From the NCBI GenBank assembly GCA_012519415.1, contig JAAYQG010000141.1, forward strand, positions 1-62,473: a stretch of 62,473 nt of DNA. The letters are read 5' to 3'. Source of the stretch: Treponema sp. (GTDB taxonomy: Bacteria; Spirochaetota; Spirochaetia; Treponematales; Treponemataceae). Positions 1 through 62,473 of this stretch are shown in pieces. Position 1 is the first letter of the stretch, and each line of letters opens with the position of its first letter. The translations under genes were made by a program, and so were the position numbers. A model generated the notes under the pieces. The model saw nothing but the letters and a program-made list of their open reading frames with translations, did not search any database and was not told where the DNA came from.

Positions 1-48
1 AATTTCAAAACCCATTCTAGATTTTATCTAAGATGTTATAAGAGGCGT

Positions 49-168
49 TCAATTTTGTGTATTGCATCTTTGAGCCATGCAATCGTTGCTTTGTTTTCTA
101 CAATAAGACTCGTTCCAAAAATAGCCGATTGTTTCTTTGGCAAATTTTTCCAAATCATACGCCGACAT
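49..168 (-). pseudogene. Small ORF fragment, possibly frameshifted
   Basis: A 39-codon reading frame begins at an ATG at 168 and stops at 49 (TGA). Near its middle another frame continues with a protein-like stretch (TSLIVENKATIAWLKDAIHK and beyond) to a TAA at 36-38. The join of the two frames reads like one short helical protein broken by a single-base shift, so this could be the remnant of a small gene downstream of the CPBP protease on the same strand. I do not recognise a family. The region is at the window edge, and chance is a real alternative. Confidence 0.2.
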
Positions 169-220
169 TTTTTTTATATTGAGTAAACCTAACAAGGCAA
201 ATTTCGTGGACATAAAAAAC

Positions 221-949
221 CTATTGCAGTGTCATAAACAAGGCTGTCATAATAATAATGTCTTGGAGAAAGTGGATGAGCCATGCCCAAAAAAAGCCCT
301 TTGTTTCATGGATGGTTTTTGACAAAAGCCAGCCGAGAAATCCTGCCAATAACACGCCGGGTATTTTTGCCGGTACGCCAAAGTAGTGGACAAAGCCGAA
401 TATAATTGCCGAAAGCCCTTGCGAAATATAGCGGTTTAGTTTGTGGTATTCGACTATGCTTACAAAAGTATGGCGGAATGTTACTTCTTCTACAAAGGAG
501 TTTATAAGAGCAAATACTACAACGAGTAAAAAACTTGGGACGGTAAGCGACTGTACTTTCTCTGCGCGGAACACTTGAAAATAAACTGTAATAGCCGTGA
601 CAATAGATATAACAACCGCAAGGTTTATGCCGAGTTTTTTCCATGTGTCTTTGTTGTTTTTTGTAATACCGATCCAGGGTTCCGGGTTTATGTTACCGTC
701 GATTTTTGTAATCGATAAAAGGCTGAGCGATTGAAACTTCGTTTGCACAGCAGTAATTAAAATAATGACAAAGCTTAATAAGAGCGTCGTAACTTGGTAC
801 ACGAAGGTTTCGTTAAGATAGTTTGAGTTAAAAAAACCTATCTTAAAAAGCGGTTTTGCATTTGGAAGGATTTTGATGTTAAAAATGGTAAAAATCATTA
901 ATCCTACAAGCGTTAAGGTAATAATAAAATTGCGTATAATCTTGTTCAT
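221..949 (-). CDS. CPBP family intramembrane glutamic/metallo-endopeptidase
   Basis: A 242-residue polytopic membrane protein with several hydrophobic segments. It carries the CPBP (Abi/CAAX-protease-like) signatures: motif 1 EEVTFRHTF (paired glutamates followed by Arg) near residues 153-161, and a later FGFVHYFG with the conserved His. Members cleave substrates within the membrane; bacterial ones act in CAAX-like processing, bacteriocin self-immunity or signalling, and the substrate here cannot be told. The ATG at 949 is preceded by a clear ribosome site (AGGAG, minus strand). It is divergent from htpG, with about 210 bp between them. The family call is sure, the role is not. Confidence 0.8.
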   Translation of the reverse strand: MNKIIRNFIITLTLVGLMIFTIFNIKILPNAKPLFKIGFFNSNYLNETFVYQVTTLLLSFVIILITAVQTKFQSLSLLSITKIDGNINPEPWIGITKNNKDTWKKLGINLAVVISIVTAITVYFQVFRAEKVQSLTVPSFLLVVVFALINSFVEEVTFRHTFVSIVEYHKLNRYISQGLSAIIFGFVHYFGVPAKIPGVLLAGFLGWLLSKTIHETKGFFWAWLIHFLQDIIIMTALFMTLQ

Positions 950-1160
950 ACAATTTCTCCTTATGCTTTTAATATAAGGTATCTATTAGATATGTCAAGA
1001 AAAAAATATTTCGAATGGAAAATGCAAACAGATATGTCCAATGGATATTGAACTAAAACCAAAATCAAAGCAAAATTTATCTTGCCGGATTTAGAAAAAA
1101 TTCGTATTTTAGTTATGTATAACTGTCTAAATCGGCATCAAATATTAGGAGATTTACAAA

Positions 1161-3086
1161 ATGGCAACTTATCAGTTTCAAACGGAAGTAAACCAACTTC
1201 TTACACTTATTATTCATTCGTTGTATTCAAACAAAGACATTTTTTTACGCGAAATTGTCTCAAACGCTTCAGATGCTTTGGATAAACTGAAGTATTTGAC
1301 TGTTTCAGATGAAACTTACAAATCGGTTAAGTTTGATCCGCGTATTGATATTTCTTTTGATGAAGACAAAAAAGTGCTTGTTGTAAAAGACACAGGCATT
1401 GGCATGGACAAAGATGATTTAATTGCAAATATTGGAACTATTGCTCGTTCCGGTACAAAAGCATTTATTGAAAAACTTGAAAGCGATGCAAAAAAAGATT
1501 CTGCACTTATTGGTCAATTCGGCGTAGGTTTTTATTCAGCATTTATGGTTTCTTCAAAAATAGATGTTTACAGTCGAAAAGCAGCTACCGATACGGTATA
1601 TCGCTGGTCTAGCAACGGCACAAACTCTTATGATCTTGAAGAAATTGCTCTTGATAGTGAAGAATCAAAAAAATATAGTCTTGATTCTTCTAGCGGTACC
1701 GCTGTTGTTATGTATCTCAATGAAGACGATAGTTCTTACGCTTCTCGTTGGAAAGTTGAAGAAATTGTAAGGCGATATTCAGATCATATTGCTTTTCCGA
1801 TTTTCCTCCATTATGAACAGCGAAAATACGACGACAAAGGCAAAGAAACAGGAAAAGAATCAAAAGTTGAGCAAATTAACAGTGCCAGCGCATTATGGCA
1901 ACGTTCTAAGAGTGATTTAAAACCCGAAGATTACAAAGATTTTTACAAAACTATTTCACACGATACTGTTGATCCGTTGATGTATGTTCACACACATGCA
2001 GAGGGAACACAAGAATACACGACATTGTTTTATGTTCCGGAAAATGCGCCGTTTGATATGTATCAGGCTGATTACAAAAGCGGTGTAAAGCTTTATGTAA
2101 AACGAGTTTTCATCACTGATGACGACAAAGAGCTTCTTCCGACTTATCTTCGTTTTGTAAGGGGAATTATTGACAGCGAAGATTTGCCGCTTAATGTGAG
2201 TCGTGAAATTCTTCAGCAAAATCGTATTTTGACAAATATCAAATCTTCTTCTGTTAAAAAACTTTTAAGTGAATTCAAAAAGCTTTCTGAAAAAACGGAT
2301 GAAGAGGGCAAAAAGCAGTGGAGCAAATTTGTTTCTCAATATAATCGTCCTCTAAAAGAAGGTCTTTATTCAGATTTTGCCAATCGAGAAGAGATTGCGG
2401 ATCTTGTTCGGTTTAAGAGTACTGCAGAAGAAGGTACTGGAGAAGATAACTGGACAAGCTTTGCAGATTATGTTCAGCGCATGAAACCTGAACAAAAATC
2501 AATTTACTACATCACAGGAAATGATGAAAAACAGCTACGCTCGTCTCCTTTGCTTGAGGCATACAGGTCGAAAGGTTTTGAAGTTCTTATTATGGCAGAT
2601 GAAATTGACGACATTGTTATTCCATCGTTAAATAAGTACAAGGAATTTGACCTTAAAGCTGTAAACAGAGCCGGAAGTGATGAAGAACTCGGTATTGATA
2701 AAGCTGAAGCAGAAAAAAAAGAGAAAGAATTCAAACCTGTCGTTGAAAAAATCAAAAAAGCACTTGGTGAGCGCGTAAAAGATGTTGTGCTTTCAAAACG
2801 TTTGTCTGATTCTCCGTCTTGCATTGTTGTTGACGAAAATGATCCAACGCTTCAGTTTGAAAGAATGATGAAAGCAATGGGACAAGCTGCCATGAGCGAA
2901 GTAAAGCCGATTCTTGAAATAAACGGAAATCACGCTATTGTTGCAGCACTCAAAGATTCTTCAGATGATGAATATATTGCAGATGTTTCAAATGTTCTTC
3001 TTGATCAGGCTTTGCTTGTTTCTGGCGGCGAGCTTAAAGACCCGATTGAGTTTGTTAAGCGCATTAATAAACTGATGACAAAATAA
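1161..3086 (+). CDS. htpG: Molecular chaperone HtpG (Hsp90)
   Basis: A 641-residue bacterial Hsp90, the usual length. The N-terminal GHKL ATPase domain shows LREIVSNASDALDKL (Glu31 and Asn35, catalytic/Mg region), DTGIGM (Asp77, adenine contact) and GQFGVGFYS (118-126, lid/phosphate loop). The middle and C-terminal dimerisation domains follow without gaps. It is a cytosolic homodimeric ATP-driven chaperone for client refolding under stress. The start at 1161 is set by AGGAG at 1147-1151. I see no CIRCE element in the 210 bp upstream, so heat control, if any, is by another route. It converges on the ATP-grasp gene with an 11-base gap. Confidence 0.97.
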   Translation: MATYQFQTEVNQLLTLIIHSLYSNKDIFLREIVSNASDALDKLKYLTVSDETYKSVKFDPRIDISFDEDKKVLVVKDTGIGMDKDDLIANIGTIARSGTKAFIEKLESDAKKDSALIGQFGVGFYSAFMVSSKIDVYSRKAATDTVYRWSSNGTNSYDLEEIALDSEESKKYSLDSSSGTAVVMYLNEDDSSYASRWKVEEIVRRYSDHIAFPIFLHYEQRKYDDKGKETGKESKVEQINSASALWQRSKSDLKPEDYKDFYKTISHDTVDPLMYVHTHAEGTQEYTTLFYVPENAPFDMYQADYKSGVKLYVKRVFITDDDKELLPTYLRFVRGIIDSEDLPLNVSREILQQNRILTNIKSSSVKKLLSEFKKLSEKTDEEGKKQWSKFVSQYNRPLKEGLYSDFANREEIADLVRFKSTAEEGTGEDNWTSFADYVQRMKPEQKSIYYITGNDEKQLRSSPLLEAYRSKGFEVLIMADEIDDIVIPSLNKYKEFDLKAVNRAGSDEELGIDKAEAEKKEKEFKPVVEKIKKALGERVKDVVLSKRLSDSPSCIVVDENDPTLQFERMMKAMGQAAMSEVKPILEINGNHAIVAALKDSSDDEYIADVSNVLLDQALLVSGGELKDPIEFVKRINKLMTK

Positions 3087-3097
3087 AACAAAAATAG

Positions 3098-4333
3098 CTA
3101 TTTTTCTGCTATATATGGTTCTGATAAAAGGAGCGAATTGACTAAATCTTGTGTCAATTCGCTTTTTTTGGCACGTGTTACAACTACAGCAAGACGGCTT
3201 TGTACGCTTGATGGATTTGAAATAGCATAATCGCCTTTATATTTGTAGATGATTTTTTTACCTTCAAAAAGCGGATAATTGTGATTTTTAATGTAGCCGC
3301 TTTTTGTTGAAAGATAATTAAGCTGTATGAGCGGATAATCTATATAACTTTTGTTTTCAAATGTTTTAAAAAAAGATTCCGTTTCAAGATTTTCATGTTT
3401 TATTTTTGTCGCTTCTTCAACGGCAGAGCTGTAAACATTAAAAGGAATTTCTTTTAAAAGTTCCGCCATTCCACCGCCTATGCGTGTTGCAAAATCAATG
3501 GGCACAATCCTGCTTGTTTTTTCTTCAATTACAAAATCGAATTGTGCAAAAGAAATATCTGTTTTGCCAAAAAGAGCTTTAAGCCAACTTTCCATTGCTA
3601 AAATTATTTGCTGTTCCGGTTTGGCAATAATAACGCATACGGTACAGGGCTTGTTTTTTATGTTGACAACAATTTTTTTGCATAATCGCACAAGGCTCAT
3701 TTTGCCACAATACCAAAAACAGTCTGCGCTATATTCTGTTCCAACCAATAATTCTGTAATTATTGCATCTTTGTTTTCAATATGCATTATGCGCATAGCT
3801 TTGTTTGTAAAGGTTTGAGCGCGCAAAAAACATTTATTAAGCTGTTCCGGATTTGCTTCTTTTAGAATTTCTATGCCATATCCGGAGTGCAGTCCGTCCG
3901 GTTTTACAATTATGGTTTTTCCGTTTTGTAGTGCTGACAAAGATTTTTCTTTTGTTTTATAAATTTCTGGAATGTCAATATTTTTTGAAGAAAGGGTTTT
4001 GTAAAAAAAAGCTTTTGATCTTGAAGATAAAAGTGCATTTTTGCTGATTCTTGAATTATTGTTTGAAATGCAATAAGAAATCCAATATTCACTAAGAGGA
4101 ATTATAAAATCTGAATTTGAAATATTTATAGTTGAAATAAATTCTATTGTTTCGGTTTCTTCAGCTGAAAGAAATTCTTTCATAAATGGAACGTCTACAA
4201 AACGCACGTTAAATCCAACGTTTTCAAAAGACTTTTTCAAATCTTTTAAGCCGAAAATGCTTGTTGCGCCTGCTACAAATATTGTTGGTTTTAAACTTCT
4301 TTGCATTGGTTCTGTTTTAATTTTTGTATCCAC
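3098..4333 (-). CDS. ATP-grasp domain protein (carboxylate-amine ligase type)
   Basis: A 411-residue protein. The N-terminal pre-ATP-grasp Rossmann-like part begins FVAGATSIFG (19-28). The ATP-grasp fold shows the lysine and glycine-rich loop IIVKPDGLHSGYG (141-153), acidic residues around 194-200, QFDFVIE (264-270) and the metal-binding VPIDFATRIGGG (277-288). Such enzymes ligate a carboxylate to an amine or thiol through an acyl-phosphate; the substrate cannot be read from sequence. The start is uncertain. The GTG at 4333 overlaps the upstream methyltransferase gene by 43 bases, and an ATG ten codons on (4306) lies in the same overlap. Neither has a strong ribosome site, so translation is probably coupled to the upstream gene. 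Confidence 0.75.
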   Translation of the reverse strand: MDTKIKTEPMQRSLKPTIFVAGATSIFGLKDLKKSFENVGFNVRFVDVPFMKEFLSAEETETIEFISTINISNSDFIIPLSEYWISYCISNNNSRISKNALLSSRSKAFFYKTLSSKNIDIPEIYKTKEKSLSALQNGKTIIVKPDGLHSGYGIEILKEANPEQLNKCFLRAQTFTNKAMRIMHIENKDAIITELLVGTEYSADCFWYCGKMSLVRLCKKIVVNIKNKPCTVCVIIAKPEQQIILAMESWLKALFGKTDISFAQFDFVIEEKTSRIVPIDFATRIGGGMAELLKEIPFNVYSSAVEEATKIKHENLETESFFKTFENKSYIDYPLIQLNYLSTKSGYIKNHNYPLFEGKKIIYKYKGDYAISNPSSVQSRLAVVVTRAKKSELTQDLVNSLLLSEPYIAEK

Positions 4334-5130
4334 GTATTCATAAGAATTCCAAACGCAACACCAACGTTTAATGAAGCTTTTATTCCTGTCATTGGAATTG
4401 TTACGCGACCATAAGTTGCCTTTTCAAGTGCTTTTGGGCTGCACCCGAGTTCTTCTGAGCCTAAAAGCACTATGCCTTTTTTGGGAAATACAAAATTTTC
4501 TATAGAGGTTCCGCCTGTTTCAAGTGCAAAAATCGGAATATTATCTGCAAGCTTGTCTAAAGATGTTCTTTCAAATGGAATTGATTCAATGCAGCCCATT
4601 GCAGAGCGAATCGCACGCGGATGATTCGGATCGGTGCAAAAAGGGGAAATAAATACTTTTTCTGCCCCGAAAGCTTCGGCTGTTCTAAAAATTGAACCTA
4701 AGTTAAAAGGCGAGCGAATATCTTCTGCATAAACGCAAACGCCTTCAAAGAAATTTCTTGCTAATAAAGCTCCTGTTTCATCTCTCGGTGCATTATGCGG
4801 CGCAATAACCAAATCCCATTCGGCGGGCAATGTTCCTATAACGGTTAAAAGGTGGTTCCTAGCTACATTGCATAAGCGCCGTTCATCAAAAGGCTTTGCA
4901 TATATAAGTGAATTTATTTCATGTTTTGCATATTCACTTAGCTGTGGGTCTTTAAGAAGAACTGAAGCGAGCTTTTTGGTGTATTCTTCTCTCGGCATTG
5001 TTGATATGTCATATGTACAGCCGCCTTCTGCTGTACCTGCAATATCTCTTTCAAGTGCACCAAAACAGAGCGCAAGTTTTCGCCTGCGCTGTCCGCCTTC
5101 GATTTGAAAAAGTTTTTCCGGAGGAATCAT
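4291..5130 (-). CDS. SpoU/TrmH-family RNA 2'-O-methyltransferase
   Basis: 279 residues. The C-terminal half (about 130-275) is a SPOUT methyltransferase: motif 1 EDIRSPFNLGSIFRTAEAFG (136-155, with the conserved Asn and Arg), motif 2 IVLLGSEELGCSP (220-232) and motif 3 VTIPMTGIKASLNVGVAFG (243-261), which form the SAM-binding knot. It methylates ribose 2'-O of an rRNA or tRNA; the target is not predictable. The first 130 residues differ from the usual L30e-like N-domain and I do not recognise them. It lies 2 bases after the Fe-ADH-like gene and overlaps the ATP-grasp gene, so the three form one transcript. It is a separate gene from rlmB at 53.9 kb. Confidence 0.88.
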   Translation of the reverse strand: MIPPEKLFQIEGGQRRRKLALCFGALERDIAGTAEGGCTYDISTMPREEYTKKLASVLLKDPQLSEYAKHEINSLIYAKPFDERRLCNVARNHLLTVIGTLPAEWDLVIAPHNAPRDETGALLARNFFEGVCVYAEDIRSPFNLGSIFRTAEAFGAEKVFISPFCTDPNHPRAIRSAMGCIESIPFERTSLDKLADNIPIFALETGGTSIENFVFPKKGIVLLGSEELGCSPKALEKATYGRVTIPMTGIKASLNVGVAFGILMNTWIQKLKQNQCKEV

Positions 5131-5132
5131 GT

Positions 5133-6278
5133 TTAGAAAGCTTTTTTTACTAAATCAAACAGACTGTCTGCCGTAACGGGTTTTGCATAAAACGGTATAA
5201 AATCAAGTTGCATTGCATCATTAACAGATGCGGCAATTTGTTCTATTGAAACAGAAAGTTCTTTAATTCTGGCAGGAAGTCGTGCTCGAGCAATTCTTCC
5301 GCGTATGTTTTCTGCAAGTAAATCTGCTGCTTCATCCGGTGAAACATTATCATTGCATGCACCGAGTAGTTTTGAGGCTTTTAAGATTTTTTCGCTTGAA
5401 AAAACCGCTTCTTCAATAAGATAAGGCAATAATATTGTAGACAGCAAAGATCGAGATACTTTATATCTGGCGTGAGTTGCAAATGTTAGAGCTGTAACAG
5501 GTCCCGGTGCTGAAAAAGATGCTGCTAATGCTGCCATACAACCACATTGAAGCAATGCTTCATTTACAGTTTCCGGCGAAGCGAGAGGGTCTGTTAAATT
5601 ATCTGCCGGTGCCATTAATTCAAATATTTTTTCAGCTATTGCATCAGAAAAAAAGCTTGAGCGGGTTGAAAAATAAGTTTCAAATGCAAGGCAAAGAAGG
5701 TTTAGCGAAATAGAAGAAATTTGATTTTTTGTAAGAGTTGCGCCAAGTGCTACGTCAAAAATCACTTCTTTTGTTATTCCTTCTTGAACCTTTAGAAGCC
5801 TGAACTGATTTGAACGTGCGTCGATAATTGCACATCGTTCATAAAAAAGGAACGTATCACGAATTGCTGTAGGCATACAGATTAACGGCAACGGTTCACA
5901 ATGAGAAATATCGCCGTCAACAAATTCGTATATAGGTTTTTCTTCATTGAAAAGCGAAGCGACTCCGCGCCCAAGATTTAATGCTTTTTCTCCACCACAA
6001 GCAATTACGCCTTGAATGTGGGCACCTTTAGCAAGTTTTAAAACTTGAACCAATGTTTCTGTTGTGGGATTGTTCGGCATATCTTCATAGATGATAAAAT
6101 CGAGATTGCTTTCAAAAAGAACTTCAGAGAGTTTTTCTTTTGCTTTTACTTCTTTTGTGGCAGGGTCTAAAATCAGCAAAAACCTAGAAGCTAAAGGCGA
6201 TGCAAGTGCACCAAGTCTTGAAGAAGTCTGATTGCCCAAAAGAATATGAGGTGCAATCTTAAAAGATAAATCGTTCAT
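5133..6278 (-). CDS. Degenerate iron-alcohol dehydrogenase homologue, probably non-catalytic
   Basis: 381 residues with the overall layout of group III (iron-dependent) alcohol dehydrogenases, but the active-site code is gone. In E. coli FucO the metal sits on Asp196, His200, His263 and His277. The corresponding residues here, with identical spacing inside each pair, are Asn193, Leu197, Thr262 and Arg276. The cofactor loop GGGS-xx-D is reduced to CGGEKALN (94-101), and the PTTAGTGSE motif has become MPTAIRDTF (135-143). The glycine-rich N-domain and helical C-domain remain. A ribosome site (AAGGA) precedes the ATG at 6278, directly after the flgM terminator. A structural or ligand-binding role is likely; the function is unknown. 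Confidence 0.7.
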   Translation of the reverse strand: MNDLSFKIAPHILLGNQTSSRLGALASPLASRFLLILDPATKEVKAKEKLSEVLFESNLDFIIYEDMPNNPTTETLVQVLKLAKGAHIQGVIACGGEKALNLGRGVASLFNEEKPIYEFVDGDISHCEPLPLICMPTAIRDTFLFYERCAIIDARSNQFRLLKVQEGITKEVIFDVALGATLTKNQISSISLNLLCLAFETYFSTRSSFFSDAIAEKIFELMAPADNLTDPLASPETVNEALLQCGCMAALAASFSAPGPVTALTFATHARYKVSRSLLSTILLPYLIEEAVFSSEKILKASKLLGACNDNVSPDEAADLLAENIRGRIARARLPARIKELSVSIEQIAASVNDAMQLDFIPFYAKPVTADSLFDLVKKAF

Positions 6279-6294
6279 ATTTTTCCTTATGAAA

Positions 6295-6329
6295 TTAGAA
6301 AAAAAAAGGCGGATAGAAAATCCGCCTCT
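6295..6329 (-). terminator. Intrinsic terminator after flgM
   Basis: A perfect 8-bp stem (6307-6314 with 6320-6327) around a 5-base loop, followed on the minus strand by at least nine T residues. It sits between flgM and the Fe-ADH-like gene, so readthrough or a separate promoter is needed for the latter. Confidence 0.85.
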
Positions 6330-6358
6330 AAAGTAGCATACAAAACAGGTAAAACTGT

Positions 6359-6646
6359 TTAGATTCCGTATGCATCCATAATTGTATTTGCAACTGCATT
6401 GATTACAGCAGCATTGATATACGACGGATTCTTAATCTTTTCTTTAATTTCTGCAACTTTGTCTGCGCGAACGTCCGGAGTTTCTTTTGCAACTTTAGAA
6501 GCATAATAAGCTTCTGCAAGCTCTCTTGCTTCGTCTGAAAGATTTATGGAATCTGCTGTATCGCGCACAGAATTCTTGTTCTGTAATCTTTGTGCATTCT
6601 GCATATCTTGCAGTGGGTTAATGCCATCAAGTCGATTAATTACCAT
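6359..6646 (-). CDS. flgM: Negative regulator of flagellin synthesis FlgM (anti-sigma-28)
   Basis: A 95-residue FlgM. It has the disordered, polar N-terminal half typical of the family and the sigma-binding C-terminal region, with DSINLSDEARELAEAYYASK at about 33-52 and the helical tail KVAEIKEKIKNPSYI. FlgM holds the flagellar sigma factor FliA/WhiG inactive until the basal body is complete. A ribosome site (AAGGTAGG) precedes the ATG at 6646. It lies 25 bases after rsmI and probably shares its transcript. A matching sigma-28 promoter drives flaB at 49.7 kb in this window. Confidence 0.85.
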   Translation of the reverse strand: MVINRLDGINPLQDMQNAQRLQNKNSVRDTADSINLSDEARELAEAYYASKVAKETPDVRADKVAEIKEKIKNPSYINAAVINAVANTIMDAYGI

Positions 6647-6671
6647 AAAAAACCTACCTTATTTCCTCTAC

Positions 6672-7379
6672 CTAAATATCGGCATTGTTTTCAGTTTTTT
6701 TAAGCTTTTTTTCTCCTGCTATAAAAACTGCAAACTCGCCTAGAATTTTGCTTCGTGTGGACAAATTATCCAAAAGCTCACCAGCTGTTCCCTCAAGAAT
6801 TTCTTCATGAAGCTTGGTAAGTTCCCTTCCAATAACAATACGACGCTCACTATTTATTTCGGCAACATCCGACAAAAGCTTAACAATTCGAAACGGAGAT
6901 TCATACAAAACAAATGAATCGCCTGTCGAGATTAGCTCTTTTAAACGCGAACGGCGTCTTCCCGGTTTTGGTGAAAGAAAACCCTCAAATATAACGGTTT
7001 TGCCTGCAATACCGGCTACACTTAACAGCGAAGCAAAAGCCGACGCACCCGGAACAGGGCATATTTTATGACCGGCTTTTCTTGCTTCTGCCACTAATAC
7101 TGCGCCCGGATCACTAATACCTGGTGTTCCAGCATCGCTTGCATAAGCGACGTTCTTACCTTCTTCAAGAAGTTGCACAATTTTTTGTGCAGCCTCAAGC
7201 TCATTTTGGGCTCGGCACGATACCAAAGGTTTTCTTATTTCAAAGTGTGTCAAAAGCTGCAATGTGCGGCGAGTATCTTCTGCTGCAATTATATCAACTG
7301 TTTTAAATGTTTCAATTGCTCTAAAAGTTATGTCGCCTAGATTACCTATCGGTGTGGCTACAATGAATAATTCAGACAC
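6672..7379 (-). CDS. rsmI: 16S rRNA (cytidine1402-2'-O)-methyltransferase RsmI
   Basis: A 235-residue tetrapyrrole-methylase-fold enzyme. It shows LFIVATPIGNLGDITFRAIE (4-23), AEDTRRTL (34-41), SDAGTPGISDPGA (82-94) and VPGASAF. It 2'-O-methylates C1402 in the ribosomal P site with SAM. The start is GTG at 7379, fixed because the conserved N-terminus begins there (family members start M-x-x-LYIVATPIGNLG). There is no Shine-Dalgarno. A TATAAT lies 6 bases upstream, so the mRNA may be leaderless (see promoter entry). Confidence 0.93.
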   Translation of the reverse strand: MSELFIVATPIGNLGDITFRAIETFKTVDIIAAEDTRRTLQLLTHFEIRKPLVSCRAQNELEAAQKIVQLLEEGKNVAYASDAGTPGISDPGAVLVAEARKAGHKICPVPGASAFASLLSVAGIAGKTVIFEGFLSPKPGRRRSRLKELISTGDSFVLYESPFRIVKLLSDVAEINSERRIVIGRELTKLHEEILEGTAGELLDNLSTRSKILGEFAVFIAGEKKLKKTENNADI

Positions 7380-7385
7380 AATACG

Positions 7386-7414
7386 ATTATACCGTTATTT
7401 TTTACTTGAAGCAA
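7386..7414 (-). promoter_or_regulatory. Candidate promoter giving a leaderless rsmI mRNA
   Basis: On the minus strand TTGCTT (7414-7409) and TATAAT (7391-7386) are separated by 17 bases. The first base after a 6-base gap is the G of the rsmI GTG (7379), where transcription would be expected to start. The -10 match is perfect, the -35 is weak. Confidence 0.5.
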
Positions 7415-7440
7415 GTGAATTTATATCGCAATATGTTATT

Positions 7441-7884
7441 ATGCAAATATTTATAATTTTTGTGCTGCTTTCCGTTGCTATTTGTCTTTTGATGTTTGTT
7501 TTTAGTGGGAAAATTTCCATAAATTCCATTAAAGCAAAGCGAGCAAAAAAAACAAGCCGCAAAAAGAAAGCTGCTCAGTTTTCAGGTAAAAAATACGCAG
7601 ACGGAGTGCAACCCGGTTGTTGTCCGTTGTGTGGTTCTTTTCTTGTCGGCAAAGAAAAAATACGTTCGTCTGTGTTTGAGGGCGGCAAAGCAAGCGATAG
7701 ATTATGCTATATTCATGGCTGTCCCCATTGCACGGCACCTGAAACGCTATCGCTGCACCGCATATGCCCTGTATGCAAAAAAAATGTTCCGCTTGACGGA
7801 TACCTTAGAGCAAGAATGTTTGAGCGAAAAGGCGGTGCACATCATGTGCATATTTTAGGCTGCACAGAATGCAATAAAAAATGA
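7441..7884 (+). CDS. Membrane-anchored cysteine-rich (zinc-ribbon-like) protein
   Basis: A 147-residue protein of unknown function. One N-terminal membrane helix (about 2-22) is followed by a strongly basic stretch (30-51, KAKRAKKTSRKKK) and a cysteine-rich cytoplasmic domain with Cys60, 61, 64, 89, 94, 97, 109, 112, 141 and 144. These form paired CxxC knuckles (CPLC, CPHC, CPVC, CTEC) typical of structural zinc sites. I chose the ATG at 7441 because the membrane helix starts there and longer versions run into rsmI on the other strand; the ribosome site is poor. It is divergent from rsmI. Confidence 0.6.
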   Translation: MQIFIIFVLLSVAICLLMFVFSGKISINSIKAKRAKKTSRKKKAAQFSGKKYADGVQPGCCPLCGSFLVGKEKIRSSVFEGGKASDRLCYIHGCPHCTAPETLSLHRICPVCKKNVPLDGYLRARMFERKGGAHHVHILGCTECNKK

Positions 7885-7970
7885 AACACACATGCAAAAC
7901 ATTTGCGTTTGCAATTGCATTCCTTTATTTTGCTTGCACCGCATTTTAATTAGTGATAGGCTTGCTTAAT

Positions 7971-9404
7971 ATGAAAATTATAATAGTAGGTGCAGGCTTT
8001 ACAGGTGTTCAGCTTGCAAAGCGTCTTGTTTCTGAAAAAAACGATGTTGTTCTTATCGATAATGATGAAGAAACCGTTCGCCATACATCAAATCGTGTTG
8101 ATTGTCTTGTTGTTCAGGCTAACGGCAATAGTTTGGAAACTCTTGAATCTGTCGGAATCGAAAAAGCCGATGCACTTGTAGCACTTACAGCATCTGATGA
8201 ATTGAATATGATAACTTGTTCTCTTGTCGATTCTGTTTATCCTGATGTAATTAAAATTGCTCGTGTTCGTAATGATGAATATTATGCTAATTCTAAGCTT
8301 CTCGCTTCACAAAAACATCTTGAAACGACATCAAGCTCGCCTCTTTATGGCATTAACGTAATGGTTCATCCTGATGTAGAAGCTGCGAGAACAATCGTTG
8401 CGGCATATGAACATGGAGCAGTTGCAAAAGTTATGGAATTTAAAGATTCATCTTATGCGATTGCGTCTGTTGATATAGAAAAAGGGAGTAATCTCGAAGG
8501 AATTCTTGTGCAGAACATTAAACCGCTTGTTTCGTTCGGTTTTTTGATTGTTGCAGTTGCCCATGAGGGAAAATCGTTTCTTCCGCGCGGAGATACAAAG
8601 CTTTATGCAGGAGATACGCTTTCGCTTTTACTTGATAAAAATCAGCTTTCGGATTTTTTGAAACTTGCCAGAACAACAGACCAAAAACCTATAAAACGTA
8701 TTGCGCTTGTAGGTGCAGGGAAAGTAGGTTCAAATGTTGCAGATGATTTGCTGAAAAAAACCGGTACCGTAAATTTTTTATCAAAAATGTTTGATAAAAA
8801 GCTCAAATCGCACATTCACCTTGTAATAATTGAAAAAGATCGAAAACTTGCAAAAGAAGCTGCTGCCCGTTTTCCGGAAGTAACAGTATATAATGCAGAC
8901 ATAACAGATGAGAGTTTTGTAGAAGAAGAAAACCTTTCTAATTTTGATCTTGTTATTGCAGCAACTAGAAACCATGAGCTTAATATTGTTACTTCTGCAT
9001 ATTTTAAGGCAAAAGGCTGTTCAAAAAGTATTTGCCTTGTAACAAGCTCTTCATATGCACCGATTACACATAATATCGGTATTGATGTAATTGTGCCCAT
9101 AAAAGATGCTGTCGTTGATACGATTATGAGCCATTTGCGCGGAAAAAGTGTAACAGGTATTCATACATTTTCAGAAGGAACCTTTGAAGTCGTTGAGTAT
9201 GAACTTCCGAAAAACTCAAAAGTATGTGGAATATCATTAAAAGATTTGCGAAGCGGAGTTGAAAGATTTTTGATTCTGCTTATAAACAAAGGTGAAACAT
9301 ATACGATTGCAGACGGCAATACCGTGCTTTCCGGTGGCGATAAACTTGTATTTATTGCCGATGTCGATGATACAAAACATATTCTTGAGGAATTTGGAGA
9401 CTAA
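7971..9404 (+). CDS. trkA: Trk/Ktr potassium uptake regulator, NAD-binding TrkA
   Basis: About 477 residues with the tandem RCK layout of full-length TrkA. The first Rossmann domain begins IIIVGAGFTGVQLA, a first RCK_C follows, then a second Rossmann domain starting IALVGAGKVGSNVA, and a second RCK_C ends the protein. It is the cytoplasmic gating ring that binds NAD(H)/ATP and opens the TrkH channel. I start it at the ATG at 7971 rather than an upstream in-frame GTG (7953), because the conserved MKIIIVGAG begins there. It is followed with no gap by trkH, and the pair is an operon. Confidence 0.92.
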   Translation: MKIIIVGAGFTGVQLAKRLVSEKNDVVLIDNDEETVRHTSNRVDCLVVQANGNSLETLESVGIEKADALVALTASDELNMITCSLVDSVYPDVIKIARVRNDEYYANSKLLASQKHLETTSSSPLYGINVMVHPDVEAARTIVAAYEHGAVAKVMEFKDSSYAIASVDIEKGSNLEGILVQNIKPLVSFGFLIVAVAHEGKSFLPRGDTKLYAGDTLSLLLDKNQLSDFLKLARTTDQKPIKRIALVGAGKVGSNVADDLLKKTGTVNFLSKMFDKKLKSHIHLVIIEKDRKLAKEAAARFPEVTVYNADITDESFVEEENLSNFDLVIAATRNHELNIVTSAYFKAKGCSKSICLVTSSSYAPITHNIGIDVIVPIKDAVVDTIMSHLRGKSVTGIHTFSEGTFEVVEYELPKNSKVCGISLKDLRSGVERFLILLINKGETYTIADGNTVLSGGDKLVFIADVDDTKHILEEFGD

Positions 9405-10850
9405 ATGTTTTTGTTTGTTTTACGCCTAATTTCATTTTTACTTGCAATTGTTGCGTTTACATTTGTTTTGCCGGTTCTATGTGGACTTTGGTATGGTGAA
9501 ATTCAGACTGTTTTTTGTTTTATAATTCCTTTTGTTGTGTGTATGCTGATTGCTGCTGTTATGTGGTTTGTAGGAAAATCACAAAAAACAAAGCAGCTTT
9601 CTTCGCGCGGCGGCTACATTCTTGTTGCTATTGCGTGGATTATGACTTGTTTTTTGGGCGCAGTGCCGCTTTTTTTATCCGGAACAATGGAATCTTTTAC
9701 GGACGTCTTTTTTGAGAGTGTTTCTGGTTTTTCAACAACAGGAGCGACTGTTTTAAGCGATGTTGAATCGTTGCCACATTGCATTAATTTTTGGCGAATG
9801 CAGATGCATTGGCTTGGTGGTATGGGAATTATCGTGCTTACGGTCGCTCTTTTGCCGCTTTTAGGCGTAGGCGGTTTTCAGCTTATTAAGGCTGAAACCA
9901 CAGGCCCCGACAAAGGAAAAATTACACCAAAAATAGCTACAACAGCAAAAATATTGTGGTTCATTTATTTTGGCATGACTTTGCTCGAAACATTTTTGCT
10001 TGTTTTGTGCGGAATGCCTTTTTGGGATGCTCTTGCTCATTCATTTTCTACATTAGGAACAGGCGGTTTTTCTTCTAAAAATTCAAGCATTGGTTTTTAT
10101 AATTCACCCTCAATAGAATGGATTTGCTGTATTTTTATGCTACTTTCCGGAATAAATTTCAGTTTGTATTTTCTGATAATTACCGGAAAAATAAAAGAAG
10201 TATTTAAAAATACGGAACTAAAAGCTTATCTTCTTTTGCTGTTTGCAAGCATAGCAATTGTTTCGGTTGTTATACTTCCGCAATATAAGGATTTGCTTAC
10301 ATCAATAAGACTTGCTGCATTTCAAGTTGTAACTATTGTTACAACAACAGGCTTTGCTACAGCAGATTTTACAAATTGGGTTTCACCTGCGCAGTTTATA
10401 ATATTTCTTCTTATGTTTGTGGGCGGTTGTTCTGGCTCTACAGGCGGCGGCTTTAAGGTGATTCGATGGGTTGTTTTAGGAAAACAAGCTTCAAATGAAA
10501 TACGCCATATTTTGCACCCACATGGAGTTTTTACAATTCGGATTAACAATGAGCCGGGAAGAAAAGACCTTGTTTTTAGTGTTGCTGCATTTGGATTTTT
10601 ATATGCTGTTCTTGTGTTTTTAACAACATTTGTGAGCACTTTTGGAGGACTTGATTTAATTTCTGCATTTACAGCTGCACTTTCTATGGTCGGAAATATT
10701 GGTCCTGGGTTTGGCTTGGTAGGACCTTCGGAAAACTATGGCTTTTTAGTGCCTTTTGTAAAATGGTGGTATTGTTTTGCAATGCTTGCAGGGCGTCTAG
10801 AACTGTACACTCTAATTTTGTTTTTCTTCCCCACATTCTGGAAAAAATAA
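9405..10850 (+). CDS. trkH: Potassium uptake protein TrkH
   Basis: A 481-residue integral membrane protein with four repeated M1-P-M2 pore units. Selectivity-filter loops are visible as SGFSTTGATV, STLGTGGFSS, VTTTGFATADF and SMVGNIGPGFG. It imports K+ driven by membrane potential or ion gradient, gated by TrkA. The ATG abuts the trkA stop codon (9402-9404), with GGAG just upstream inside trkA, so the two are translationally coupled. About 90 bp of featureless AT-rich sequence separate its end from the convergent phosphatase gene. Confidence 0.93.
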   Translation: MFLFVLRLISFLLAIVAFTFVLPVLCGLWYGEIQTVFCFIIPFVVCMLIAAVMWFVGKSQKTKQLSSRGGYILVAIAWIMTCFLGAVPLFLSGTMESFTDVFFESVSGFSTTGATVLSDVESLPHCINFWRMQMHWLGGMGIIVLTVALLPLLGVGGFQLIKAETTGPDKGKITPKIATTAKILWFIYFGMTLLETFLLVLCGMPFWDALAHSFSTLGTGGFSSKNSSIGFYNSPSIEWICCIFMLLSGINFSLYFLIITGKIKEVFKNTELKAYLLLLFASIAIVSVVILPQYKDLLTSIRLAAFQVVTIVTTTGFATADFTNWVSPAQFIIFLLMFVGGCSGSTGGGFKVIRWVVLGKQASNEIRHILHPHGVFTIRINNEPGRKDLVFSVAAFGFLYAVLVFLTTFVSTFGGLDLISAFTAALSMVGNIGPGFGLVGPSENYGFLVPFVKWWYCFAMLAGRLELYTLILFFFPTFWKK

Positions 10851-10938
10851 CATCATATCATCTTAAACATTTTGCTTGTGCGGTTTCCAACTTTTAGAAT
10901 AAACCCAACCGACACACAAAATTTAAATTTTCGCTAAA

Positions 10939-11457
10939 TTAATTTCCGCTTTGTGGACGAATCTCATGCGAAACGCTAAGTTTTTCCAACAAACCTGTAC
11001 AACCTGCAAGAACATCGTTGTAAGTTTGGTCAAAATTGCCTGTGTACCATGGATCGTCTATTTCTTTTACTTTTCCATACATACTTGAAACGCCGCCCTT
11101 GTAAGAAGGAGGAGCAAATTCAAGCAGAAGATGTAGTTTTTTTTGAACGGAATTTCCTCCAATACGCAAAATGTTTTGCATATTAGCATAATCCATTCCG
11201 ACTATATAATCATATTCATCGCAATCTGCTTTTGTAAGCTGAATTGCAGCCCGTCGTTCAAAAGGAATCCCCATTTCACGCAATTTTTGTTTTGTTCCGT
11301 GATGCGTATCGTTTCCGATTTCTTCCCTGCTTGTGCCGCTTGAATTAATCAAAAATGAATTTGTTTTTCCTGCTTTTCTAACAAGTTCTTTCATTACAAA
11401 TTCTGCCATTGTTGAGCGGCAAATGTTTCCGTGGCAGACGAACATTATTTTTTTCAT
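10939..11457 (-). CDS. Low-molecular-weight protein tyrosine phosphatase
   Basis: 172 residues. The P-loop CHGNICRS (8-15, nucleophile Cys8, Arg14) sits at the extreme N-terminus as in all LMW-PTPs, and the general acid is in IDDPWYTG (Asp134/135). These cytosolic enzymes remove phosphate from protein Tyr, sometimes from bacterial tyrosine kinases of polysaccharide export or from arginine; no kinase partner is in the window. The start follows the protease gene stop by 3 bases, so it is cotranscribed with it. Confidence 0.9.
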   Translation of the reverse strand: MKKIMFVCHGNICRSTMAEFVMKELVRKAGKTNSFLINSSGTSREEIGNDTHHGTKQKLREMGIPFERRAAIQLTKADCDEYDYIVGMDYANMQNILRIGGNSVQKKLHLLLEFAPPSYKGGVSSMYGKVKEIDDPWYTGNFDQTYNDVLAGCTGLLEKLSVSHEIRPQSGN

Positions 11458-11460
11458 TTT

Positions 11461-12165
11461 CTATCGCCTTCGGTTGCGTGCAATAAGTAAAATTCGCAAA
11501 AATGAAGCAATCGCAGTCAAGGCAGACGCAACATAAGTCATTGCTGCGGCCGAAAGCACTTTTTTTGTGTCTTTTAGCTCTGCTTCGGTTAATGTTCCCG
11601 TTTGACGCAAAATATTTATTGCCCGTCTTGAAGCGTTAAATTCTACAGGCAATGTAATTAGCGTAAAAAGCACAGAACATCCAAAAAGAATAAGACCAAG
11701 TTCAATCAAAATATTTCCAATTCCCGATGAACTACCGTATCCAAAACCTAATCCCAAAATAGCAAGAAGCGGTCCGAATCTTGAACCGAAACTTGCTATA
11801 GGAACAATCGCGCTTCTAAGCCAAAGCGGCGCATAATTTCTAGCATGCTGAATTGCATGTCCCGTTTCATGGGCAGCAACACCTATAGCTGCTATTGAAG
11901 TTTTTGAATATACAGAATCGGACAATCGTAAAACTTTTTGCGTAGGTGCATAATGATCTGTTAAGTTTCCAGAAACGTGCTCAATGCTGACATCTGTTAT
12001 ATCATTAGCACGAAGTAAAAGCTGGGCTGCTTGTGCGCCGCTTATTCCGCGCTTTGAAGCAATCTTTGAATATTTTGAAAATGTAGATTTAACTTTGAAT
12101 TGTGCAAAAAGAGAAATAATAATTGCAGGCACTACAAGAATTAAATAATATTGATCAATAAACAT
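11461..12165 (-). CDS. YugP-like zinc metallopeptidase (membrane)
   Basis: 234 residues. An N-terminal membrane helix (about 5-22) is followed by a domain with the zinc motif AAHETGHAIQHA (HETGH at 99-103), then two or three hydrophobic segments in the C-terminal half, the layout of the YugP (peptidase-like, DUF2227-type) family. The substrate is unknown. The ATG at 12165 is preceded by GGAGGG at good spacing; a longer in-frame version to 12345 runs through non-coding DNA and is not used. Confidence 0.85.
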   Translation of the reverse strand: MFIDQYYLILVVPAIIISLFAQFKVKSTFSKYSKIASKRGISGAQAAQLLLRANDITDVSIEHVSGNLTDHYAPTQKVLRLSDSVYSKTSIAAIGVAAHETGHAIQHARNYAPLWLRSAIVPIASFGSRFGPLLAILGLGFGYGSSSGIGNILIELGLILFGCSVLFTLITLPVEFNASRRAINILRQTGTLTEAELKDTKKVLSAAAMTYVASALTAIASFLRILLIARNRRR

Positions 12166-12708
12166 AAACCCTCCAGTTTGTGTTTTAAATTGAAATTTAC
12201 AGTCTTGTCTAAAATACTTTAGGAAGCCATAAAAGTCAAATCGTATAAAAATGTTGATTCTTGTTTTAAGAGTGTTGCTTTTTATAAAAGCTTTAAAAAG
12301 AAAAAAGACCGCTAAAGGAGGAAATGAAATACGGTCTTTTTTCAAAAATGTATTGCTGTTTGCAAGAATAAATTATAAAAATCCAATAAAAAAGTCAATA
12401 GCAAACGTTGCGGTTTATTGTAAATTATTTGAAAATAACGCAAACAATGCAAAACCATTCGTTGTTTTGCGTTCGGTTTACAGACAGAAGTTGAAAAACA
12501 ATTATACGCTTCGTTGCAAATTTACTTTTCAGCATAAATAAAAATTTCATTGAACTATTTTGTAATCAAAATCGTAATAAACTTTACGAAACTTCACGTA
12601 AGCTCCTTTAAAAAAAGAATAGGTTTTGATATAATTTTAATGATTTTTGCAAAACACAAACGTCCACGAGTTGTTGTTTTCAAAACGAATCAAAACATAG
12701 GAAATACA
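12166..12708. other. Intergenic region between yugP-like gene and mtnN
   Basis: It contains a symmetric hairpin (12301-12342, own entry). Towards mtnN there is a good -10 TATAAT at 12630-12635 with a weak TTTAAA 17 bases upstream, which would give a leader of about 65 bases. A second small inverted repeat (AACGCAAACAATGCAAAAC against GTTTTGCGTT) lies around 12436-12476. No convincing gene is present; reading frames here are short and of poor composition. Confidence 0.4.
12301..12342. terminator. Symmetric hairpin/terminator with a ribosome site in its loop
   Basis: AAAAAAGACCG (12301-12311) pairs perfectly with CGGTCTTTTTT (12332-12342), so either strand looks like a rho-independent terminator. 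The 20-base loop holds AGGAGG (12316-12321) and, 2 bases on, an ATG (12324) that opens a 15-codon frame ending at 12371. The Shine-Dalgarno spacing is too short to be sure it is used. Confidence 0.55.
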
Positions 12709-13443
12709 ATGTTAGAAAAAATAAAAAAAATTGGAATTATCGGTGCAATGGATATAGAAGTAAAAACGCTAAAAAGTCTTTTATCTTCTTTGCCCCATGA
12801 AAAAGCTGTAAAAATAACGGAAGATGGAAGCTGCACTTTTGCGGAAGGTTTACTAGACGGAATCCCTGTTGTAATTGTTCAGTCTGGAATTGGAAAAGTA
12901 AATGCTGCGTTGTGTGCGCAAAGATTAATTTTGCAGCATGATGTTACTCATATTATCAATACAGGAATTGCAGGAGCGATAGCACGCGGCTTAAAAGTGC
13001 AAGATATAGTTTTATCAATCGACGCTTTGTATCATGATTTTGATGCAGTTGAATTTGGCTATAAACTTACGGAAATTCCCGGTATGAAAAGGTCAAATTT
13101 TCCGGCAGATGAAAAATTAATAGATGCTGCCGCAAAAGCATTTGAATCTTTGGTAGAAGCAAAAAGTCATTCATTATTTAAAGGGCGCATAGCGACAGGA
13201 GATCAATTTGTTGCTTCAAAAGAATTAAAGTCAAAAATTATGGAATCATGTTCTCCCGCATGTGTAGAAATGGAAGGAGCGGCAATCGCCCATGCTTGTT
13301 ATTTGAATCAAGTGCCGTTTATTATTATTCGCAGCATTAGCGATATGGCTGATGACAATGGAGAAAATACTTATAATTTTAACAAAGAAGCAGCCGCAGA
13401 TTTGAGCGCGAAACTTGTTAGAAAAATGATTTCATTCATTTAA
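12709..13443 (+). CDS. mtnN: 5'-methylthioadenosine/S-adenosylhomocysteine nucleosidase
   Basis: A 244-residue Pfs/MtnN. The N-terminal GIIGAMDIEV holds the catalytic Glu (E12 in E. coli), VEMEGAAIA the substrate-positioning Glu, and RSISDMAD the catalytic Asp. It cleaves adenine from SAH and MTA, yielding S-ribosylhomocysteine for LuxS. The start at 12709 follows AGGAAA and matches the family N-terminus; the longer frame from 12550 is not conserved-looking. It lies 50 bases before luxS, the classic two-gene SAH detoxification unit. Confidence 0.95.
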   Translation: MLEKIKKIGIIGAMDIEVKTLKSLLSSLPHEKAVKITEDGSCTFAEGLLDGIPVVIVQSGIGKVNAALCAQRLILQHDVTHIINTGIAGAIARGLKVQDIVLSIDALYHDFDAVEFGYKLTEIPGMKRSNFPADEKLIDAAAKAFESLVEAKSHSLFKGRIATGDQFVASKELKSKIMESCSPACVEMEGAAIAHACYLNQVPFIIIRSISDMADDNGENTYNFNKEAAADLSAKLVRKMISFI

Positions 13444-13493
13444 TGGAAATTAGGAAAATATTAATCCAACCATATTTTAAGGAGGTTTGAAAT

Positions 13494-13970
13494 ATGGAAA
13501 AAAAATACAATGTAGACAGCTTTAATTTAGATCATACAAAAGTCTTTGCGCCTTTTGTACGTTTGGCAGATAAAAAAATTGGAAAAAACGGCGATGTTGT
13601 TACAAAATTCGATATTAGATTTACTCAGCCAAACAGAGATTTTATGACAACGGGAGCAATTCATACGCTGGAGCATTTAATCGCTGAATATATCAGAGAT
13701 GAAATCGATGGCGTTATTGATTTATCTCCTATGGGATGTAGAACAGGGTTTTATTTTACTCTTTGGGGCGATAACAGCGAATCATATATTGCAGAACATC
13801 TTTTGAATGTACTGCGAAAAGTCGCTGTTTGGGATAAACCCATTCCTGCAACAACAGAAATCGAATGCGGAAATTATCTTGACCATGACCTTGACGGTGC
13901 AAAAAGATATGCAAAAAAATTTGTTGACGGTATTGAGCGCAAAGGTTGGAACGCTTTTGAAAATAAATAA
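13494..13970 (+). CDS. luxS: S-ribosylhomocysteine lyase LuxS
   Basis: 158 residues, normal length. The metal site is HTLEH (His57, His61) with Cys125 in ECGNYLDHDL; the catalytic Cys82 is in MGCRTGFY and Glu60 is present. It converts S-ribosylhomocysteine to homocysteine and DPD, the AI-2 precursor, in the cytosol. AAGGAGG precedes the ATG. Downstream, the only strong hairpin (14094-14132) has its T-tract on the opposite strand, so the luxS 3' end is not defined by it. Confidence 0.97.
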   Translation: MEKKYNVDSFNLDHTKVFAPFVRLADKKIGKNGDVVTKFDIRFTQPNRDFMTTGAIHTLEHLIAEYIRDEIDGVIDLSPMGCRTGFYFTLWGDNSESYIAEHLLNVLRKVAVWDKPIPATTEIECGNYLDHDLDGAKRYAKKFVDGIERKGWNAFENK

Positions 13971-14093
13971 TTAACCGTAAGCGAAAACCGGTGCGGAAAA
14001 ATTTATTCCGTATCAAGATTGTTGCAATTTTACGAGAAATGGAAAAATTTCAAAAACTGAAAATGTAATTTCTCTGCATTATTTTAATAAAAA

Positions 14094-14132
14094 AGACAAA
14101 CCCAAACAGGAAAATCTCTCTGTTTGGGTTTG
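14094..14132 (-). terminator. Strong minus-strand intrinsic terminator
   Basis: A 14-bp perfect stem (ACAAACCCAAACAG with CTGTTTGGGTTTGT) around a 10-base loop. On the minus strand it is followed by CTTTTTT; on the plus strand there is no T-tract. It therefore ends a transcript coming from the right, where no protein gene is evident until birA, which runs the other way. Confidence 0.75.
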
Positions 14133-14345
14133 TGCCACAAAAGTTAGGAGGTTCGGTCTTTTGCGGTAAAAACTTTTTTATTCATGAATCTTGCGGAGGA
14201 TTCCATGACATAAAAATCAAGATACAGAAGCATCTTGAAACAACAAGTTTCGAGCGTGTTCTCGATGCGAAGTTGTATCGAAAACTTTACGTCGAAATTT
14301 AGGGAAAGAACCCGACTCCAATACCCTTTTGGGAACAACATACCT
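14094..14345 (-). ncRNA. Candidate structured small RNA
   Basis: Read on the minus strand, about 200 bases precede the terminator. The ends can pair (GGAG-GTTC near 14322-14308 with GAAC-CTCC near 14155-14147). Inside, GACGTAAA pairs with TTTATGTC, and two local hairpins form (TCAAGAT/ATCTTGA; GAATC/GATTC flanked by CAT/ATG). A rod with closing ends, a central bubble and its own terminator is reminiscent of 6S-type RNA, but I see no sequence match to a known family and no clear promoter. Inference only. Confidence 0.35.
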
Positions 14346-14470
14346 CGCTACAAAAAAGAAGCGAGGTTGTTGAACTAAAAAGGAATGGAATATATGAATC
14401 GTTAATTATCTGTTGTTTCTAATTAACATATCATAGTTTAATCTAGTTAATCGTTTTATGAATAGGGAAT

Positions 14471-14498
14471 TTGACCTATTTTTTCTCTTTTGTAGAAT
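14471..14498 (+). promoter_or_regulatory. Candidate sigma-70-type promoter for birA
   Basis: TTGACC (14471-14476), 16 bases, TAGAAT (14493-14498), about 77 bases before the birA ATG. A second -10-like TATAAA is at 14535-14540. Confidence 0.5.
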
Positions 14499-14574
14499 TT
14501 ATAAATAAAATATATAAAAAATTCAGGAATTTGCTATAAAATAATTTCACAAAAAAAACGAAATTTCCAATTTT

Positions 14575-15408
14575 ATGGAAAACAATATGAATTTTAACGA
14601 TACGCAGAATGATAATTCTTATAAAAAGATAAAACTTAATCTCAATGAAAAAGCTTATATATGCAATAAGAACATTCGCCTTTTTGATGTAATAGATTCA
14701 ACAAACAACTACTTGCTGGAATATGCAAAAAAAGGAAGCATAGAACATGGTTCGGTTGTTATTGCATATGAACAAACAGCAGGAAAAGGGCGTTTGGGCA
14801 GAAGCTTTTATTCGCCGCCTGAAACAGGACTTTATATGAGTATTTTGATAGAAACAACTGCACTCAATAAAGAATTTTCAGAAAATCCTACGCTTATTAC
14901 TGTTTTTGTAGCAGTTGCTGCTGCTCGTGCGATTGAAAAAAAATGTAATATCCAAGCAAAAATAAAATGGGTAAACGACCTTTATTATGAACAAAAAAAA
15001 ATTTGCGGCATATTAACAGAAGGAATTTTTAATAAAGGAAAAATCAAAACCTCTGTAATTGGAATTGGTATTAATTTATGTACAAATAATTTTCCGAACG
15101 AATTGGCGGGAAAAGCTGGTTCAATTTTCAGTTGCAAAGAATTGCCAGATAATTTCAGGCTAGAATTAGCGGAAGAAATTCTAAATAATCTTTTTGATGT
15201 TGTTTTGTATGCTGAAAAAACTCAAATAATTGATGAATACAAAGAAAAATCATGCATACTTGGTTCTGTTGTTAAAGTAATATCAAATTCGGAAAGTTAT
15301 GAAGCAAAAGCAATAGATATTTCTTTTGACGGCGAACTTGTAATTGAACATACGAATGGACAAAAAGCATTTCTTAAAACAGGTGAAATAAGCTTAAAAT
15401 TCACTTAA
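14575..15408 (+). CDS. birA: Biotin-[acetyl-CoA-carboxylase] ligase
   Basis: 277 residues. The catalytic domain shows the biotinyl-AMP loop AGKGRLGRSFYSP, then ALNK-containing strands, KIKWVNDLYYEQKKICGILTE style KWPND and KxxGIL motifs, and an SH3-like C-terminal domain. It attaches biotin to carboxylase carrier proteins. The N-terminus lacks the winged-helix of E. coli BirA, so it is a group I ligase without repressor function. The ATG at 14575 has no strong ribosome site; another ATG is four codons later. It converges with the zinc-ribbon gene, 7 bases apart. Confidence 0.92.
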   Translation: MENNMNFNDTQNDNSYKKIKLNLNEKAYICNKNIRLFDVIDSTNNYLLEYAKKGSIEHGSVVIAYEQTAGKGRLGRSFYSPPETGLYMSILIETTALNKEFSENPTLITVFVAVAAARAIEKKCNIQAKIKWVNDLYYEQKKICGILTEGIFNKGKIKTSVIGIGINLCTNNFPNELAGKAGSIFSCKELPDNFRLELAEEILNNLFDVVLYAEKTQIIDEYKEKSCILGSVVKVISNSESYEAKAIDISFDGELVIEHTNGQKAFLKTGEISLKFT

Positions 15409-15415
15409 AATGAAA

Positions 15416-15763
15416 TTAGTTTTTCCATTTATCGTTTTTGGGATACGGACAACGAGCGTTTAATGCTCTAGCTCTTAACAAAACATAACAGCCGCACCAA
15501 GAACATAAAACGCCGCCTCTTAGTGCTTCACAAGAAGAACAAGCTGTAAGCCGCTTGTTTTGTTCATTTTTGTCGGCGATTTTTTCATTTGAATTTTCTA
15601 ATTCGGAAGCTATTTCCGCTATTTTTTCAAATGTCATCAATATAGCTTCTGCTTCTCGTTCGCACTTTGGACAAACGCTGCCACGAGTAACAGCATCAGT
15701 TGTGGCAGCTCTCGTGGCAACAGAATTAGAAACTTCATTGATTGTATAAATTTGTTCTTTCAT
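15416..15763 (-). CDS. Small zinc-ribbon protein
   Basis: A 115-residue soluble protein. A CPKC pair (Cys31/34) leads a predicted coiled coil (40-70, EKIAEIASELENSNEKIADK), followed by a second cluster CSSC (75/78), CSWCGC (87-92) and Cys105 in RCPYPKNDKW. The C-terminal CGCYV-x-x-RA...CP...KW pattern resembles short zinc-binding proteins common in Firmicutes (DUF6171-like, from memory). The function is unknown. It lies 10 bases after the arabinofuranosidase gene on the same strand. Confidence 0.6.
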   Translation of the reverse strand: MKEQIYTINEVSNSVATRAATTDAVTRGSVCPKCEREAEAILMTFEKIAEIASELENSNEKIADKNEQNKRLTACSSCEALRGGVLCSWCGCYVLLRARALNARCPYPKNDKWKN

Positions 15764-15773
15764 TTACAAAATT

Positions 15774-17261
15774 TCAGCAGTTTATAGCAATTGCAGAAAC
15801 CGAATGCGCCGGCAAAGTCAAAGAAAAACTTTTGCCGTCTTGAGAAATTTCTGTTCTTAATGCTTTTGTTACAACTACATCAGGATTATCAAAAGTGTTG
15901 AAAGAATTCATTTTTTCGCCCGTTAATACTTCCGCATTGACGGAGGTAATGTTTTTGCTTAATCCTGCAAAGTGAACATCAACATTTTTTGAACTATTCA
16001 TATCAGTGTTGCATAGTGTTACAAAATATTTTCCTGCTTTTTCTGAAGCCGACACGCTTATGCCGGGCACAAAAACATCATCAATGCCAGCAGAAACATA
16101 TGCTGCGGTTGTTTCAAGCAAAGTTGCGTCTTGGTGTTGTTTGTACATTTTTAGAACATGAAATGTCGGTGTTTTTACTAATTTGTCGCCCTCTGTTAAA
16201 ATTGGAGATTGAAGCACATTTACGGCTTGTGCAAGATTTGCTATTTTTACCCGATCGCTGTGATTGTTGAAAATATTGAGTGTAATACCTGCAACAAGCG
16301 CATCTCTAACAGTGTTTTGCTGATATAAAAATCCAGGATTTGTTCCCGGTTCCACTTCGTGCCAGCAACCCCATTCGTCTACAACTAAACCGACTCTTTT
16401 GTCCGGATCAAATTTTGTCATGATTCTATCATGATTTATGATAAGCTCATCCATTTTGAACGCATTTTTAAGTGTTGTATACCAACCTTTATTGTCAAAA
16501 TTTGTAGCTGAACGTTTGTTGTTCCAATCAATTTCATAACAATAGCAATGAAGGCTAAGGCCGTCCATAAAAGAAGCAGCTTCTCTCATAAGAACTTCTG
16601 TCCAATGGTAATCGGCAACATTTGCACCGCCTGCTATTTTATAGATTTTATCCGAACCGTATTGGCGGACATAAGTTTGGTATCGTTTGTATTGGTCCGC
16701 GTAAAATTCCGCACTCATATTGCCGCCGCAACCCCAGTTTTCGTTGCCCACACCAAAAAAATCCAATTTCCATGAATCTTTGCGGCCGTTCTCTTCCCTT
16801 AGTTTTGCCATTGGAGATTCACCAGAAAAAGTTATATATTCAATCCATTCAGACATTTCTTGAACTGTGCCGCTACCTACATTGCCACAAATATACGGTT
16901 TGCATTCTAATAGCTCGCAAAGCTCCATAAATTCATGTGTACCAAAGCTATTGTCTTCAAGAACTCCACCCCAGTGTGTGTTTACCATGCGTTTTCGTTG
17001 TTTATAATCTCCAATTCCGTCTTTCCAGTGATATTCATCAGCAAAACAGCCGCCCGGCCAGCGAAGGTTTGGAATATCAAGTTCTTTGAAAGCTTCAACA
17101 ACATCTTTTCTGTAACCATTAATGTTGTCTATAGGGGAATCTTTTCCAACCCAAAAACCTCCATAAATGCAGCGCCCCAAATGTTCTGAAAAATGACCGT
17201 AAATATTTCTGTCGATAACTGATTTTTTTTGACCGGCATTAACGATGACTGTTTCTTTCAT
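15774..17261 (-). CDS. abfA: Alpha-L-arabinofuranosidase, GH51
   Basis: 495 residues, the length of intracellular GH51 enzymes, with no signal peptide. The (beta/alpha)8 barrel carries the acid/base Glu174 in GVGNENWG and the nucleophile Glu296 in [19 protein letters not shown] (65-73) is the strongly conserved substrate loop. A beta-sandwich C-terminal domain follows. It removes arabinose side chains from arabinoxylan or arabinan oligosaccharides by a retaining mechanism. AAGGAT precedes the ATG at 17261. With the GH8 enzyme at 47.5 kb it points to use of imported hemicellulose fragments. Confidence 0.95.
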
Positions 17262-17733
17262 AGATAAAATCCTTGTAAATTTGTTTTGAATCTTAAAAAG
17301 CTACGATTCTTGTTAAGTATTTCATGCCTGAAACGCTTTTGCGTAACATACGGAATGAACTTGGAGTGCATTTTTCTAATGAAAAATCTTAGAAGCTATA
17401 AATTTTGTGCGAAGCTCCCACTAACATAGATAATTGATATATATATATTTGTCAATAAATGAAATACCCTAAAAACAAAAACCAAACTAAAACCGCCTTG
17501 TAGTTCGCGCTTGCCGTAAACTACAAATTTTGCCAGATTAACCCCAAAATTTTAGCTCCAACCCAAACGCAAAACCCGTAGTGCCCAAGCGTCGAGTTTT
17601 GTAAAAGCAAAACTCGTCAGTTTAATCAGACAAGGACGTCTGATTAAACTGCAAACGCCCACAATTATCAATAATTTTTTCCCCATTAAAAAAATTTATG
17701 TTATAATCAAAAATGTAATTTTTGGAGGTTTTT
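17262..17733. other. Intergenic region with four hairpins and the hemerythrin promoter
   Basis: The abfA-proximal 200 bp hold AT-rich DNA with a run of TA dinucleotides. From 17498 to 17651 come four hairpins (separate repeat entry). TATAAT at 17702-17707 is the hemerythrin -10, without a recognisable -35, giving a leader of about 20 bases. No gene. Confidence 0.5.
17498..17651. repeat. Cluster of four hairpins, possible divergent relative of the 158-bp units
   Basis: Stems in order: TTGTAGTT/AACTACAA (17498-17505 with 17519-17526), AAATTTTG/CAAAATTT (17525-17532 with 17545-17552), CGAGTTTTG/CAAAACTCG (17593-17601 with 17608-17616) and a perfect 14-bp CAGTTTAATCAGAC/GTCTGATTAAACTG (17618-17631 with 17638-17651). 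None has a T-tract. The 12-13-base loops of the first two and the overall design recall the tandem units near 60.6 kb, but the sequence is different, so kinship is inference. Confidence 0.5.
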
Positions 17734-18141
17734 ATGATTGAGCGTATTGAATGGGACGATTCTTATCTTTTGGATGTTCAAGAAATTGACTTGCAACATA
17801 AAAAATTGATTTTGATTGCAAATGAACTTTACGATGTTGCTGTTGGAGATGATTCTTCATATAAAGTTTTAATGCCAAAAATAATAAAAAAACTCTCCGA
17901 TTACACTGTATATCATTTTTCTGCAGAAGAAGCTTTTATGAAAAGATATGGATATGCAGACTGGAACATACATAAAATTGCACACGATAATTTTGTAAAC
18001 GAAATAACGAGTCAAATTAAAAAACTCATTACAGGTTCTAAAGATGATGTTCTTAATTTTTATAAATATATTGTAAACTGGATTTTAACACACATTGCAA
18101 AAACCGATAAAATCTGGGCAAGTTTTGTAAAAGGAAAGTAA
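17734..18141 (+). CDS. Bacteriohemerythrin
   Basis: A 135-residue four-helix-bundle protein with the full set of di-iron ligands: His22, His61, Glu65, His80, His84, His120 and Asp125 (HxxxE, HxxxH, HxxxxD). It binds O2 reversibly; in anaerobes this serves oxygen sensing, delivery or detoxification. The start at 17734 is fixed by GGAGG at 17724-17728; an in-frame upstream codon at 17722 overlaps that site and is rejected. It stands alone, between two regulatory-looking intergenic regions. Confidence 0.93.
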   Translation: MIERIEWDDSYLLDVQEIDLQHKKLILIANELYDVAVGDDSSYKVLMPKIIKKLSDYTVYHFSAEEAFMKRYGYADWNIHKIAHDNFVNEITSQIKKLITGSKDDVLNFYKYIVNWILTHIAKTDKIWASFVKGK

Positions 18142-18580
18142 ATTAGTATGTTTTTTTTACAAATCGGTTGCTAAGAAAGGTATAATACATTACATACCAT
18201 TCTTCCAAACAAGTAGCAAAAAGACGAAATTTTTAAGATTTTTGCTTGAATTTTTATGAATGAAACATATTGCGATTTCGTGTTTTGTAAATTCGTTAAA
18301 TCTTCTTTTTTAAAAATTGTCTAAGCACTGTAATTTTATATAGCGGTTGAAACAACAAAGCTTATTAAAATTACACTATTTTTATTCGTTCGATAAGTTT
18401 AATGCTTATTCTTTATATTAAAGCATTAAACTATCATAATTCCGGTATGGAGAGAGCCGCTTGAAGTTACCAAAACTCATAAAAAAGGAATTCTCAACCA
18501 GAAGGAATTATATTCGGCGTTGTGCCGTAGCGTTGGTTTTGCTTTTAGATTCTTTACTTCAATAAAACAAGGATAAAAGA
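18142..18580. other. Long leader upstream of the EAL-domain gene
   Basis: A likely promoter (TTTACA 18156-18161, TATAAT 18181-18186, 19-base spacing) would give a leader near 390 bases. It contains a 12-bp perfect hairpin (18396-18407 with 18421-18432), then a stretch starting CCGGTATGG with GGTA/TACC complementarity around 18446-18472 and CGGC/GCCG at about 18514-18526. No U-rich terminator is seen. Nothing here matches a riboswitch family I know. Confidence 0.4.
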
Positions 18581-20776
18581 GTGCATAGAGTTTGGGATTT
18601 TAATAAAAAGCGATATCAGATACTCGGTTTTGCTTTAATTGCAGCGTTTTTTGTTGCTTGCACTTTATGGATTCTTTTGATGCAAATGAAAAAGTTTTCA
18701 AAAGAAAGCATTTACACAACGTTAGAAGCAGTTTCGGAACAACGCAAACATGAAATAGAAGCTGTTTTTGAATTTAGAAAAGAGAATCTTAATGTTGCCG
18801 CCAAATTTTTTGAAAACCCAAATGTGCGTTCTTCTAAAGAAGAATTGATAAAAAACCTAAGCTTATGCAAAGAAGGAACAATTTTTGATTATGTCTTTTT
18901 TGCAGATAAAAACGGAACTTGTATAAATAATTATGGTGAATATTACTTTATAAAAGATGTTCCTTTTTTTAAGGCAAGCATTAACGGAAAACCTTTTATT
19001 TATACATCTCACCATTTGCCAGCAAATGATGGACAAAGCTTTTCAACTATTACAGTTCCTGTACACGATGAAAACGATGATGTTATCGGCGTGATTGGAG
19101 GAACTTGTATACAAGAATTAACGAATAAGTTGCTTTTTCAAAATGTTGTTGGCAATATTTCATCATTTTTAATAGATTTTGAACATAACATTATTGCACA
19201 TTCTGAAGGTATCGCTGAAACAGATGAGGTTTTTAATTTTATAAAAAATTACAAAGCAGATGTAGAAAAACAAAAAAGACAGCAATCCGTAATTAACGAA
19301 GAACAATATTTTATAGTTGTTGATTCAATGATGCAAGGAGATTGGGTTCTTGTTTCTATGGCTGAAAAAAGCAAAATATCTGAAAAATATTTTACTGTCA
19401 GTCTTTGGGGAGTTTTGGCATCTACATTTAATTTTTTAATTTTTTCTATATTGATAATGATTATGGTGCTAATTTATACTACTCACCTTAATCAAATTAA
19501 ACGCCATGTTTTTGTAGATCCGGTAACACAAGGTATTAGTTACAATAAATTTCTTGAAGATGCTGAAAAATATGTAAAATATCATAAGTCTGGCTCTATT
19601 CTTGCAGTTTGTCTTGATATAAACGATTTTCGTATTTTCAATGATTTGTATGGCTTTGAAGAGGGGAATAATCTTTTAAGGTTAGTTTATAAAATGCTTA
19701 AAGAGCATATTTCTAGCGGACTTGTGTGTCGTGTTAAAAGCGATACGTTTTATATAATTACAGATTTTGAAGCGACAGAAGCAGAATTAATCACTAAAAG
19801 GGAAATTCTTACAGATGATTTTAATACACTGCTTCAAAGAAACAAAAAACCGTATCACGTTGTGTTTACTGTAGGTTTTTATAGAGTTGAAGAATTCACA
19901 ACAAATGTTTCTTCTATATTTGAGCGTGCAAATCTTGTTCATAATTGTGCAAAAAAAGAGGGTCGATTAAATATTTTTTATCAAGAAAGGCTGCGTCAAG
20001 ATGCAATAAAGCAAAAGGTAATTGAAAATACAATGTATGATGCATTTACAAATCTTGAATTTCAAATGTATCTTCAGCCAAAGTGCGAACTTCTTTCTAA
20101 AAGATTAGTAGGAGCCGAAGCACTGGTTAGATGGGAAAGTAACAGCGGAGCAAAACGATACCCTGATGAATTTATTCCCGTGTTTGAAAAAACGGGTTTT
20201 ATTGTTCAGCTTGATTTATATATGATGGAATGCACCTGCCAGCTTCTTAGGCATTGGATTGATTATGGAATTGAACCTGTTCCAATTTCCGTTAATCAGT
20301 CAAAGCATTTGCTATTAAATCCGATTTATTTTAATGTAATAACTACGACAATTGAAAAATATAATTTGCCGCCGGAACTTATAGAAGTTGAAATTACTGA
20401 AACAATTATGTATGACAATACGGAAGCATTGAACAAGCTTATTATAAACTTGCATAGCTATGGAATTCGTGTTGCTATTGACGACTTTGGTTCCGGTTAT
20501 TCATCTTTGATTTTGCTTAGAGATATAAAAGCTGATGTTCTAAAAATAGACAAAACTTTTATTTATAAAGCAGAACGAGATTCAAAGGGCAAAAAGATTC
20601 TTTCTTCTATTATACAGCTGGCAAGTACGTTAAACATGAAGATTCTTGCCGAAGGTGTTGAAACTGAAAATCAGCTGTTAATGCTTGCAGATTTAGGCTG
20701 TCGAGAAGTTCAAGGCTATCTTTTCGGCAGGCCTGTTCCCGCAAAAGCATTTGCCGGAACATTTTATAGATCATAA
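18581..20776 (+). CDS. Membrane c-di-GMP phosphodiesterase (sensor-GGDEF-EAL)
   Basis: 731 residues. An N-terminal membrane helix (about 14-36), an extracytoplasmic dCACHE-like sensor (about 40-270) and a second helix (about 275-305) lead to a GGDEF domain whose signature is eroded to RVKSDTF, so no cyclase activity is expected. The EAL domain (about 475-725) has an intact set: EALVRW, Asn in ISVNQSK, EITET, AIDDFGSGYSSL, LKIDKTF and AEGVET. It should hydrolyse c-di-GMP in response to an extracellular ligand, with the GGDEF part possibly binding GTP as an allosteric site. The GTG at 18581 follows AAGGAT. Confidence 0.9.
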   Translation: MHRVWDFNKKRYQILGFALIAAFFVACTLWILLMQMKKFSKESIYTTLEAVSEQRKHEIEAVFEFRKENLNVAAKFFENPNVRSSKEELIKNLSLCKEGTIFDYVFFADKNGTCINNYGEYYFIKDVPFFKASINGKPFIYTSHHLPANDGQSFSTITVPVHDENDDVIGVIGGTCIQELTNKLLFQNVVGNISSFLIDFEHNIIAHSEGIAETDEVFNFIKNYKADVEKQKRQQSVINEEQYFIVVDSMMQGDWVLVSMAEKSKISEKYFTVSLWGVLASTFNFLIFSILIMIMVLIYTTHLNQIKRHVFVDPVTQGISYNKFLEDAEKYVKYHKSGSILAVCLDINDFRIFNDLYGFEEGNNLLRLVYKMLKEHISSGLVCRVKSDTFYIITDFEATEAELITKREILTDDFNTLLQRNKKPYHVVFTVGFYRVEEFTTNVSSIFERANLVHNCAKKEGRLNIFYQERLRQDAIKQKVIENTMYDAFTNLEFQMYLQPKCELLSKRLVGAEALVRWESNSGAKRYPDEFIPVFEKTGFIVQLDLYMMECTCQLLRHWIDYGIEPVPISVNQSKHLLLNPIYFNVITTTIEKYNLPPELIEVEITETIMYDNTEALNKLIINLHSYGIRVAIDDFGSGYSSLILLRDIKADVLKIDKTFIYKAERDSKGKKILSSIIQLASTLNMKILAEGVETENQLLMLADLGCREVQGYLFGRPVPAKAFAGTFYRS

Positions 20777-20808
20777 ATTATGCAGCTTTGGTATCTTATC
20801 TAAAACTT

Positions 20809-20857
20809 AAAAAGCACAAGCAAAACCGTCGATTTGTCGGTCAAGCTTGTGCTTTTT
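20809..20857. terminator. Bidirectional terminator between convergent genes
   Basis: AAAAAGCACAAGC (20809-20821) pairs with GCTTGTGCTTTTT (20845-20857). The loop holds a smaller CCG/CGG stem. A- and T-tracts flank both sides, so it serves the EAL gene and the acyl-CoA synthetase gene. Confidence 0.85.
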
Positions 20858-20904
20858 TATGTTTCACTTGTAAACTTTTTAAGTTTTGTATAAAAAGCTG
20901 TGTG

Positions 20905-22638
20905 TTATTTTTTGTAATTTCTTTTTACTTTTTGTGTTGTTGTCATTTCGTGTGGCTCATCAAGAATTGTGATTTTTGAAATGCGAGCATATGGCTGTAA
21001 TGTTTTGTTTACTTTTTCTACAATATCAAAAATAGCATTGTAGATTGCATCTTGTGCAGCTATATCGCCACGCTGTACACCAAGCTTTTTAAGCAAATCT
21101 TCTGCTGGATAAACTTGAGCTTCGATTCCCTCAGATTTTGAACCGTCTTTTATCTCGTAACCGACAACTGTAATTTGAGTAATATCGTTGAAATAAAGCT
21201 GGAAAGCATTTTCAACTTCTTCCGGATAAACGTTTTTGCCGCCGGCTGTAACAATGAGATTTTTTGCTCTTCCGCAAAGATAAAGATAATTTTCATCGTC
21301 CATCCAGCCTAAATCGCCCGTTTTAAGAAATCCGTCTTCTGTAAACATTTCAGCTGTTTCTTCTGGCATATTATAATAGCCCTGCATAACCATAGAGCCT
21401 TTTACAACAACTTCGCCTATGCCGTTTTCGTCTTTGTCGATAATTTTCATTTCCATATAAGGTGAAAAATCTCGCCCGACGCTTTCAATCTTAAAATGCT
21501 CAATAGGATTAAGCGCAATAATCGGAGAAGTTTCCGTTAATCCATATCCTTGAATAAAATCAATTCCAAGTTCTTGGTATGTGCGAAAAACACTTGCAGC
21601 TAAAGGGCCGCCGCCGCAAATTGCAACACGCCATGTGCTTATGTTTGCTTTTTCCAAGACAGACTTGAAAAGCTTTTTACCCGGATTTATTCCTGTAACT
21701 TTTTTGATAAAGTAGGAAAGTCCCATCAAGAATTTCATCAATCCATATACAAATAGCCCTTTTGCTCTTATTCCTTTCATAATTCCGGCTAAGAGTTTGT
21801 TGAATAAAAGCGGAACGCCAAGAATCAATGTGATTTTTCCTTCTCGGAGTTCTTTCATCATTCGAGAAACCGCCATTGATTTTCCAAAAACAATTTCCGC
21901 ACCGACAGAAATAGGATTTATAAAAGCCGCTTGCATTGTATATGCATGATGAATTGGGAGAAGAGCATAAAAAATATCTTCTTTTAAAATGAGCAAATTC
22001 GTTTGCGCAATAAAACAGTCTGAAACAAGGTTTTTATGAGAAAGCATAACGCCTTTTGGTTTTCCGGTTGTTCCCGAAGTAAAAAGAATGGCTGCCGTAT
22101 CATTTTCTGTTGATTGTTCCGGTGTAAAAGATTTTTCTGTTTTCAAGTTAAAAACATATGTTTCAGAAAATTTTTTGCTTAGTGAATAAATTTTTGCGCC
22201 GCATGAATTTTTAGAAAAATATTCATATTTTTCTTCATCAACAAAGAAAATTTTCGGTTTTGCTGTTTTCAAAAGATTTTCCGCTTCGTTTTCGTGTAAA
22301 GCATAATCAATTGGAACAATAATTGCGCCGACAAAACCTGCCGAAAGGTAAACAACACCCCACTCCGGAGAGTTTTTCCCTGAAACTGCAATGCGGTCGC
22401 CTTTTTTAACTCCAACGCTACAAAGCCATTGTGCAAGCTGATTTATTTTTTCTATAACTTGTGAGTATGTGTATGTTCGCTTTTCCGGATCAAAGTCTGT
22501 AAAGCAAGGTCTGTCTGCAAACCGTTCTGCACTAATTGTAATTAATTCTGCTAGCGTTGGCCATTCGCCTTTAAATGTTTTTCCTCGCCATGGTTCTATT
22601 GCTGCCCATGGGAGAGGTCGCTTTTGTATTTTCTTCAT
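20905..22638 (-). CDS. AMP-dependent acyl-CoA synthetase (long-chain fatty acid type)
   Basis: 577 residues of the ANL superfamily. The phosphate loop is LFTSGTTGKPKGVMLSH, followed by the A5-type GYGLTETSP, the hinge region TGDLGWMDDENYLYLCGR and a C-terminal lysine region. It adenylates a carboxylate and transfers it to CoA (or an acyl carrier protein). Overall similarity is to FadD/AMP-forming long-chain enzymes, but chain length is not readable. The start at 22638 (AAGGAT upstream) is preferred to 22680. Confidence 0.88.
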   Translation of the reverse strand: MKKIQKRPLPWAAIEPWRGKTFKGEWPTLAELITISAERFADRPCFTDFDPEKRTYTYSQVIEKINQLAQWLCSVGVKKGDRIAVSGKNSPEWGVVYLSAGFVGAIIVPIDYALHENEAENLLKTAKPKIFFVDEEKYEYFSKNSCGAKIYSLSKKFSETYVFNLKTEKSFTPEQSTENDTAAILFTSGTTGKPKGVMLSHKNLVSDCFIAQTNLLILKEDIFYALLPIHHAYTMQAAFINPISVGAEIVFGKSMAVSRMMKELREGKITLILGVPLLFNKLLAGIMKGIRAKGLFVYGLMKFLMGLSYFIKKVTGINPGKKLFKSVLEKANISTWRVAICGGGPLAASVFRTYQELGIDFIQGYGLTETSPIIALNPIEHFKIESVGRDFSPYMEMKIIDKDENGIGEVVVKGSMVMQGYYNMPEETAEMFTEDGFLKTGDLGWMDDENYLYLCGRAKNLIVTAGGKNVYPEEVENAFQLYFNDITQITVVGYEIKDGSKSEGIEAQVYPAEDLLKKLGVQRGDIAAQDAIYNAIFDIVEKVNKTLQPYARISKITILDEPHEMTTTQKVKRNYKK

Positions 22639-22919
22639 ATAAAATCCTTTTTTCGGAAAAATCCGCATATCTTTCGACACATAATAATTCGTTTTAGTTG
22701 CAAAAAAGTTAAAAAATTTTCATTTTTTTGATTTATGCTGTATTTTATTAATATGGGGAAAGATGATTTTTATTTTTTATTTGAACAGTGCTCCAAATTT
22801 GGAATTTTGCCGATAATTGTAAAGATTTGCTGTAATCTATAAATTTTACTTTCAAAAACAATTGTCAAGGATGGCATATTGCTTTTCGCAAAAAATTGGA
22901 ATTTCACGGAGGAATAACA
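22639..22919. promoter_or_regulatory. Divergent promoter region
   Basis: It separates the acyl-CoA synthetase gene and the NlpC/P60 operon. TTGCCG (22807-22812) and TGTAAT (22831-22836), 18 bases apart, are the best plus-strand candidate. A GCCGATAA at 22809-22816 resembles a sigma-28 -10 but lacks a TAAA 15 bases upstream. Confidence 0.35.
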
Positions 22920-24035
22920 ATGAAAAAAATGCTTACACTGTGCATTTTGTTGTGCACGACGTTTTTATTTGTTTGCGCACAGGATTTAACTCCTGAAGAG
23001 CAGCGCACAAAATTCATTGACCAATGTAAAGCTTATTTGGGAACTCCTTACAAATACGGAGGAATTTCTAAAACAGGCATGGATTGTTCTGGATTTATTT
23101 ATATTTCTGCAAGACAGGCTTTAGATATAAAGTTGCCACGCCGTGCAGAAGATTTGTATAATGCAACGGAACGTCTTGATAAAGCACAGTTGCAGCCTGG
23201 AGATTTTCTATTTTTTAAATCTGCAAACAGTATTAATCATGCGGCTGTTTACCTTGGTAATGATGAGTTTATACATTCTGCAAGCGATGGTCCTAAAACA
23301 GGTGTAATAATTTCCAAGTTAAGCGATTCTTATTGGGACTCAACTTTTGTAGGCGGTGGAAAATTTTTGCCGGTAGCTACAAATCCTGAAAGAATAGGAC
23401 AAAAAATTGTTGAAAAAGCGGAAGCTGTTTCTGCTACGGTTCCTAAAAAAACAGAACCGGAGGTTCTTCCTGTTGCAGTTATGCCGGATAATGAAGATGA
23501 TTTTGTTCCTGTCGAAGCTGTTCCTGCCGGAACAGAAAATCAAGGCGAAGTATTTACTGCAATTCCGGTTCCCGGTACAATTAGTGCGAACGATGCTTTA
23601 GCAAAAGAAGCTGCAAAACAAAAAGAAGAACTTGCTGCAAAAGAAGCTGCGCTCAAAGAAGCACAAGCTCGTGCAGACGAACAATCAAGAGCACTTGCAG
23701 AAGCTCAAGCCCAGTTAAGGCTTGCACAAGAACAAGCAGCATTAAAAGAAACACAAGCTAAAACAGCTCAAATGCAGTCGCAACAGAGTCTGATAGCCCA
23801 AGAAACAGTGCAAGCTGCAAAAGAAGCGAAAGAAGCAGCTGAAGAAGCAACTGCCGCTGCAAAAGAGGCAACAGCTGCTGCAAAAGAAGCGAAAGCTGCC
23901 GCCGAAGAGGCAACTGCCGCTGCCGAAGACGCAACAATTGCAAGTAAAGATGCTCTTAAAGCTATCAATATGAGCTATCGTTCGATTCTTTCTTTTCCAG
24001 ATGTAACTATTTCCGACGACGGTTTTATTTACTAG
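22920..24035 (+). CDS. Secreted NlpC/P60 endopeptidase with alanine-rich coiled-coil tail
   Basis: 371 residues. A signal peptide (1-20, cleaved after VCA) is followed by an NlpC/P60 domain (about 25-145) with catalytic Cys56 in MDCSGF, His107 in INHAAVYLG and polar His119. These enzymes cut the D-Glu-mDAP/Orn bond in peptidoglycan stems. Next come an acidic, proline/valine-rich linker and a long charged Ala/Glu/Lys/Gln coiled coil (about 225-350) with near-perfect short repeats of the AAKEA/AAEEATAAA kind. The tail may span the periplasm or drive oligomers. GGAGG precedes the ATG at 22920. The lipoprotein gene follows after 1 base. Confidence 0.85.
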   Translation: MKKMLTLCILLCTTFLFVCAQDLTPEEQRTKFIDQCKAYLGTPYKYGGISKTGMDCSGFIYISARQALDIKLPRRAEDLYNATERLDKAQLQPGDFLFFKSANSINHAAVYLGNDEFIHSASDGPKTGVIISKLSDSYWDSTFVGGGKFLPVATNPERIGQKIVEKAEAVSATVPKKTEPEVLPVAVMPDNEDDFVPVEAVPAGTENQGEVFTAIPVPGTISANDALAKEAAKQKEELAAKEAALKEAQARADEQSRALAEAQAQLRLAQEQAALKETQAKTAQMQSQQSLIAQETVQAAKEAKEAAEEATAAAKEATAAAKEAKAAAEEATAAAEDATIASKDALKAINMSYRSILSFPDVTISDDGFIY

Positions 24036-24036
24036 T

Positions 24037-24780
24037 ATGCAATTTATTAAAATACAAAAAAAATTCTACCTTGCTACATTGTTATGCTTGGTACTTTCAG
24101 CTTGGATGATTTTTACAAGCTGTACAACTTCTGTTTCTCTTGAAGCTCGACAAGATAAAACAGGTGCGGTTGCTATGCAGACGAAAATAAGCCCCTCTGT
24201 TCAGGCACTTCTTTCGTCGCTTGCTGGAGCAGATTCTACAGAGGCACTTTTTGATGAGGCACAAATACGTGCTTCATTAAAAGCTGCTGGTTTTGCTGTA
24301 ACAGGTTTGAAATTTCCATCTAAGTCCGCTCTTACAGTAACAGCAGAAACAAAAAATATAACAACAATGCTTCGCGGATCAAAAGATTTTATTTCTGTAA
24401 CAGGCGATAATGGCATAAGCGATATGCGAATTAAGCTTTCGCCTGAAAATATCCGTAAAGCTGTTGCAATAATGCCGGAAGATACAGCTCTTTATGTTGA
24501 GTTGCTTATTGCTCCTGTTTTTACCGGCGAGGCTATGACTGCACAAGAATATACTGATTTAATAGCTATCGCTTATGGCGAAAAGATAGCGCAAGATTTA
24601 CTCAAAGCAAAAGTAAATCTGATGTTTTCAGTGCCCGGAACAATTGTTTCCGCAGAAATGACTAACAGCAATGAAAATGATGTTATCGTAAAAAACAATG
24701 CTATTACAATGAGTATTCCTTTGATAAGATTGCTTACAGACTTAAAAGGAACGGAGTGTCGTATTCGTTGGAAAGAATAA
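24037..24780 (+). CDS. Lipoprotein of unknown function
   Basis: 247 residues. A lipobox ending FTSC places the lipidated Cys at 29. The mature part alternates strands and amphipathic helices (ARQDKTGAVAMQTKIS; KLSPENIRKAVAIMPEDTAL), with no catalytic motif. I do not recognise the family; similar treponemal proteins are annotated as hypothetical. It starts 1 base after the NlpC/P60 stop, so coupled translation and a shared envelope role are likely. Confidence 0.7.
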   Translation: MQFIKIQKKFYLATLLCLVLSAWMIFTSCTTSVSLEARQDKTGAVAMQTKISPSVQALLSSLAGADSTEALFDEAQIRASLKAAGFAVTGLKFPSKSALTVTAETKNITTMLRGSKDFISVTGDNGISDMRIKLSPENIRKAVAIMPEDTALYVELLIAPVFTGEAMTAQEYTDLIAIAYGEKIAQDLLKAKVNLMFSVPGTIVSAEMTNSNENDVIVKNNAITMSIPLIRLLTDLKGTECRIRWKE

Positions 24781-24921
24781 ATTAAAAAGTTTTATAAGCA
24801 GATTTTTCTGTTACTCTTAGTTAGGCTCAAATTTTGAAATTTGGTTTTGTATGCCTTTTTTAGACAGATGCTTTACCAGATTTCAAGAAAAGAGTACAAT
24901 CAGTTTTGATTGTGCATAGAC

Positions 24922-24953
24922 GTATCAGTTTGATACAGAAGTATCATTGATAT
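24922..24953. promoter_or_regulatory. Paired operator-like palindromes
   Basis: GTATCA-GTT-TGATAC (24922-24936) is followed, offset by 19 bases, by the shorter GTATCATTGATAT (24941-24953). Two like palindromes on about the same DNA face just before a gene suggest a regulator site, although a plain RNA hairpin is also possible. Confidence 0.35.
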
Positions 24954-24982
24954 TCTTAAACTCAATCATGGAGAGGGGCTTT

Positions 24983-25387
24983 ATGCTGAAAAAATTACTT
25001 TTTATTGTTTTGTTTGGTTTTGTTTCTTTTGTTTGTGTGTTTGCTCAAAACATAGACTCAAACAATATTAATCCGTGGGAAGAAATTGTAAATAGAACAT
25101 TTTCTGCTACAATTCCTGACACGTCAAAGACTTATACGATAGAAGTCCGTTTTTCTCCGTATGGAAATGAAGCTTACGTTACTTATGTAATTTTAGATAG
25201 CTTGTATCGTGAAAGTGATGCAGTTTATGCTGTTCGTGATGTAGCACGAAAACTTACAGAAGAATTCGGATATGATTGGTATAATTATGCATCCCCCGCT
25301 GTTTTGCGATTTGATAATGTTAATCATCTGGCTCGGTATAGAGCCAATATTATATTTAGGAGATATTTAATTCAGGAAGATAATTAA
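24983..25387 (+). CDS. Small secreted protein of unknown function
   Basis: 134 residues with a signal peptide (1-21, FAQ). The mature part is a compact alpha/beta domain (EVRFSPYGNEAYVTYVILDSL; DAVYAVRDVARKLTEEFGYDW) without known motifs. GGAG-rich sequence precedes the ATG at 24983. Its stop codon overlaps the pheS ATG by one base (TAATG at 25385-25389), so it is cotranscribed with pheS. Confidence 0.65.
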   Translation: MLKKLLFIVLFGFVSFVCVFAQNIDSNNINPWEEIVNRTFSATIPDTSKTYTIEVRFSPYGNEAYVTYVILDSLYRESDAVYAVRDVARKLTEEFGYDWYNYASPAVLRFDNVNHLARYRANIIFRRYLIQEDN

Positions 25388-26946
25388 TGGACACACAAGC
25401 ACTTATCAAAAACTTGCATCCGCTTGAAATTCGAGTCTTGCGTACATATAGTGCAAAAGACGAAATAACAGCAGAACGCTTGCAAAAAGAACTTGAATAT
25501 AAAGAAGGACATGCAAACCAAGCGTTTTCTTGGCTTGCCGGAAAAGAACTTGCTGTTGTAGTTCGCCGCGAACCACATACATTTTTTGAAATTACTGAAC
25601 TTGGGCGAACATTTGCAGAAAATGGCACAAATGATGAGCGTATTGTTGCGTTTTTGAAAGAAAAAGGTCCGCATAGTTTGCCGGAAATTGCCTCTTTGCT
25701 CAAAATTGAAAACAAAGATGTAGGCAGTGCTTTCGGTCTTTTGTCAAAAGAAAACATTGTTGCTATGGACGTTGATAAGAAAGCAATTTTCACCGGCAAA
25801 CCGTTAAGTGAACGCATGGCAGTTACTGCCGCATTGCTAAAAAAAGCAACATCTTGTGATAATAACCTAATAGATCACTCTTCGCTTACAAAAGCAGAAC
25901 TTGATTGTATTGGTTCTTTGGCAAAAAAACGTGGTGCTACCGATTCGGCTTTTCGCATTGTTGAAAGAGAAACTGTTGTATATAAGCTTACAGCAAATGC
26001 AGAAAACATAAAGAAAGCGTTAGAAGTGGCAGGTGTTACCGGCGAAGAATTAGGTTCTTTAACACCTAAAATGATTGCTTCCGGCGAATGGAAAAATAAA
26101 ACTTTCCGTGGATATAATATTGCCGTACCTCCTGCACGAATTATTTTAGGTCGTACAAATCCTTATGTTTCATTTCTTGAAAGTGTTAAAGACAAACTTG
26201 TTTCGATTGGGTTTGAAGAATTTGACGGTTCTCTTGTAGAAACAGAATTTTGGAACGGCGATGCTTTGTTTATGCCGCAGTTTCATGCTGCTCGTGATAT
26301 TCATGATGTTTATTATGTAAAAAACCCGACACATGCAAAAAAAATTGAAGAACCTTATTTGTCTAATGTTGCCGCTGTTCATCGCGATGGAGGAAATACA
26401 GGTAGCCGTGGTTGGAATTATAAATTTGATACTGACTTTACTCGTAGATTGATTTTACGCAGTCAAGGAACAGTTCTTTCTGCGCACCAGCTTGCATCAA
26501 ATCCAAAAATTCCCGGAAAATATTTCGGTATTGCTCGTTGTTTCCGTTATGATAAAGTTGACGCTACGCATTTATCAGATTTTTATCAAACAGAAGGTAT
26601 TGTTTTAGGTGAAGAAGTAAATCTAAAAACATTGTTAGGATTCCTTGAAATGTTTGCTGTAGAAATTGCAGGTGCTACAGATGTAAAATATGTACCCGGC
26701 TACTTTCCATTTACAGAGCCGTCTGTTGAAGTTCACATAAAACATCCTGTTCTTGGTTGGTTTGAGTTAGGCGGTTCTGGTATTTTCCGTCCTGAAGTTA
26801 CAAAAGCTATGGGAGTTGATTGCCCTGTTCTTGCGTGGGGTATTGGAATAGACCGAATGGCACTCATGGCACTTGGATTAAACGACTTGAGAGAGCTTTT
26901 TAGTAACGATATTGAACAAGTTAGACTACGAAAAGCAAGGTACTAA
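25387..26946 (+). CDS. pheS: Phenylalanyl-tRNA synthetase alpha chain, archaeal/eukaryotic type
   Basis: 519 residues, well above the roughly 330-350 of ordinary bacterial PheS. The extra N-terminus (1-200) consists of winged-helix repeats as in archaeal and eukaryotic cytosolic alpha chains. The class II core follows: motif 2 around RLILRSQGTVLSAHQL and motif 3 in VLAWGIGIDRMALMALG. It aminoacylates tRNA-Phe as an alpha2beta2 tetramer. Spirochaetes are known to carry this archaeal-like PheRS, probably by old transfer. The beta gene is not adjacent; the next gene runs the other way. Confidence 0.95.
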   Translation: MDTQALIKNLHPLEIRVLRTYSAKDEITAERLQKELEYKEGHANQAFSWLAGKELAVVVRREPHTFFEITELGRTFAENGTNDERIVAFLKEKGPHSLPEIASLLKIENKDVGSAFGLLSKENIVAMDVDKKAIFTGKPLSERMAVTAALLKKATSCDNNLIDHSSLTKAELDCIGSLAKKRGATDSAFRIVERETVVYKLTANAENIKKALEVAGVTGEELGSLTPKMIASGEWKNKTFRGYNIAVPPARIILGRTNPYVSFLESVKDKLVSIGFEEFDGSLVETEFWNGDALFMPQFHAARDIHDVYYVKNPTHAKKIEEPYLSNVAAVHRDGGNTGSRGWNYKFDTDFTRRLILRSQGTVLSAHQLASNPKIPGKYFGIARCFRYDKVDATHLSDFYQTEGIVLGEEVNLKTLLGFLEMFAVEIAGATDVKYVPGYFPFTEPSVEVHIKHPVLGWFELGGSGIFRPEVTKAMGVDCPVLAWGIGIDRMALMALGLNDLRELFSNDIEQVRLRKARY

Positions 26947-26947
26947 A

Positions 26948-27013
26948 TTTTAACGAACAGCTTCCGCCCTGCTCAAAGATTTTTTCAGTTTTATGGCGAG
27001 TTGTTCGTTAAAA
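26948..27013. other. Long hairpin between convergent pheS and response regulator genes
   Basis: TTTTAACGAACA (26948-26959) pairs with TGTTCGTTAAAA (27002-27013), extended inwards by weaker pairing (CTT/GAG, GCC/GGC). It lies where a shared terminator is expected, but T-tracts are short on both strands. Confidence 0.5.
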
Positions 27014-27056
27014 GAAATTTGTAAATTTTACCGATTATTCTAAAAACTTAAAACAA

Positions 27057-27422
27057 TCAGTCTATACCTATGATTTTTTGGATTCTTACCGGAAGCTGAT
27101 TTACATCAAAAGGCTTTGCAATATAATCTACAGCACCAAGTTCCAGAGCCTCTGTAACAACGTCTTTGTTTGTATTTGCTGTAAGAAATATGACTGGCAC
27201 TTTCTTGTATTCTTTATGCTGTTTTAGCAATTTCATAACTTCAATACCGTCCATTTCGGGCATTACTATATCAAGCAAAATCAAATCCGGTATAACTCTT
27301 TCTAGCATAACAAAAAGCTGTTTGCCGCCTGTTAAAAGCTTTAATTGGTATTTGTCTTTTAGGGCGTTTTCTGCAACGCGCAAATTTGTAATTTCATCGT
27401 CGACAAGAAAAATACGCTTCAT
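27057..27422 (-). CDS. Single-domain response regulator (CheY-like)
   Basis: A 121-residue stand-alone receiver: acidic pair DDE (8-10), phospho-acceptor Asp in LILLDIVMPEMDG, conserved Thr in VIFLTAN, and Lys in YIAKPF. It has no output domain, so it acts through protein contacts or as a phosphate shuttle. GAGGA precedes the ATG at 27422. It lies downstream of the large hybrid kinase but is separated from it by a terminator-like hairpin. Confidence 0.88.
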   Translation of the reverse strand: MKRIFLVDDEITNLRVAENALKDKYQLKLLTGGKQLFVMLERVIPDLILLDIVMPEMDGIEVMKLLKQHKEYKKVPVIFLTANTNKDVVTEALELGAVDYIAKPFDVNQLPVRIQKIIGID

Positions 27423-27446
27423 TATGTCCTCTCTTTTTCTAATTAC

Positions 27447-27492
27447 AAAAAACCTCGTTATTGCTTGAAGTTACACAAAGAACTTCAGCGAG
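27447..27492 (-). terminator. Terminator or attenuator between hybrid kinase and receiver gene
   Basis: Minus strand: outer CTCG/CGAG (27492-27489 with 27457-27454) and inner TGAAGTT/AACTTCA stems (27487-27481 with 27472-27466) enclose unequal internal loops, then GTTTTTT. The two-storey shape is like the fourth hairpin of the 158-bp units. Confidence 0.7.
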
Positions 27493-27510
27493 ATTATTGA
27501 TTAATTTTAT

Positions 27511-30500
27511 TCATTTTAAAAAATCTATCAACTCTTCTGCTTCCTTTGACATTTTTTCATAGTCATAAGAATATGCTGCTTGAGAAACAGCATCAAGTTT
27601 AGATTTTATTATATCATTCCATGAGTAATTAGCAACTTTTTTTAACGATTCTTCAAAATTTACAATATCCATATCATATGCGTATTGCTTTAATTGAATC
27701 GCTGTTTCTTTTAATAAAGAAATCGATCCTTCTTCGAGGTTTTCAGTTGCTGTTGGTTTTTTTGAGTCAAGGAATTTTTTTATATTTATACAGACTTCTT
27801 TATATAGCGATATACATTCTTCAAAATTTTCATTGATAAAAGATATATCATTGTTTTGCCCTGCATCTTCAAGAGTTTCAGCTAAATCCGAAACATTATC
27901 TGCGCCAATATAGCGAGCAGCACTTTTTAGTCCGTGAATATTTGTGGTGAAGCCTTGAATATCGTTTGTTTCAACCATTTGGCGAATTTCTTTTTCTCGT
28001 TTTTCACAGTCGTTTGAAAAAGTTGTAAGAATATCAATATATGTTGATTTATCGCCGCCTGCAAAACTTAATCCGTTTTGATAGTTTATTCCGTCTATGA
28101 ATATTTGTTCATGTTCGGGTTCTTCTGTTGTCGTAGTTTCTATTTGTATTTCGGGAATATCATATTTGATTTTTTCGAGCGGGAGCCAATCTGCAAGAAC
28201 AGCATTAAGTTTTGAAGGATCAATAGGCTTAGACAAAAAGTCATTGAGTCCTTCAGAGAGGAATATTTCGCGCATTCCACTTAAAGCATTTGCAGTAAGT
28301 GCAATTATTGGTATTTTGTTATTTTCATTGTTTTCAAGTGCTCTAATTTTGTGTGTTGTTTCAATTCCGTCCATATCCGGCATTAGATGGTCCATAAAAA
28401 TCAAATCGTAAGTTTTTTTGTAAATCAACCCGAGTGTTTCGTAGCCGGAAATTGCTGTTTCGCATTCTATTCCGTGTGTTCTTAAAAGACCTTGTGCAAC
28501 TTTTAAGTTTACGGAATTATCATCTACAACAAGAATTTTTGCTTCCGGGGCGAAAACTCTGTTGAAATTTTTAGTTTGGGCAAAGCGAGTTTGAATAAAC
28601 ATATCTTTACCCGACAATGCTTGTGCAAGCGGAACACAATAAACAGGCGTAACAAGAATGCTTGTTTTGCTTTGCGAAACTGCTACAGAATCTTCTGCTA
28701 TTTGAACAACTTTCAAATTTTCCATGTTTTCAGCTTTTAGGCATTGGTGGATTTTATCAAAATATTTTGACGAAACAAAGACAAAATCGTAGTTTTGATT
28801 TTGTTTGCTTTTATTTAAGTATTGTGTTGCTGTTTTTACATCGACACAAAGGTCAACATTAGCTTCAAGTGCTTTAAATTCTTTCATCATAAACGCACTG
28901 GTGCGGTTGTTTGGTTCAAAATAGAGAATCTTTTTGTTTGCGGTTTTTTTTGTATCAACAAGAGGTTTATATTTTGAAACTTGCTGACGTATTATTGCAG
29001 TAAATGTAGAACCTTTTCCATATTCACTTTCTACAGAAATTGAACCGTTCATCATTTTGCAAAGTTGTTTTGTAATTGAAAGACCAAGTCCTGTTCCTAC
29101 AATGCTGCGATTTTTTTGTGCATCAAGTCGTTCGAATTCTGTGAACAAATGTTTTTTATCTTCATCTTTGATTCCAATGCCTGTATCATTTACTGTAAAT
29201 TTAAGCTCAAAATCGTTGTTCATTTCTTCGCCGAGCACTGTCAAAGACAAATATCCTTCATGTGTATATTTTACGGCATTGCTCAAAAGGTTGAGCAGAA
29301 TCTGCTTAATTCGTATTTCATCGCCTGTCATTTCTAAAGGAACTTTTGGGTCAATATGGACAAAAAAATCGAGATATTTATCTTGTGCTCGTAATTTTAT
29401 CATTGTAATAACATCGCTTATCATTTCAATGAAGTTATACGTAACAACTGTAAGCGAGAGTTTGCCCGATTCAATTTTCGAAATATCTAAAATATCGTTT
29501 ATAATTCCAAGAAGACTGTGGCTTGCTGTTGAAATGTTTCTTGCATATTCGATATTTGATGCAGAAGATGTTTTATCGAGCAAAATCAAATCGCTCATGC
29601 CCATAATTGCATTCATTGGTGTTCTAATTTCATGGCTCATGCTTGCAAGAAAGTTGGATTTTGCTTTTGTTGCAGCTAATGCTGTTTCTTTTGCTTCTCG
29701 TAGCTGTTCGTTCATTTTTACCATGTCTGTGATGTCTGTAAAAATACTGTACATAACAGGCGTGCCGTTATAATTTTCATTTACAAAAAGGCACTTTGTT
29801 CGAACTGATATATATTGCCCGTTTTTATGTTGAATTCGATAAGAAATGGAGTAAGGCATCTTTTTTTCCATTGCAAAATACAATGCTTCAAAAATTTGGG
29901 GAACATCGTCTTGATGGAAATATTTGATGCCCATAAAACCGTCCACTTCTATGTCTTTAGATGTTCGCCCTATGAGATTTAAAAATTTCTGGTTTGTATA
30001 TAAAAATGTGAATTCCGGATTTACTGCAAGCTTTGCAATTCCGTCTGCTGCTGTATTTACAAGCTCGTCAATATCTTTTTCATCAACAAAAAAAGCTTGA
30101 TGTTGCAAAAGCTCCGATTCGTAAATTGTGTAAGTGTTCATTCCATGTGTTTGGCTGAAATAAAGTGCTTCGTTTGCTTTGCCGAAAAGCTCTTTGTAGC
30201 TTGTGCTATGTTCCGGAAAAAGCGCGCAACCTATACTTGCTGTTACGGTACATGTAATGTTTTCATTTACAACTTCCCTGTGAAGTTCATCACATATAAT
30301 TTGAAGTTGTGTTTTTAGCATGGCACGGTTGCCGTAGTTTTTAATAAGAATTGCAAAGCTTACACCGCCTAGTCGTCCTACAATATCTTCGCTTCTTATG
30401 TTATGTTTTATAGTTTCTATAAAATCCATTATGATTGAATCGCCACTTAAATATCCGAGCGTTTCGTTAATTTGGCGGAAGTTGTCGATGTCCAAAATAA

Positions 30501-32013
30501 CAAGTGCGTGATGACAATTTACAATTCCCGCATCTGTTAGAAATTCTTTGACACGAGTATCAAATGAAGATTTGTTAAGCAAGTTTGTAAGAAAATCTTT
30601 TTCACTTTTTTCAACGAGCGAAATTTCTTTTCGTTTTTCTTCATCTATATCTCTTATAAAAATTATTGCGCGAACTGTTTTTGTTGATTCAAAATAATAA
30701 AGTGTAATTTTTGCGCTTTTCCACACATAATTTGAACTTCTTGTGTTGTCCATAAAAAGAATTTCTTCGGAATATTCGCCTTGTTCATATTTTTTCAGCA
30801 AAGATTCGGAACAGAGAGTTTCGTAAACTTGCGAGGCAAAATTCGGGTGTATAACCTTTTTTACAATCGCCATCAATATTTCATCGTATCCAGCTTTTTT
30901 GTTTAGGTTAAGAAAAGACAAAAGCTCGTCGGCAGACTTGCCCAAAATAATATCATCAGTAATATCTGCTTCAAAAACATTTTCGTAAATTCCACAACAA
31001 ATTTCTCGTATAAAACGTTCATGCTCGTAGCGGGAATCTGCAAGTTTTTCTCTTGCAATATAAATTCTGTTTCTTAGACTATAAACAGCGGTACATATAG
31101 TTAAAACTAAAGCCGCAAAAACCCACATTGTTCCAACCAAATAAAGAAGATTATATTTAAAATCTTCAGCTGAAGTTATTGAAAATAAAATCCAATCTTG
31201 CTCATTAAGCGGCATATATGTTGCAAAATGTAGTTTTTTATCTTTGCCGGTATAAATAAACATTCCCTTTGAACTATCTTCAAAAGATGTTTTTACTTGA
31301 GCTGTTGTTTTGTTCTTAAAAAGAAAATTAGTTATAGGTTTGAAATTTTCGTTGAGTGTTGTGTTTACAGAAAAGCCGATTTCATCGAGATTTTTTGTTG
31401 ACGCAAGAATTGTTCCGTCTTTTGAGCAAAGAATAAAAGAATCATTCGTTTTGTCTGTTTGCGGCATAAATTTTATAAACATATTTTCCGCATATATAAA
31501 ATTTCCTAAAAAACCAACTAAGAGTGAATCTTTGAATACGGGCGCAGAAAAAGCAAAAACGGATTTTTTTTCTGATTTATCTTGTAAAGATATTGATTTT
31601 GGTCCGTAAAACCCGCTTTTTTTTGCAATAAAATTATGTATGGATTTTTGTTCTTTAGTTGAAAATTTTTGGTTTGTGGAAAAATATTCATTTGTAAGGA
31701 TGTTATCAAATAAAAGAAAATCAGCAACAAGTTCTTTGTGAAAAATCGGAATAACATTTTCCGGATTTTTATCAAGTTGTAACTCTTTTGAAAATTCTTC
31801 TGCAACAGAACGCGTAAGCAAAAGTTCATAATTAAGGGAAATTTCAAAAGTGTTACGCTGCTGTTCAAGAGTATGTAATGTCTGTGATGTAAGTTCTTTT
31901 GTTTTTAAATCGACGATAATAAGGCTTGTTGTAATAAGGGCAAAAAGTAAAAAAACAATAACCAAAATAAGAATAATCAGAGGCAACCACGCCAGTTTTT
32001 TTTGTTCAGCCAT
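27511..32013 (-). CDS. Very large hybrid sensor histidine kinase
   Basis: 1500 residues. A membrane helix (about 10-32), an extracytoplasmic CACHE-like sensor and a second helix (about 285-308) are followed by a PAS-like region, a GGDEF domain whose signature is eroded to GGVSF (near 548), a PAS domain (about 640-770), HisKA with SHEIRTPMNAIMG (phospho-His near 794), HATPase with GTGLGLS, a degenerate receiver starting KKILYFEPNNRT that lacks the acidic pair, an intact receiver (KILVVDDN; MDHLMPDMDG, Asp near 1206) and an Hpt domain (IHGLKSAARYIGA, His near 1359). This is a complete phosphorelay in one chain, so the phosphate can pass to a separate regulator such as the CheY-like protein next door. 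AGGAAC precedes the ATG. Confidence 0.92.
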   Translation of the reverse strand: MAEQKKLAWLPLIILILVIVFLLFALITTSLIIVDLKTKELTSQTLHTLEQQRNTFEISLNYELLLTRSVAEEFSKELQLDKNPENVIPIFHKELVADFLLFDNILTNEYFSTNQKFSTKEQKSIHNFIAKKSGFYGPKSISLQDKSEKKSVFAFSAPVFKDSLLVGFLGNFIYAENMFIKFMPQTDKTNDSFILCSKDGTILASTKNLDEIGFSVNTTLNENFKPITNFLFKNKTTAQVKTSFEDSSKGMFIYTGKDKKLHFATYMPLNEQDWILFSITSAEDFKYNLLYLVGTMWVFAALVLTICTAVYSLRNRIYIAREKLADSRYEHERFIREICCGIYENVFEADITDDIILGKSADELLSFLNLNKKAGYDEILMAIVKKVIHPNFASQVYETLCSESLLKKYEQGEYSEEILFMDNTRSSNYVWKSAKITLYYFESTKTVRAIIFIRDIDEEKRKEISLVEKSEKDFLTNLLNKSSFDTRVKEFLTDAGIVNCHHALVILDIDNFRQINETLGYLSGDSIIMDFIETIKHNIRSEDIVGRLGGVSFAILIKNYGNRAMLKTQLQIICDELHREVVNENITCTVTASIGCALFPEHSTSYKELFGKANEALYFSQTHGMNTYTIYESELLQHQAFFVDEKDIDELVNTAADGIAKLAVNPEFTFLYTNQKFLNLIGRTSKDIEVDGFMGIKYFHQDDVPQIFEALYFAMEKKMPYSISYRIQHKNGQYISVRTKCLFVNENYNGTPVMYSIFTDITDMVKMNEQLREAKETALAATKAKSNFLASMSHEIRTPMNAIMGMSDLILLDKTSSASNIEYARNISTASHSLLGIINDILDISKIESGKLSLTVVTYNFIEMISDVITMIKLRAQDKYLDFFVHIDPKVPLEMTGDEIRIKQILLNLLSNAVKYTHEGYLSLTVLGEEMNNDFELKFTVNDTGIGIKDEDKKHLFTEFERLDAQKNRSIVGTGLGLSITKQLCKMMNGSISVESEYGKGSTFTAIIRQQVSKYKPLVDTKKTANKKILYFEPNNRTSAFMMKEFKALEANVDLCVDVKTATQYLNKSKQNQNYDFVFVSSKYFDKIHQCLKAENMENLKVVQIAEDSVAVSQSKTSILVTPVYCVPLAQALSGKDMFIQTRFAQTKNFNRVFAPEAKILVVDDNSVNLKVAQGLLRTHGIECETAISGYETLGLIYKKTYDLIFMDHLMPDMDGIETTHKIRALENNENNKIPIIALTANALSGMREIFLSEGLNDFLSKPIDPSKLNAVLADWLPLEKIKYDIPEIQIETTTTEEPEHEQIFIDGINYQNGLSFAGGDKSTYIDILTTFSNDCEKREKEIRQMVETNDIQGFTTNIHGLKSAARYIGADNVSDLAETLEDAGQNNDISFINENFEECISLYKEVCINIKKFLDSKKPTATENLEEGSISLLKETAIQLKQYAYDMDIVNFEESLKKVANYSWNDIIKSKLDAVSQAAYSYDYEKMSKEAEELIDFLK

Positions 32014-32476
32014 TTTGTTCCTAAACTTGCCAAAAATTAAAAGACAAGGTTTTATTAGTATTTGGATATATGTGCGCCGTATTAGCCCGCTAAAGCTTTA
32101 TAGCTACTAATTTTTGCAACGAGTACATTCATTATACATCAAACTTATTTTTTGTGGGAATTTTTTGCACTATAACAATAAAAAACTGAATAAAAAAGCT
32201 TGCAGATTGCAATATTGTATTGTAAATTAGTAATCATGTCTGAGGTTCCGTATTTCTTTTTACAATAAATTACAATAAAAAAAATTGGAACCGCGTGTTT
32301 TATGCCGATAAAGAATCGGAATATTTTATATGGAGATTGTTTTAGATTATTTAGTTTCGGTATTATTTTAACAAAATACAGAAAAATCAGATTTTATCTG
32401 GCTGAATAGCTTTTACCTATAAAAATAAAATTTTTTAACATAGTTATAAGCTGTAAAACATTTTGCAGGAGTGTTC
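32014..32476. other. Divergent intergenic region, hybrid kinase / MCP
   Basis: AT-rich. A GCCGATAA at 32304-32311 matches the sigma-28 -10 consensus on the MCP strand and would leave a 160-base leader. The spaced TAAA is missing (TTGG at the expected place), so it is only a candidate. No gene. Confidence 0.35.
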
Positions 32477-34660
32477 ATGAAATTAACTCTTAAATTGCGA
32501 CTTCTTTTCTTTGCTGTTTCTTTTATTCCTTTATTGCTGATTAGTACAATGCTGATTTTTATGAATTATAAAGCAACGGTAAAAAATATTTATTCATATT
32601 ATGAAGCATTTGTTGATAATTCATCTTCGATAATTTCGAATTTTTTTAATGAAAAAGTTGTAGTTGTATCAACTTTATCAAAAATGGAAGATGTTTCGGA
32701 TCATAACTGGGAAAAAGTTTCTTCTTCCATGCAAGATATTGTTTCAGAAGAAACATTTGAGAAAATCATTATTGCATTTAACGATGGAACATACCATAAC
32801 ACTGGCGGCGGAAATCCATATTTTGACGGCAAACAGACTACCGATAACAACAGCCCAAATGCGAAATTGTCTTCTATTGCTATTCGTGATTATTTTAAAG
32901 ATATTGTTACAAATAATAAAACAGGACAAAGTATGGCTTATGTTTCGGAGCCTGTTATTTCTTTGAGTAATGGCATACGACAGATTATGGTTTGTCATAC
33001 ATTACATAAAGACGGCAAGATTAATGGAATTGTTGCCGGTTCTGTTTCTTTCGATTTACTCATTGAAGAACTCAAGAAAATTCAGCTGCAAGCTAAGAGT
33101 GCATTTGGAGCAGAAATCAAGTTTGTTATAGTCAATGATGCAGGTAATATCGTCTATCACTGGGATGATTCTAAAGTGATTCATATAAAAGAAGAAAACG
33201 GTAAAAAAATTTCTGTTACATCTTCTATTGCGGAACTTCCCCCTGTTTTTCGTTCTTATGCAGAGCGCATGATTGCTCGAGATGAAAATTTTGAAACTGC
33301 TAATTATTTGATTGGAAATGTAGAAACATTGTTCAATTTCAGGCCGATAGAAAACACTTATATGTCGCTTGGTCTTTTTATTGAAAAAGAACCTTTGTTT
33401 GTTGTTGTAAAAAACCAAATGGGAATAGCAATTATATGGATTGTCGTTATTACTTTAATAGTTATTGTCTTTTCGTTTATATTCTCAAGACGAATCGTTT
33501 CGCCGTTGAGTACTATTGCAAATAGTTTTGGAACTTTGGCAACAGGTGCCGGTGATCTTACAGTTCGTCTTGTTAGAAAAGTTAATAACAATGATGTTAT
33601 ATCAAGAATTTCAGGTAATTTTAATAACTTCCTTGAAACGCTCGGGCGAATAATTCGTTCAATTCAGTCTGAAGCGGAACAACTTGGAAATGTTTCAACA
33701 AATTTGAATGAAACCGTAAACGAAACAAAAATTGCAATCGGCGACATTGACAACCAAACAGGAATACTTTCAAAAAACGCTATAAATTTGAGTGCAAGTA
33801 TTGAAGAAGCAACTTCAACAATTCACGAAATTACTAAGACAATTGAAAGCTTGAACCATCAAATTTCAAATCAAGCAAATAGTGTTAACGAATCTTCTGC
33901 CGCTATTGAAGAAATGGTTGCAAATATTCAGTCTGTATCAAATAACTTAGGGCGCGCAAGCAAAACATTTACAGAACTTAAAGATGCTTCAGAAACAGGT
34001 AGAAACACAATGGAAGGTGTTATAGAATCAGTTAAAGAAACAGCGTTGCATTCTCATCAGCTTCTTGAAGCAAACGAATTGATTGAAACTATCGCTTCGC
34101 AAACAAACTTGCTTGCTATGAATGCGGCTATTGAGGCTGCTCATGCCGGAGAAGCAGGCAAAGGTTTCTCTGTTGTTGCTGATGAAATTCGTAAGCTTGC
34201 GGAAGATACGGCTGAACAATCAAAGAAAATTGCAGAAATGCTCGGTGTTGTTGTTTCAAATATTGGAAATGTTGTAGACCAATCTACAGATGCAAATACC
34301 GTATTTGATGATATTTCTGGTCAAATTGGCGATGTCAACGATTTGATGGCTGAAATTTCCATGTCAATGCGCGAACAGTCGGAAGGCTCGCAACAAGTGC
34401 TTGAATCTTTGCGCACAATGCAAGATACAACTTCTCTTATTTTAGAAGGCTCAACAGAAATGAACAGTGGTGCTTCGATGGTGCAAAAAGAGATGATAAA
34501 TATACGAGATTTTGCTTATCAAGTTAAAGAAGTTACACAAAATGTAAATGACAGAATGGGACAAATCAGTGTTTCTGTTGACAGTGTTTCTTCTCTTTCA
34601 AATAAAAACAACAGTTTGTCTGATGAGCTTTATTCACAGACAAAAGGTTTTAAGTTGTAA
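32477..34660 (+). CDS. Methyl-accepting chemotaxis protein
   Basis: 727 residues. Helix 1 (about 10-30), a dCACHE-type ligand-binding domain (about 35-280), helix 2 (about 318-340), a HAMP domain and a cytoplasmic signalling domain with the invariant hairpin tip ([20 protein letters not shown] and the following [21 protein letters not shown]). Glu/Gln-rich methylation heptads flank it. It senses an extracellular small molecule and controls CheA. AGGAG at 32467-32471 selects the ATG at 32477; the upstream GTG in frame overlaps that site. Confidence 0.95.
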
Positions 34661-34698
34661 TTTGAAAATTGCGATTTTAACTAAAGAGAATATGATTT

Positions 34699-35133
34699 TT
34701 AATGCTTTAGTTTATTGATAAGTGCTTTTATAGCCATTTCATAGCCGTCAAAACCGAAACCTGCAAAAGTTTCAAAGCAAAACATACCTGCATATGAAAT
34801 TTGGCGAAAATTTTCTCTTTTAGAAACTTCGGAAAGGTGAACCTCTACAGCCGGAATCGATACAGCTTTTAGTGCATCTAAAATTGCAACACTTGTATGT
34901 GTATAAGCCGCAGGATTTATAATTATTCCATTAAAGCGGTTGTAAGCTTTTTGAATTTTGCTGACAATACAAGATTCTGAATTTGATTGGATAATTTTTA
35001 TCTTCACATTGTTTTTTTTGGCAGATGTTTTCAAAAAGCGAACTAAATCTTTATATGTTTTTTTTCCGTAAATGCTTGGTTCTCTTGTACCAAGCATATT
35101 TAAGTTTGGGCCGTTAATTATAAGAAATTTCAT
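34699..35133 (-). CDS. aroQ: 3-dehydroquinate dehydratase, type II
   Basis: A 144-residue type II dehydroquinase. It shows INGPNLNMLGTREPSIYG (6-23, with the catalytic Arg and Tyr), NPAAYTHTSVAILDAL and EVHLSEVSKRENFR. It forms a dodecamer and catalyses trans-dehydration of 3-dehydroquinate. It is the last gene of the aromatic operon, and its start overlaps the end of the trifunctional gene by 4 bases. Confidence 0.95.
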   Translation of the reverse strand: MKFLIINGPNLNMLGTREPSIYGKKTYKDLVRFLKTSAKKNNVKIKIIQSNSESCIVSKIQKAYNRFNGIIINPAAYTHTSVAILDALKAVSIPAVEVHLSEVSKRENFRQISYAGMFCFETFAGFGFDGYEMAIKALINKLKH

Positions 35134-36722
35134 TTGAATGATTCCAAAAGCAAATTGAGTGCATCCTCAAACGAGCCATTGTTTGATATTTCTGCATCAG
35201 AAAATTCTTTATAAACAGGAAGCCTTTCTTTTTCAAGCTTCTTAATGCCTTTTTCTTTTGAAACAGGACGTCCGTCTAGCGGGAGCAATTCGTGATTTCT
35301 GGTTATAAGCACACAAAAACCGTTTTGCCGCAAATTCAACCGATTTCTGTTGTTCATTACCGCACCGCCGCCCGTTGCAATAACAGCACCTGAAGTTTTT
35401 GCAAGTTCTGCTATAACTTCGCTTTCTTTTGCTCTAAAGTAACTTTCTCCATATTTCGTGAAAATTTCCGGTATCGAAAGATGTTCACGTTGTTCAATTT
35501 CCAAATCTATATCTATAAAAGGTCTATTTAATAATTTTGCAGCAGCTTTTCCTAAACTCGATTTTCCGGCGCCGGGCATTCCGATAAGGATTAGGTTTTG
35601 TTTTTGTCGTAAAATTTTATGAAATACTTTTTCTTCGTCTTCTTTGCTGATGGTTTTGCCCGCAAAAAGTTCAGCTGCTTTTTTTGCCTGCCCAACAAGC
35701 ATTGGAAGCCCGCCGCTTGCTTTTAGTCCTTTTTCTATGCCTTGCTGAACAAATCTGCTTACAAGAGGAGTATATACAACATCGAGAACAGCTTCTGCGT
35801 TTTCAAATTGATCGATAGAAGCAATTTGATTTTCCGTTTCGGGGAATGTTCCAACTGGAGTTGCATTAATCAAAATCTGTGCATCTTTATGAAGATAAAG
35901 GTCTGAATATGTAGTTTTTCCTTTTCTGGAAACAACAGTGATTTTTCCGCCACAGTCTTTAACAGCAGCGCAAATTGTTGAGCTTGTAGCACCGTTGCCG
36001 AAAATGAGAACCTTTTTATCTTTAAAATCAACGTTCGCTTTTTTCGCCATATGCAAAAAACCGTAATAATCAGTGTTATCGCCAAAAAGCGAACCGTCTT
36101 CTCTTTGTACAACAGTGTTCACTGCGCCAATCGCTTTGGCTTGCTCAGAAAGTTCGCTGCATAAAGATGCTACATTTCTTTTATAAGGAATTGTAACGTT
36201 GCAGCCGCCAAAAGTTCTTTTTTCAAAAAAATCGTTAAGTTCGTCCGGTTCAAGGTTGATAATTTCGTAGTCATAATCGGCAAAATTTGCATGAATTTCT
36301 TTTGAAAAAGAATAGCTGATGTTTCTTCCGATAAGAGCAAATTTTTTTTGAGGATTTTTTTTTGTTTCGTGCGAATTGTTCGATTTTTCGACGATGCTTG
36401 TTTCTTGCAATAAGTCTGAAGAGTGAAGTTTTGAGTAAGCCGAATCTTGAATCTGATTAGAAGTTGTTGATTGATGCTGTTTACTTGTTTCAAAAATTGA
36501 AGCATAGATTTTTTCCAGTGCAGGAATATATTCTGAAGGTACAAGCTTAGAAAGTCTATTAATAACATCGGATTCTCTATTTTGTTGGTTGATTTTTACA
36601 TTGTTTTTCTTTTTTAAAAGACCTATTTTTTCAACAGTTTTCATTCGTTCTACAAAAAGTTTTACGATTTCTGTATCAATTTCGTCAATTTTCTCCCTTA
36701 AAATATCAATGTTTTTTTCCAT
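35130..36722 (-). CDS. Trifunctional chorismate mutase - shikimate dehydrogenase - shikimate kinase
   Basis: 530 residues in one uninterrupted frame. Residues 1-85 are an AroQ-class chorismate mutase (Arg9, Arg26, Lys37-39, Arg49/Glu50). A Ser/Gln-rich linker runs to about 125. Residues 126-372 are shikimate dehydrogenase, with NVTIPYK (Lys181 catalytic), GDNTDYYG (Asp218) and the NADP loop FGNGATSS. Residues 375-530 are shikimate kinase, with P-loop GMPGAGKSS (381-389), DIDLEIE, TGGGAV and LDGRP. It supplies shikimate and shikimate-3-phosphate and converts chorismate to prephenate. I know AroE-AroK type fusions but not this triple order as a standard form. It is in the middle of the aro operon. 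Confidence 0.92.
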   Translation of the reverse strand: MEKNIDILREKIDEIDTEIVKLFVERMKTVEKIGLLKKKNNVKINQQNRESDVINRLSKLVPSEYIPALEKIYASIFETSKQHQSTTSNQIQDSAYSKLHSSDLLQETSIVEKSNNSHETKKNPQKKFALIGRNISYSFSKEIHANFADYDYEIINLEPDELNDFFEKRTFGGCNVTIPYKRNVASLCSELSEQAKAIGAVNTVVQREDGSLFGDNTDYYGFLHMAKKANVDFKDKKVLIFGNGATSSTICAAVKDCGGKITVVSRKGKTTYSDLYLHKDAQILINATPVGTFPETENQIASIDQFENAEAVLDVVYTPLVSRFVQQGIEKGLKASGGLPMLVGQAKKAAELFAGKTISKEDEEKVFHKILRQKQNLILIGMPGAGKSSLGKAAAKLLNRPFIDIDLEIEQREHLSIPEIFTKYGESYFRAKESEVIAELAKTSGAVIATGGGAVMNNRNRLNLRQNGFCVLITRNHELLPLDGRPVSKEKGIKKLEKERLPVYKEFSDAEISNNGSFEDALNLLLESFK

Positions 36723-36762
36723 GTTTATTTTATTCCTTTTGCTAAAAACTTTTCATAATATG

Positions 36763-37848
36763 TTATCGTCTGCTTTCAAGAAGAAGGTCATAAATAGCTA
36801 TAGCTGTAGCAGCTTCTACACATGGCACGGCGCGAACGACTACGCAAGGATCGTGCCTTCCTTCGATTTTTAGTTTTTCATTTTTTTGGGTGCTAAGATT
36901 AACAGAATCTTGCTCTTTGCTGATTGAAGGAGTTGGCTTGAATGCGACCTTAAACATAATAGGCATACCAGAACTAAGTCCTCCTAGTATTCCCCCATGA
37001 TTATTTGTTTTTGTTAAAACATTGTCTTTATCAAAATAGAAAGAATCATTGTTTTCCGAACCAAAAAGTTTTGTAGATTCAAAGCCTCTGCCGAATTCAA
37101 TGCCTTTTACAGCCGGAATAGCAAAAATTGATTGTGAGATTTTATTTTCAATTCCGTCAAACATCGGCTCGCCAATTCCGGCTTTTAGACCAACGCAAGC
37201 GCATTCAATTATGCCACCCACAGAATCTCCTTTAGATTTTGCATCAAGTATTGTTTTTTCCATCAAATGCCAAACAGATTGATCTATTAAAGGCTTTGGG
37301 GCGACTTTAATGGAATCAATTTCTTTTTTTGAACAGGAAACATTATCAAAAGGTTTGTCGCATATATCTTTTATTGAAAAAATATGCGCTCCTATATGAA
37401 TGTTTTCTTTTTTCAAAAACTGCATACAAACTGCACCTGCAAAACAAAGTGGTGCTGTTAATCTTGCAGAAAAATGTCCGCCGCCGCGTATGTCGTTAAA
37501 TCCTGAATGTTTGAAAAATGCAGGTAAATCCGAATGCGCCGGTCGTGGAACATCTTTAAGTTTTGAATAATCTTTTGAGCGAACATTTGTATTATTGATT
37601 ATAGCACATAAAGGCGCACCACATGTAATATTATCTACAAGTCCGCTTATTATATGCGGTTCATCTGCTTCGGCTCGTGGTGTAGAAACGGAATTTTGTC
37701 CGGGTGCGCGGCGTTTCATAAAAGCATAAATTTCGTCCATGTTCAGTTTAAAACCTGCTTTTAATCCGTCTATAACTACTCCAATTGATTCTGAGTGAGA
37801 TTGTCCAAAAATAGAGATTTTTATGCAATTACCGAAGACTGATGACAT
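36763..37848 (-). CDS. aroC: Chorismate synthase
   Basis: 361 residues. It shows GQSHSESIGVVIDGLKAG (15-32), RRAPGQ, RGGGHFSARLT and the C-terminal KTNNHGGILGGLSSGMPI and GRHDPCVVVRAVP. It eliminates phosphate from EPSP using reduced FMN to give chorismate. It overlaps the end of aroA by 20 bases, so translation is coupled. Confidence 0.96.
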   Translation of the reverse strand: MSSVFGNCIKISIFGQSHSESIGVVIDGLKAGFKLNMDEIYAFMKRRAPGQNSVSTPRAEADEPHIISGLVDNITCGAPLCAIINNTNVRSKDYSKLKDVPRPAHSDLPAFFKHSGFNDIRGGGHFSARLTAPLCFAGAVCMQFLKKENIHIGAHIFSIKDICDKPFDNVSCSKKEIDSIKVAPKPLIDQSVWHLMEKTILDAKSKGDSVGGIIECACVGLKAGIGEPMFDGIENKISQSIFAIPAVKGIEFGRGFESTKLFGSENNDSFYFDKDNVLTKTNNHGGILGGLSSGMPIMFKVAFKPTPSISKEQDSVNLSTQKNEKLKIEGRHDPCVVVRAVPCVEAATAIAIYDLLLESRR

Positions 37849-39055
37849 TTATGTTTCCTCCCAAGTTGTTGAAATCTGTAAAAAAAGAAGGATATGATTT
37901 TTGTACAGCTTCTGCTCCATTTATTACAACATTTTTCTTTGTGATTGTGGAAGCAATCGCTGATGCCATTACAATTCTGTGATCATTTTGGCTTGAAACT
38001 TCTCCACCTATTAATGAGCCGTGTCCAATTACTGTTATGGAATCTTTTGTAGTTTCGACATTTCCGCCTAGTTTTTTTATCATTTCCGCAACGGATTCAA
38101 TGCGATCGCTTTCTTTTAGGCGTAGTCGAGCAGCATTAACAAAATGAGTGATGCTTTTTCTTGCACATGCTGCAATTGCAAGCGGTGGAACTAAATCCGG
38201 AATGTCTGAACAATCAACCGAACAATCTTTATTGCTTTCAAAAGATTTTAAGATTTGAATAACTGCTTTATCGCCTTGCGGAGAATTCATGTTTAAGTTT
38301 GAAACATTTATGTTTGAACCCATGAACTTTGCACAAAGCCAAAATGCGCTGCAAGACCAATCGCCTTCAACAGAATAAACGTGAGGAGAAATGAGTTTTT
38401 GATTTTTATCTAATTTATAGTATTTTTCACTTTTTTCCGTAATGATTCCAAATTTTTCGAGAACGTTCCTTGTAATTTCAACATAAGAGGCTGATTCAAG
38501 CTTTGATGTAAGATTGATAATGCCGCCAGATGAAATTGCAGCGGCAAACATTAGTCCGCTGACATATTGCGAGCTTACACTGCCGGGCAGTTCAAAATTC
38601 GTGTTTGTTAATTTTCCGGACATTGTAAAGGGGAGAAAATCTTCTGTATGTTGTTGAATTGATATGCCGTTTTTGCTAAGTGTTTGGCATAATTCTGTCA
38701 TTGGTCTTTTCGGAAGTCTTCCCGTTCCTTTAAAGATTACTTCGCCGCCTAAAGCTGCTGCAACAGGCAAAAGAAAGCGTAAAGTTGAGCCGCTTTCGTT
38801 ACAATCGGCTGTGCATTTTAAAGTGGAATATCTTCTTGGAGAAACTTTATAAGAATTTGCCGTTAGCTCGATGTCTGTTCCAAAGACTCTTAGAACTTCT
38901 GCTGTAGCTTCTATATCTTTTGAAGTTGTTGAAAGTTTTATATCGCATGGTGCATCTGAGAAACTTGCACATATTAATGCTCTGTGTGCATCTGATTTTG
39001 AGGCTATTGCTTCTACATCGCCTTTTAATTTGCCGGGTTGAAGTTGTAAAATCAT
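37829..39055 (-). CDS. aroA: 3-phosphoshikimate 1-carboxyvinyltransferase (EPSP synthase)
   Basis: 408 residues. It shows KSDAHRALICASFS (shikimate/PEP lysine), NESGSTLRFLLPVAAALGG, GRLPKRPM, RLKESDR and the C-terminal NDHRIVMA. Two inverse alpha/beta domains join PEP to shikimate-3-phosphate. The start at 39055 has CGGAG upstream; the longer frame to 39106 would overlap aroB and is not conserved. Confidence 0.95.
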   Translation of the reverse strand: MILQLQPGKLKGDVEAIASKSDAHRALICASFSDAPCDIKLSTTSKDIEATAEVLRVFGTDIELTANSYKVSPRRYSTLKCTADCNESGSTLRFLLPVAAALGGEVIFKGTGRLPKRPMTELCQTLSKNGISIQQHTEDFLPFTMSGKLTNTNFELPGSVSSQYVSGLMFAAAISSGGIINLTSKLESASYVEITRNVLEKFGIITEKSEKYYKLDKNQKLISPHVYSVEGDWSCSAFWLCAKFMGSNINVSNLNMNSPQGDKAVIQILKSFESNKDCSVDCSDIPDLVPPLAIAACARKSITHFVNAARLRLKESDRIESVAEMIKKLGGNVETTKDSITVIGHGSLIGGEVSSQNDHRIVMASAIASTITKKNVVINGAEAVQKSYPSFFTDFNNLGGNINVISLR

Positions 39056-39065
39056 ATAAACTCCG

Positions 39066-40136
39066 TTAGTCAAAGCTTGCAGAAACAATTGCTTCAAACT
39101 CATCAAGTTTTAGCGACAAAAGTTCTGAAGAGCCGATTTGTTTTGAAAAAACAACAGTTATTGAATTTGTGTTTCTTTTTTTATCTGATAAGGCAGCCTT
39201 AAAAAGTTCTGATTTGTTGTAAGAATGACTAACCGGAAGATTGTTTGTTTTTAATGCTGCAATAAGTTCTTCGTATAAAAGGCTGCTACATTTGTTCATT
39301 TTTACGCATGATTTTGTAATAAGACTCATGCCAATAGAAACAGCTTCTCCATGCGGTATTTTATAATTGCTTAAATGTTCAATTGCATGACCTAATGTGT
39401 GCCCGAAATTTAGAATCTGTCTTAGCCCGCTTTCTTTTTCGTCTTTTTCTACAATGCTTGCTTTGATTTTGACGCACCTGCTGATAATTTCTTTTAAGGT
39501 GGTTGCATCGTTTTTTTGGATTTTGTTTTTAAAAAATTCAAAAAGTTCAGCATCTTGAATAACTGCTGTTTTTATAGCTTCTGCAATGCCGCATGAGAAA
39601 TTTTCATCGCTTAAAGTTTCAAGGCAGTTTGTATCGCAGATTACAAGTTCCGGTTGATAAAATGCGCCGGCTAAGTTTTTTCCTGCATTTAGATTGCAAC
39701 CAGTTTTTCCACCGACAGAAGAATCAACCATTGCAAGAAGCGTTGTCGGGATTTGAACAAAACGAATTCCTCGCATAAAAATAGCAGCTGAAAAACCAGC
39801 CATATCGCCGGTTACACCGCCACCTAATGCAACTACAAGATCTTTTCTTGTAAATTCATTCTGAGCAAGAAACTCAATCATTTGTGTTACTGTGCCCATA
39901 TGTTTTTGATCTTCGCCATTTGCAAACACAAACTTGCAAGTTAGAAATCCATTCTCTTTTAGTGATTTTTCTGCTTTTTCTGCATAAAGCGAATCTACTT
40001 TATCATCGCAAAAAATTGCAATCTTTGATGGAGTGGGGGCAACTGTGTTTTTTATAAATGTTCCACATTGTTCAAGCAAATTTGAATCAATTAGAACCTT
40101 GTATGTTTTAGATGCTCTAACATTTACCGTAATCAT
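39066..40136 (-). CDS. aroB: 3-dehydroquinate synthase
   Basis: 356 residues, NAD- and metal-dependent. It shows GGGVTGDMAGFSAAIFMRGI and VQIPTTLLAMVDSSVGGKTG, the metal Glu in CGIAEAIKTA, and His in LNFGHTLGHAIEH and PHGEAVSIGM. It converts DAHP to 3-dehydroquinate. Its start overlaps the end of tyrA by 4 bases. Confidence 0.96.
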   Translation of the reverse strand: MITVNVRASKTYKVLIDSNLLEQCGTFIKNTVAPTPSKIAIFCDDKVDSLYAEKAEKSLKENGFLTCKFVFANGEDQKHMGTVTQMIEFLAQNEFTRKDLVVALGGGVTGDMAGFSAAIFMRGIRFVQIPTTLLAMVDSSVGGKTGCNLNAGKNLAGAFYQPELVICDTNCLETLSDENFSCGIAEAIKTAVIQDAELFEFFKNKIQKNDATTLKEIISRCVKIKASIVEKDEKESGLRQILNFGHTLGHAIEHLSNYKIPHGEAVSIGMSLITKSCVKMNKCSSLLYEELIAALKTNNLPVSHSYNKSELFKAALSDKKRNTNSITVVFSKQIGSSELLSLKLDEFEAIVSASFD

Positions 40137-40981
40137 GTGCGCTCTTCGCCTTTATCTGCTTTTTCTTTGCAAAGTCTGCCTTGTTTTAATAGTTCTTTTA
40201 GAACAGTTGCGTCTTTATTCTTTATAGCTGTTCTATATTGTGTAAGATTATTTATTACAATGTCGAGTTCTTTTCCAAGATTTTCAGAATTTTCGAGAAA
40301 CAATTCTGTCCACATGTTTTCGTTGAGACGAGCAACACGTGTCATATCTTTGTAGCTACCGGCTGAAAATCCAGTATGTTCAACCGCAGTGGGGCTTTTT
40401 ATGTATGCACTTGAAACAACATGTGCAAGCTGAGATGTATATGCAATAATTCTATCATGACGTTCCGGCGTTGTAATTTCAAAATCGGAAAACCCAAGAT
40501 TTCTCCAAAATTGTTTGATTTTCTGTAGAAGTTCAAGGCTTGTGTTTTGTGGAGGCACTAGAATAATAGAAGCATTGTTAAAAAGCTTTCTTTGTGCATT
40601 ATCAAAACCGGAGTATTCGAGTCCTGCCATTGGGTGTGCGCCAATAAAAGTAAATCCTGTTTTTTCTGCTAATGGGAAAAGTTCCCGACAGACTGCACTT
40701 TTTGTTCCGCAGCAATCCATAACAATTGCGTCTGTTTTGAATTTCGGCGAATATGTTTTAACAAAATCAATGCAAGTGCTCGGATATGTAGCAACAATAA
40801 TCATATCGCACGTAGAAAGTTTTTCATCTGTTAATGCATCGTCTATGGCGTTTAGAAGAATTGCTTTTCTTAAAACAGGTTCGGAAATATCTCTGCCGAG
40901 CACGGTGTGTGGCGTGCTGTGTTTTATTGCTTTTGCAACTGAACCGCCGATAAGTCCTAAGCCAACAACTCCTATAATCAT
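40133..40981 (-). CDS. tyrA: Prephenate dehydrogenase
   Basis: 282 residues. The N-terminal NAD(P) loop is GVVGLGLIGGSVA. IGAHPMAGLEYSGFDNA carries the active-site His, and the helical C-terminal dimerisation part includes YTSQLAHVVSSAY. It decarboxylates prephenate (or arogenate) towards tyrosine. No ACT domain is present, so Tyr feedback is not expected by that route. GGAG precedes the ATG. Confidence 0.9.
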   Translation of the reverse strand: MIIGVVGLGLIGGSVAKAIKHSTPHTVLGRDISEPVLRKAILLNAIDDALTDEKLSTCDMIIVATYPSTCIDFVKTYSPKFKTDAIVMDCCGTKSAVCRELFPLAEKTGFTFIGAHPMAGLEYSGFDNAQRKLFNNASIILVPPQNTSLELLQKIKQFWRNLGFSDFEITTPERHDRIIAYTSQLAHVVSSAYIKSPTAVEHTGFSAGSYKDMTRVARLNENMWTELFLENSENLGKELDIVINNLTQYRTAIKNKDATVLKELLKQGRLCKEKADKGEERT

Positions 40982-41096
40982 GAACTATCTCCAAAATAAT
41001 ACAGATTTATTCATGCAGACGGAATCAATCCCCTGTGGTTATTTGCAGCAAAATTTTGCGCCAAAACTACGGGAATCGAATCCGTTTGCGATAATT

Positions 41097-42104
41097 TTAG
41101 TACTTACAAGCTAAAGGTCTGATTGCAAAACAGCTTTTTGCAACTTCATCAAAAACTTGCGGTGTTAACGATTGAGCTCCATCACAAAGTGCGTGTTGCG
41201 GATCGTTATGCACTTCAATCATAAGTCCGTCTGCTCCGGCTGCTGTTGCCGCCATTGCCAGCGGTTTTACAAAATAAGAAATTCCGCAAGCGTGGCTTGG
41301 GTCAATTACAATAGGAAGATGTGTCTGTTTTTTGAGAACAGGAATAATTGAAATATCTAACGTATTTCTTGTTGCATTTTCAAAAGTGCGTATACCTCGT
41401 TCGCAAAGAATTACATTTTCATTGCCACCGGCCATAATGTATTCGACACTCATTAAAAGTTCCTGAATTGTATTTGCAAGTCCGCGTTTCAAAAGAATAG
41501 GCTTTTTAATGCGACCAAGTTCTTTTAGAAGTTCAAAATTTTGCATATTGCGTGCACCGACTTGAATTAAATCAACATCGTCAAAAAGTGGAAGTTGAGA
41601 AAATTCCATAATTTCTGAAACAATCGGCAGTCCCGTTGCTTCTTTTGCCTTCAAAAGATATTCAATTCCGCTAGCTCCAAGACCTTGAAAAGCATATGGA
41701 GAAGTTCTCGGTTTGAACGCTCCGCCTCTTAGCATTGTTGCACCGGATTTTTTTACTTGTTCCGCAATGCTTATAACCTGTTCTTCAGATTCAACCGAAC
41801 AAGGACCGGCTATAATATTAAAAGTTCCGTTTCCGAAATGAACATTTTCAACAGTGATAACGCTGTCTTTCGGATGGAATTTTCTGTTTGCATTTTTATA
41901 TGGTTCTTGAATGCGTTTTACATCTTCAACAATCTCAAGAGAACGAATTAAATCAATATCGACCGAAGTAGTATCGCCTACAAGTCCAAGAACGATTGAG
42001 TTTTCGCCTTCGCTTGTGTGAATTGAAACTCCAAGACTTTTTAGCCAGTTTTGCAAGTTGTTAAACTGAGTTTTATCCGGATTCTTTTTTACAACAACGA
42101 CCAT
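41097..42104 (-). CDS. aroF: 3-deoxy-7-phosphoheptulonate synthase, AroA-Q/Thermotoga type
   Basis: 335 residues. The N-terminal ferredoxin-like regulatory domain (1-75) is of the kind that mediates Tyr/Phe inhibition in the Thermotoga enzyme. The barrel carries IAGPCSVES, LRGGAFKPRTSPYAFQG, QVGARNMQN, LCERGIRTFE and VIDPSHACG. It condenses PEP and erythrose-4-phosphate, the entry step. AGGAGG sits 5 bases before the ATG and directly follows the last hairpin of a repeat unit in the leader. Confidence 0.95.
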   Translation of the reverse strand: MVVVVKKNPDKTQFNNLQNWLKSLGVSIHTSEGENSIVLGLVGDTTSVDIDLIRSLEIVEDVKRIQEPYKNANRKFHPKDSVITVENVHFGNGTFNIIAGPCSVESEEQVISIAEQVKKSGATMLRGGAFKPRTSPYAFQGLGASGIEYLLKAKEATGLPIVSEIMEFSQLPLFDDVDLIQVGARNMQNFELLKELGRIKKPILLKRGLANTIQELLMSVEYIMAGGNENVILCERGIRTFENATRNTLDISIIPVLKKQTHLPIVIDPSHACGISYFVKPLAMAATAAGADGLMIEVHNDPQHALCDGAQSLTPQVFDEVAKSCFAIRPLACKY

Positions 42105-42678
42105 ATTGCCTCCTAATTAAAAAGTTACAGAGAAAACTTCAGTTTTCGAAAGTAACTTTTTACGTGCTTCCGCAGCGTAGCGAGGAAGCACAGTTAATAA
42201 CAAGTTTGCGACGCAAACTAGCACCCTTATAAATAAGTTTGTAAGCAAGTTGTGTTCCTATTTATAAGAACATGATTTACTTACAAAACATACACGAAAA
42301 AAATAGTTTCTGTCAATAGGAATTTTAGTTTCTTTTAAGCATATTTTTGGTTTTTGATCTTAATATTTACGATGCAAGAATCCATAAATATGCTTTTAAA
42401 GTCCCCTATTTATGTAATTATTCTATGCAAACGAAAAGTGCGACGCAATATGAAATTTGCAAATTCTATAAAAAAATATAGCATATTTTTTGTTTTATAC
42501 TATACAAACGTCAAGTTTATTTTGAATTAAACTAACAACTGCTATTAATTTGTTTAGGCAATGCTGGTATTTACGGAATAACCTCTCGGGAAATCGGTTT
42601 TGTCGTAGGGGATTTCCTCTATTTGTAAATCGTTTAACGCTAGATTAAAATTAACTAATTAAGGAATATGGAGGAAAT
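42105..42678. other. Divergent intergenic region, aroF / sugar-binding lipoprotein
   Basis: The aroF side is filled by the four-hairpin unit at 42119-42268. The binding-protein side has AT-rich DNA with a -10-like TATACT near 42496, an imperfect palindrome AGTTTA...TTAAACT around 42513-42532 (possible operator) and a 7-bp hairpin (42589-42595 with 42611-42617) in the leader. No gene. Confidence 0.4.
42119..42268 (-). repeat. Four-hairpin unit in the aroF leader
   Basis: Minus-strand order: CTTATAAATA/TATTTATAAG (42268-42259 with 42235-42226), AGTTTGC/GCAAACT (42219-42213 with 42209-42203), GTGCTTCC/GGAAGCAC (42191-42184 with 42171-42164) and a two-storey hairpin AAAGTTAC/GTAACTTT with inner GAAAACT/AGTTTTC (42159-42121). 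A T-run then AATTAGGAGG lead into the aroF ATG. Hairpins 2-4 match units B and D near 60.8 and 62.3 kb; hairpin 1 has been replaced by a different palindrome. Confidence 0.8.
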
Positions 42679-44385
42679 ATGAAAAAAATAATGTTAGTTG
42701 CTGCTGTCGCAGTCCTTACATTGAGCCTCGTAGGATGTAGTAAGGGAGGTTCTTCTGCAAAAGGCAAGAAAGACTCTCTTCACATTTCTGTTTTCACTAT
42801 TCAGCAGAGGGAACAGCCGCCTGCTGATAACAAGACATACAAGTGGATTGAAGAAAAATTCGGTGTAACATTCGCTTGGGATATTCTTGTTGGTGATAAA
42901 GATCAGAAAATCGGTTTGCTTATCGCTTCTGGTGACCTTCCTGATCTTGTAGAAGTAGATTCAGAGAAGTTCCAAGGTGCGGGAGTTCTTAGAGATCTTA
43001 AACCGTTAGTAGAAAAACATGCTCCAAATATTATGAAGCATTATTCTTCTGTTTGGCAAAAAATGATCTATCAAGATTCAGAAAAAGATGCAGAAGGCAA
43101 TATTGTCAAAGAGCAGCTTTTCTCACTTCCTAACTATGGTGTAATTGATGGTATCCCTTCCGACACATTCTACAACCAGAACGGTTTCTGGATTCAGAAA
43201 GCAGTTCTTAAAGAATTCGGATACCCTGTAATTAAAACAGTTGATGAATATTTCGATCTTCTTGAAAAATATTATAAGAAATATCCGACAATTGACGGTA
43301 TGCCTACAATTCCATTCTCAATCATTACTGCTGACTGGGAAGCATTTAACTTGTGGAACCCACCGAACTTCTTGGCAGGATATCCGAACGACGGTAACGG
43401 ACACGTTACACTTGAAAACGGTAAATATATTTACACAGATAACTTTGCTGATGAAAATGCTCACAGATGGTTTAAGCTTGCTAACGGTTACTTTAACCGC
43501 GGTTTGATCGATCCCGCTTCATTTACAGACAACCGTGACCAGTACTATGCTAAAATTGCACAGGGTCGTGTACTCGGTATGTTTATTCAAGGTTGGCAGT
43601 TCCAAGGACAGCCGGAACAAACACTTTGGACAGCCGGAAAAGATGAAAGAACATATGCTCCGCTTCCACTCGTATTTGATAATTCAATCAGACCACGCTA
43701 CCGCGACCAATCGCTTCCTAACCTTCAGAGAGGTTATGGTATTTCTGTAAAATGTTCTGAAGAAAAAGCCATTAAAATTCTTAAATTCATGGATGAAATG
43801 CTCAAAGAAGAAAACCAAAAAGTTCTTTATTGGGGATTTGAAGGTGAAGATTGGCAATTAGATGCAGAAGGACGTCCATCTAGAACACAAGCACAGCGCG
43901 ATCAGCAAACAGATCCAAACTGGATTCATCAGAACCGCGCTTCATTGTGGATAGAAGAAGCTCCAAAACTGGAAGGAAGAATGCCAAGCGGATATACACG
44001 CACTATGGATGATCTTCCTTGGGAATATGCTGTTAGCCAAAAACAAGTAGATGTTGATCTTTGGGAAGCTTACGGTGTTGGTTCATATGCAGAATTTGTA
44101 GATCCTAACCCGCCAAAAAATGCCGGTTGGTATCCTATGTGGCAATGTAACCCATCTGCTGAAAAAGGCGGACTTGAAGAAGATGCAGCAGTTGCTATGG
44201 TTGCATTTGAAACTGTTCAGAGAAAATATCTTCCAATGATGATTATGGGTAAGCCAGAAAACTTTGAGAAGACATGGAAAGAATATGTTTCATTGGTTAA
44301 GCCGCATACAGAAATATACAACAAGTTTATGCAGCAAGAGCTTGATAAACGTGTAAAAGCCTTTGGTGGTTTTCCAGAGAACTAG
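42679..44385 (+). CDS. ABC sugar importer, substrate-binding lipoprotein (LipO-like)
   Basis: 568 residues. A signal peptide with lipobox LVGC (Cys20) is followed by a large two-lobed solute-binding protein of the LplA/LipO/YtcQ type (CUT1 branch, long form), rich in aromatic residues (KTYKWIEEKFGVTFAWD; NLWNPPNF). It captures an oligosaccharide for the two permeases downstream. GGAGG precedes the ATG. The substrate is unknown; nearby xylan and arabinan enzymes make a plant-wall oligosaccharide plausible. Confidence 0.9.
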   Translation: MKKIMLVAAVAVLTLSLVGCSKGGSSAKGKKDSLHISVFTIQQREQPPADNKTYKWIEEKFGVTFAWDILVGDKDQKIGLLIASGDLPDLVEVDSEKFQGAGVLRDLKPLVEKHAPNIMKHYSSVWQKMIYQDSEKDAEGNIVKEQLFSLPNYGVIDGIPSDTFYNQNGFWIQKAVLKEFGYPVIKTVDEYFDLLEKYYKKYPTIDGMPTIPFSIITADWEAFNLWNPPNFLAGYPNDGNGHVTLENGKYIYTDNFADENAHRWFKLANGYFNRGLIDPASFTDNRDQYYAKIAQGRVLGMFIQGWQFQGQPEQTLWTAGKDERTYAPLPLVFDNSIRPRYRDQSLPNLQRGYGISVKCSEEKAIKILKFMDEMLKEENQKVLYWGFEGEDWQLDAEGRPSRTQAQRDQQTDPNWIHQNRASLWIEEAPKLEGRMPSGYTRTMDDLPWEYAVSQKQVDVDLWEAYGVGSYAEFVDPNPPKNAGWYPMWQCNPSAEKGGLEEDAAVAMVAFETVQRKYLPMMIMGKPENFEKTWKEYVSLVKPHTEIYNKFMQQELDKRVKAFGGFPEN

Positions 44386-44408
44386 TTTAAGTTTAACACA
44401 ATAGAAAT

Positions 44409-44545
44409 TGTATGTAAGTATCTACACGATGTGTTCACGTAAAGTGTGCACGTAAGTGTGAGATACTTGCATACCTAGCACTACGTGTTAGACATGTATG
44501 TGTTTTACTTAATCACTGAAGAAGAAATACTTGTATTTCTTCTTC
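44409..44545 (+). other. Large hairpins between binding-protein and permease genes
   Basis: GTATGTAAGTATCT pairs with AGATACTTGCATAC (arms about 44409-44475), and GAAGAAGAAATAC pairs with GTATTTCTTCTTC (44518-44530 with 44533-44545, perfect 13 bp). Such structures after a binding-protein gene usually protect its mRNA and lower permease output. Confidence 0.6.
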
Positions 44546-44546
44546 T

Positions 44547-44580
44547 AAAAAAGTCCAAGGATTTCCTATGGACTTTTTTT
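44547..44580 (+). terminator. Partial terminator before the permease genes
   Basis: AAAAAAGTCC (44547-44556) pairs with GGACTTTTTT (44570-44579), plus AGG/CCT inside, and ends in a T-run 27 bases before the permease ATG. Readthrough would set the permease level. Confidence 0.75.
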
Positions 44581-44606
44581 AATCATTTTTTTTAACGAGT
44601 GATTTT

Positions 44607-45578
44607 ATGAAAAATAAAAATGATTCTAGTTCTGCATCGGTAACTACCGTCTCAGAACTTGTAAACAGAAAGAACAAATGGCATTTGTTAGGTAAACAGA
44701 AGTTACTTATTTTAATGTCGTTACCGTTTGTTCTTTATATAATTCTGTTCAGATATATTCCACTTTTTGGGTGGACAATGGCTTTTCAAGATTATAAGCC
44801 ATATAAATCATTTACTGACCAGACGTGGGTTGGTCTTAAATGGTTTATCCAACTTTTTACAGAACAAGAATTTCTTCTTTCTTTAAGAAACACAGTAGGA
44901 ATGAGCCTTATAAGTACGGCACTTGGCTATATTACTGCAATTTTACTTGCCGTGTTTTTGAACGAATTACGTTATATTGGTATTAAAAGATTCGTTCAGA
45001 CTGTTTCTTATCTTCCGCACTTTCTTTCTTGGGTTATAGTTACTGGTTTAGTTGCGAATGTACTTTCAGTTGAAGATGGAATTTTAAATGGTGTATTATT
45101 ATGGCTTGGAGCAATAAAAGAGCCTATTCAGTGGCTTGCCGTACAAAAATATTTCTGGCATATCATTGGTTGGACATATGTATGGAAAGAAGTAGGTTGG
45201 AACACTATCGTATATCTTGGTGCAATGACAGCCATTGACCCATGTTTGTATGAAGCTGCACAGATTGACGGTTGCGGTCGTCTTCGCAAAATCTGGCACA
45301 TAACACTTCCTGGAATCAAACCAACAATTATTATTATGATGATTATGAGTGCTGGTCATATTCTTGATGCTAACTTTGAAATGCCGTATTTATTGCAGAA
45401 CGGTATGATTCAAGATGTGGCTGTAACAATTGATATTTATGTATTGAAATACGGTTTTAAACTCTCAAGATACGGTGCTGCTACCGCTGCCGGTATCTTT
45501 AAGAATGTAGTTAATATCTTGCTTCTTATTATAGCAAATCAGTTTGCCAAGAGGAGCGGTGAGGAGCGTTTAATATGA
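44607..45578 (+). CDS. ABC sugar permease (LplB-like)
   Basis: 323 residues, six predicted membrane helices, with the ATPase-contact EAA loop EAAQIDGCGRLRKIWHITLP. It belongs to the LplB/UgpA-type permeases that pair with long binding lipoproteins. It overlaps the next permease by 4 bases (ATGA). Confidence 0.92.
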   Translation: MKNKNDSSSASVTTVSELVNRKNKWHLLGKQKLLILMSLPFVLYIILFRYIPLFGWTMAFQDYKPYKSFTDQTWVGLKWFIQLFTEQEFLLSLRNTVGMSLISTALGYITAILLAVFLNELRYIGIKRFVQTVSYLPHFLSWVIVTGLVANVLSVEDGILNGVLLWLGAIKEPIQWLAVQKYFWHIIGWTYVWKEVGWNTIVYLGAMTAIDPCLYEAAQIDGCGRLRKIWHITLPGIKPTIIIMMIMSAGHILDANFEMPYLLQNGMIQDVAVTIDIYVLKYGFKLSRYGAATAAGIFKNVVNILLLIIANQFAKRSGEERLI

Positions 45579-46525
45579 TAGCAGCTGAAAAGAAACGTCA
45601 GGAATATGCTGCAGCTAAAAGGCGGACAAGATTAGGCAATTTTGTTTTTGATATAATTATATATATTGTGCTTGCTTTTGTTGTTGTTGCTACAATTTAT
45701 CCTTTCTGGAATACTATCGCAATTTCTCTAAATGACGGTCTTGACTCTTTAGCGGGCGGAATTAAGTTATTGCCTAGAAAATTTACATGGAAGAACTATC
45801 AAGATTTATTTACTACGCCACGCATTCTTAATGCCGGTAAGATTTCGGTTTCAAGAACTATTTTACAGACAGTATTGAGTGTATTTTGTACATCTATGCT
45901 CGCTTATGCTTTGAGTCGCAAAGAATTTGTTATTAGAAAACCTCTTACAACTGTTCTTGTAATTTCTATGTATGTAAATGCCGGTTTAATACCAGGCTAT
46001 ATGCTTATCAAGAATCTTGGTCTTTTGGGAAAATATGCTGTTTATATTGTTCCGAGCCTTATTGATATTTTCAACTTTATTCTTGTAAGAACATATATTA
46101 ACGGCTTGCCGGATAGTTTTGTTGAATCTGCACGTATTGACGGAGCAAATGAGTTCAAAATTTTCCTCAATATTATTGTGCCGTTAATTGTTCCTTCTAT
46201 TGCAATGATTTCTTTGTTTACTGCTGTAAATGCATGGAATAGCTGGTTTGACACTTACTTGTTTTGTTCCGACAAGCCAAAGCTTCACTCGTTGCAGTAT
46301 GTTTTGATGTCGTTCTTGCAACAAAGTCAGAATCAAAGTACGTCTGCATCTGATGCCGGCTCAATGGCTCTTGCAGCAGGGGCGGGGTCAATGGCAAGCA
46401 TATCAACACCTATTAGTACTCGTTCTGCCATTACTATGGTTGCAACGCTTCCTATTTTGTGTGTATATCCATTTGTACAAAGGTTCTTTGTTGTTGGTAT
46501 GACAATTGGTGGTGTTAAAGAGTAA
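45575..46525 (+). CDS. ABC sugar permease (LplC-like)
   Basis: 316 residues, six helices, with EAA loop ESARIDGANEFKIFLNIIVP. It forms a heterodimeric channel with the preceding permease. No ATPase gene is present; many such systems share an MsmK-like ATPase encoded elsewhere. A Ser/Ala/Gly-rich insert (near 250-285) before the last helix is unusual in composition. Confidence 0.92.
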   Translation: MIAAEKKRQEYAAAKRRTRLGNFVFDIIIYIVLAFVVVATIYPFWNTIAISLNDGLDSLAGGIKLLPRKFTWKNYQDLFTTPRILNAGKISVSRTILQTVLSVFCTSMLAYALSRKEFVIRKPLTTVLVISMYVNAGLIPGYMLIKNLGLLGKYAVYIVPSLIDIFNFILVRTYINGLPDSFVESARIDGANEFKIFLNIIVPLIVPSIAMISLFTAVNAWNSWFDTYLFCSDKPKLHSLQYVLMSFLQQSQNQSTSASDAGSMALAAGAGSMASISTPISTRSAITMVATLPILCVYPFVQRFFVVGMTIGGVKE

Positions 46526-46563
46526 TTGTTTATAAGAGTAATAAAACATTGAACTTATCTTAG

Positions 46564-46598
46564 AAAAAAGTGCTATTTACTTGGATAGCACTTTTTTT
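46564..46598 (+). terminator. Terminator of the sugar importer operon
   Basis: AAAAAAGTGCTAT (46564-46576) pairs with ATAGCACTTTTTT (46585-46597) around an 8-base loop, then one more T. It could also serve the convergent gene. Confidence 0.88.
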
Positions 46599-46663
46599 GT
46601 ATACGGAACGATTGCTCGGCTAGAAGTTGTGTAGAAAATTTCGCTAATAGTTGTGTTTTGGGA

Positions 46664-47479
46664 TTATTGTAAGTCGGCAATATCTATTAGCAAATCAAAC
46701 TTCCAGTCGGGTTCATTTACAGTTAATTTAACTAAATTTCCGATTGAATATGCTGTAAGCGGATTTTTGCCTGAAAGTTGGTATAAAAACGAATAAGTGT
46801 TTGTATAATCTTGAAGTACAGTTACTGCAACATCATATGTTTTAACAGAAGTTTTATTAAAAAGCATATAGAAAGTTTCATTTCTGGTTTGATTGTTTGA
46901 AAGATATTTTCTATCTCCTGTAATTAAAAAACTTCCGTCTTCGGATTTTCCCGAAGAAAAAATTTCGCGGCAAGTTGATAAAAGGTTGTATCCGTTTGCA
47001 GTAAATCTGATAATCTTTGCATTGCTTTGTGGTTTTTCTTCAAATGTTTTAGGGTTTTCTTGAATTGAATCGAATACAATTTTTTCGGTTGCTTCTTTTT
47101 GCATAGATTCAAGTTGTGTTAAGATTTGTTGAAGAAGGATATTTGTAGTTTCGGAATTTTTAGAATCAAATTTATTCCCAAATAATTTTGATAGAAAGTC
47201 AGTTTGCCCTGATGTATTGCCGGCTAAAGAGTTTGTAAGTTCTGCAAGGTTTGCAGCGGTAAGAAAAGATTTATCTTGCGGTTGCTCATCTAAAATATCT
47301 TTTTTGATGTTTTCAGCTTTTTTTTCAGTTTGCTGCGAGTGCAAGTTTTTTTGGTTTGTCGAGATTGTGGGAAAACTGGAAAAAGTAGGCATCTCCGGCG
47401 ATGATACAGTAGGCATATCTTGTGCCGCAATAAAAGCAGATGCAAATAATCCCAAAACAATAAAAATAAAATATTTCAT
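46664..47479 (-). CDS. Secreted protein of unknown function
   Basis: 271 residues. A signal peptide (1-19, AAQ) is followed by a Ser/Pro/Thr- and Gln-rich low-complexity stretch (20-75), helical sequence with QILTQLESMQKEATEK, and a C-terminal beta-rich domain (about 150-271, RFTANGYNLLSTCREIFSSG onwards). No known motif; probably periplasmic. It lies 49 bases after the GH8 gene on the same strand. Confidence 0.65.
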   Translation of the reverse strand: MKYFIFIVLGLFASAFIAAQDMPTVSSPEMPTFSSFPTISTNQKNLHSQQTEKKAENIKKDILDEQPQDKSFLTAANLAELTNSLAGNTSGQTDFLSKLFGNKFDSKNSETTNILLQQILTQLESMQKEATEKIVFDSIQENPKTFEEKPQSNAKIIRFTANGYNLLSTCREIFSSGKSEDGSFLITGDRKYLSNNQTRNETFYMLFNKTSVKTYDVAVTVLQDYTNTYSFLYQLSGKNPLTAYSIGNLVKLTVNEPDWKFDLLIDIADLQ

Positions 47480-47527
47480 ATGATGATTGTATATTGTAAA
47501 TTCATGTATAGCAAGCAGAAAACTCTT

Positions 47528-48640
47528 CTAGTATGGTTTATAATTTCCACTTAAAGCTAAAAGTGCAAAAAGATAAAGACAGTTGTCGTAATAGCGTCGT
47601 TTTCCTGTTCTAAGCGGTGTGTGCCAAAAAAGTCGCACAAAATGTTCAGCATTAGAAATAGATTTATTGTCCGCTTTTTCATTTGAAAAAATTGTCAAGC
47701 TTGCTTGTGCTAAAGTTGCAAGAAGTCCTACAGGGTGCAGTGCCGAGCCTTCGACTTTTGTTCCGTCTATTTTGTAAATACCGTAATCACATGGAGCAAT
47801 ATTTAAAAAGAAGTTTTGAATTGCTTTTATTCGTTCGTAAAGCGGTTTTGAAAAACCGTTCCACAAAGAGTCAAGACCTATATTTGCTGCCGTTCTGTAT
47901 GCATCGCTGTAAAAAAAGCCGTGATCCCCCCAGGGACAATCTAATACAGGTGTGCCGTCAAAGTGAGCATATTCGGCGCAGAGTCCCGTTTTTTCGTTAA
48001 TGCAAATTTCAAGATACGAACGGCTTGCTTGTGCTGCTCGTTTCCAGAAACTGCTGTTTTCTTCATCATATTTTGCAAAAAGGTCGTAAAAATGTGGAAG
48101 ATGATACGACGGATCCGTATAAGGACTAGCCGGTGTAAAAAGTATGTATGCATTTTCGCTATTCCACATTGGATATTTATGTGTTAAACAAGTGTGTAAA
48201 ATGCTTTTTGCTTCTGTTTCGTAGTCAAATATGCCTTCGCCGTTTCCCCACCTTTTAGAAGCAAAGAAAAGTGCCATTGCATAAAATTCTTCGCCGTCCG
48301 GAGCTGGACCTTCTGCATTTTTTTTGCCGTCTAGTCCACAAGACCAAGCAAAATATCCTTTCATTTTTCCGGAAGTCATAAACATATTTGTTTTAGACCA
48401 TTTCCAAAGGCTGTCAAAAATATTTTTCCGATTCATTTGGACTGCCATCATCATTCCGTAAGACATACCTTCTGTTCGCGCGTCGATATTGCCGGTATCT
48501 TCCATACAGCCTAAGTCCGGTGTCTGCTGGTGATAGAATTTTTCCGGTGATGATTGATCGAAAATTGTGTTCCAGACTGTTTGAATGCGATTTTCTATTT
48601 CGATTTGTGTAAATCCAAGCTCTGCAAGTAAATTTTTCAT
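47528..48640 (-). CDS. Reducing-end xylose-releasing exo-oligoxylanase, GH8
   Basis: 370 residues, no signal peptide. It has the (alpha/alpha)6 barrel of GH8 with acid Glu57 in ARTEGMSYGMM and base Asp246 in GFFYSDAYRTA, matching Glu70 and Asp263 of Bacillus halodurans Rex; EGSALHPVGLLA carries the His region linked to exo action in Rex. It trims xylose from the reducing end of xylo-oligosaccharides in the cytoplasm. AAGGA precedes the ATG. Confidence 0.88.
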   Translation of the reverse strand: MKNLLAELGFTQIEIENRIQTVWNTIFDQSSPEKFYHQQTPDLGCMEDTGNIDARTEGMSYGMMMAVQMNRKNIFDSLWKWSKTNMFMTSGKMKGYFAWSCGLDGKKNAEGPAPDGEEFYAMALFFASKRWGNGEGIFDYETEAKSILHTCLTHKYPMWNSENAYILFTPASPYTDPSYHLPHFYDLFAKYDEENSSFWKRAAQASRSYLEICINEKTGLCAEYAHFDGTPVLDCPWGDHGFFYSDAYRTAANIGLDSLWNGFSKPLYERIKAIQNFFLNIAPCDYGIYKIDGTKVEGSALHPVGLLATLAQASLTIFSNEKADNKSISNAEHFVRLFWHTPLRTGKRRYYDNCLYLFALLALSGNYKPY

Positions 48641-48731
48641 ATAGCAATCCTTAACTGAATATTTAAAAAAAATCTACTTGAATTTAACTTTCAATTCTAT
48701 AAGTAATTTTACCCATAAATTGTTAAGAAAT

Positions 48732-48767
48732 AAAAAAAGCGCAACATCAACGAATGCTGCGCTTTCT
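48732..48767 (-). terminator. flaB terminator
   Basis: Minus strand: AAAGCGCA/TGCGCTTT with inner CAT/ATG, then TTTTTTT. It lies about 20 bases after the flaB stop codon. Confidence 0.88.
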
Positions 48768-48784
48768 TCTTTAAGAAAAATACC

Positions 48785-49645
48785 TTACTGGAGCAATCCT
48801 AAAACTGACTGTGGCTGCTGATTTGCTTGTGCAAGCATTGCAAGTCCAGACTGTGTAAGAACTTGGTTCTTTGTATGTTCAACCATCATTTCAGCCATAT
48901 CAGTATCACGAATACGAGATTCTGCTGCCTGAAGATTTTCTGCACCAATATCCAAACCAACAATTGTATATTCAAGGCGATTCTGGTATGCACCAAGGTC
49001 TGCGCGCTGTTTGTTAATCTTTTTAAGTGCTTCATCGAGTGTATTGATTGCACGGTTTGCAGAATCCGGTGATTCAAGTGAAAGAATCTCTTCGTTTCCT
49101 AGTGTGCGGATTCCGAGTGCTGTAGAAGTCATTGTGCCGATGTATGCTCGTGAGCGTTGATCCATGTTTGCACCAATATGAAACCACATAGAAGCTGTAA
49201 CATCATTGTCGCCAGTTTCTTTTGCAAAGCGACCTGTGAGCATATTCATACCGTTGAACTGAGCAGTTGAAGCAATGCGGTCAACTTCAGCAATGAGCTG
49301 AGAAACTTCAACTTGAATCTGCATACGGTCTTCTGCTGTGTAAATACCGTTAGCAGATTGAACTGCAAGTTCACGAATGCGCTGAACAATATCAGTTGTT
49401 TCCTGAAGATAACCTTCTGTTGTCTGAATAAATGAAATTGCGTTTTGAGCATTTTCAGAAGCTTTGTTCAAGCCGCGAATCTGGGCTCTCATTTTTTCTG
49501 AAACGGCAAGACCTGATGCGTCATCGCCGGCGCGATTGATTTTGTAACCTGATGAAAGTTTTTCCATTACTTTCTGATTAGCTTCATTTGTCTGACCTAA
49601 AGTTCGGTTAGCGAACATTGCACTGATGTTGTGATTAATAACCAT
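48785..49645 (-). CDS. flaB: Periplasmic flagellin FlaB
   Basis: 286 residues, exactly the usual size of treponemal FlaB core proteins. The N-terminal coil is [18 protein letters not shown] with [20 protein letters not shown]. The C-terminal coil ends [20 protein letters not shown]... and [17 protein letters not shown]-like sequence. The short middle part lacks surface domains, as expected for filaments kept in the periplasm. The start at 49645 follows AAGGGAG; the longer frame to 49687 is not flagellin-like. It is transcribed from a sigma-28 promoter about 100 bases upstream. Confidence 0.95.
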
Positions 49646-49967
49646 AAAATTTTCTCCCTTCCTGTTTAGACACCTCGTGGAACGCAATGCGTTTCACAAA
49701 TGATTGACATATTTTAGCCAGGTGTTTTTTTGCCTGATACTAATCTATCGGAGTGCGGTAAAAAGACTTTAGAAATTCTTTGTTTTTTTGATAAAAGCTG
49801 TGGAAAATCTTGTGGAAAAGTATCGTAAGTCTATATAATGAAACAACAAGCAAATCGGAGTTTAAATTTCAATTTAATATGGTTTTATATCCACTAAAAC
49901 AGACGGTTTGAAAAATTATTTTCTATTGGCTTGTAGCTTATTCGAGAAACAGTTAAAATAGTCAATT
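49646..49967. other. Divergent intergenic region, flaB / XPB-like helicase
   Basis: It holds the flaB sigma-28 promoter (49745-49771) and a roughly 90-base flaB leader. Towards the helicase gene the DNA is AT-rich with no obvious promoter or ribosome site. Confidence 0.5.
49745..49771 (-). promoter_or_regulatory. Sigma-28 (FliA) promoter of flaB
   Basis: TAAA (49771-49768), exactly 15 bases, TCCGATAG (49752-49745), against the consensus TAAA-N15-GCCGATAA. Transcription would start near 49737. Confidence 0.8.
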
Positions 49968-51698
49968 GTGCTAAATCATACAAACCCATTAATTGTACAG
50001 AGTGATCGAACAATTTTGCTTGATGTTCATGCTGTGCTGGCTGAAGAATGTCGCAACGCACTTATTCCATTTGCCGAGCTTGAAAGATCTCCCGAACATC
50101 TTCACACATACAGATTGACGCCTCTTTCTTTGTGGAATGCTGCAAGTGCCGGCTTTAGTGCTGATGATGCAATTTCAACATTAACTGAATATTCGAGGTT
50201 TCCCGTTCCGCAAGCTGTTGAATTTTGGATACGTGAAACTGCCGGACGATTTGGAAAACTTAGAATGACAGTTCCTGCTAATGTAGATGCTGAAATATGT
50301 GAGATTTTGTTCCTTGAAACTGATTCTTTGTCTATTTACAAGGAAATAAACGCTGCAAAACAGTTGCATACTCTTTTAACGCCTGATGTAAATGAAAAAA
50401 AATTGCGCTTTATTCTGAAGCTGATAGATCGCGGTACAGTTAAGCAAAAATTATTGCAGCTAGGTTGGCCTGTTGAAGATTTAGTGCCATTAAAAGACGG
50501 TGAACCGCTTGAAATATCAATGCGCAAAGAAAGCCGTTCCGGCAACATTTTGAATGTGCGTGATTATCAAATAAAAGCAGCAGATGCCCTCGTTGGAAAT
50601 AAAGGGCCGGGAACCGGCTTTGGCACGATTGTTCTTCCGTGCGGTGCAGGGAAAACAATTGTCGGTATGGAAATAATGACGCGCTTAAAAACAAGCACTC
50701 TAATTGTAACAACGAACATTTCAGCAGTTCATCAATGGATTGCCGAGCTTTTAGATAAAACAAACTTAACCGAAGAGCAAATTGGTGAATATACAGGCGA
50801 AGAAAAAAAAGTAGCACCTGTTACAGTTGCTACATATCAAGTTTTGACGTGGCGTCCGAATCCAAACTCCTCTTATCCGCATTTTGAACTTTTTAGAAAA
50901 AGAAAATGGGGATTAATTATTTATGATGAAGTCCATCTTCTTCCTGCTCCTGTGTTTCGAGTTACGGCTGAATTTCAGACTATAAGGCGAGTGGGCTTAA
51001 CAGCAACTCTCGTTAGAGAAGATAATTGCGAAGCTCATGTTTTTAGCCTTGTCGGGCCAAAACGTTATGATGTTCCATGGAAAGAGCTCGAATCTTCCGG
51101 CTGGATTGCTGAAGCAGAATGTATAGAAATTCGCATTGATTTGCCGGAAGATAAAGAAATTGAATATGCAGTTGCAAACCAAAGAGTAAAACACCGCATT
51201 GCAAGTGATAATTCATATAAAAAAGATATAGCAAAAAAGCTAATTTCTCTTTGTCCTGAAGACAAAATACTTGTAATTGGACAATATATTGAACAGCTTG
51301 AAATTATTGCAAAAGACTTAGGTGTTCCGCTTATTACGGGAAAAACATCAAATACAGAGCGCGACAGAATTTATGCTTCGTTTCGTTCCGGAGAAAATAG
51401 AGTCATTGTGGTTTCAAAAGTTGCTAACTTTGCAATAGACCTTCCTGACGCATCTGTTGCGATTCAAATTTCTGGAACATTTGGAAGCCGTCAAGAAGAA
51501 GCACAGCGGCTAGGGCGTTTGCTTAGACCAAAAAACCGCAAGGCAAGATTTTTTACGCTTATAACTAGAGGAACTGTGGAAGAAGAATACGGAATGCATC
51601 GCCAGAAATTTTTAGCTGAACAAGGATACAGCTACAGAATTTTGAAATATGTTGATGATGAAACTTTGCATGAAGCTACAGAAATCAAGGATTGTTAA
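49968..51698 (+). CDS. XPB/Rad25-like superfamily 2 DNA helicase
   Basis: 576 residues. The N-terminal damage-recognition-like part (1-200) is followed by the helicase core: Walker A LPCGAGKTIVG, DEVH box IIYDEVHLLP, VGLTATLVRED (motif III and the RED motif typical of XPB), and C-terminal motifs VVSKVANFAIDLPDAS and QEEAQRLGRLLRPK. It is a 3'-5' helicase/translocase of the TFIIH type, found in scattered bacteria. The start is GTG at 49968 with no good ribosome site. It overlaps its partner gene in TAATG. Confidence 0.9.
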   Translation: MLNHTNPLIVQSDRTILLDVHAVLAEECRNALIPFAELERSPEHLHTYRLTPLSLWNAASAGFSADDAISTLTEYSRFPVPQAVEFWIRETAGRFGKLRMTVPANVDAEICEILFLETDSLSIYKEINAAKQLHTLLTPDVNEKKLRFILKLIDRGTVKQKLLQLGWPVEDLVPLKDGEPLEISMRKESRSGNILNVRDYQIKAADALVGNKGPGTGFGTIVLPCGAGKTIVGMEIMTRLKTSTLIVTTNISAVHQWIAELLDKTNLTEEQIGEYTGEEKKVAPVTVATYQVLTWRPNPNSSYPHFELFRKRKWGLIIYDEVHLLPAPVFRVTAEFQTIRRVGLTATLVREDNCEAHVFSLVGPKRYDVPWKELESSGWIAEAECIEIRIDLPEDKEIEYAVANQRVKHRIASDNSYKKDIAKKLISLCPEDKILVIGQYIEQLEIIAKDLGVPLITGKTSNTERDRIYASFRSGENRVIVVSKVANFAIDLPDASVAIQISGTFGSRQEEAQRLGRLLRPKNRKARFFTLITRGTVEEEYGMHRQKFLAEQGYSYRILKYVDDETLHEATEIKDC

Positions 51699-53833
51699 TG
51701 GAACAAAAAGAACGGGCAGAAGCTGTGCTTTTGTGGCGAGAATCGCTAATAACATTAAATGATGCTCACTTTTTTGAACTTTTGCGTATGTATCTTGGCG
51801 AAATAAAAACTCCGTTCAACAAGCAAAAATTAATAGAAGAATTAAGCTCATTTTTAAGAAAAGAAGAAAATGTTCAAATGATTGTGCGTCTTTTATCGCC
51901 GAATGATGTTTTAATTCTTTCTGCAATAAAAATTTTAAAGATTCCTACGCAAGAAAAGCTTTCTCAGCTTTTTTCTACAGATTTTTCGTTTGCCGAACTT
52001 TATGAAAGACTTATGAACCTTGAAGAGAGGCTTTTGATTTATCGCAAAACGGAACAAAAACAAGTTTGCTTTGCGATAAATCCTTTGTTGGCGCGAAAAC
52101 TTGAACCGCTGCTTTCTGTTTCTGTGCTTTTACCGAAAGGCAGTTGTTTTGTGTCAAAAACTTGTCAATATGAATTATCAACGACTTTTTTTGCTTCGTT
52201 GTTTTCTTTTTTCTTTCATTATAAAAATCTTTGCAAAAACGACAGCTCGTTTAAGAAAAAAGGCGAAAGTCTTGTTCTTTCAACTTTTCATTTTGCTGAA
52301 ACACCGAGCGGCAAAGACTTTTTCTATCTTGTGTTTGACGGATTAAAAAATTTGCAGCTGCTTGTCCATGATGAAGCAGAACTTCGTCCAAACATGGAAC
52401 GCTGGAAGCAATTTGCATATTTAGATGATATTTCAAGATGTTGTTACTTATGTGCCGCATCGTGCGCACGTCTTACAAATGATATGCTCCAAAAATATGC
52501 GCAGCTCATTTTTTCAATTTGTAGCACTGTGCCCGATGGCGGATTTTCTTATCCTGTGTTGATGCGTTCTGCGTTGCTTCAAAATGAAAAAATGACAGAA
52601 GAAGCTCCGTTGAAAAAAAACAGATTTGCATTGCTTTTGCAAGATGTTAAGCAGTCTTTAAATAATTCAGAATCAAATGCAAATCCTACAGAAAGGTCAA
52701 ATGATAAAACTTTTGTATTTAATGTTGAACTTTCAACAATTGTTCAACAAATATTAAAAATGGGGCTGCTTGTTGAGTCTGATGGAATGTTTATAAAATC
52801 AGAATGCTTTAACAAAATGCTCCATGAGCATAATTCCGGAATTGTTTCCAATTGTCATAACGTAATTAAGGGCAGTCTATCTCTAAATCCTGATTTTACT
52901 GCTATGCTTTTGCATGAAGTTTGTCTTGCTGAACTTTTGCCTTTAATGCAGATTCTTTGTATCAGACGATTTGATACTGTGCCTGTTTTTGAAATTTCTC
53001 GAGAATCTTGTACTAATGCTTTTGATAGTGGAATAACAGTTGTAAAAATAAAAAATATTCTGAAAAATGCAATTTCATACGAACTTTCTCAAAGCTTAGA
53101 GTTTTCGCTTGAAGATTGGGAGAATTCTTATAATTCTGCAATTCTTTATAAAGGATATGTGCTCAAAGTTGATAAAGAAAAAAGAGCCATAATTGAAAAC
53201 AGTAAAATAATTGCGCCTTATCTTATAGAAATTTTGGCAGAAGGCGTTTATTTGTTTGATTTTGTAGATGATGAAGAAGCCGGTGAACTTTTAAAAAAAA
53301 GCGGGCTTAAATATATTGGTGCTGTAAAAACAACCAAACAGGAGCATCGTTCTCTGCCGTTTATGCCTTTAAAAGAAGTAAGTTTTCAAAATGTAAATGA
53401 AATGATAGTTGATGTTTTATCTAAAAAAGAGCGGGATAATCTTTTAAATTCGTTTTATATAGAATTAGAAAATCGCCGTTTTCCAGAAGAACAGGCTGAT
53501 GGTCTTCGCTCGAGGATTCGTCGAAAGATTGTTGTTAATCCGGTTCAGCTTCGCGGAAATTCTGTTCGTTTTGAGCGAATTGAAGCCGGTGGAATGGATT
53601 TTCTTGGCAAGGTGCATATTATCGACCATGCTGTTTCAACAAATAGCATGATAGAAATTTCATTTGATGAAGAAAGTGAGCGACTTGTTGGTGTTCCTTT
53701 AAGTGTTGAAAAACATGAAGGAGATACAATTCTTAAACTTTGTGTTGAACCTGAAAAAACTATAAAAATCATTTCAGTTAGTAAAATAGCTTTTATAAAG
53801 CGCATTCGCGGTGCAATTTTTAAGGAATTATAA
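51698..53833 (+). CDS. XPB-associated protein with helicase-C-terminal-3-like domain
   Basis: 711 residues. Helical N-terminal half with winged-helix-like repeats (FFELLRMYLGEIKTPFNKQK; LSPNDVLILSAIKILK). The region around 390-540 (GSLSLNPDFTAMLLHEVCLAEL onward) resembles the XPB/Ssl2-type helicase-associated domain that pairs with bacterial XPB. The C-terminus ends in a beta-rich part with WYL-like features (RRKIVVNPVQLRGNSVRFERI). It has no ATPase motifs. The ATG at 51698 overlaps the helicase stop, so the two make a complex or one pathway, as Bax1 does with archaeal XPB. Confidence 0.7.
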   Translation: MEQKERAEAVLLWRESLITLNDAHFFELLRMYLGEIKTPFNKQKLIEELSSFLRKEENVQMIVRLLSPNDVLILSAIKILKIPTQEKLSQLFSTDFSFAELYERLMNLEERLLIYRKTEQKQVCFAINPLLARKLEPLLSVSVLLPKGSCFVSKTCQYELSTTFFASLFSFFFHYKNLCKNDSSFKKKGESLVLSTFHFAETPSGKDFFYLVFDGLKNLQLLVHDEAELRPNMERWKQFAYLDDISRCCYLCAASCARLTNDMLQKYAQLIFSICSTVPDGGFSYPVLMRSALLQNEKMTEEAPLKKNRFALLLQDVKQSLNNSESNANPTERSNDKTFVFNVELSTIVQQILKMGLLVESDGMFIKSECFNKMLHEHNSGIVSNCHNVIKGSLSLNPDFTAMLLHEVCLAELLPLMQILCIRRFDTVPVFEISRESCTNAFDSGITVVKIKNILKNAISYELSQSLEFSLEDWENSYNSAILYKGYVLKVDKEKRAIIENSKIIAPYLIEILAEGVYLFDFVDDEEAGELLKKSGLKYIGAVKTTKQEHRSLPFMPLKEVSFQNVNEMIVDVLSKKERDNLLNSFYIELENRRFPEEQADGLRSRIRRKIVVNPVQLRGNSVRFERIEAGGMDFLGKVHIIDHAVSTNSMIEISFDEESERLVGVPLSVEKHEGDTILKLCVEPEKTIKIISVSKIAFIKRIRGAIFKEL

Positions 53834-53852
53834 GCAAATTAACGTTGTTATG

Positions 53853-54638
53853 CTATCTTTCTGTTTTATGTTCTGTTACTGAAATGGAACGAGTTGCTTC
53901 ATAAAGCAAAACACCGGCAGCAACAGAAACATTAAGGCTGTCAAGTTTTCCGCAAGTAGAAATTGAAAGAATAACATCGCATTTTTCGCGCAAAAGCCGA
54001 CTCATGCCTGTTCCTTCGCTTCCCATGATGATAACGGCTTTGTTTGAAAATTCTATTTCTTTTAATGGAGTGCCGCCTGCATCTGCGCCATAAATCCAAA
54101 AACCTGCATCTTTAAGTTGTTCTACTGCACGATTTAGATTTACAACAACAGCTTGAGGAACCCAAGCTGCAGCACCCGCACTTGAGCGCATTATGACATT
54201 GCTTTCGCTTGCACCTCGTCGTTCGGGCATTACAACTAAATCTGCACCGAATTGGTCGCACGAGCGAATTATTGCACCAACATTGTGCGGGTCCGTTACA
54301 GAATCAAGCATTATAACGATTGAAGAGTCTTTTTTGCTAATTTCTGCTAACGTTTGTTCAAATTGGACAAAATTTTGTGCTGTTTTTTGTGCTCCTTCAA
54401 TTATGAGAACAATTCCGCGATGATCTTGTGCTGTTTTTGAAAGATTTGCTGTAAGACGATCTAGTTCTGCTATTGTTGTTTCTTTTGCAGGAATATTGCG
54501 TTTTTTGGCATTTTCGAGAATCTTTTTTATGCGCGGACCCGGCTTTGCATATTCAATATGCGGTTTTGCACCGTCAGCTGTGCACATCGCTGAACGCATA
54601 ACTTCTTCAACTGCATGAAAACCTGTAATTATTTGCAT
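53853..54638 (-). CDS. rlmB: 23S rRNA (guanosine2251-2'-O)-methyltransferase RlmB type
   Basis: 261 residues. The N-terminal L30e-like substrate domain begins IITGFHAVEEVMRS. The SPOUT domain shows MLDSVTDPHNVGAIIRSCDQFG (motif 1, two pieces), IIMGSEGTGMSRL (motif 2) and ISTCGKLDSLNVSVAAGVLLYE (motif 3). It methylates the P-loop guanosine of 23S rRNA, though TrmH-group relatives are similar. The start at 54638 has AAGGA 5 bases upstream; 54662 is rejected. Confidence 0.88.
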   Translation of the reverse strand: MQIITGFHAVEEVMRSAMCTADGAKPHIEYAKPGPRIKKILENAKKRNIPAKETTIAELDRLTANLSKTAQDHRGIVLIIEGAQKTAQNFVQFEQTLAEISKKDSSIVIMLDSVTDPHNVGAIIRSCDQFGADLVVMPERRGASESNVIMRSSAGAAAWVPQAVVVNLNRAVEQLKDAGFWIYGADAGGTPLKEIEFSNKAVIIMGSEGTGMSRLLREKCDVILSISTCGKLDSLNVSVAAGVLLYEATRSISVTEHKTER

Positions 54639-54671
54639 AAATTCCTTTGTGCTTTTGTTCAAGTGTGGAAA

Positions 54672-55166
54672 CTACCGTCCACAACATTGTTTGTATTTTT
54701 TGCCTGAACCGCACGGACATTTTTCGTTTCTGCCGATTTTTCTGCCGTCGCGGACGACTGTTTCCGTTTTCAAATATCCGTTTGAATAGACCCATGTATT
54801 GTTAATTTTTTTGAAATTAGCGGTTTCGTGGTGAATATCACGAATTCCTTTGCGCGTATAATCTGCAGTAAATTCAACTACACCTTCCGTATCGTTTTCT
54901 TGACCTTTTTCTGTACGGATTATTTTAAGTCCGTGCCATGTAGATTCTTCACTCCATTTGCGTGTTTCGTCTATATCAATTTCGTTATCTTCTGCTTCGC
55001 GCACACATGAATCGGCAATATATTCAATTTCATGTTTAACATATGCAGAATAGCGGCTACGCATTAAAGCTTCTGCTGTAGAGGCTTTAGCCGTTCCTTT
55101 TATAATTGGCTCGCAACAGTCGTTATATTTCTTTTTTGAACCGCACGGGCACAATGTTTCATCCAT
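54672..55166 (-). CDS. YchJ-like SEC-C motif protein
   Basis: 164 residues. SEC-C zinc motifs lie at both ends: [13 protein letters not shown] (6-18) and [13 protein letters not shown] (150-162). The NTF2-like central domain begins [20 protein letters not shown], the family layout of YchJ. The function is unknown; SEC-C binds zinc and, in SecA, SecB and ribosomes. GGAGG precedes the ATG. It lies 33 bases before rlmB in the same direction. Confidence 0.88.
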
Positions 55167-55468
55167 AAATAAACCTCCGGCACTTTAAGTGGCGCATTTC
55201 TAGAAATTATAACAGAAACGATATTCTGTGTACACGAGTCGAATTAAATCATGTTAAATATAACCGAAAAAAATGGTGAATCAAGTAAAAATCTAACCCA
55301 AAATAGAAGCCTGATGTGGGCTGAAAAATGGGATTGGATATGAAAACAAAAAAGAAACTGACGGGAGGAACTGTAAAAAGTATTTAAGCTAATTTTTTAT
55401 ATGCCGACAATTTAAAAGCTGCGTTTACTTTTGAAGAATAAGAATTTTCGCGCAGTTTTTGGTTTTAT
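55167..55468. other. Intergenic region, no clear content
   Basis: AT-rich. A 15-codon frame (55340-55387) behind GGATTGG is the only hint of translation and may be chance. No hairpin of note. Confidence 0.3.
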
Positions 55469-56494
55469 ATGCAGATAAAAATTCATAATTTATTATTAGC
55501 TTGTTTCGTTATGCTGTTTTGCTTTGCATTTTTGTTTGTTTCTGCGTTTCTTTTTGCGGAGCAGCCTGAAATTGAAATTATAGAAAATATAGCAGAAGAA
55601 TCCGATGAGGTTTTTGGTCCTTTAACGGAAGAAATGACTCTACTAATGGAAAAAGCTGCACTTCAAGAACATTCTTCATTTCTGGAAGATGATTTATCAC
55701 AGCGTTTTTTAAATCCTTACAAATCGATTATGATGAATAGTGATGTTGTAGCTTTTTATGGGCATCCGAATGCTGCAGCTATGGGAATTATCGGGCAGTA
55801 TTCTCTTGAAGAGCTTGAGCCGCTTCTTCTTGATTTTGCTGCTTCATATGATGCTGTTAATGGCGTAAGAACAGTAACGCCTGCACTTTATCTTATTTTT
55901 GGCACTTGCTGGCCGGAAGGAGAGATTGGCTATTTAAATAGCGAAACGTGCAAAAAATATATAAATTATGCAGCAGAGCGCGGCTGGCTTGTTTTTTTAG
56001 ACCATCAGATTGGCAAATATACAGTTGAATATGCAGTTCAGCGTCTTTTGCCTTATTTGCAATATGAAAATATTCACCTAGCATTAGACCCTGAATGGCG
56101 AACGACAAAACCAATGCAAGAAATAGGTTGGGTAACCGCAGACGAAGTGAACAACGCCCAGCAAATGATAGAAGATTATCTAATTGAAAATAATCTTCCG
56201 GGAAAAAGAATGCTTGTAATTCATCAGTTTAAACCGTGGATGATAAGCCGAAGGCCTGAGGTTCGTTCAAATTTCGCAAGAGTTAATCTTGTTCATTGCG
56301 CCGACGGTTTTGGAACTCCAGCTCAAAAAAGAGATTCATATGCTGCAAACGCACAAGCTGAAAATATTCCGCTAAAATCATTTAAGTTATTTACAAGACC
56401 TGTAATAGCAGGTGCAGGTTTTGATTCTCCGATGATGACACCCGAAGAAGTTTTGTCTTTGCAACCGCGTCCGTATTTAATAATGCTCCAGTAA
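55469..56494 (+). CDS. Secreted or membrane-anchored protein of unknown function
   Basis: 341 residues. A strong signal peptide or anchor (about 8-30) and an acidic segment (32-70) precede a globular domain (about 95-341) with alternating strands and helices: VVAFYGHPNAAAMGIIGQ, PALYLIFG, GWLVFLDHQIGKYT, NIHLALDPEWR and MLVIHQFKPWMI. The order of strand-end acids and His looks like a TIM-barrel hydrolase, possibly polysaccharide-related, but I cannot name a family. It stands alone. Confidence 0.65.
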   Translation: MQIKIHNLLLACFVMLFCFAFLFVSAFLFAEQPEIEIIENIAEESDEVFGPLTEEMTLLMEKAALQEHSSFLEDDLSQRFLNPYKSIMMNSDVVAFYGHPNAAAMGIIGQYSLEELEPLLLDFAASYDAVNGVRTVTPALYLIFGTCWPEGEIGYLNSETCKKYINYAAERGWLVFLDHQIGKYTVEYAVQRLLPYLQYENIHLALDPEWRTTKPMQEIGWVTADEVNNAQQMIEDYLIENNLPGKRMLVIHQFKPWMISRRPEVRSNFARVNLVHCADGFGTPAQKRDSYAANAQAENIPLKSFKLFTRPVIAGAGFDSPMMTPEEVLSLQPRPYLIMLQ

Positions 56495-56699
56495 ATTTTT
56501 AAAAAAGATTTTCAGTTTTGCTTGTAAATTCACTCTGTTTGGGGTATATATTTCCTATAATATAAGAAAAACTTATTGCATTTATAATAAATATTCATTT
56601 TACTTATATTGAAAAAAAAGCTATTATAAAAACTTGATTTGGAAATCTCTAAGCTTATTGTTTTTAAAGGATTTCTATACCTTTTTTCTGGGAGAACTT

Positions 56700-57881
56700 A
56701 TGAAATATTCTGGAACTATTTCTCGCGGGATTCGTACCCCGATTATAAAAAAAGGCGATGATCTTGCATCTATTGTTGTTGATAGTGTTTGTAAAGCTGT
56801 TGAAGAAGCGAATCTTGAAATTAATGATCGCGATGTTGTTGCAATTACAGAAGCTGTTGTCGGTATTTCTCAGGGAAATTACGCAACGGCAGACCAAATT
56901 GCAAAAGATGTTTCAAATAAATTTAGAGATGCAACTGTTGGGCTAATTTTTCCTATTTTGAGCCGCAACCGTTTTTCAATGTGCCTTAAAGGCATTTCGC
57001 GCGGCTGTAAAAAGCTTGTAATTATGCTTTCTTACCCCGGTGATGAAGTCGGTAACAAAATGGTTAGTTCCGATGTGTTCTTTGATTCGGGCGTAAATCC
57101 TTACACTGATGTTTTTACGGCTGCCGAATTCAAAAAAAAGTTTCCTGATTGTGTGCATGAATTTACCGGCGTTGATTATATTGATTATTATGAAAAAATA
57201 TCGGAATGTCCTGTTGAAGTGATTCTTGCAAATGACCCTCGTGCGATTTTAAAATATACAGATACTGTAATTGTTGCTTCAATTCATGAAAGAGCAAGAA
57301 ATAAGAAAATTCTTGAAAATGCCGGTGTAAAAAAAGTTCTTTGCCTTGATGAGCTTATGACCGAAAGCGTTGACGGTTCAGGTTATAACGAGAATTTTGG
57401 GCTTTTGGGGTCAAATCTTGCTACTGACAATTCCGTAAAGCTTTTCCCGCGAAATTGTCAATCGCTTGTTGATGATATTCAATCAAGGTTTATAAAAAAA
57501 TTCGCTAAAAAAGTTGAAGTAATGATTTATGGTGACGGTGCTTTTAAAGATCCGCAGGGCGGTATTTGGGAGCTTGCCGATCCAGTTGTAAGTCCTGCTT
57601 TTACAAAAAATCTTGTAGGTACGCCGAATGAGCTTAAATTGAAATATCTTTCAGATAACAAGTTCAAAGACCTTTCCGGCGAAGAACTTGAAACTGCTAT
57701 GATTAAAGAAATTAAAAACAAAGATTCAAACCTCAAAGGTTCAATGGCAACGCTTGGAACAACTCCGCGCCAGATTACAGATCTTCTCGGTTCGCTTGCC
57801 GATTTGACATCCGGTTCCGGCGATAAAGGAACTCCTGTAGTTCTTATCCAGAATTATTTCAGCAATTATGCGAATAGCTGA
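56700..57881 (+). CDS. CofE-like (coenzyme F420-0:L-glutamate ligase family) protein
   Basis: 393 residues. The fold signature of F420_ligase is seen in VVAITEAVVGISQGNY, VGLIFPILSRNRFSMCLKGI, MIYGDGAFKDP and ELADPVVSPAF. True CofE adds gamma-linked Glu to F420-0 with GTP. A fermentative treponeme is not known to make F420, and no cof or fbi gene is near. Members in F420-less bacteria have been proposed, from memory, to act on folate glutamylation or related gamma-glutamyl chains. The start at 56700 has GGGAG upstream. Confidence 0.8.
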   Translation: MKYSGTISRGIRTPIIKKGDDLASIVVDSVCKAVEEANLEINDRDVVAITEAVVGISQGNYATADQIAKDVSNKFRDATVGLIFPILSRNRFSMCLKGISRGCKKLVIMLSYPGDEVGNKMVSSDVFFDSGVNPYTDVFTAAEFKKKFPDCVHEFTGVDYIDYYEKISECPVEVILANDPRAILKYTDTVIVASIHERARNKKILENAGVKKVLCLDELMTESVDGSGYNENFGLLGSNLATDNSVKLFPRNCQSLVDDIQSRFIKKFAKKVEVMIYGDGAFKDPQGGIWELADPVVSPAFTKNLVGTPNELKLKYLSDNKFKDLSGEELETAMIKEIKNKDSNLKGSMATLGTTPRQITDLLGSLADLTSGSGDKGTPVVLIQNYFSNYANS

Positions 57882-58206
57882 GTGGTTTCGCATGGGGTTG
57901 GTTCTACGGTTTGGAATTGCGCTTCTGTTTTGGATTTAAGCTAAAATATATTGATACAAAAGTTCATTTTTTGTAGATTAAAAGACATACTGGTCTACTA
58001 ATATTGTGTAGAGTTCTTTTGCAAAATTTTAACATAAAATTGAAAAGACCATCTTTACAAACAAAACATCGATAAATTTCGATATTGTTTGTGCGGGTTT
58101 TGTTTTTGATGTTTTCATTATAAAAATAAAACCGTTGCAACATAATAGACAAAAGAATGAAGATTTAGCTTCTAAACTAAAAAGTTCGTTCGTTGGAGAA
58201 ATGAAG
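57882..58206. other. Intergenic region with a hairpin before nfnA
   Basis: CAAACAA/TTGTTTG and ATCGA/TCGAT form a stem (58058-58091) followed by GGGTTTTGTTTTTG, a possible terminator for the cofE-like gene or an attenuator for nfnAB. The remaining sequence shows nothing recognisable. Confidence 0.4.
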
Positions 58207-59079
58207 ATGCATACCATTCTTGAAAAACGGCAGCTTTCTGCCGATGTTTTTTATTTCAAAGTCAATGCGCCGGATATTGCCCGCAATCGAAAAGCCGGTC
58301 AATTTGTTCTGATTCAGCTTGATATTGAATATGGGGAACGCATTCCGCTAACAATTGCTGATGCAAATGCAGTTGAAGGTTGGATTGCACTTGTGTTTCA
58401 GACTGTTGGGGCAACGACTTTTTTATTATCACGTAAACAGGAAGGCGATAAATTAGCCGCAGTTCTCGGTCCGCTTGGAAATCCGACACATATAGAAAAA
58501 AAGAACGGTTCTGTAGTAGTAGTCGGTGGTGGTATAGGTGTTGCTCCTTGTTATCCGATTGTTGAAGCTCATAAAAAAATTGGAAACAAAGTAATTGTAA
58601 TTGTTGCAGCGCGTACAAAAGAACTTTTGATTTTTGTTGAAGAAATGAAAGCTATCGCTGACGAAGTTATAATTATGACAGATGATGGTTCAGCAGGTCG
58701 TCAAGGCGTTTCAACCCTTCCGCTTAAAGAAATCTGTGAATCTAAAAACCCTCCCGCTGAAGTTGTTGCAATTGGTCCTCCGATTATGATGAAATTTTGT
58801 GCCGCAACTACAAAACCGTTTAATGTTCCTACAATAGTTTCACTTAACACAATTATGATTGATGGAACAGGAATGTGCGGTTGCTGTAGAGTTTCGATTG
58901 GCGGAAAGACAAAATTCGTTTGTGTTGATGGTCCTGAGTTTGACGGTCATCTTGTAGACTGGGATAATATGATGATGCGTATGAAATCATTCAAGGAACG
59001 TGAAACAGAAGATTTTCACAAATGCAAGTTGCAAGCGCAGGCTGATGCACTTGCAGCAGGAGAGAAAAATAATGTCTGA
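58207..59079 (+). CDS. nfnA: NADH-dependent ferredoxin:NADP+ oxidoreductase, small subunit NfnA
   Basis: 290 residues of the ferredoxin-NADP reductase superfamily: FAD site ERIPLTIAD, NAD loop VVVVGGGIGVAPCYPI, and a C-terminal [2Fe-2S] cysteine cluster GTGMCGCCRVSI ... FVCVDGPEFDG as in NfnA, SudB and PyrK-like chains. With NfnB it couples NADH, ferredoxin and NADPH by electron bifurcation. GGAG at 58195-58198 is 8 bases from the ATG at 58207 (58201 is a less likely start). It overlaps nfnB by 8 bases. Confidence 0.85.
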   Translation: MHTILEKRQLSADVFYFKVNAPDIARNRKAGQFVLIQLDIEYGERIPLTIADANAVEGWIALVFQTVGATTFLLSRKQEGDKLAAVLGPLGNPTHIEKKNGSVVVVGGGIGVAPCYPIVEAHKKIGNKVIVIVAARTKELLIFVEEMKAIADEVIIMTDDGSAGRQGVSTLPLKEICESKNPPAEVVAIGPPIMMKFCAATTKPFNVPTIVSLNTIMIDGTGMCGCCRVSIGGKTKFVCVDGPEFDGHLVDWDNMMMRMKSFKERETEDFHKCKLQAQADALAAGEKNNV

Positions 59080-60562
59080 ATATATTGATTTTAAAACCCT
59101 TGACGCTTCTGCAAAAGCGGAATTTGCAAAACTTGAAGGAAAAAATTTTTCGCCAAAGGAGCGTATGTCAATTCCGCAGCAAATTATGCCGACAGGTGAA
59201 CCGAATATCCGTGCGCGTCAAATGACAGAAGTTGCTTTAGGATATACAAAAGAACAAGCTATTGTTGAAGCAAATCGTTGTGTGCAATGTAAAAATCAGC
59301 CTTGTGTATCCGGTTGTCCTGTAAATGTTCCGATTCCTCAGTTTATTGCAGAAGTTGCCAAAGGGGAATTTAAAAAAGCTATTGATATTATAAAAACAAC
59401 AAATCTTTTGCCAGCTATTTGTGGTCGAGTTTGTCCGCAAGAAAAGCAATGTCAAGAACAATGCACTGTTGGAAAAGTTTTCAAAGATTCGGAAAAAGCT
59501 GTTTCAATCGGACGACTTGAGCGATTTGTAGCAGATTTCGAGAGAGATAATAATTTGCAAACTGTTCCGCAAGTTGCAACTCCGACAAACAAAAAAGTGG
59601 CTATAATTGGTTCGGGGCCTGCTGGTCTTACAGTGGCTGCCGATGTTCGTCGTGCAGGGCATAATGTTACAGTTTTTGAAGCTTTTCATAAAGCCGGCGG
59701 TGTTATGGTTTATGGAATTCCCGAATTTCGTCTTCCAAAATCAATTGTTGAAAATGAAATCAAAATGCTTAAAAAAATGGGCGTTGAATTTCGCACAAAC
59801 TTTTTGGTCGGTCGCACCGGTACGCTTTTTCAGCTTTTAAAAGAACATGGATATGATGCAGCTTTTATTGGTACAGGGGCGGGACTTCCGAAATTTATGA
59901 ATATTGAAGGAGAGAATCTTATCGGGGTTTTTAGTGCAAATGAATATTTGACACGTGCAAATCTTATGAAAGCTTATGATACGGAAAAAGCAAGAACTCC
60001 TCTTTATAAAGCGAATCATGTTGTAGTGGTTGGCGGCGGTAATGTTGCAATGGATGCTGCGCGTATGGGATACCGTTTGGGCGCAGAAGTTGTTGATGTT
60101 GTTTATCGCCGAACAAGGGAAGAAATGCCGGCGCGCCGTGAGGAAATTGCACATGCAGAAGAAGAAGGCGTTAATTTTAGATTCCTTGAAAATCCGGTAA
60201 AAATTAACGGCGATGAAAACGGTCGTGTAAAAAGCGTTACTGTGCTCTCTTATAAGCTTGGCGAACCTGATGAGTCCGGCAGAAGAAGTCCCATACCAAT
60301 TGAGGGCAGTGAACATGATATTGACTGCGATGCTGTAATAGTTGCTTTGGGCAACGGCTCTAATCCGCTTATGGTCAAAACAACTCCCGGCTTGAGTGCA
60401 GACAATAAAGGGCATATTGCGGTAAATGAAAATGGAATGACTTCTATTGAGGGTGTTTGGGCTGGAGGAGATATTGTACTTGGAGCTGCAACAGTTATCC
60501 TTGCAATGGGCGAAGGTCGAAAAGCCGCACTCAGTATAAATGAATATCTTGCCAAAAAATGA
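59072..60562 (+). CDS. nfnB: NfnB, large subunit (GltD-like)
   Basis: 496 residues. The N-terminal ferredoxin-like region has CVQCKNQPCVSGCPV and CGRVCPQEKQCQEQC ([4Fe-4S] clusters). The FAD loop is IIGSGPAGLTVA, the NADPH loop VVGGGNVAMDAAR, and EEMPARREE follows. It is often annotated as glutamate synthase small subunit, but no glutamate synthase large subunit is present, and the coupling to nfnA fits Nfn. It lies in the cytosol and balances redox in fermenters. Confidence 0.88.
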   Translation: MSEYIDFKTLDASAKAEFAKLEGKNFSPKERMSIPQQIMPTGEPNIRARQMTEVALGYTKEQAIVEANRCVQCKNQPCVSGCPVNVPIPQFIAEVAKGEFKKAIDIIKTTNLLPAICGRVCPQEKQCQEQCTVGKVFKDSEKAVSIGRLERFVADFERDNNLQTVPQVATPTNKKVAIIGSGPAGLTVAADVRRAGHNVTVFEAFHKAGGVMVYGIPEFRLPKSIVENEIKMLKKMGVEFRTNFLVGRTGTLFQLLKEHGYDAAFIGTGAGLPKFMNIEGENLIGVFSANEYLTRANLMKAYDTEKARTPLYKANHVVVVGGGNVAMDAARMGYRLGAEVVDVVYRRTREEMPARREEIAHAEEEGVNFRFLENPVKINGDENGRVKSVTVLSYKLGEPDESGRRSPIPIEGSEHDIDCDAVIVALGNGSNPLMVKTTPGLSADNKGHIAVNENGMTSIEGVWAGGDIVLGAATVILAMGEGRKAALSINEYLAKK

Positions 60563-60582
60563 ATTAAACTGATTTTTTAGGG

Positions 60583-60740
60583 TGCAATCAAAACTTTGCC
60601 GGAAAATAGCGTCAAAGTTTTGATTTGCTAAGTTTGCGTCGCAAACTTGTTTATTAACTTGCTGTTTTTCACTGCGTTGCAAAACAGCGTAAAACCTCAA
60701 TTCGGAAGTTGAAACTTCCTCATCGAGGTTTTATAGAAGT
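60583..60740 (+). repeat. Four-hairpin unit A (type I)
   Basis: Hairpin 1 TCAAAACTTTG/CAAAGTTTTGA; hairpin 2 AAGTTTGC/GCAAACTT with loop GTC; hairpin 3 GCTGTTTT/AAAACAGC around TCACTGCGTTGC; hairpin 4 CCTC/GAGG outside GGAAGTT/AACTTCC, then TTTTATAG. The unit is 158 bp. Confidence 0.9.
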
Positions 60741-60899
60741 TGCAATCAAAACTTTGCCGGAAGATAGCGTCAAAGTTTTGATTTGCCAAGTTTGCGTTGC
60801 AAACTTGTTTATTAACTGTGCTTCCTCACTGCGTTGCGGAAGCACGTAAAAAGTTACCTTCGAAAACTGAAGTTTTCTCAGTAACTTTTTATTAGGGGT
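60741..60899 (+). repeat. Four-hairpin unit B (type II)
   Basis: Same hairpins 1 and 2 as unit A. Hairpin 3 is GTGCTTCC/GGAAGCAC with the same TCACTGCGTTGC loop. Hairpin 4 is AAAGTTAC/GTAACTTT outside GAAAACT/AGTTTTC, then TTTTATTAGGGG. Confidence 0.9.
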
Positions 60900-61050
60900 T
60901 GCAATCAAAACTTTGCCGAAGATAGCGTCAAGGTTTTGATTTGCTAAGTTTGCGTTGCAAACTTGTTTATTAACTTGCTGTTTTTCACTTCGTTGCAAAA
61001 CAGCGTATAAACTCAATTCGGAAGTTTCAACTTCCGAATTGAGTTTATAG
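60900..61050 (+). repeat. Four-hairpin unit C (type I)
   Basis: Like unit A, but hairpin 4 is a perfect 19-bp stem (TAAACTCAATTCGGAAGTT and its complement) and hairpin 1 has one change that keeps pairing as U-G on the plus-strand RNA. The unit ends in TATAGGGGGG, the ribosome site of the next gene. Confidence 0.9.
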
Positions 61051-61059
61051 GGGGGAATT

Positions 61060-61236
61060 TTGATAGGGACAATCATAGTAAGTACAATTTTAGTTGTAGC
61101 GGTTATTGCGGTAATTGTAAAAATGATATCGGACAAAAAAAAGCGAAAATCTTTTTGCGGTTGCTCTGGTGGGTGCTCCGGCGGTTGCGGAAGTTGTTCT
61201 GCTTGTTCTGAATTTTCTTCTGACGAGAAAAAATAA
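61060..61236 (+). CDS. FeoB-associated Cys-rich membrane protein
   Basis: 58 residues. One N-terminal membrane helix (about 2-20) and a basic turn (DKKKRK) precede a Cys/Gly/Ser cluster CGCSGGCSGGCGSCSAC (33-49), the pattern of the FeoB_associated family found beside ferrous-iron transporters. It probably binds iron at the inner face. No feoB lies in the window. It uses a TTG start at 61060 with GGGGGG at 61050-61055, supplied by the end of repeat unit C. It is easily missed because of the start codon. Confidence 0.75.
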   Translation: MIGTIIVSTILVVAVIAVIVKMISDKKKRKSFCGCSGGCSGGCGSCSACSEFSSDEKK

Positions 61237-61367
61237 CGATAGCTATAAACTTTGCTGAATAATGCAATTTTCTTTTATTCCTGCTGTTGTAGGTTTTTGT
61301 TGGTGCTTGATGTGACATTAGGATAAAATTTAAGTATTGAAAATTCAGGTTCGTTTAGTAAGTTCCA

Positions 61368-62051
61368 ATGAAAAAGATTTTAGAAATTCTTTATAAATAT
61401 CAAGACGAAAAATACGCAGATTTTATTGCGAAACTTGTTCCAAATATTCCGAGAAATGCTTTTATTGGAATTCGCTCTCCGGAATATAAAAAAATTACAA
61501 AAGAAATTTCTGAAACCGCAAAAGATGAAATTCCGGATTTTATGAGAGAACTTCCCCATAATTTTTTTGAAGAAAATGTTTTGCATTCGATTTTAATTTC
61601 ACAAATAAACGATTTTGATGAATGGGTGCATAAAATGGAAATGTTTCTGCCGTTTGTAGATAACTGGGCTGTAAGCGACGGGATGAAATCAAAAATTTTA
61701 ACGAAAAATCACGACAAACTGATTATAAAAATAAACGAATGGATTTCAAGCGGCAAACCATATAGTATGCGTGTTGCAATGCTTTTTCTAAAAAACGAAT
61801 TTCTTGGCGCAGATTTTAAAAGTGAATATCTTGAATTGGTGGCAAAAATTCGTTCCGATGAATATTATGTAAATATGATGAGCGCTTGGTTTTTTGCAGA
61901 AGCACTTGTAAAGCAATGGGATAGCGCACTTGAGTTTTTGCAGCAGCATAAGCTTGACAACTGGACTCATAACAAAACAATTCAAAAAGCACGCGAAAGT
62001 TTTAGAATTCCTTCTGAACAGAAAGAACATTTAAATAGTCTAAAAAAATGA
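61368..62051 (+). CDS. AlkD-like DNA alkylation repair protein
   Basis: 227 residues of HEAT-like helical repeats. Residues matching the Bacillus cereus AlkD site: Trp100 and Asp104 in FVDNWAVSDGM (spacing as Trp109/Asp113), Arg135 in YSMRVAML and Trp174 in MMSAWFFAEAL. It excises 3- and 7-alkyl purines without base flipping. There is no strong ribosome site before the ATG at 61368. Confidence 0.88.
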   Translation: MKKILEILYKYQDEKYADFIAKLVPNIPRNAFIGIRSPEYKKITKEISETAKDEIPDFMRELPHNFFEENVLHSILISQINDFDEWVHKMEMFLPFVDNWAVSDGMKSKILTKNHDKLIIKINEWISSGKPYSMRVAMLFLKNEFLGADFKSEYLELVAKIRSDEYYVNMMSAWFFAEALVKQWDSALEFLQQHKLDNWTHNKTIQKARESFRIPSEQKEHLNSLKK

Positions 62052-62268
62052 TTTTGCTACAGCTTCGCAATAATTTGCCAGCAATTTCTGCATCGTATGT
62101 TCTGCCTATACAATCTATATATGTCGTAGAAACGCAACATATGATTTGGAAGTAAAAAATAAGTATAAACATTCCACTTTAAAGGGAATTATTATGGACA
62201 GAAAATCTATGTTTTGTTTAGAATGTTTTATAAGCATTTTGAATTTTTAACTTTTTATATATATAGGA

Positions 62269-62425
62269 TGCAATCAAAACTTTGCCGGAAATAGCGTCAA
62301 AGTTTTGATTTGCTAAGTTTGCGTTGCAAACTTGTTTATTAACTGTGCTTCCTCACTGCGTTGCGGAAGCACGAACAAAGTTACCTTCGAAAACTGAAGT
62401 TTTCTCTGTAACTTTTTATTAGAGA
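62269..62425 (+). repeat. Four-hairpin unit D (type II)
   Basis: Same as unit B in hairpins 3 and 4 (GTGCTTCC/GGAAGCAC; AAAGTTAC/GTAACTTT), hairpin 1 and 2 as in all units. Confidence 0.9.
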
Positions 62426-62473
62426 TGCAATCAAAACTTTGCCGGAAATAGCGTCAAAGTTTTGATTTGCTAA
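62426..62473 (+). repeat. Four-hairpin unit E (cut by window end)
   Basis: Begins TGCAATCAAAACTTTG like the others; hairpin 1 is complete and the sequence ends in the first bases of hairpin 2. Its type cannot be told. Confidence 0.85.

Follow-up and report, generated by a model that had tools for sequence, protein, structure and literature searches.

The closest described sequence family is TD-1 RNA (Rfam release 15, RF03155). TD-1 is reportedly described by Weinberg et al. in 2017; it is not mentioned in the 2010 structured-RNA paper. The nearest known kind of element is the MITE, which is short, non-coding, palindromic and high in copy number, and is recognized by target-site duplications and empty sites. 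BOX and RUP of Streptococcus pneumoniae are examples of MITEs, and BOX has a modular build (boxA-boxB(n)-boxC), lies in transcribed regions and has been judged parasitic (PMC3049150). REP/BIME sequences are also extragenic palindromes in clusters. We compared these systems with a tandem repeat on a contig from Treponema sp.; the whole stretch analysed (62,473 nt) is called the window. As far as the open-access literature shows, the sequence family is already known as TD-1 and its nature as a mobile element targeting the Shine-Dalgarno (SD) sequence is undescribed: we found nothing there on TD-1, TD-2 or SD-targeting elements.

As listed in Table 1, positions 60583-61050 hold three 158-bp units (A, B and C) in tandem, each with four hairpins (H1 to H4). 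TRF reported 2.9 copies with a period of 158 at 60583-61035, and direct repeats begin at 60567, 60725 and 60883, plus 62252. The hairpins were found as an earlier reading of the sequence alone (the sequence-only reading) had described them. H1 and H2 are nearly constant over the three units, and the arms of H3 are swapped as it had reported: units A and C have GCTGTTTT/AAAACAGC, and unit B has GTGCTTCC/GGAAGCAC. The H3 loop is indeed kept (TCACTGCGTTGC, with TCACTTCGTTGC in C), but this "loop" holds a 2-bp inner helix, which covaries (AC..GT, AT..AT, GC..GC). The array belongs to a larger set in the window, with a fourth unit (D), a cut fifth unit (E) and a solitary copy on the minus strand. 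Because the gltD stop codon lies about 20 nt before unit A, the array is intercistronic. The gene that follows it starts with TTG 5 nt past the array. The solitary copy has TTTTTAATTAGGAGG as its end, and the ATG of a DAHP synthase gene follows 9 nt later; a different DAHP synthase gene (L072:285-1310) also has a TD-1 leader. Elsewhere in the window, a 21/42/63-bp tandem repeat at 23814-23950 lies within an ORF and encodes an Ala/Lys/Glu-rich sequence.

Table 1 Features of the window that belong to, or flank, the TD-1-type units
Feature	Coordinates	Strand	Remarks
DAHP synthase gene	41097-42104	-	downstream of the solitary TD-1 copy
Solitary H2-H4 copy	42114-42230	-	5'-truncated, without H1
NADPH-dependent glutamate synthase gene (gltD)	59000-60562	+	upstream gene
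Unit A, TD-1-type (H1-H4)	60583-60740	+	TD-1 match 60619-60738, 64.6 bits; 3' end SD-like AGAAG
Unit A, H1	60586-60625	+	outside the Rfam model; homologous H1 in T. denticola elements
Unit A, H2	60630-60648	+	
Unit A, H3	60661-60688	+	type A arms; 2-bp inner helix within the loop
Unit A, H4	60690-60733	+	type a, two-storey
Unit B	60741-60899	+	TD-1 61.3 bits; H1 60744-60783, H2 60787-60806, H3 (type B) 60818-60845, H4 (type b) 60848-60890, SD-like AGGGG 60894-60898
Unit C	60900-61055	+	TD-1 55.8 bits; H1 60903-60941, H2 60946-60964, H3 (type A) 60977-61004, H4 61006-61049; 3' end is SD GGGGGG 61050-61055
Gene for 58-aa FeoB-associated Cys-rich membrane protein (PF12669)	61060-61236	+	downstream of the unit C SD
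Unit D, second array	62269-62425	+	TD-1 55.9 bits; H3 type B, H4 type b; boundaries SD-like AGGA/AGAGA
Unit E, start only (H1)	62426-62473	+	cut by contig end

Hairpins 2-4 and the AGGA that follows them correspond to TD-1 in sequence, structure and strand; the UAUAGGA end before genes and the occurrence in Treponema are also shared. The sequence-only reading knew of no described family, and this claim has to be withdrawn. The Rfam model does not contain H1. Because the elements of the T. denticola group also start with an H1 homologue (GATAAACAG..CTGTTTATC), the full element has four hairpins. Unit A passes the TD-1 gathering score (64.5 bits), and units B, C and D fall short of it, but their full-model matches have E <= 1.3e-7; 13 copies in this genome reach or exceed the score. 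The possibility that only the copies of this array exist had been raised, but the genome contains 87 TD-1 units with pairing kept, which are non-coding, about 158 bp long and arranged in 65 arrays of one to three units. Because many contigs end within arrays (C46, C58, C96, C97, C145, C159, C164, C173, C178 and C179, and the window itself at 62473), copy number and array length in this genome are underestimated. No TD-1 units were found in the seven congener genomes searched (G001-G007). Within the order, 50 of 244 genomes gave TD-1 matches and, among the matches listed, all belong to the same family. With a full-length unit from this genome as the query, matches came from 10 of 20 genera and 89 of 245 genomes within the family. 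TD-2 (RF03162), which is typed as an sRNA gene and shares clan CL00124 with TD-1, matches the opposite strand of TD-1 elements (L039, L040 and L043). The two Rfam entries correspond to the two strands of one DNA element.

Structure statistics were calculated from 67 aligned complete units and 49 pairs. In these units, 95.0% of the cells were paired as compared with 84.6% in shuffles, and the covariation score was 0.319 as compared with 0.136 in shuffled and at most 0.081 in slid alignments. Changes on both sides were observed at 33 of the 49 pairs. Base pairing of the units is thus strongly supported, far beyond chance, and the proposal that pairing survives the arm changes was borne out. A U-G pair in H1 of unit C had been taken as a hint that the plus-strand RNA matters. 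The pair is real, but the hint was not upheld: in this genome, 23 sense G-U cells stand against 33 A-C cells, and the plus strand thus shows no bias towards G-U. The G-U share was 0.7% of element pairs versus 8.8% in 28 T. denticola tRNAs, the comparison being limited to this share because ARAGORN may leave mismatches unbracketed. In the T. denticola group, there were 18 sense G-U versus 4 A-C cells, and this slight excess may reflect a weak RNA-level constraint there. The pairing data from the genome under study do not single out the plus-strand RNA as selected; palindromic DNA or mutational copying of arms fits them at least as well. H4 was considered as a classical terminator, but a terminator scan of the plus strand scored H2 rather than H4.

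H4 has two sequences within units A to C, as had been stated, but at least three genome-wide. The linkage between H3 and H4 types, which had been described as invariable, holds in the few window units only; genome-wide the types are unlinked (A-a 10, A-b 2, B-a 24, B-b 16, C-a 17, C-b 10 and C-g 6). When adjacent complete units were compared with units from different loci, the likeness was higher for the boundary (0.73 vs 0.37), H1 (0.89 vs 0.74) and H2 (0.93 vs 0.85). In contrast, H3 (0.73 vs 0.74) and H4 (0.73 vs 0.79) showed no added likeness within arrays. Moreover, chimeric hairpins were found (for example, H1 at C186:39391 and H3 at C54:6987). Thus, modules are exchanged, as the sequence-only reading had suggested: boundary-H1-H2 is locus-specific and H3-H4 is swapped. 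This pattern is not predicted by serial insertion alone; tandem duplication, after which H3-H4 are exchanged with those of other copies, would give it, as would a template switch at H2.

We examined where the arrays end; neither the ribosome-binding site at the end of the units nor the mobility of the element had been noticed in the sequence-only reading. Of the 65 arrays, nine are cut by contig ends, 52 have an SD and start codon and four do not; because one of these four (C7) is also cut by a contig end, 55 arrays are evaluable. Thus, 52 of 55 run in sense into an SD and a start codon, where about 0.2-1.7 of 55 would be expected by chance with assumed gene numbers. In 43 of the 52, these signals come within 5-12 nt of the array end; in the other nine, another incomplete unit or a short stretch intervenes. 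Arrays whose last unit is incomplete (H1, H1-H2 or H1-H2-H3) likewise end at the SD-ATG. No co-directed gene follows the arrays C57:5330 and C186:39509. According to automatic ORF calls, 41 arrays have a co-directed and 13 a divergent gene upstream; the elements therefore occupy intercistronic as well as promoter-proximal leaders. The downstream genes are mostly metabolic and belong to no single pathway. They include two DAHP synthase genes, PFK, FBA and PK, and the amino-acid genes trpB (two genes), aroDE, ilvC, ilvN, leuD, argC, argD and metE. On one contig, a purine riboswitch (45.2 bits; L091:2693-2822, minus strand) and a TD-1 element before purM were both observed.

Whole loci were queried against sister genomes, and about 0.8 Mb of T. 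denticola (G067) was compared with that of a sister (G009). The first 400 kb of these two genomes are non-collinear, and inverted segments were compared instead. In the T. denticola group, elements are missing from sisters exactly at the SD, and at filled sites the element lies between two SD copies with direct repeats of 7-11 nt. For example, the insertion at G067:72748 is missing in G009, G051, G013 and T. putidum; the empty site of T. putidum is AATAAAAAGTAGGAGGTTATTATG and the filled site is AATAAAAAGGAGGTA..element..GGGAGGTATTATG. A T. putidum locus (TTATTAGAGGT..element..TTATTAGAGGTATAGAATG) is empty in four sisters. Further sites are polymorphic between G067 and G009 in both directions: one is TTTTGGAGGTTGATATG when empty and TTTTGGAGGTT..element..TTTTGGAGGTTGATATG when filled, another has a three-hairpin form between TATGGAGG repeats, and a third filled site reads TATTGGAGGT..element..TATTGGAGGTAGTATG. 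GGAG and the start of the element are 4 nt apart in 21 of 22 copies, and the flanking repeats of this group gave a value of 6.61 as compared with 5.51 +- 0.29 (0 of 2000 permutations). The H1 copies were surveyed over 1.2 Mb of G067 plus 0.8 Mb of G009 (2 Mb in all); of these 33 copies, 28 precede an SD, with an ORF no more than 300 nt away. The distance from element start to start codon falls into steps of about 55-60, 86, 118 and 157-168 nt; one-, two-, three- and four-hairpin forms all exist. In the genome under study, the direct repeats flanking arrays are locus-specific and include the SD (8.59 vs 6.54 +- 0.32; p = 0.0017 without flanks resembling old H4 ends). The elements C54:6987 and C54:5699, on a contig with arginine genes, are missing in congeners, where the orthologous leaders are short. 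Some filled sites, in this genome and in the T. denticola group, have no good direct repeat. No empty site can be read for the window array because synteny ends at gltD, which is followed by a different gene in relatives. A related element, polymorphic between G067 and G009 and away from start codons, has H1 GGGCATCTCTAAAAAC.. and H2 CGAGTTTTT..AAAAACATCGCA, followed by AAGGAG and a terminator hairpin (CCTCTAAAAAC); it may belong to a sister family with terminators as its landing sites.

The units are very probably copies of a small, non-autonomous, MITE-like modular mobile DNA element that targets and duplicates the SD and re-inserts into arrays. The sequence-only reading had named a match to a MITE as one outcome that would tell against it, and a MITE-like element comes close to this. 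The TD-1 element is like MITEs in all the properties given above and like BOX in its modular build. It is unlike them in that it has no clear full-length terminal inverted repeat and no known partner IS, and in that its target, the SD itself, is almost exclusive and oriented. In the window units, no long inverted repeat joins the left arm of H1 and the right arm of H4; the forms with H1 alone are palindromes with the ends GATAAACAG/CTGTTTATC. The Rfam entry, typed Cis-reg, does not describe a mobile element, and tandem arrays, SD-duplicating insertion, forms with one to four hairpins and module exchange go beyond it.

The Rfam type itself corresponds to a different explanation, namely that TD-1 is a leader RNA, the hairpins of which sense something or control downstream translation or termination, with selection on the sense-strand RNA. 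The sense orientation in the 5' UTR, the end at the SD, the strong covariation and the many metabolic downstream genes agree with this idea. However, the insertions are polymorphic between sisters and lie before unrelated genes, no common pathway is strict enough for a regulon, one to four hairpins are all tolerated and G-U pairs show no sense excess and are scarce relative to tRNAs. Thus, we consider a cis-regulatory leader unlikely. A stronger contender concerns the origin of the pairing: the arms may change together by mutation, through template switching that perfects quasi-palindromes and gene conversion among copies, in which case no selection for structure is needed. The near absence of one-step G-U intermediates, the symmetric G-U and A-C counts, the chimeric hairpins and the few discrete arm types, which are common to loci and even genera (H3 type C is identical in a T. 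denticola sister), all point in this direction. Because all hairpins of a unit are perfect at most loci and loss of pairing is rare, we give it somewhat less than an even chance; it is compatible with mobility.

Two other routes of mobilization were considered. The palindromic, intergenic and clustered copies of high number resemble a REP/BIME-type repeat mobilized by a RAYT (Y1) transposase. Transposition by Y1 enzymes is not expected to leave direct repeats at the ends, whereas the elements have them; moreover, they have four distinct hairpins per unit and the SD as target. PF01797 was not matched in the genome under study although it was matched in 5 of 14 control genomes, and a Y1 enzyme of this genome is thereby refuted as mobilizer. 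This explanation is the most improbable of those considered. A SINE-like route, in which a reverse transcriptase copies the leader RNA back into the genome, would give the sense-only orientation and the variable 3' extent, and the somewhat variable length of the direct repeats would also be in accord with it. However, the constant end of the element is the 5' end. RVT_1 had no match in four genomes that carry TD-1, namely the genome under study, G009, T. putidum G071 and G153; reverse transcriptase was rejected as mobilizer on this basis, and we regard retro-insertion as very unlikely. The genome under study thus gave no match to the enzyme that a retron, a group II intron or another RT-driven element would need. 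An integron attC array was considered as well; the TD-1 element is non-coding and has SD sequences as its targets.

On the preferred reading, the element is about 150-165 bp long with four hairpins, of which the conserved H2-H4 are TD-1, and its insertion duplicates about 8-10 bp. In the T. denticola group, it inserts in sense at a fixed place 4 nt downstream of the SD GGAG, and a copy of the SD region (7-11 nt) is left on each side, so that the spacing between SD and start codon stays normal for the gene. The units and arrays in the genome under study, with their locus-specific flanking repeats that include the SD, lie at the same place. Because the SD is restored, landing may be nearly harmless to the gene, and copy number could therefore rise. 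The duplicated SD would be a new target, and arrays may thus be built by further insertions or by duplication between SD copies. The palindromes are probably kept mainly because the mobilizing machinery needs them as DNA.

More tentatively, TD-1 may represent a new kind of mobile element, in which the machinery recognizes the SD as target and the hairpins are interchangeable ends; strings of one to four hairpins would insert one way, each duplicating the ribosome-binding site and neutralizing the insertion. A mobile element that aims at the ribosome-binding site and restores it by duplication would show cleanly how selfish DNA can avoid the problem of harm by its choice of target, and a published family of "cis-regulatory RNA" would be reclassified as a transposable element. 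With this idea, one can test whether such motifs retain their conserved hairpins for the sake of the RNA or of the DNA. Moreover, it would explain how many genes of the Treponemataceae gained long structured 5' leaders while their translation was kept.
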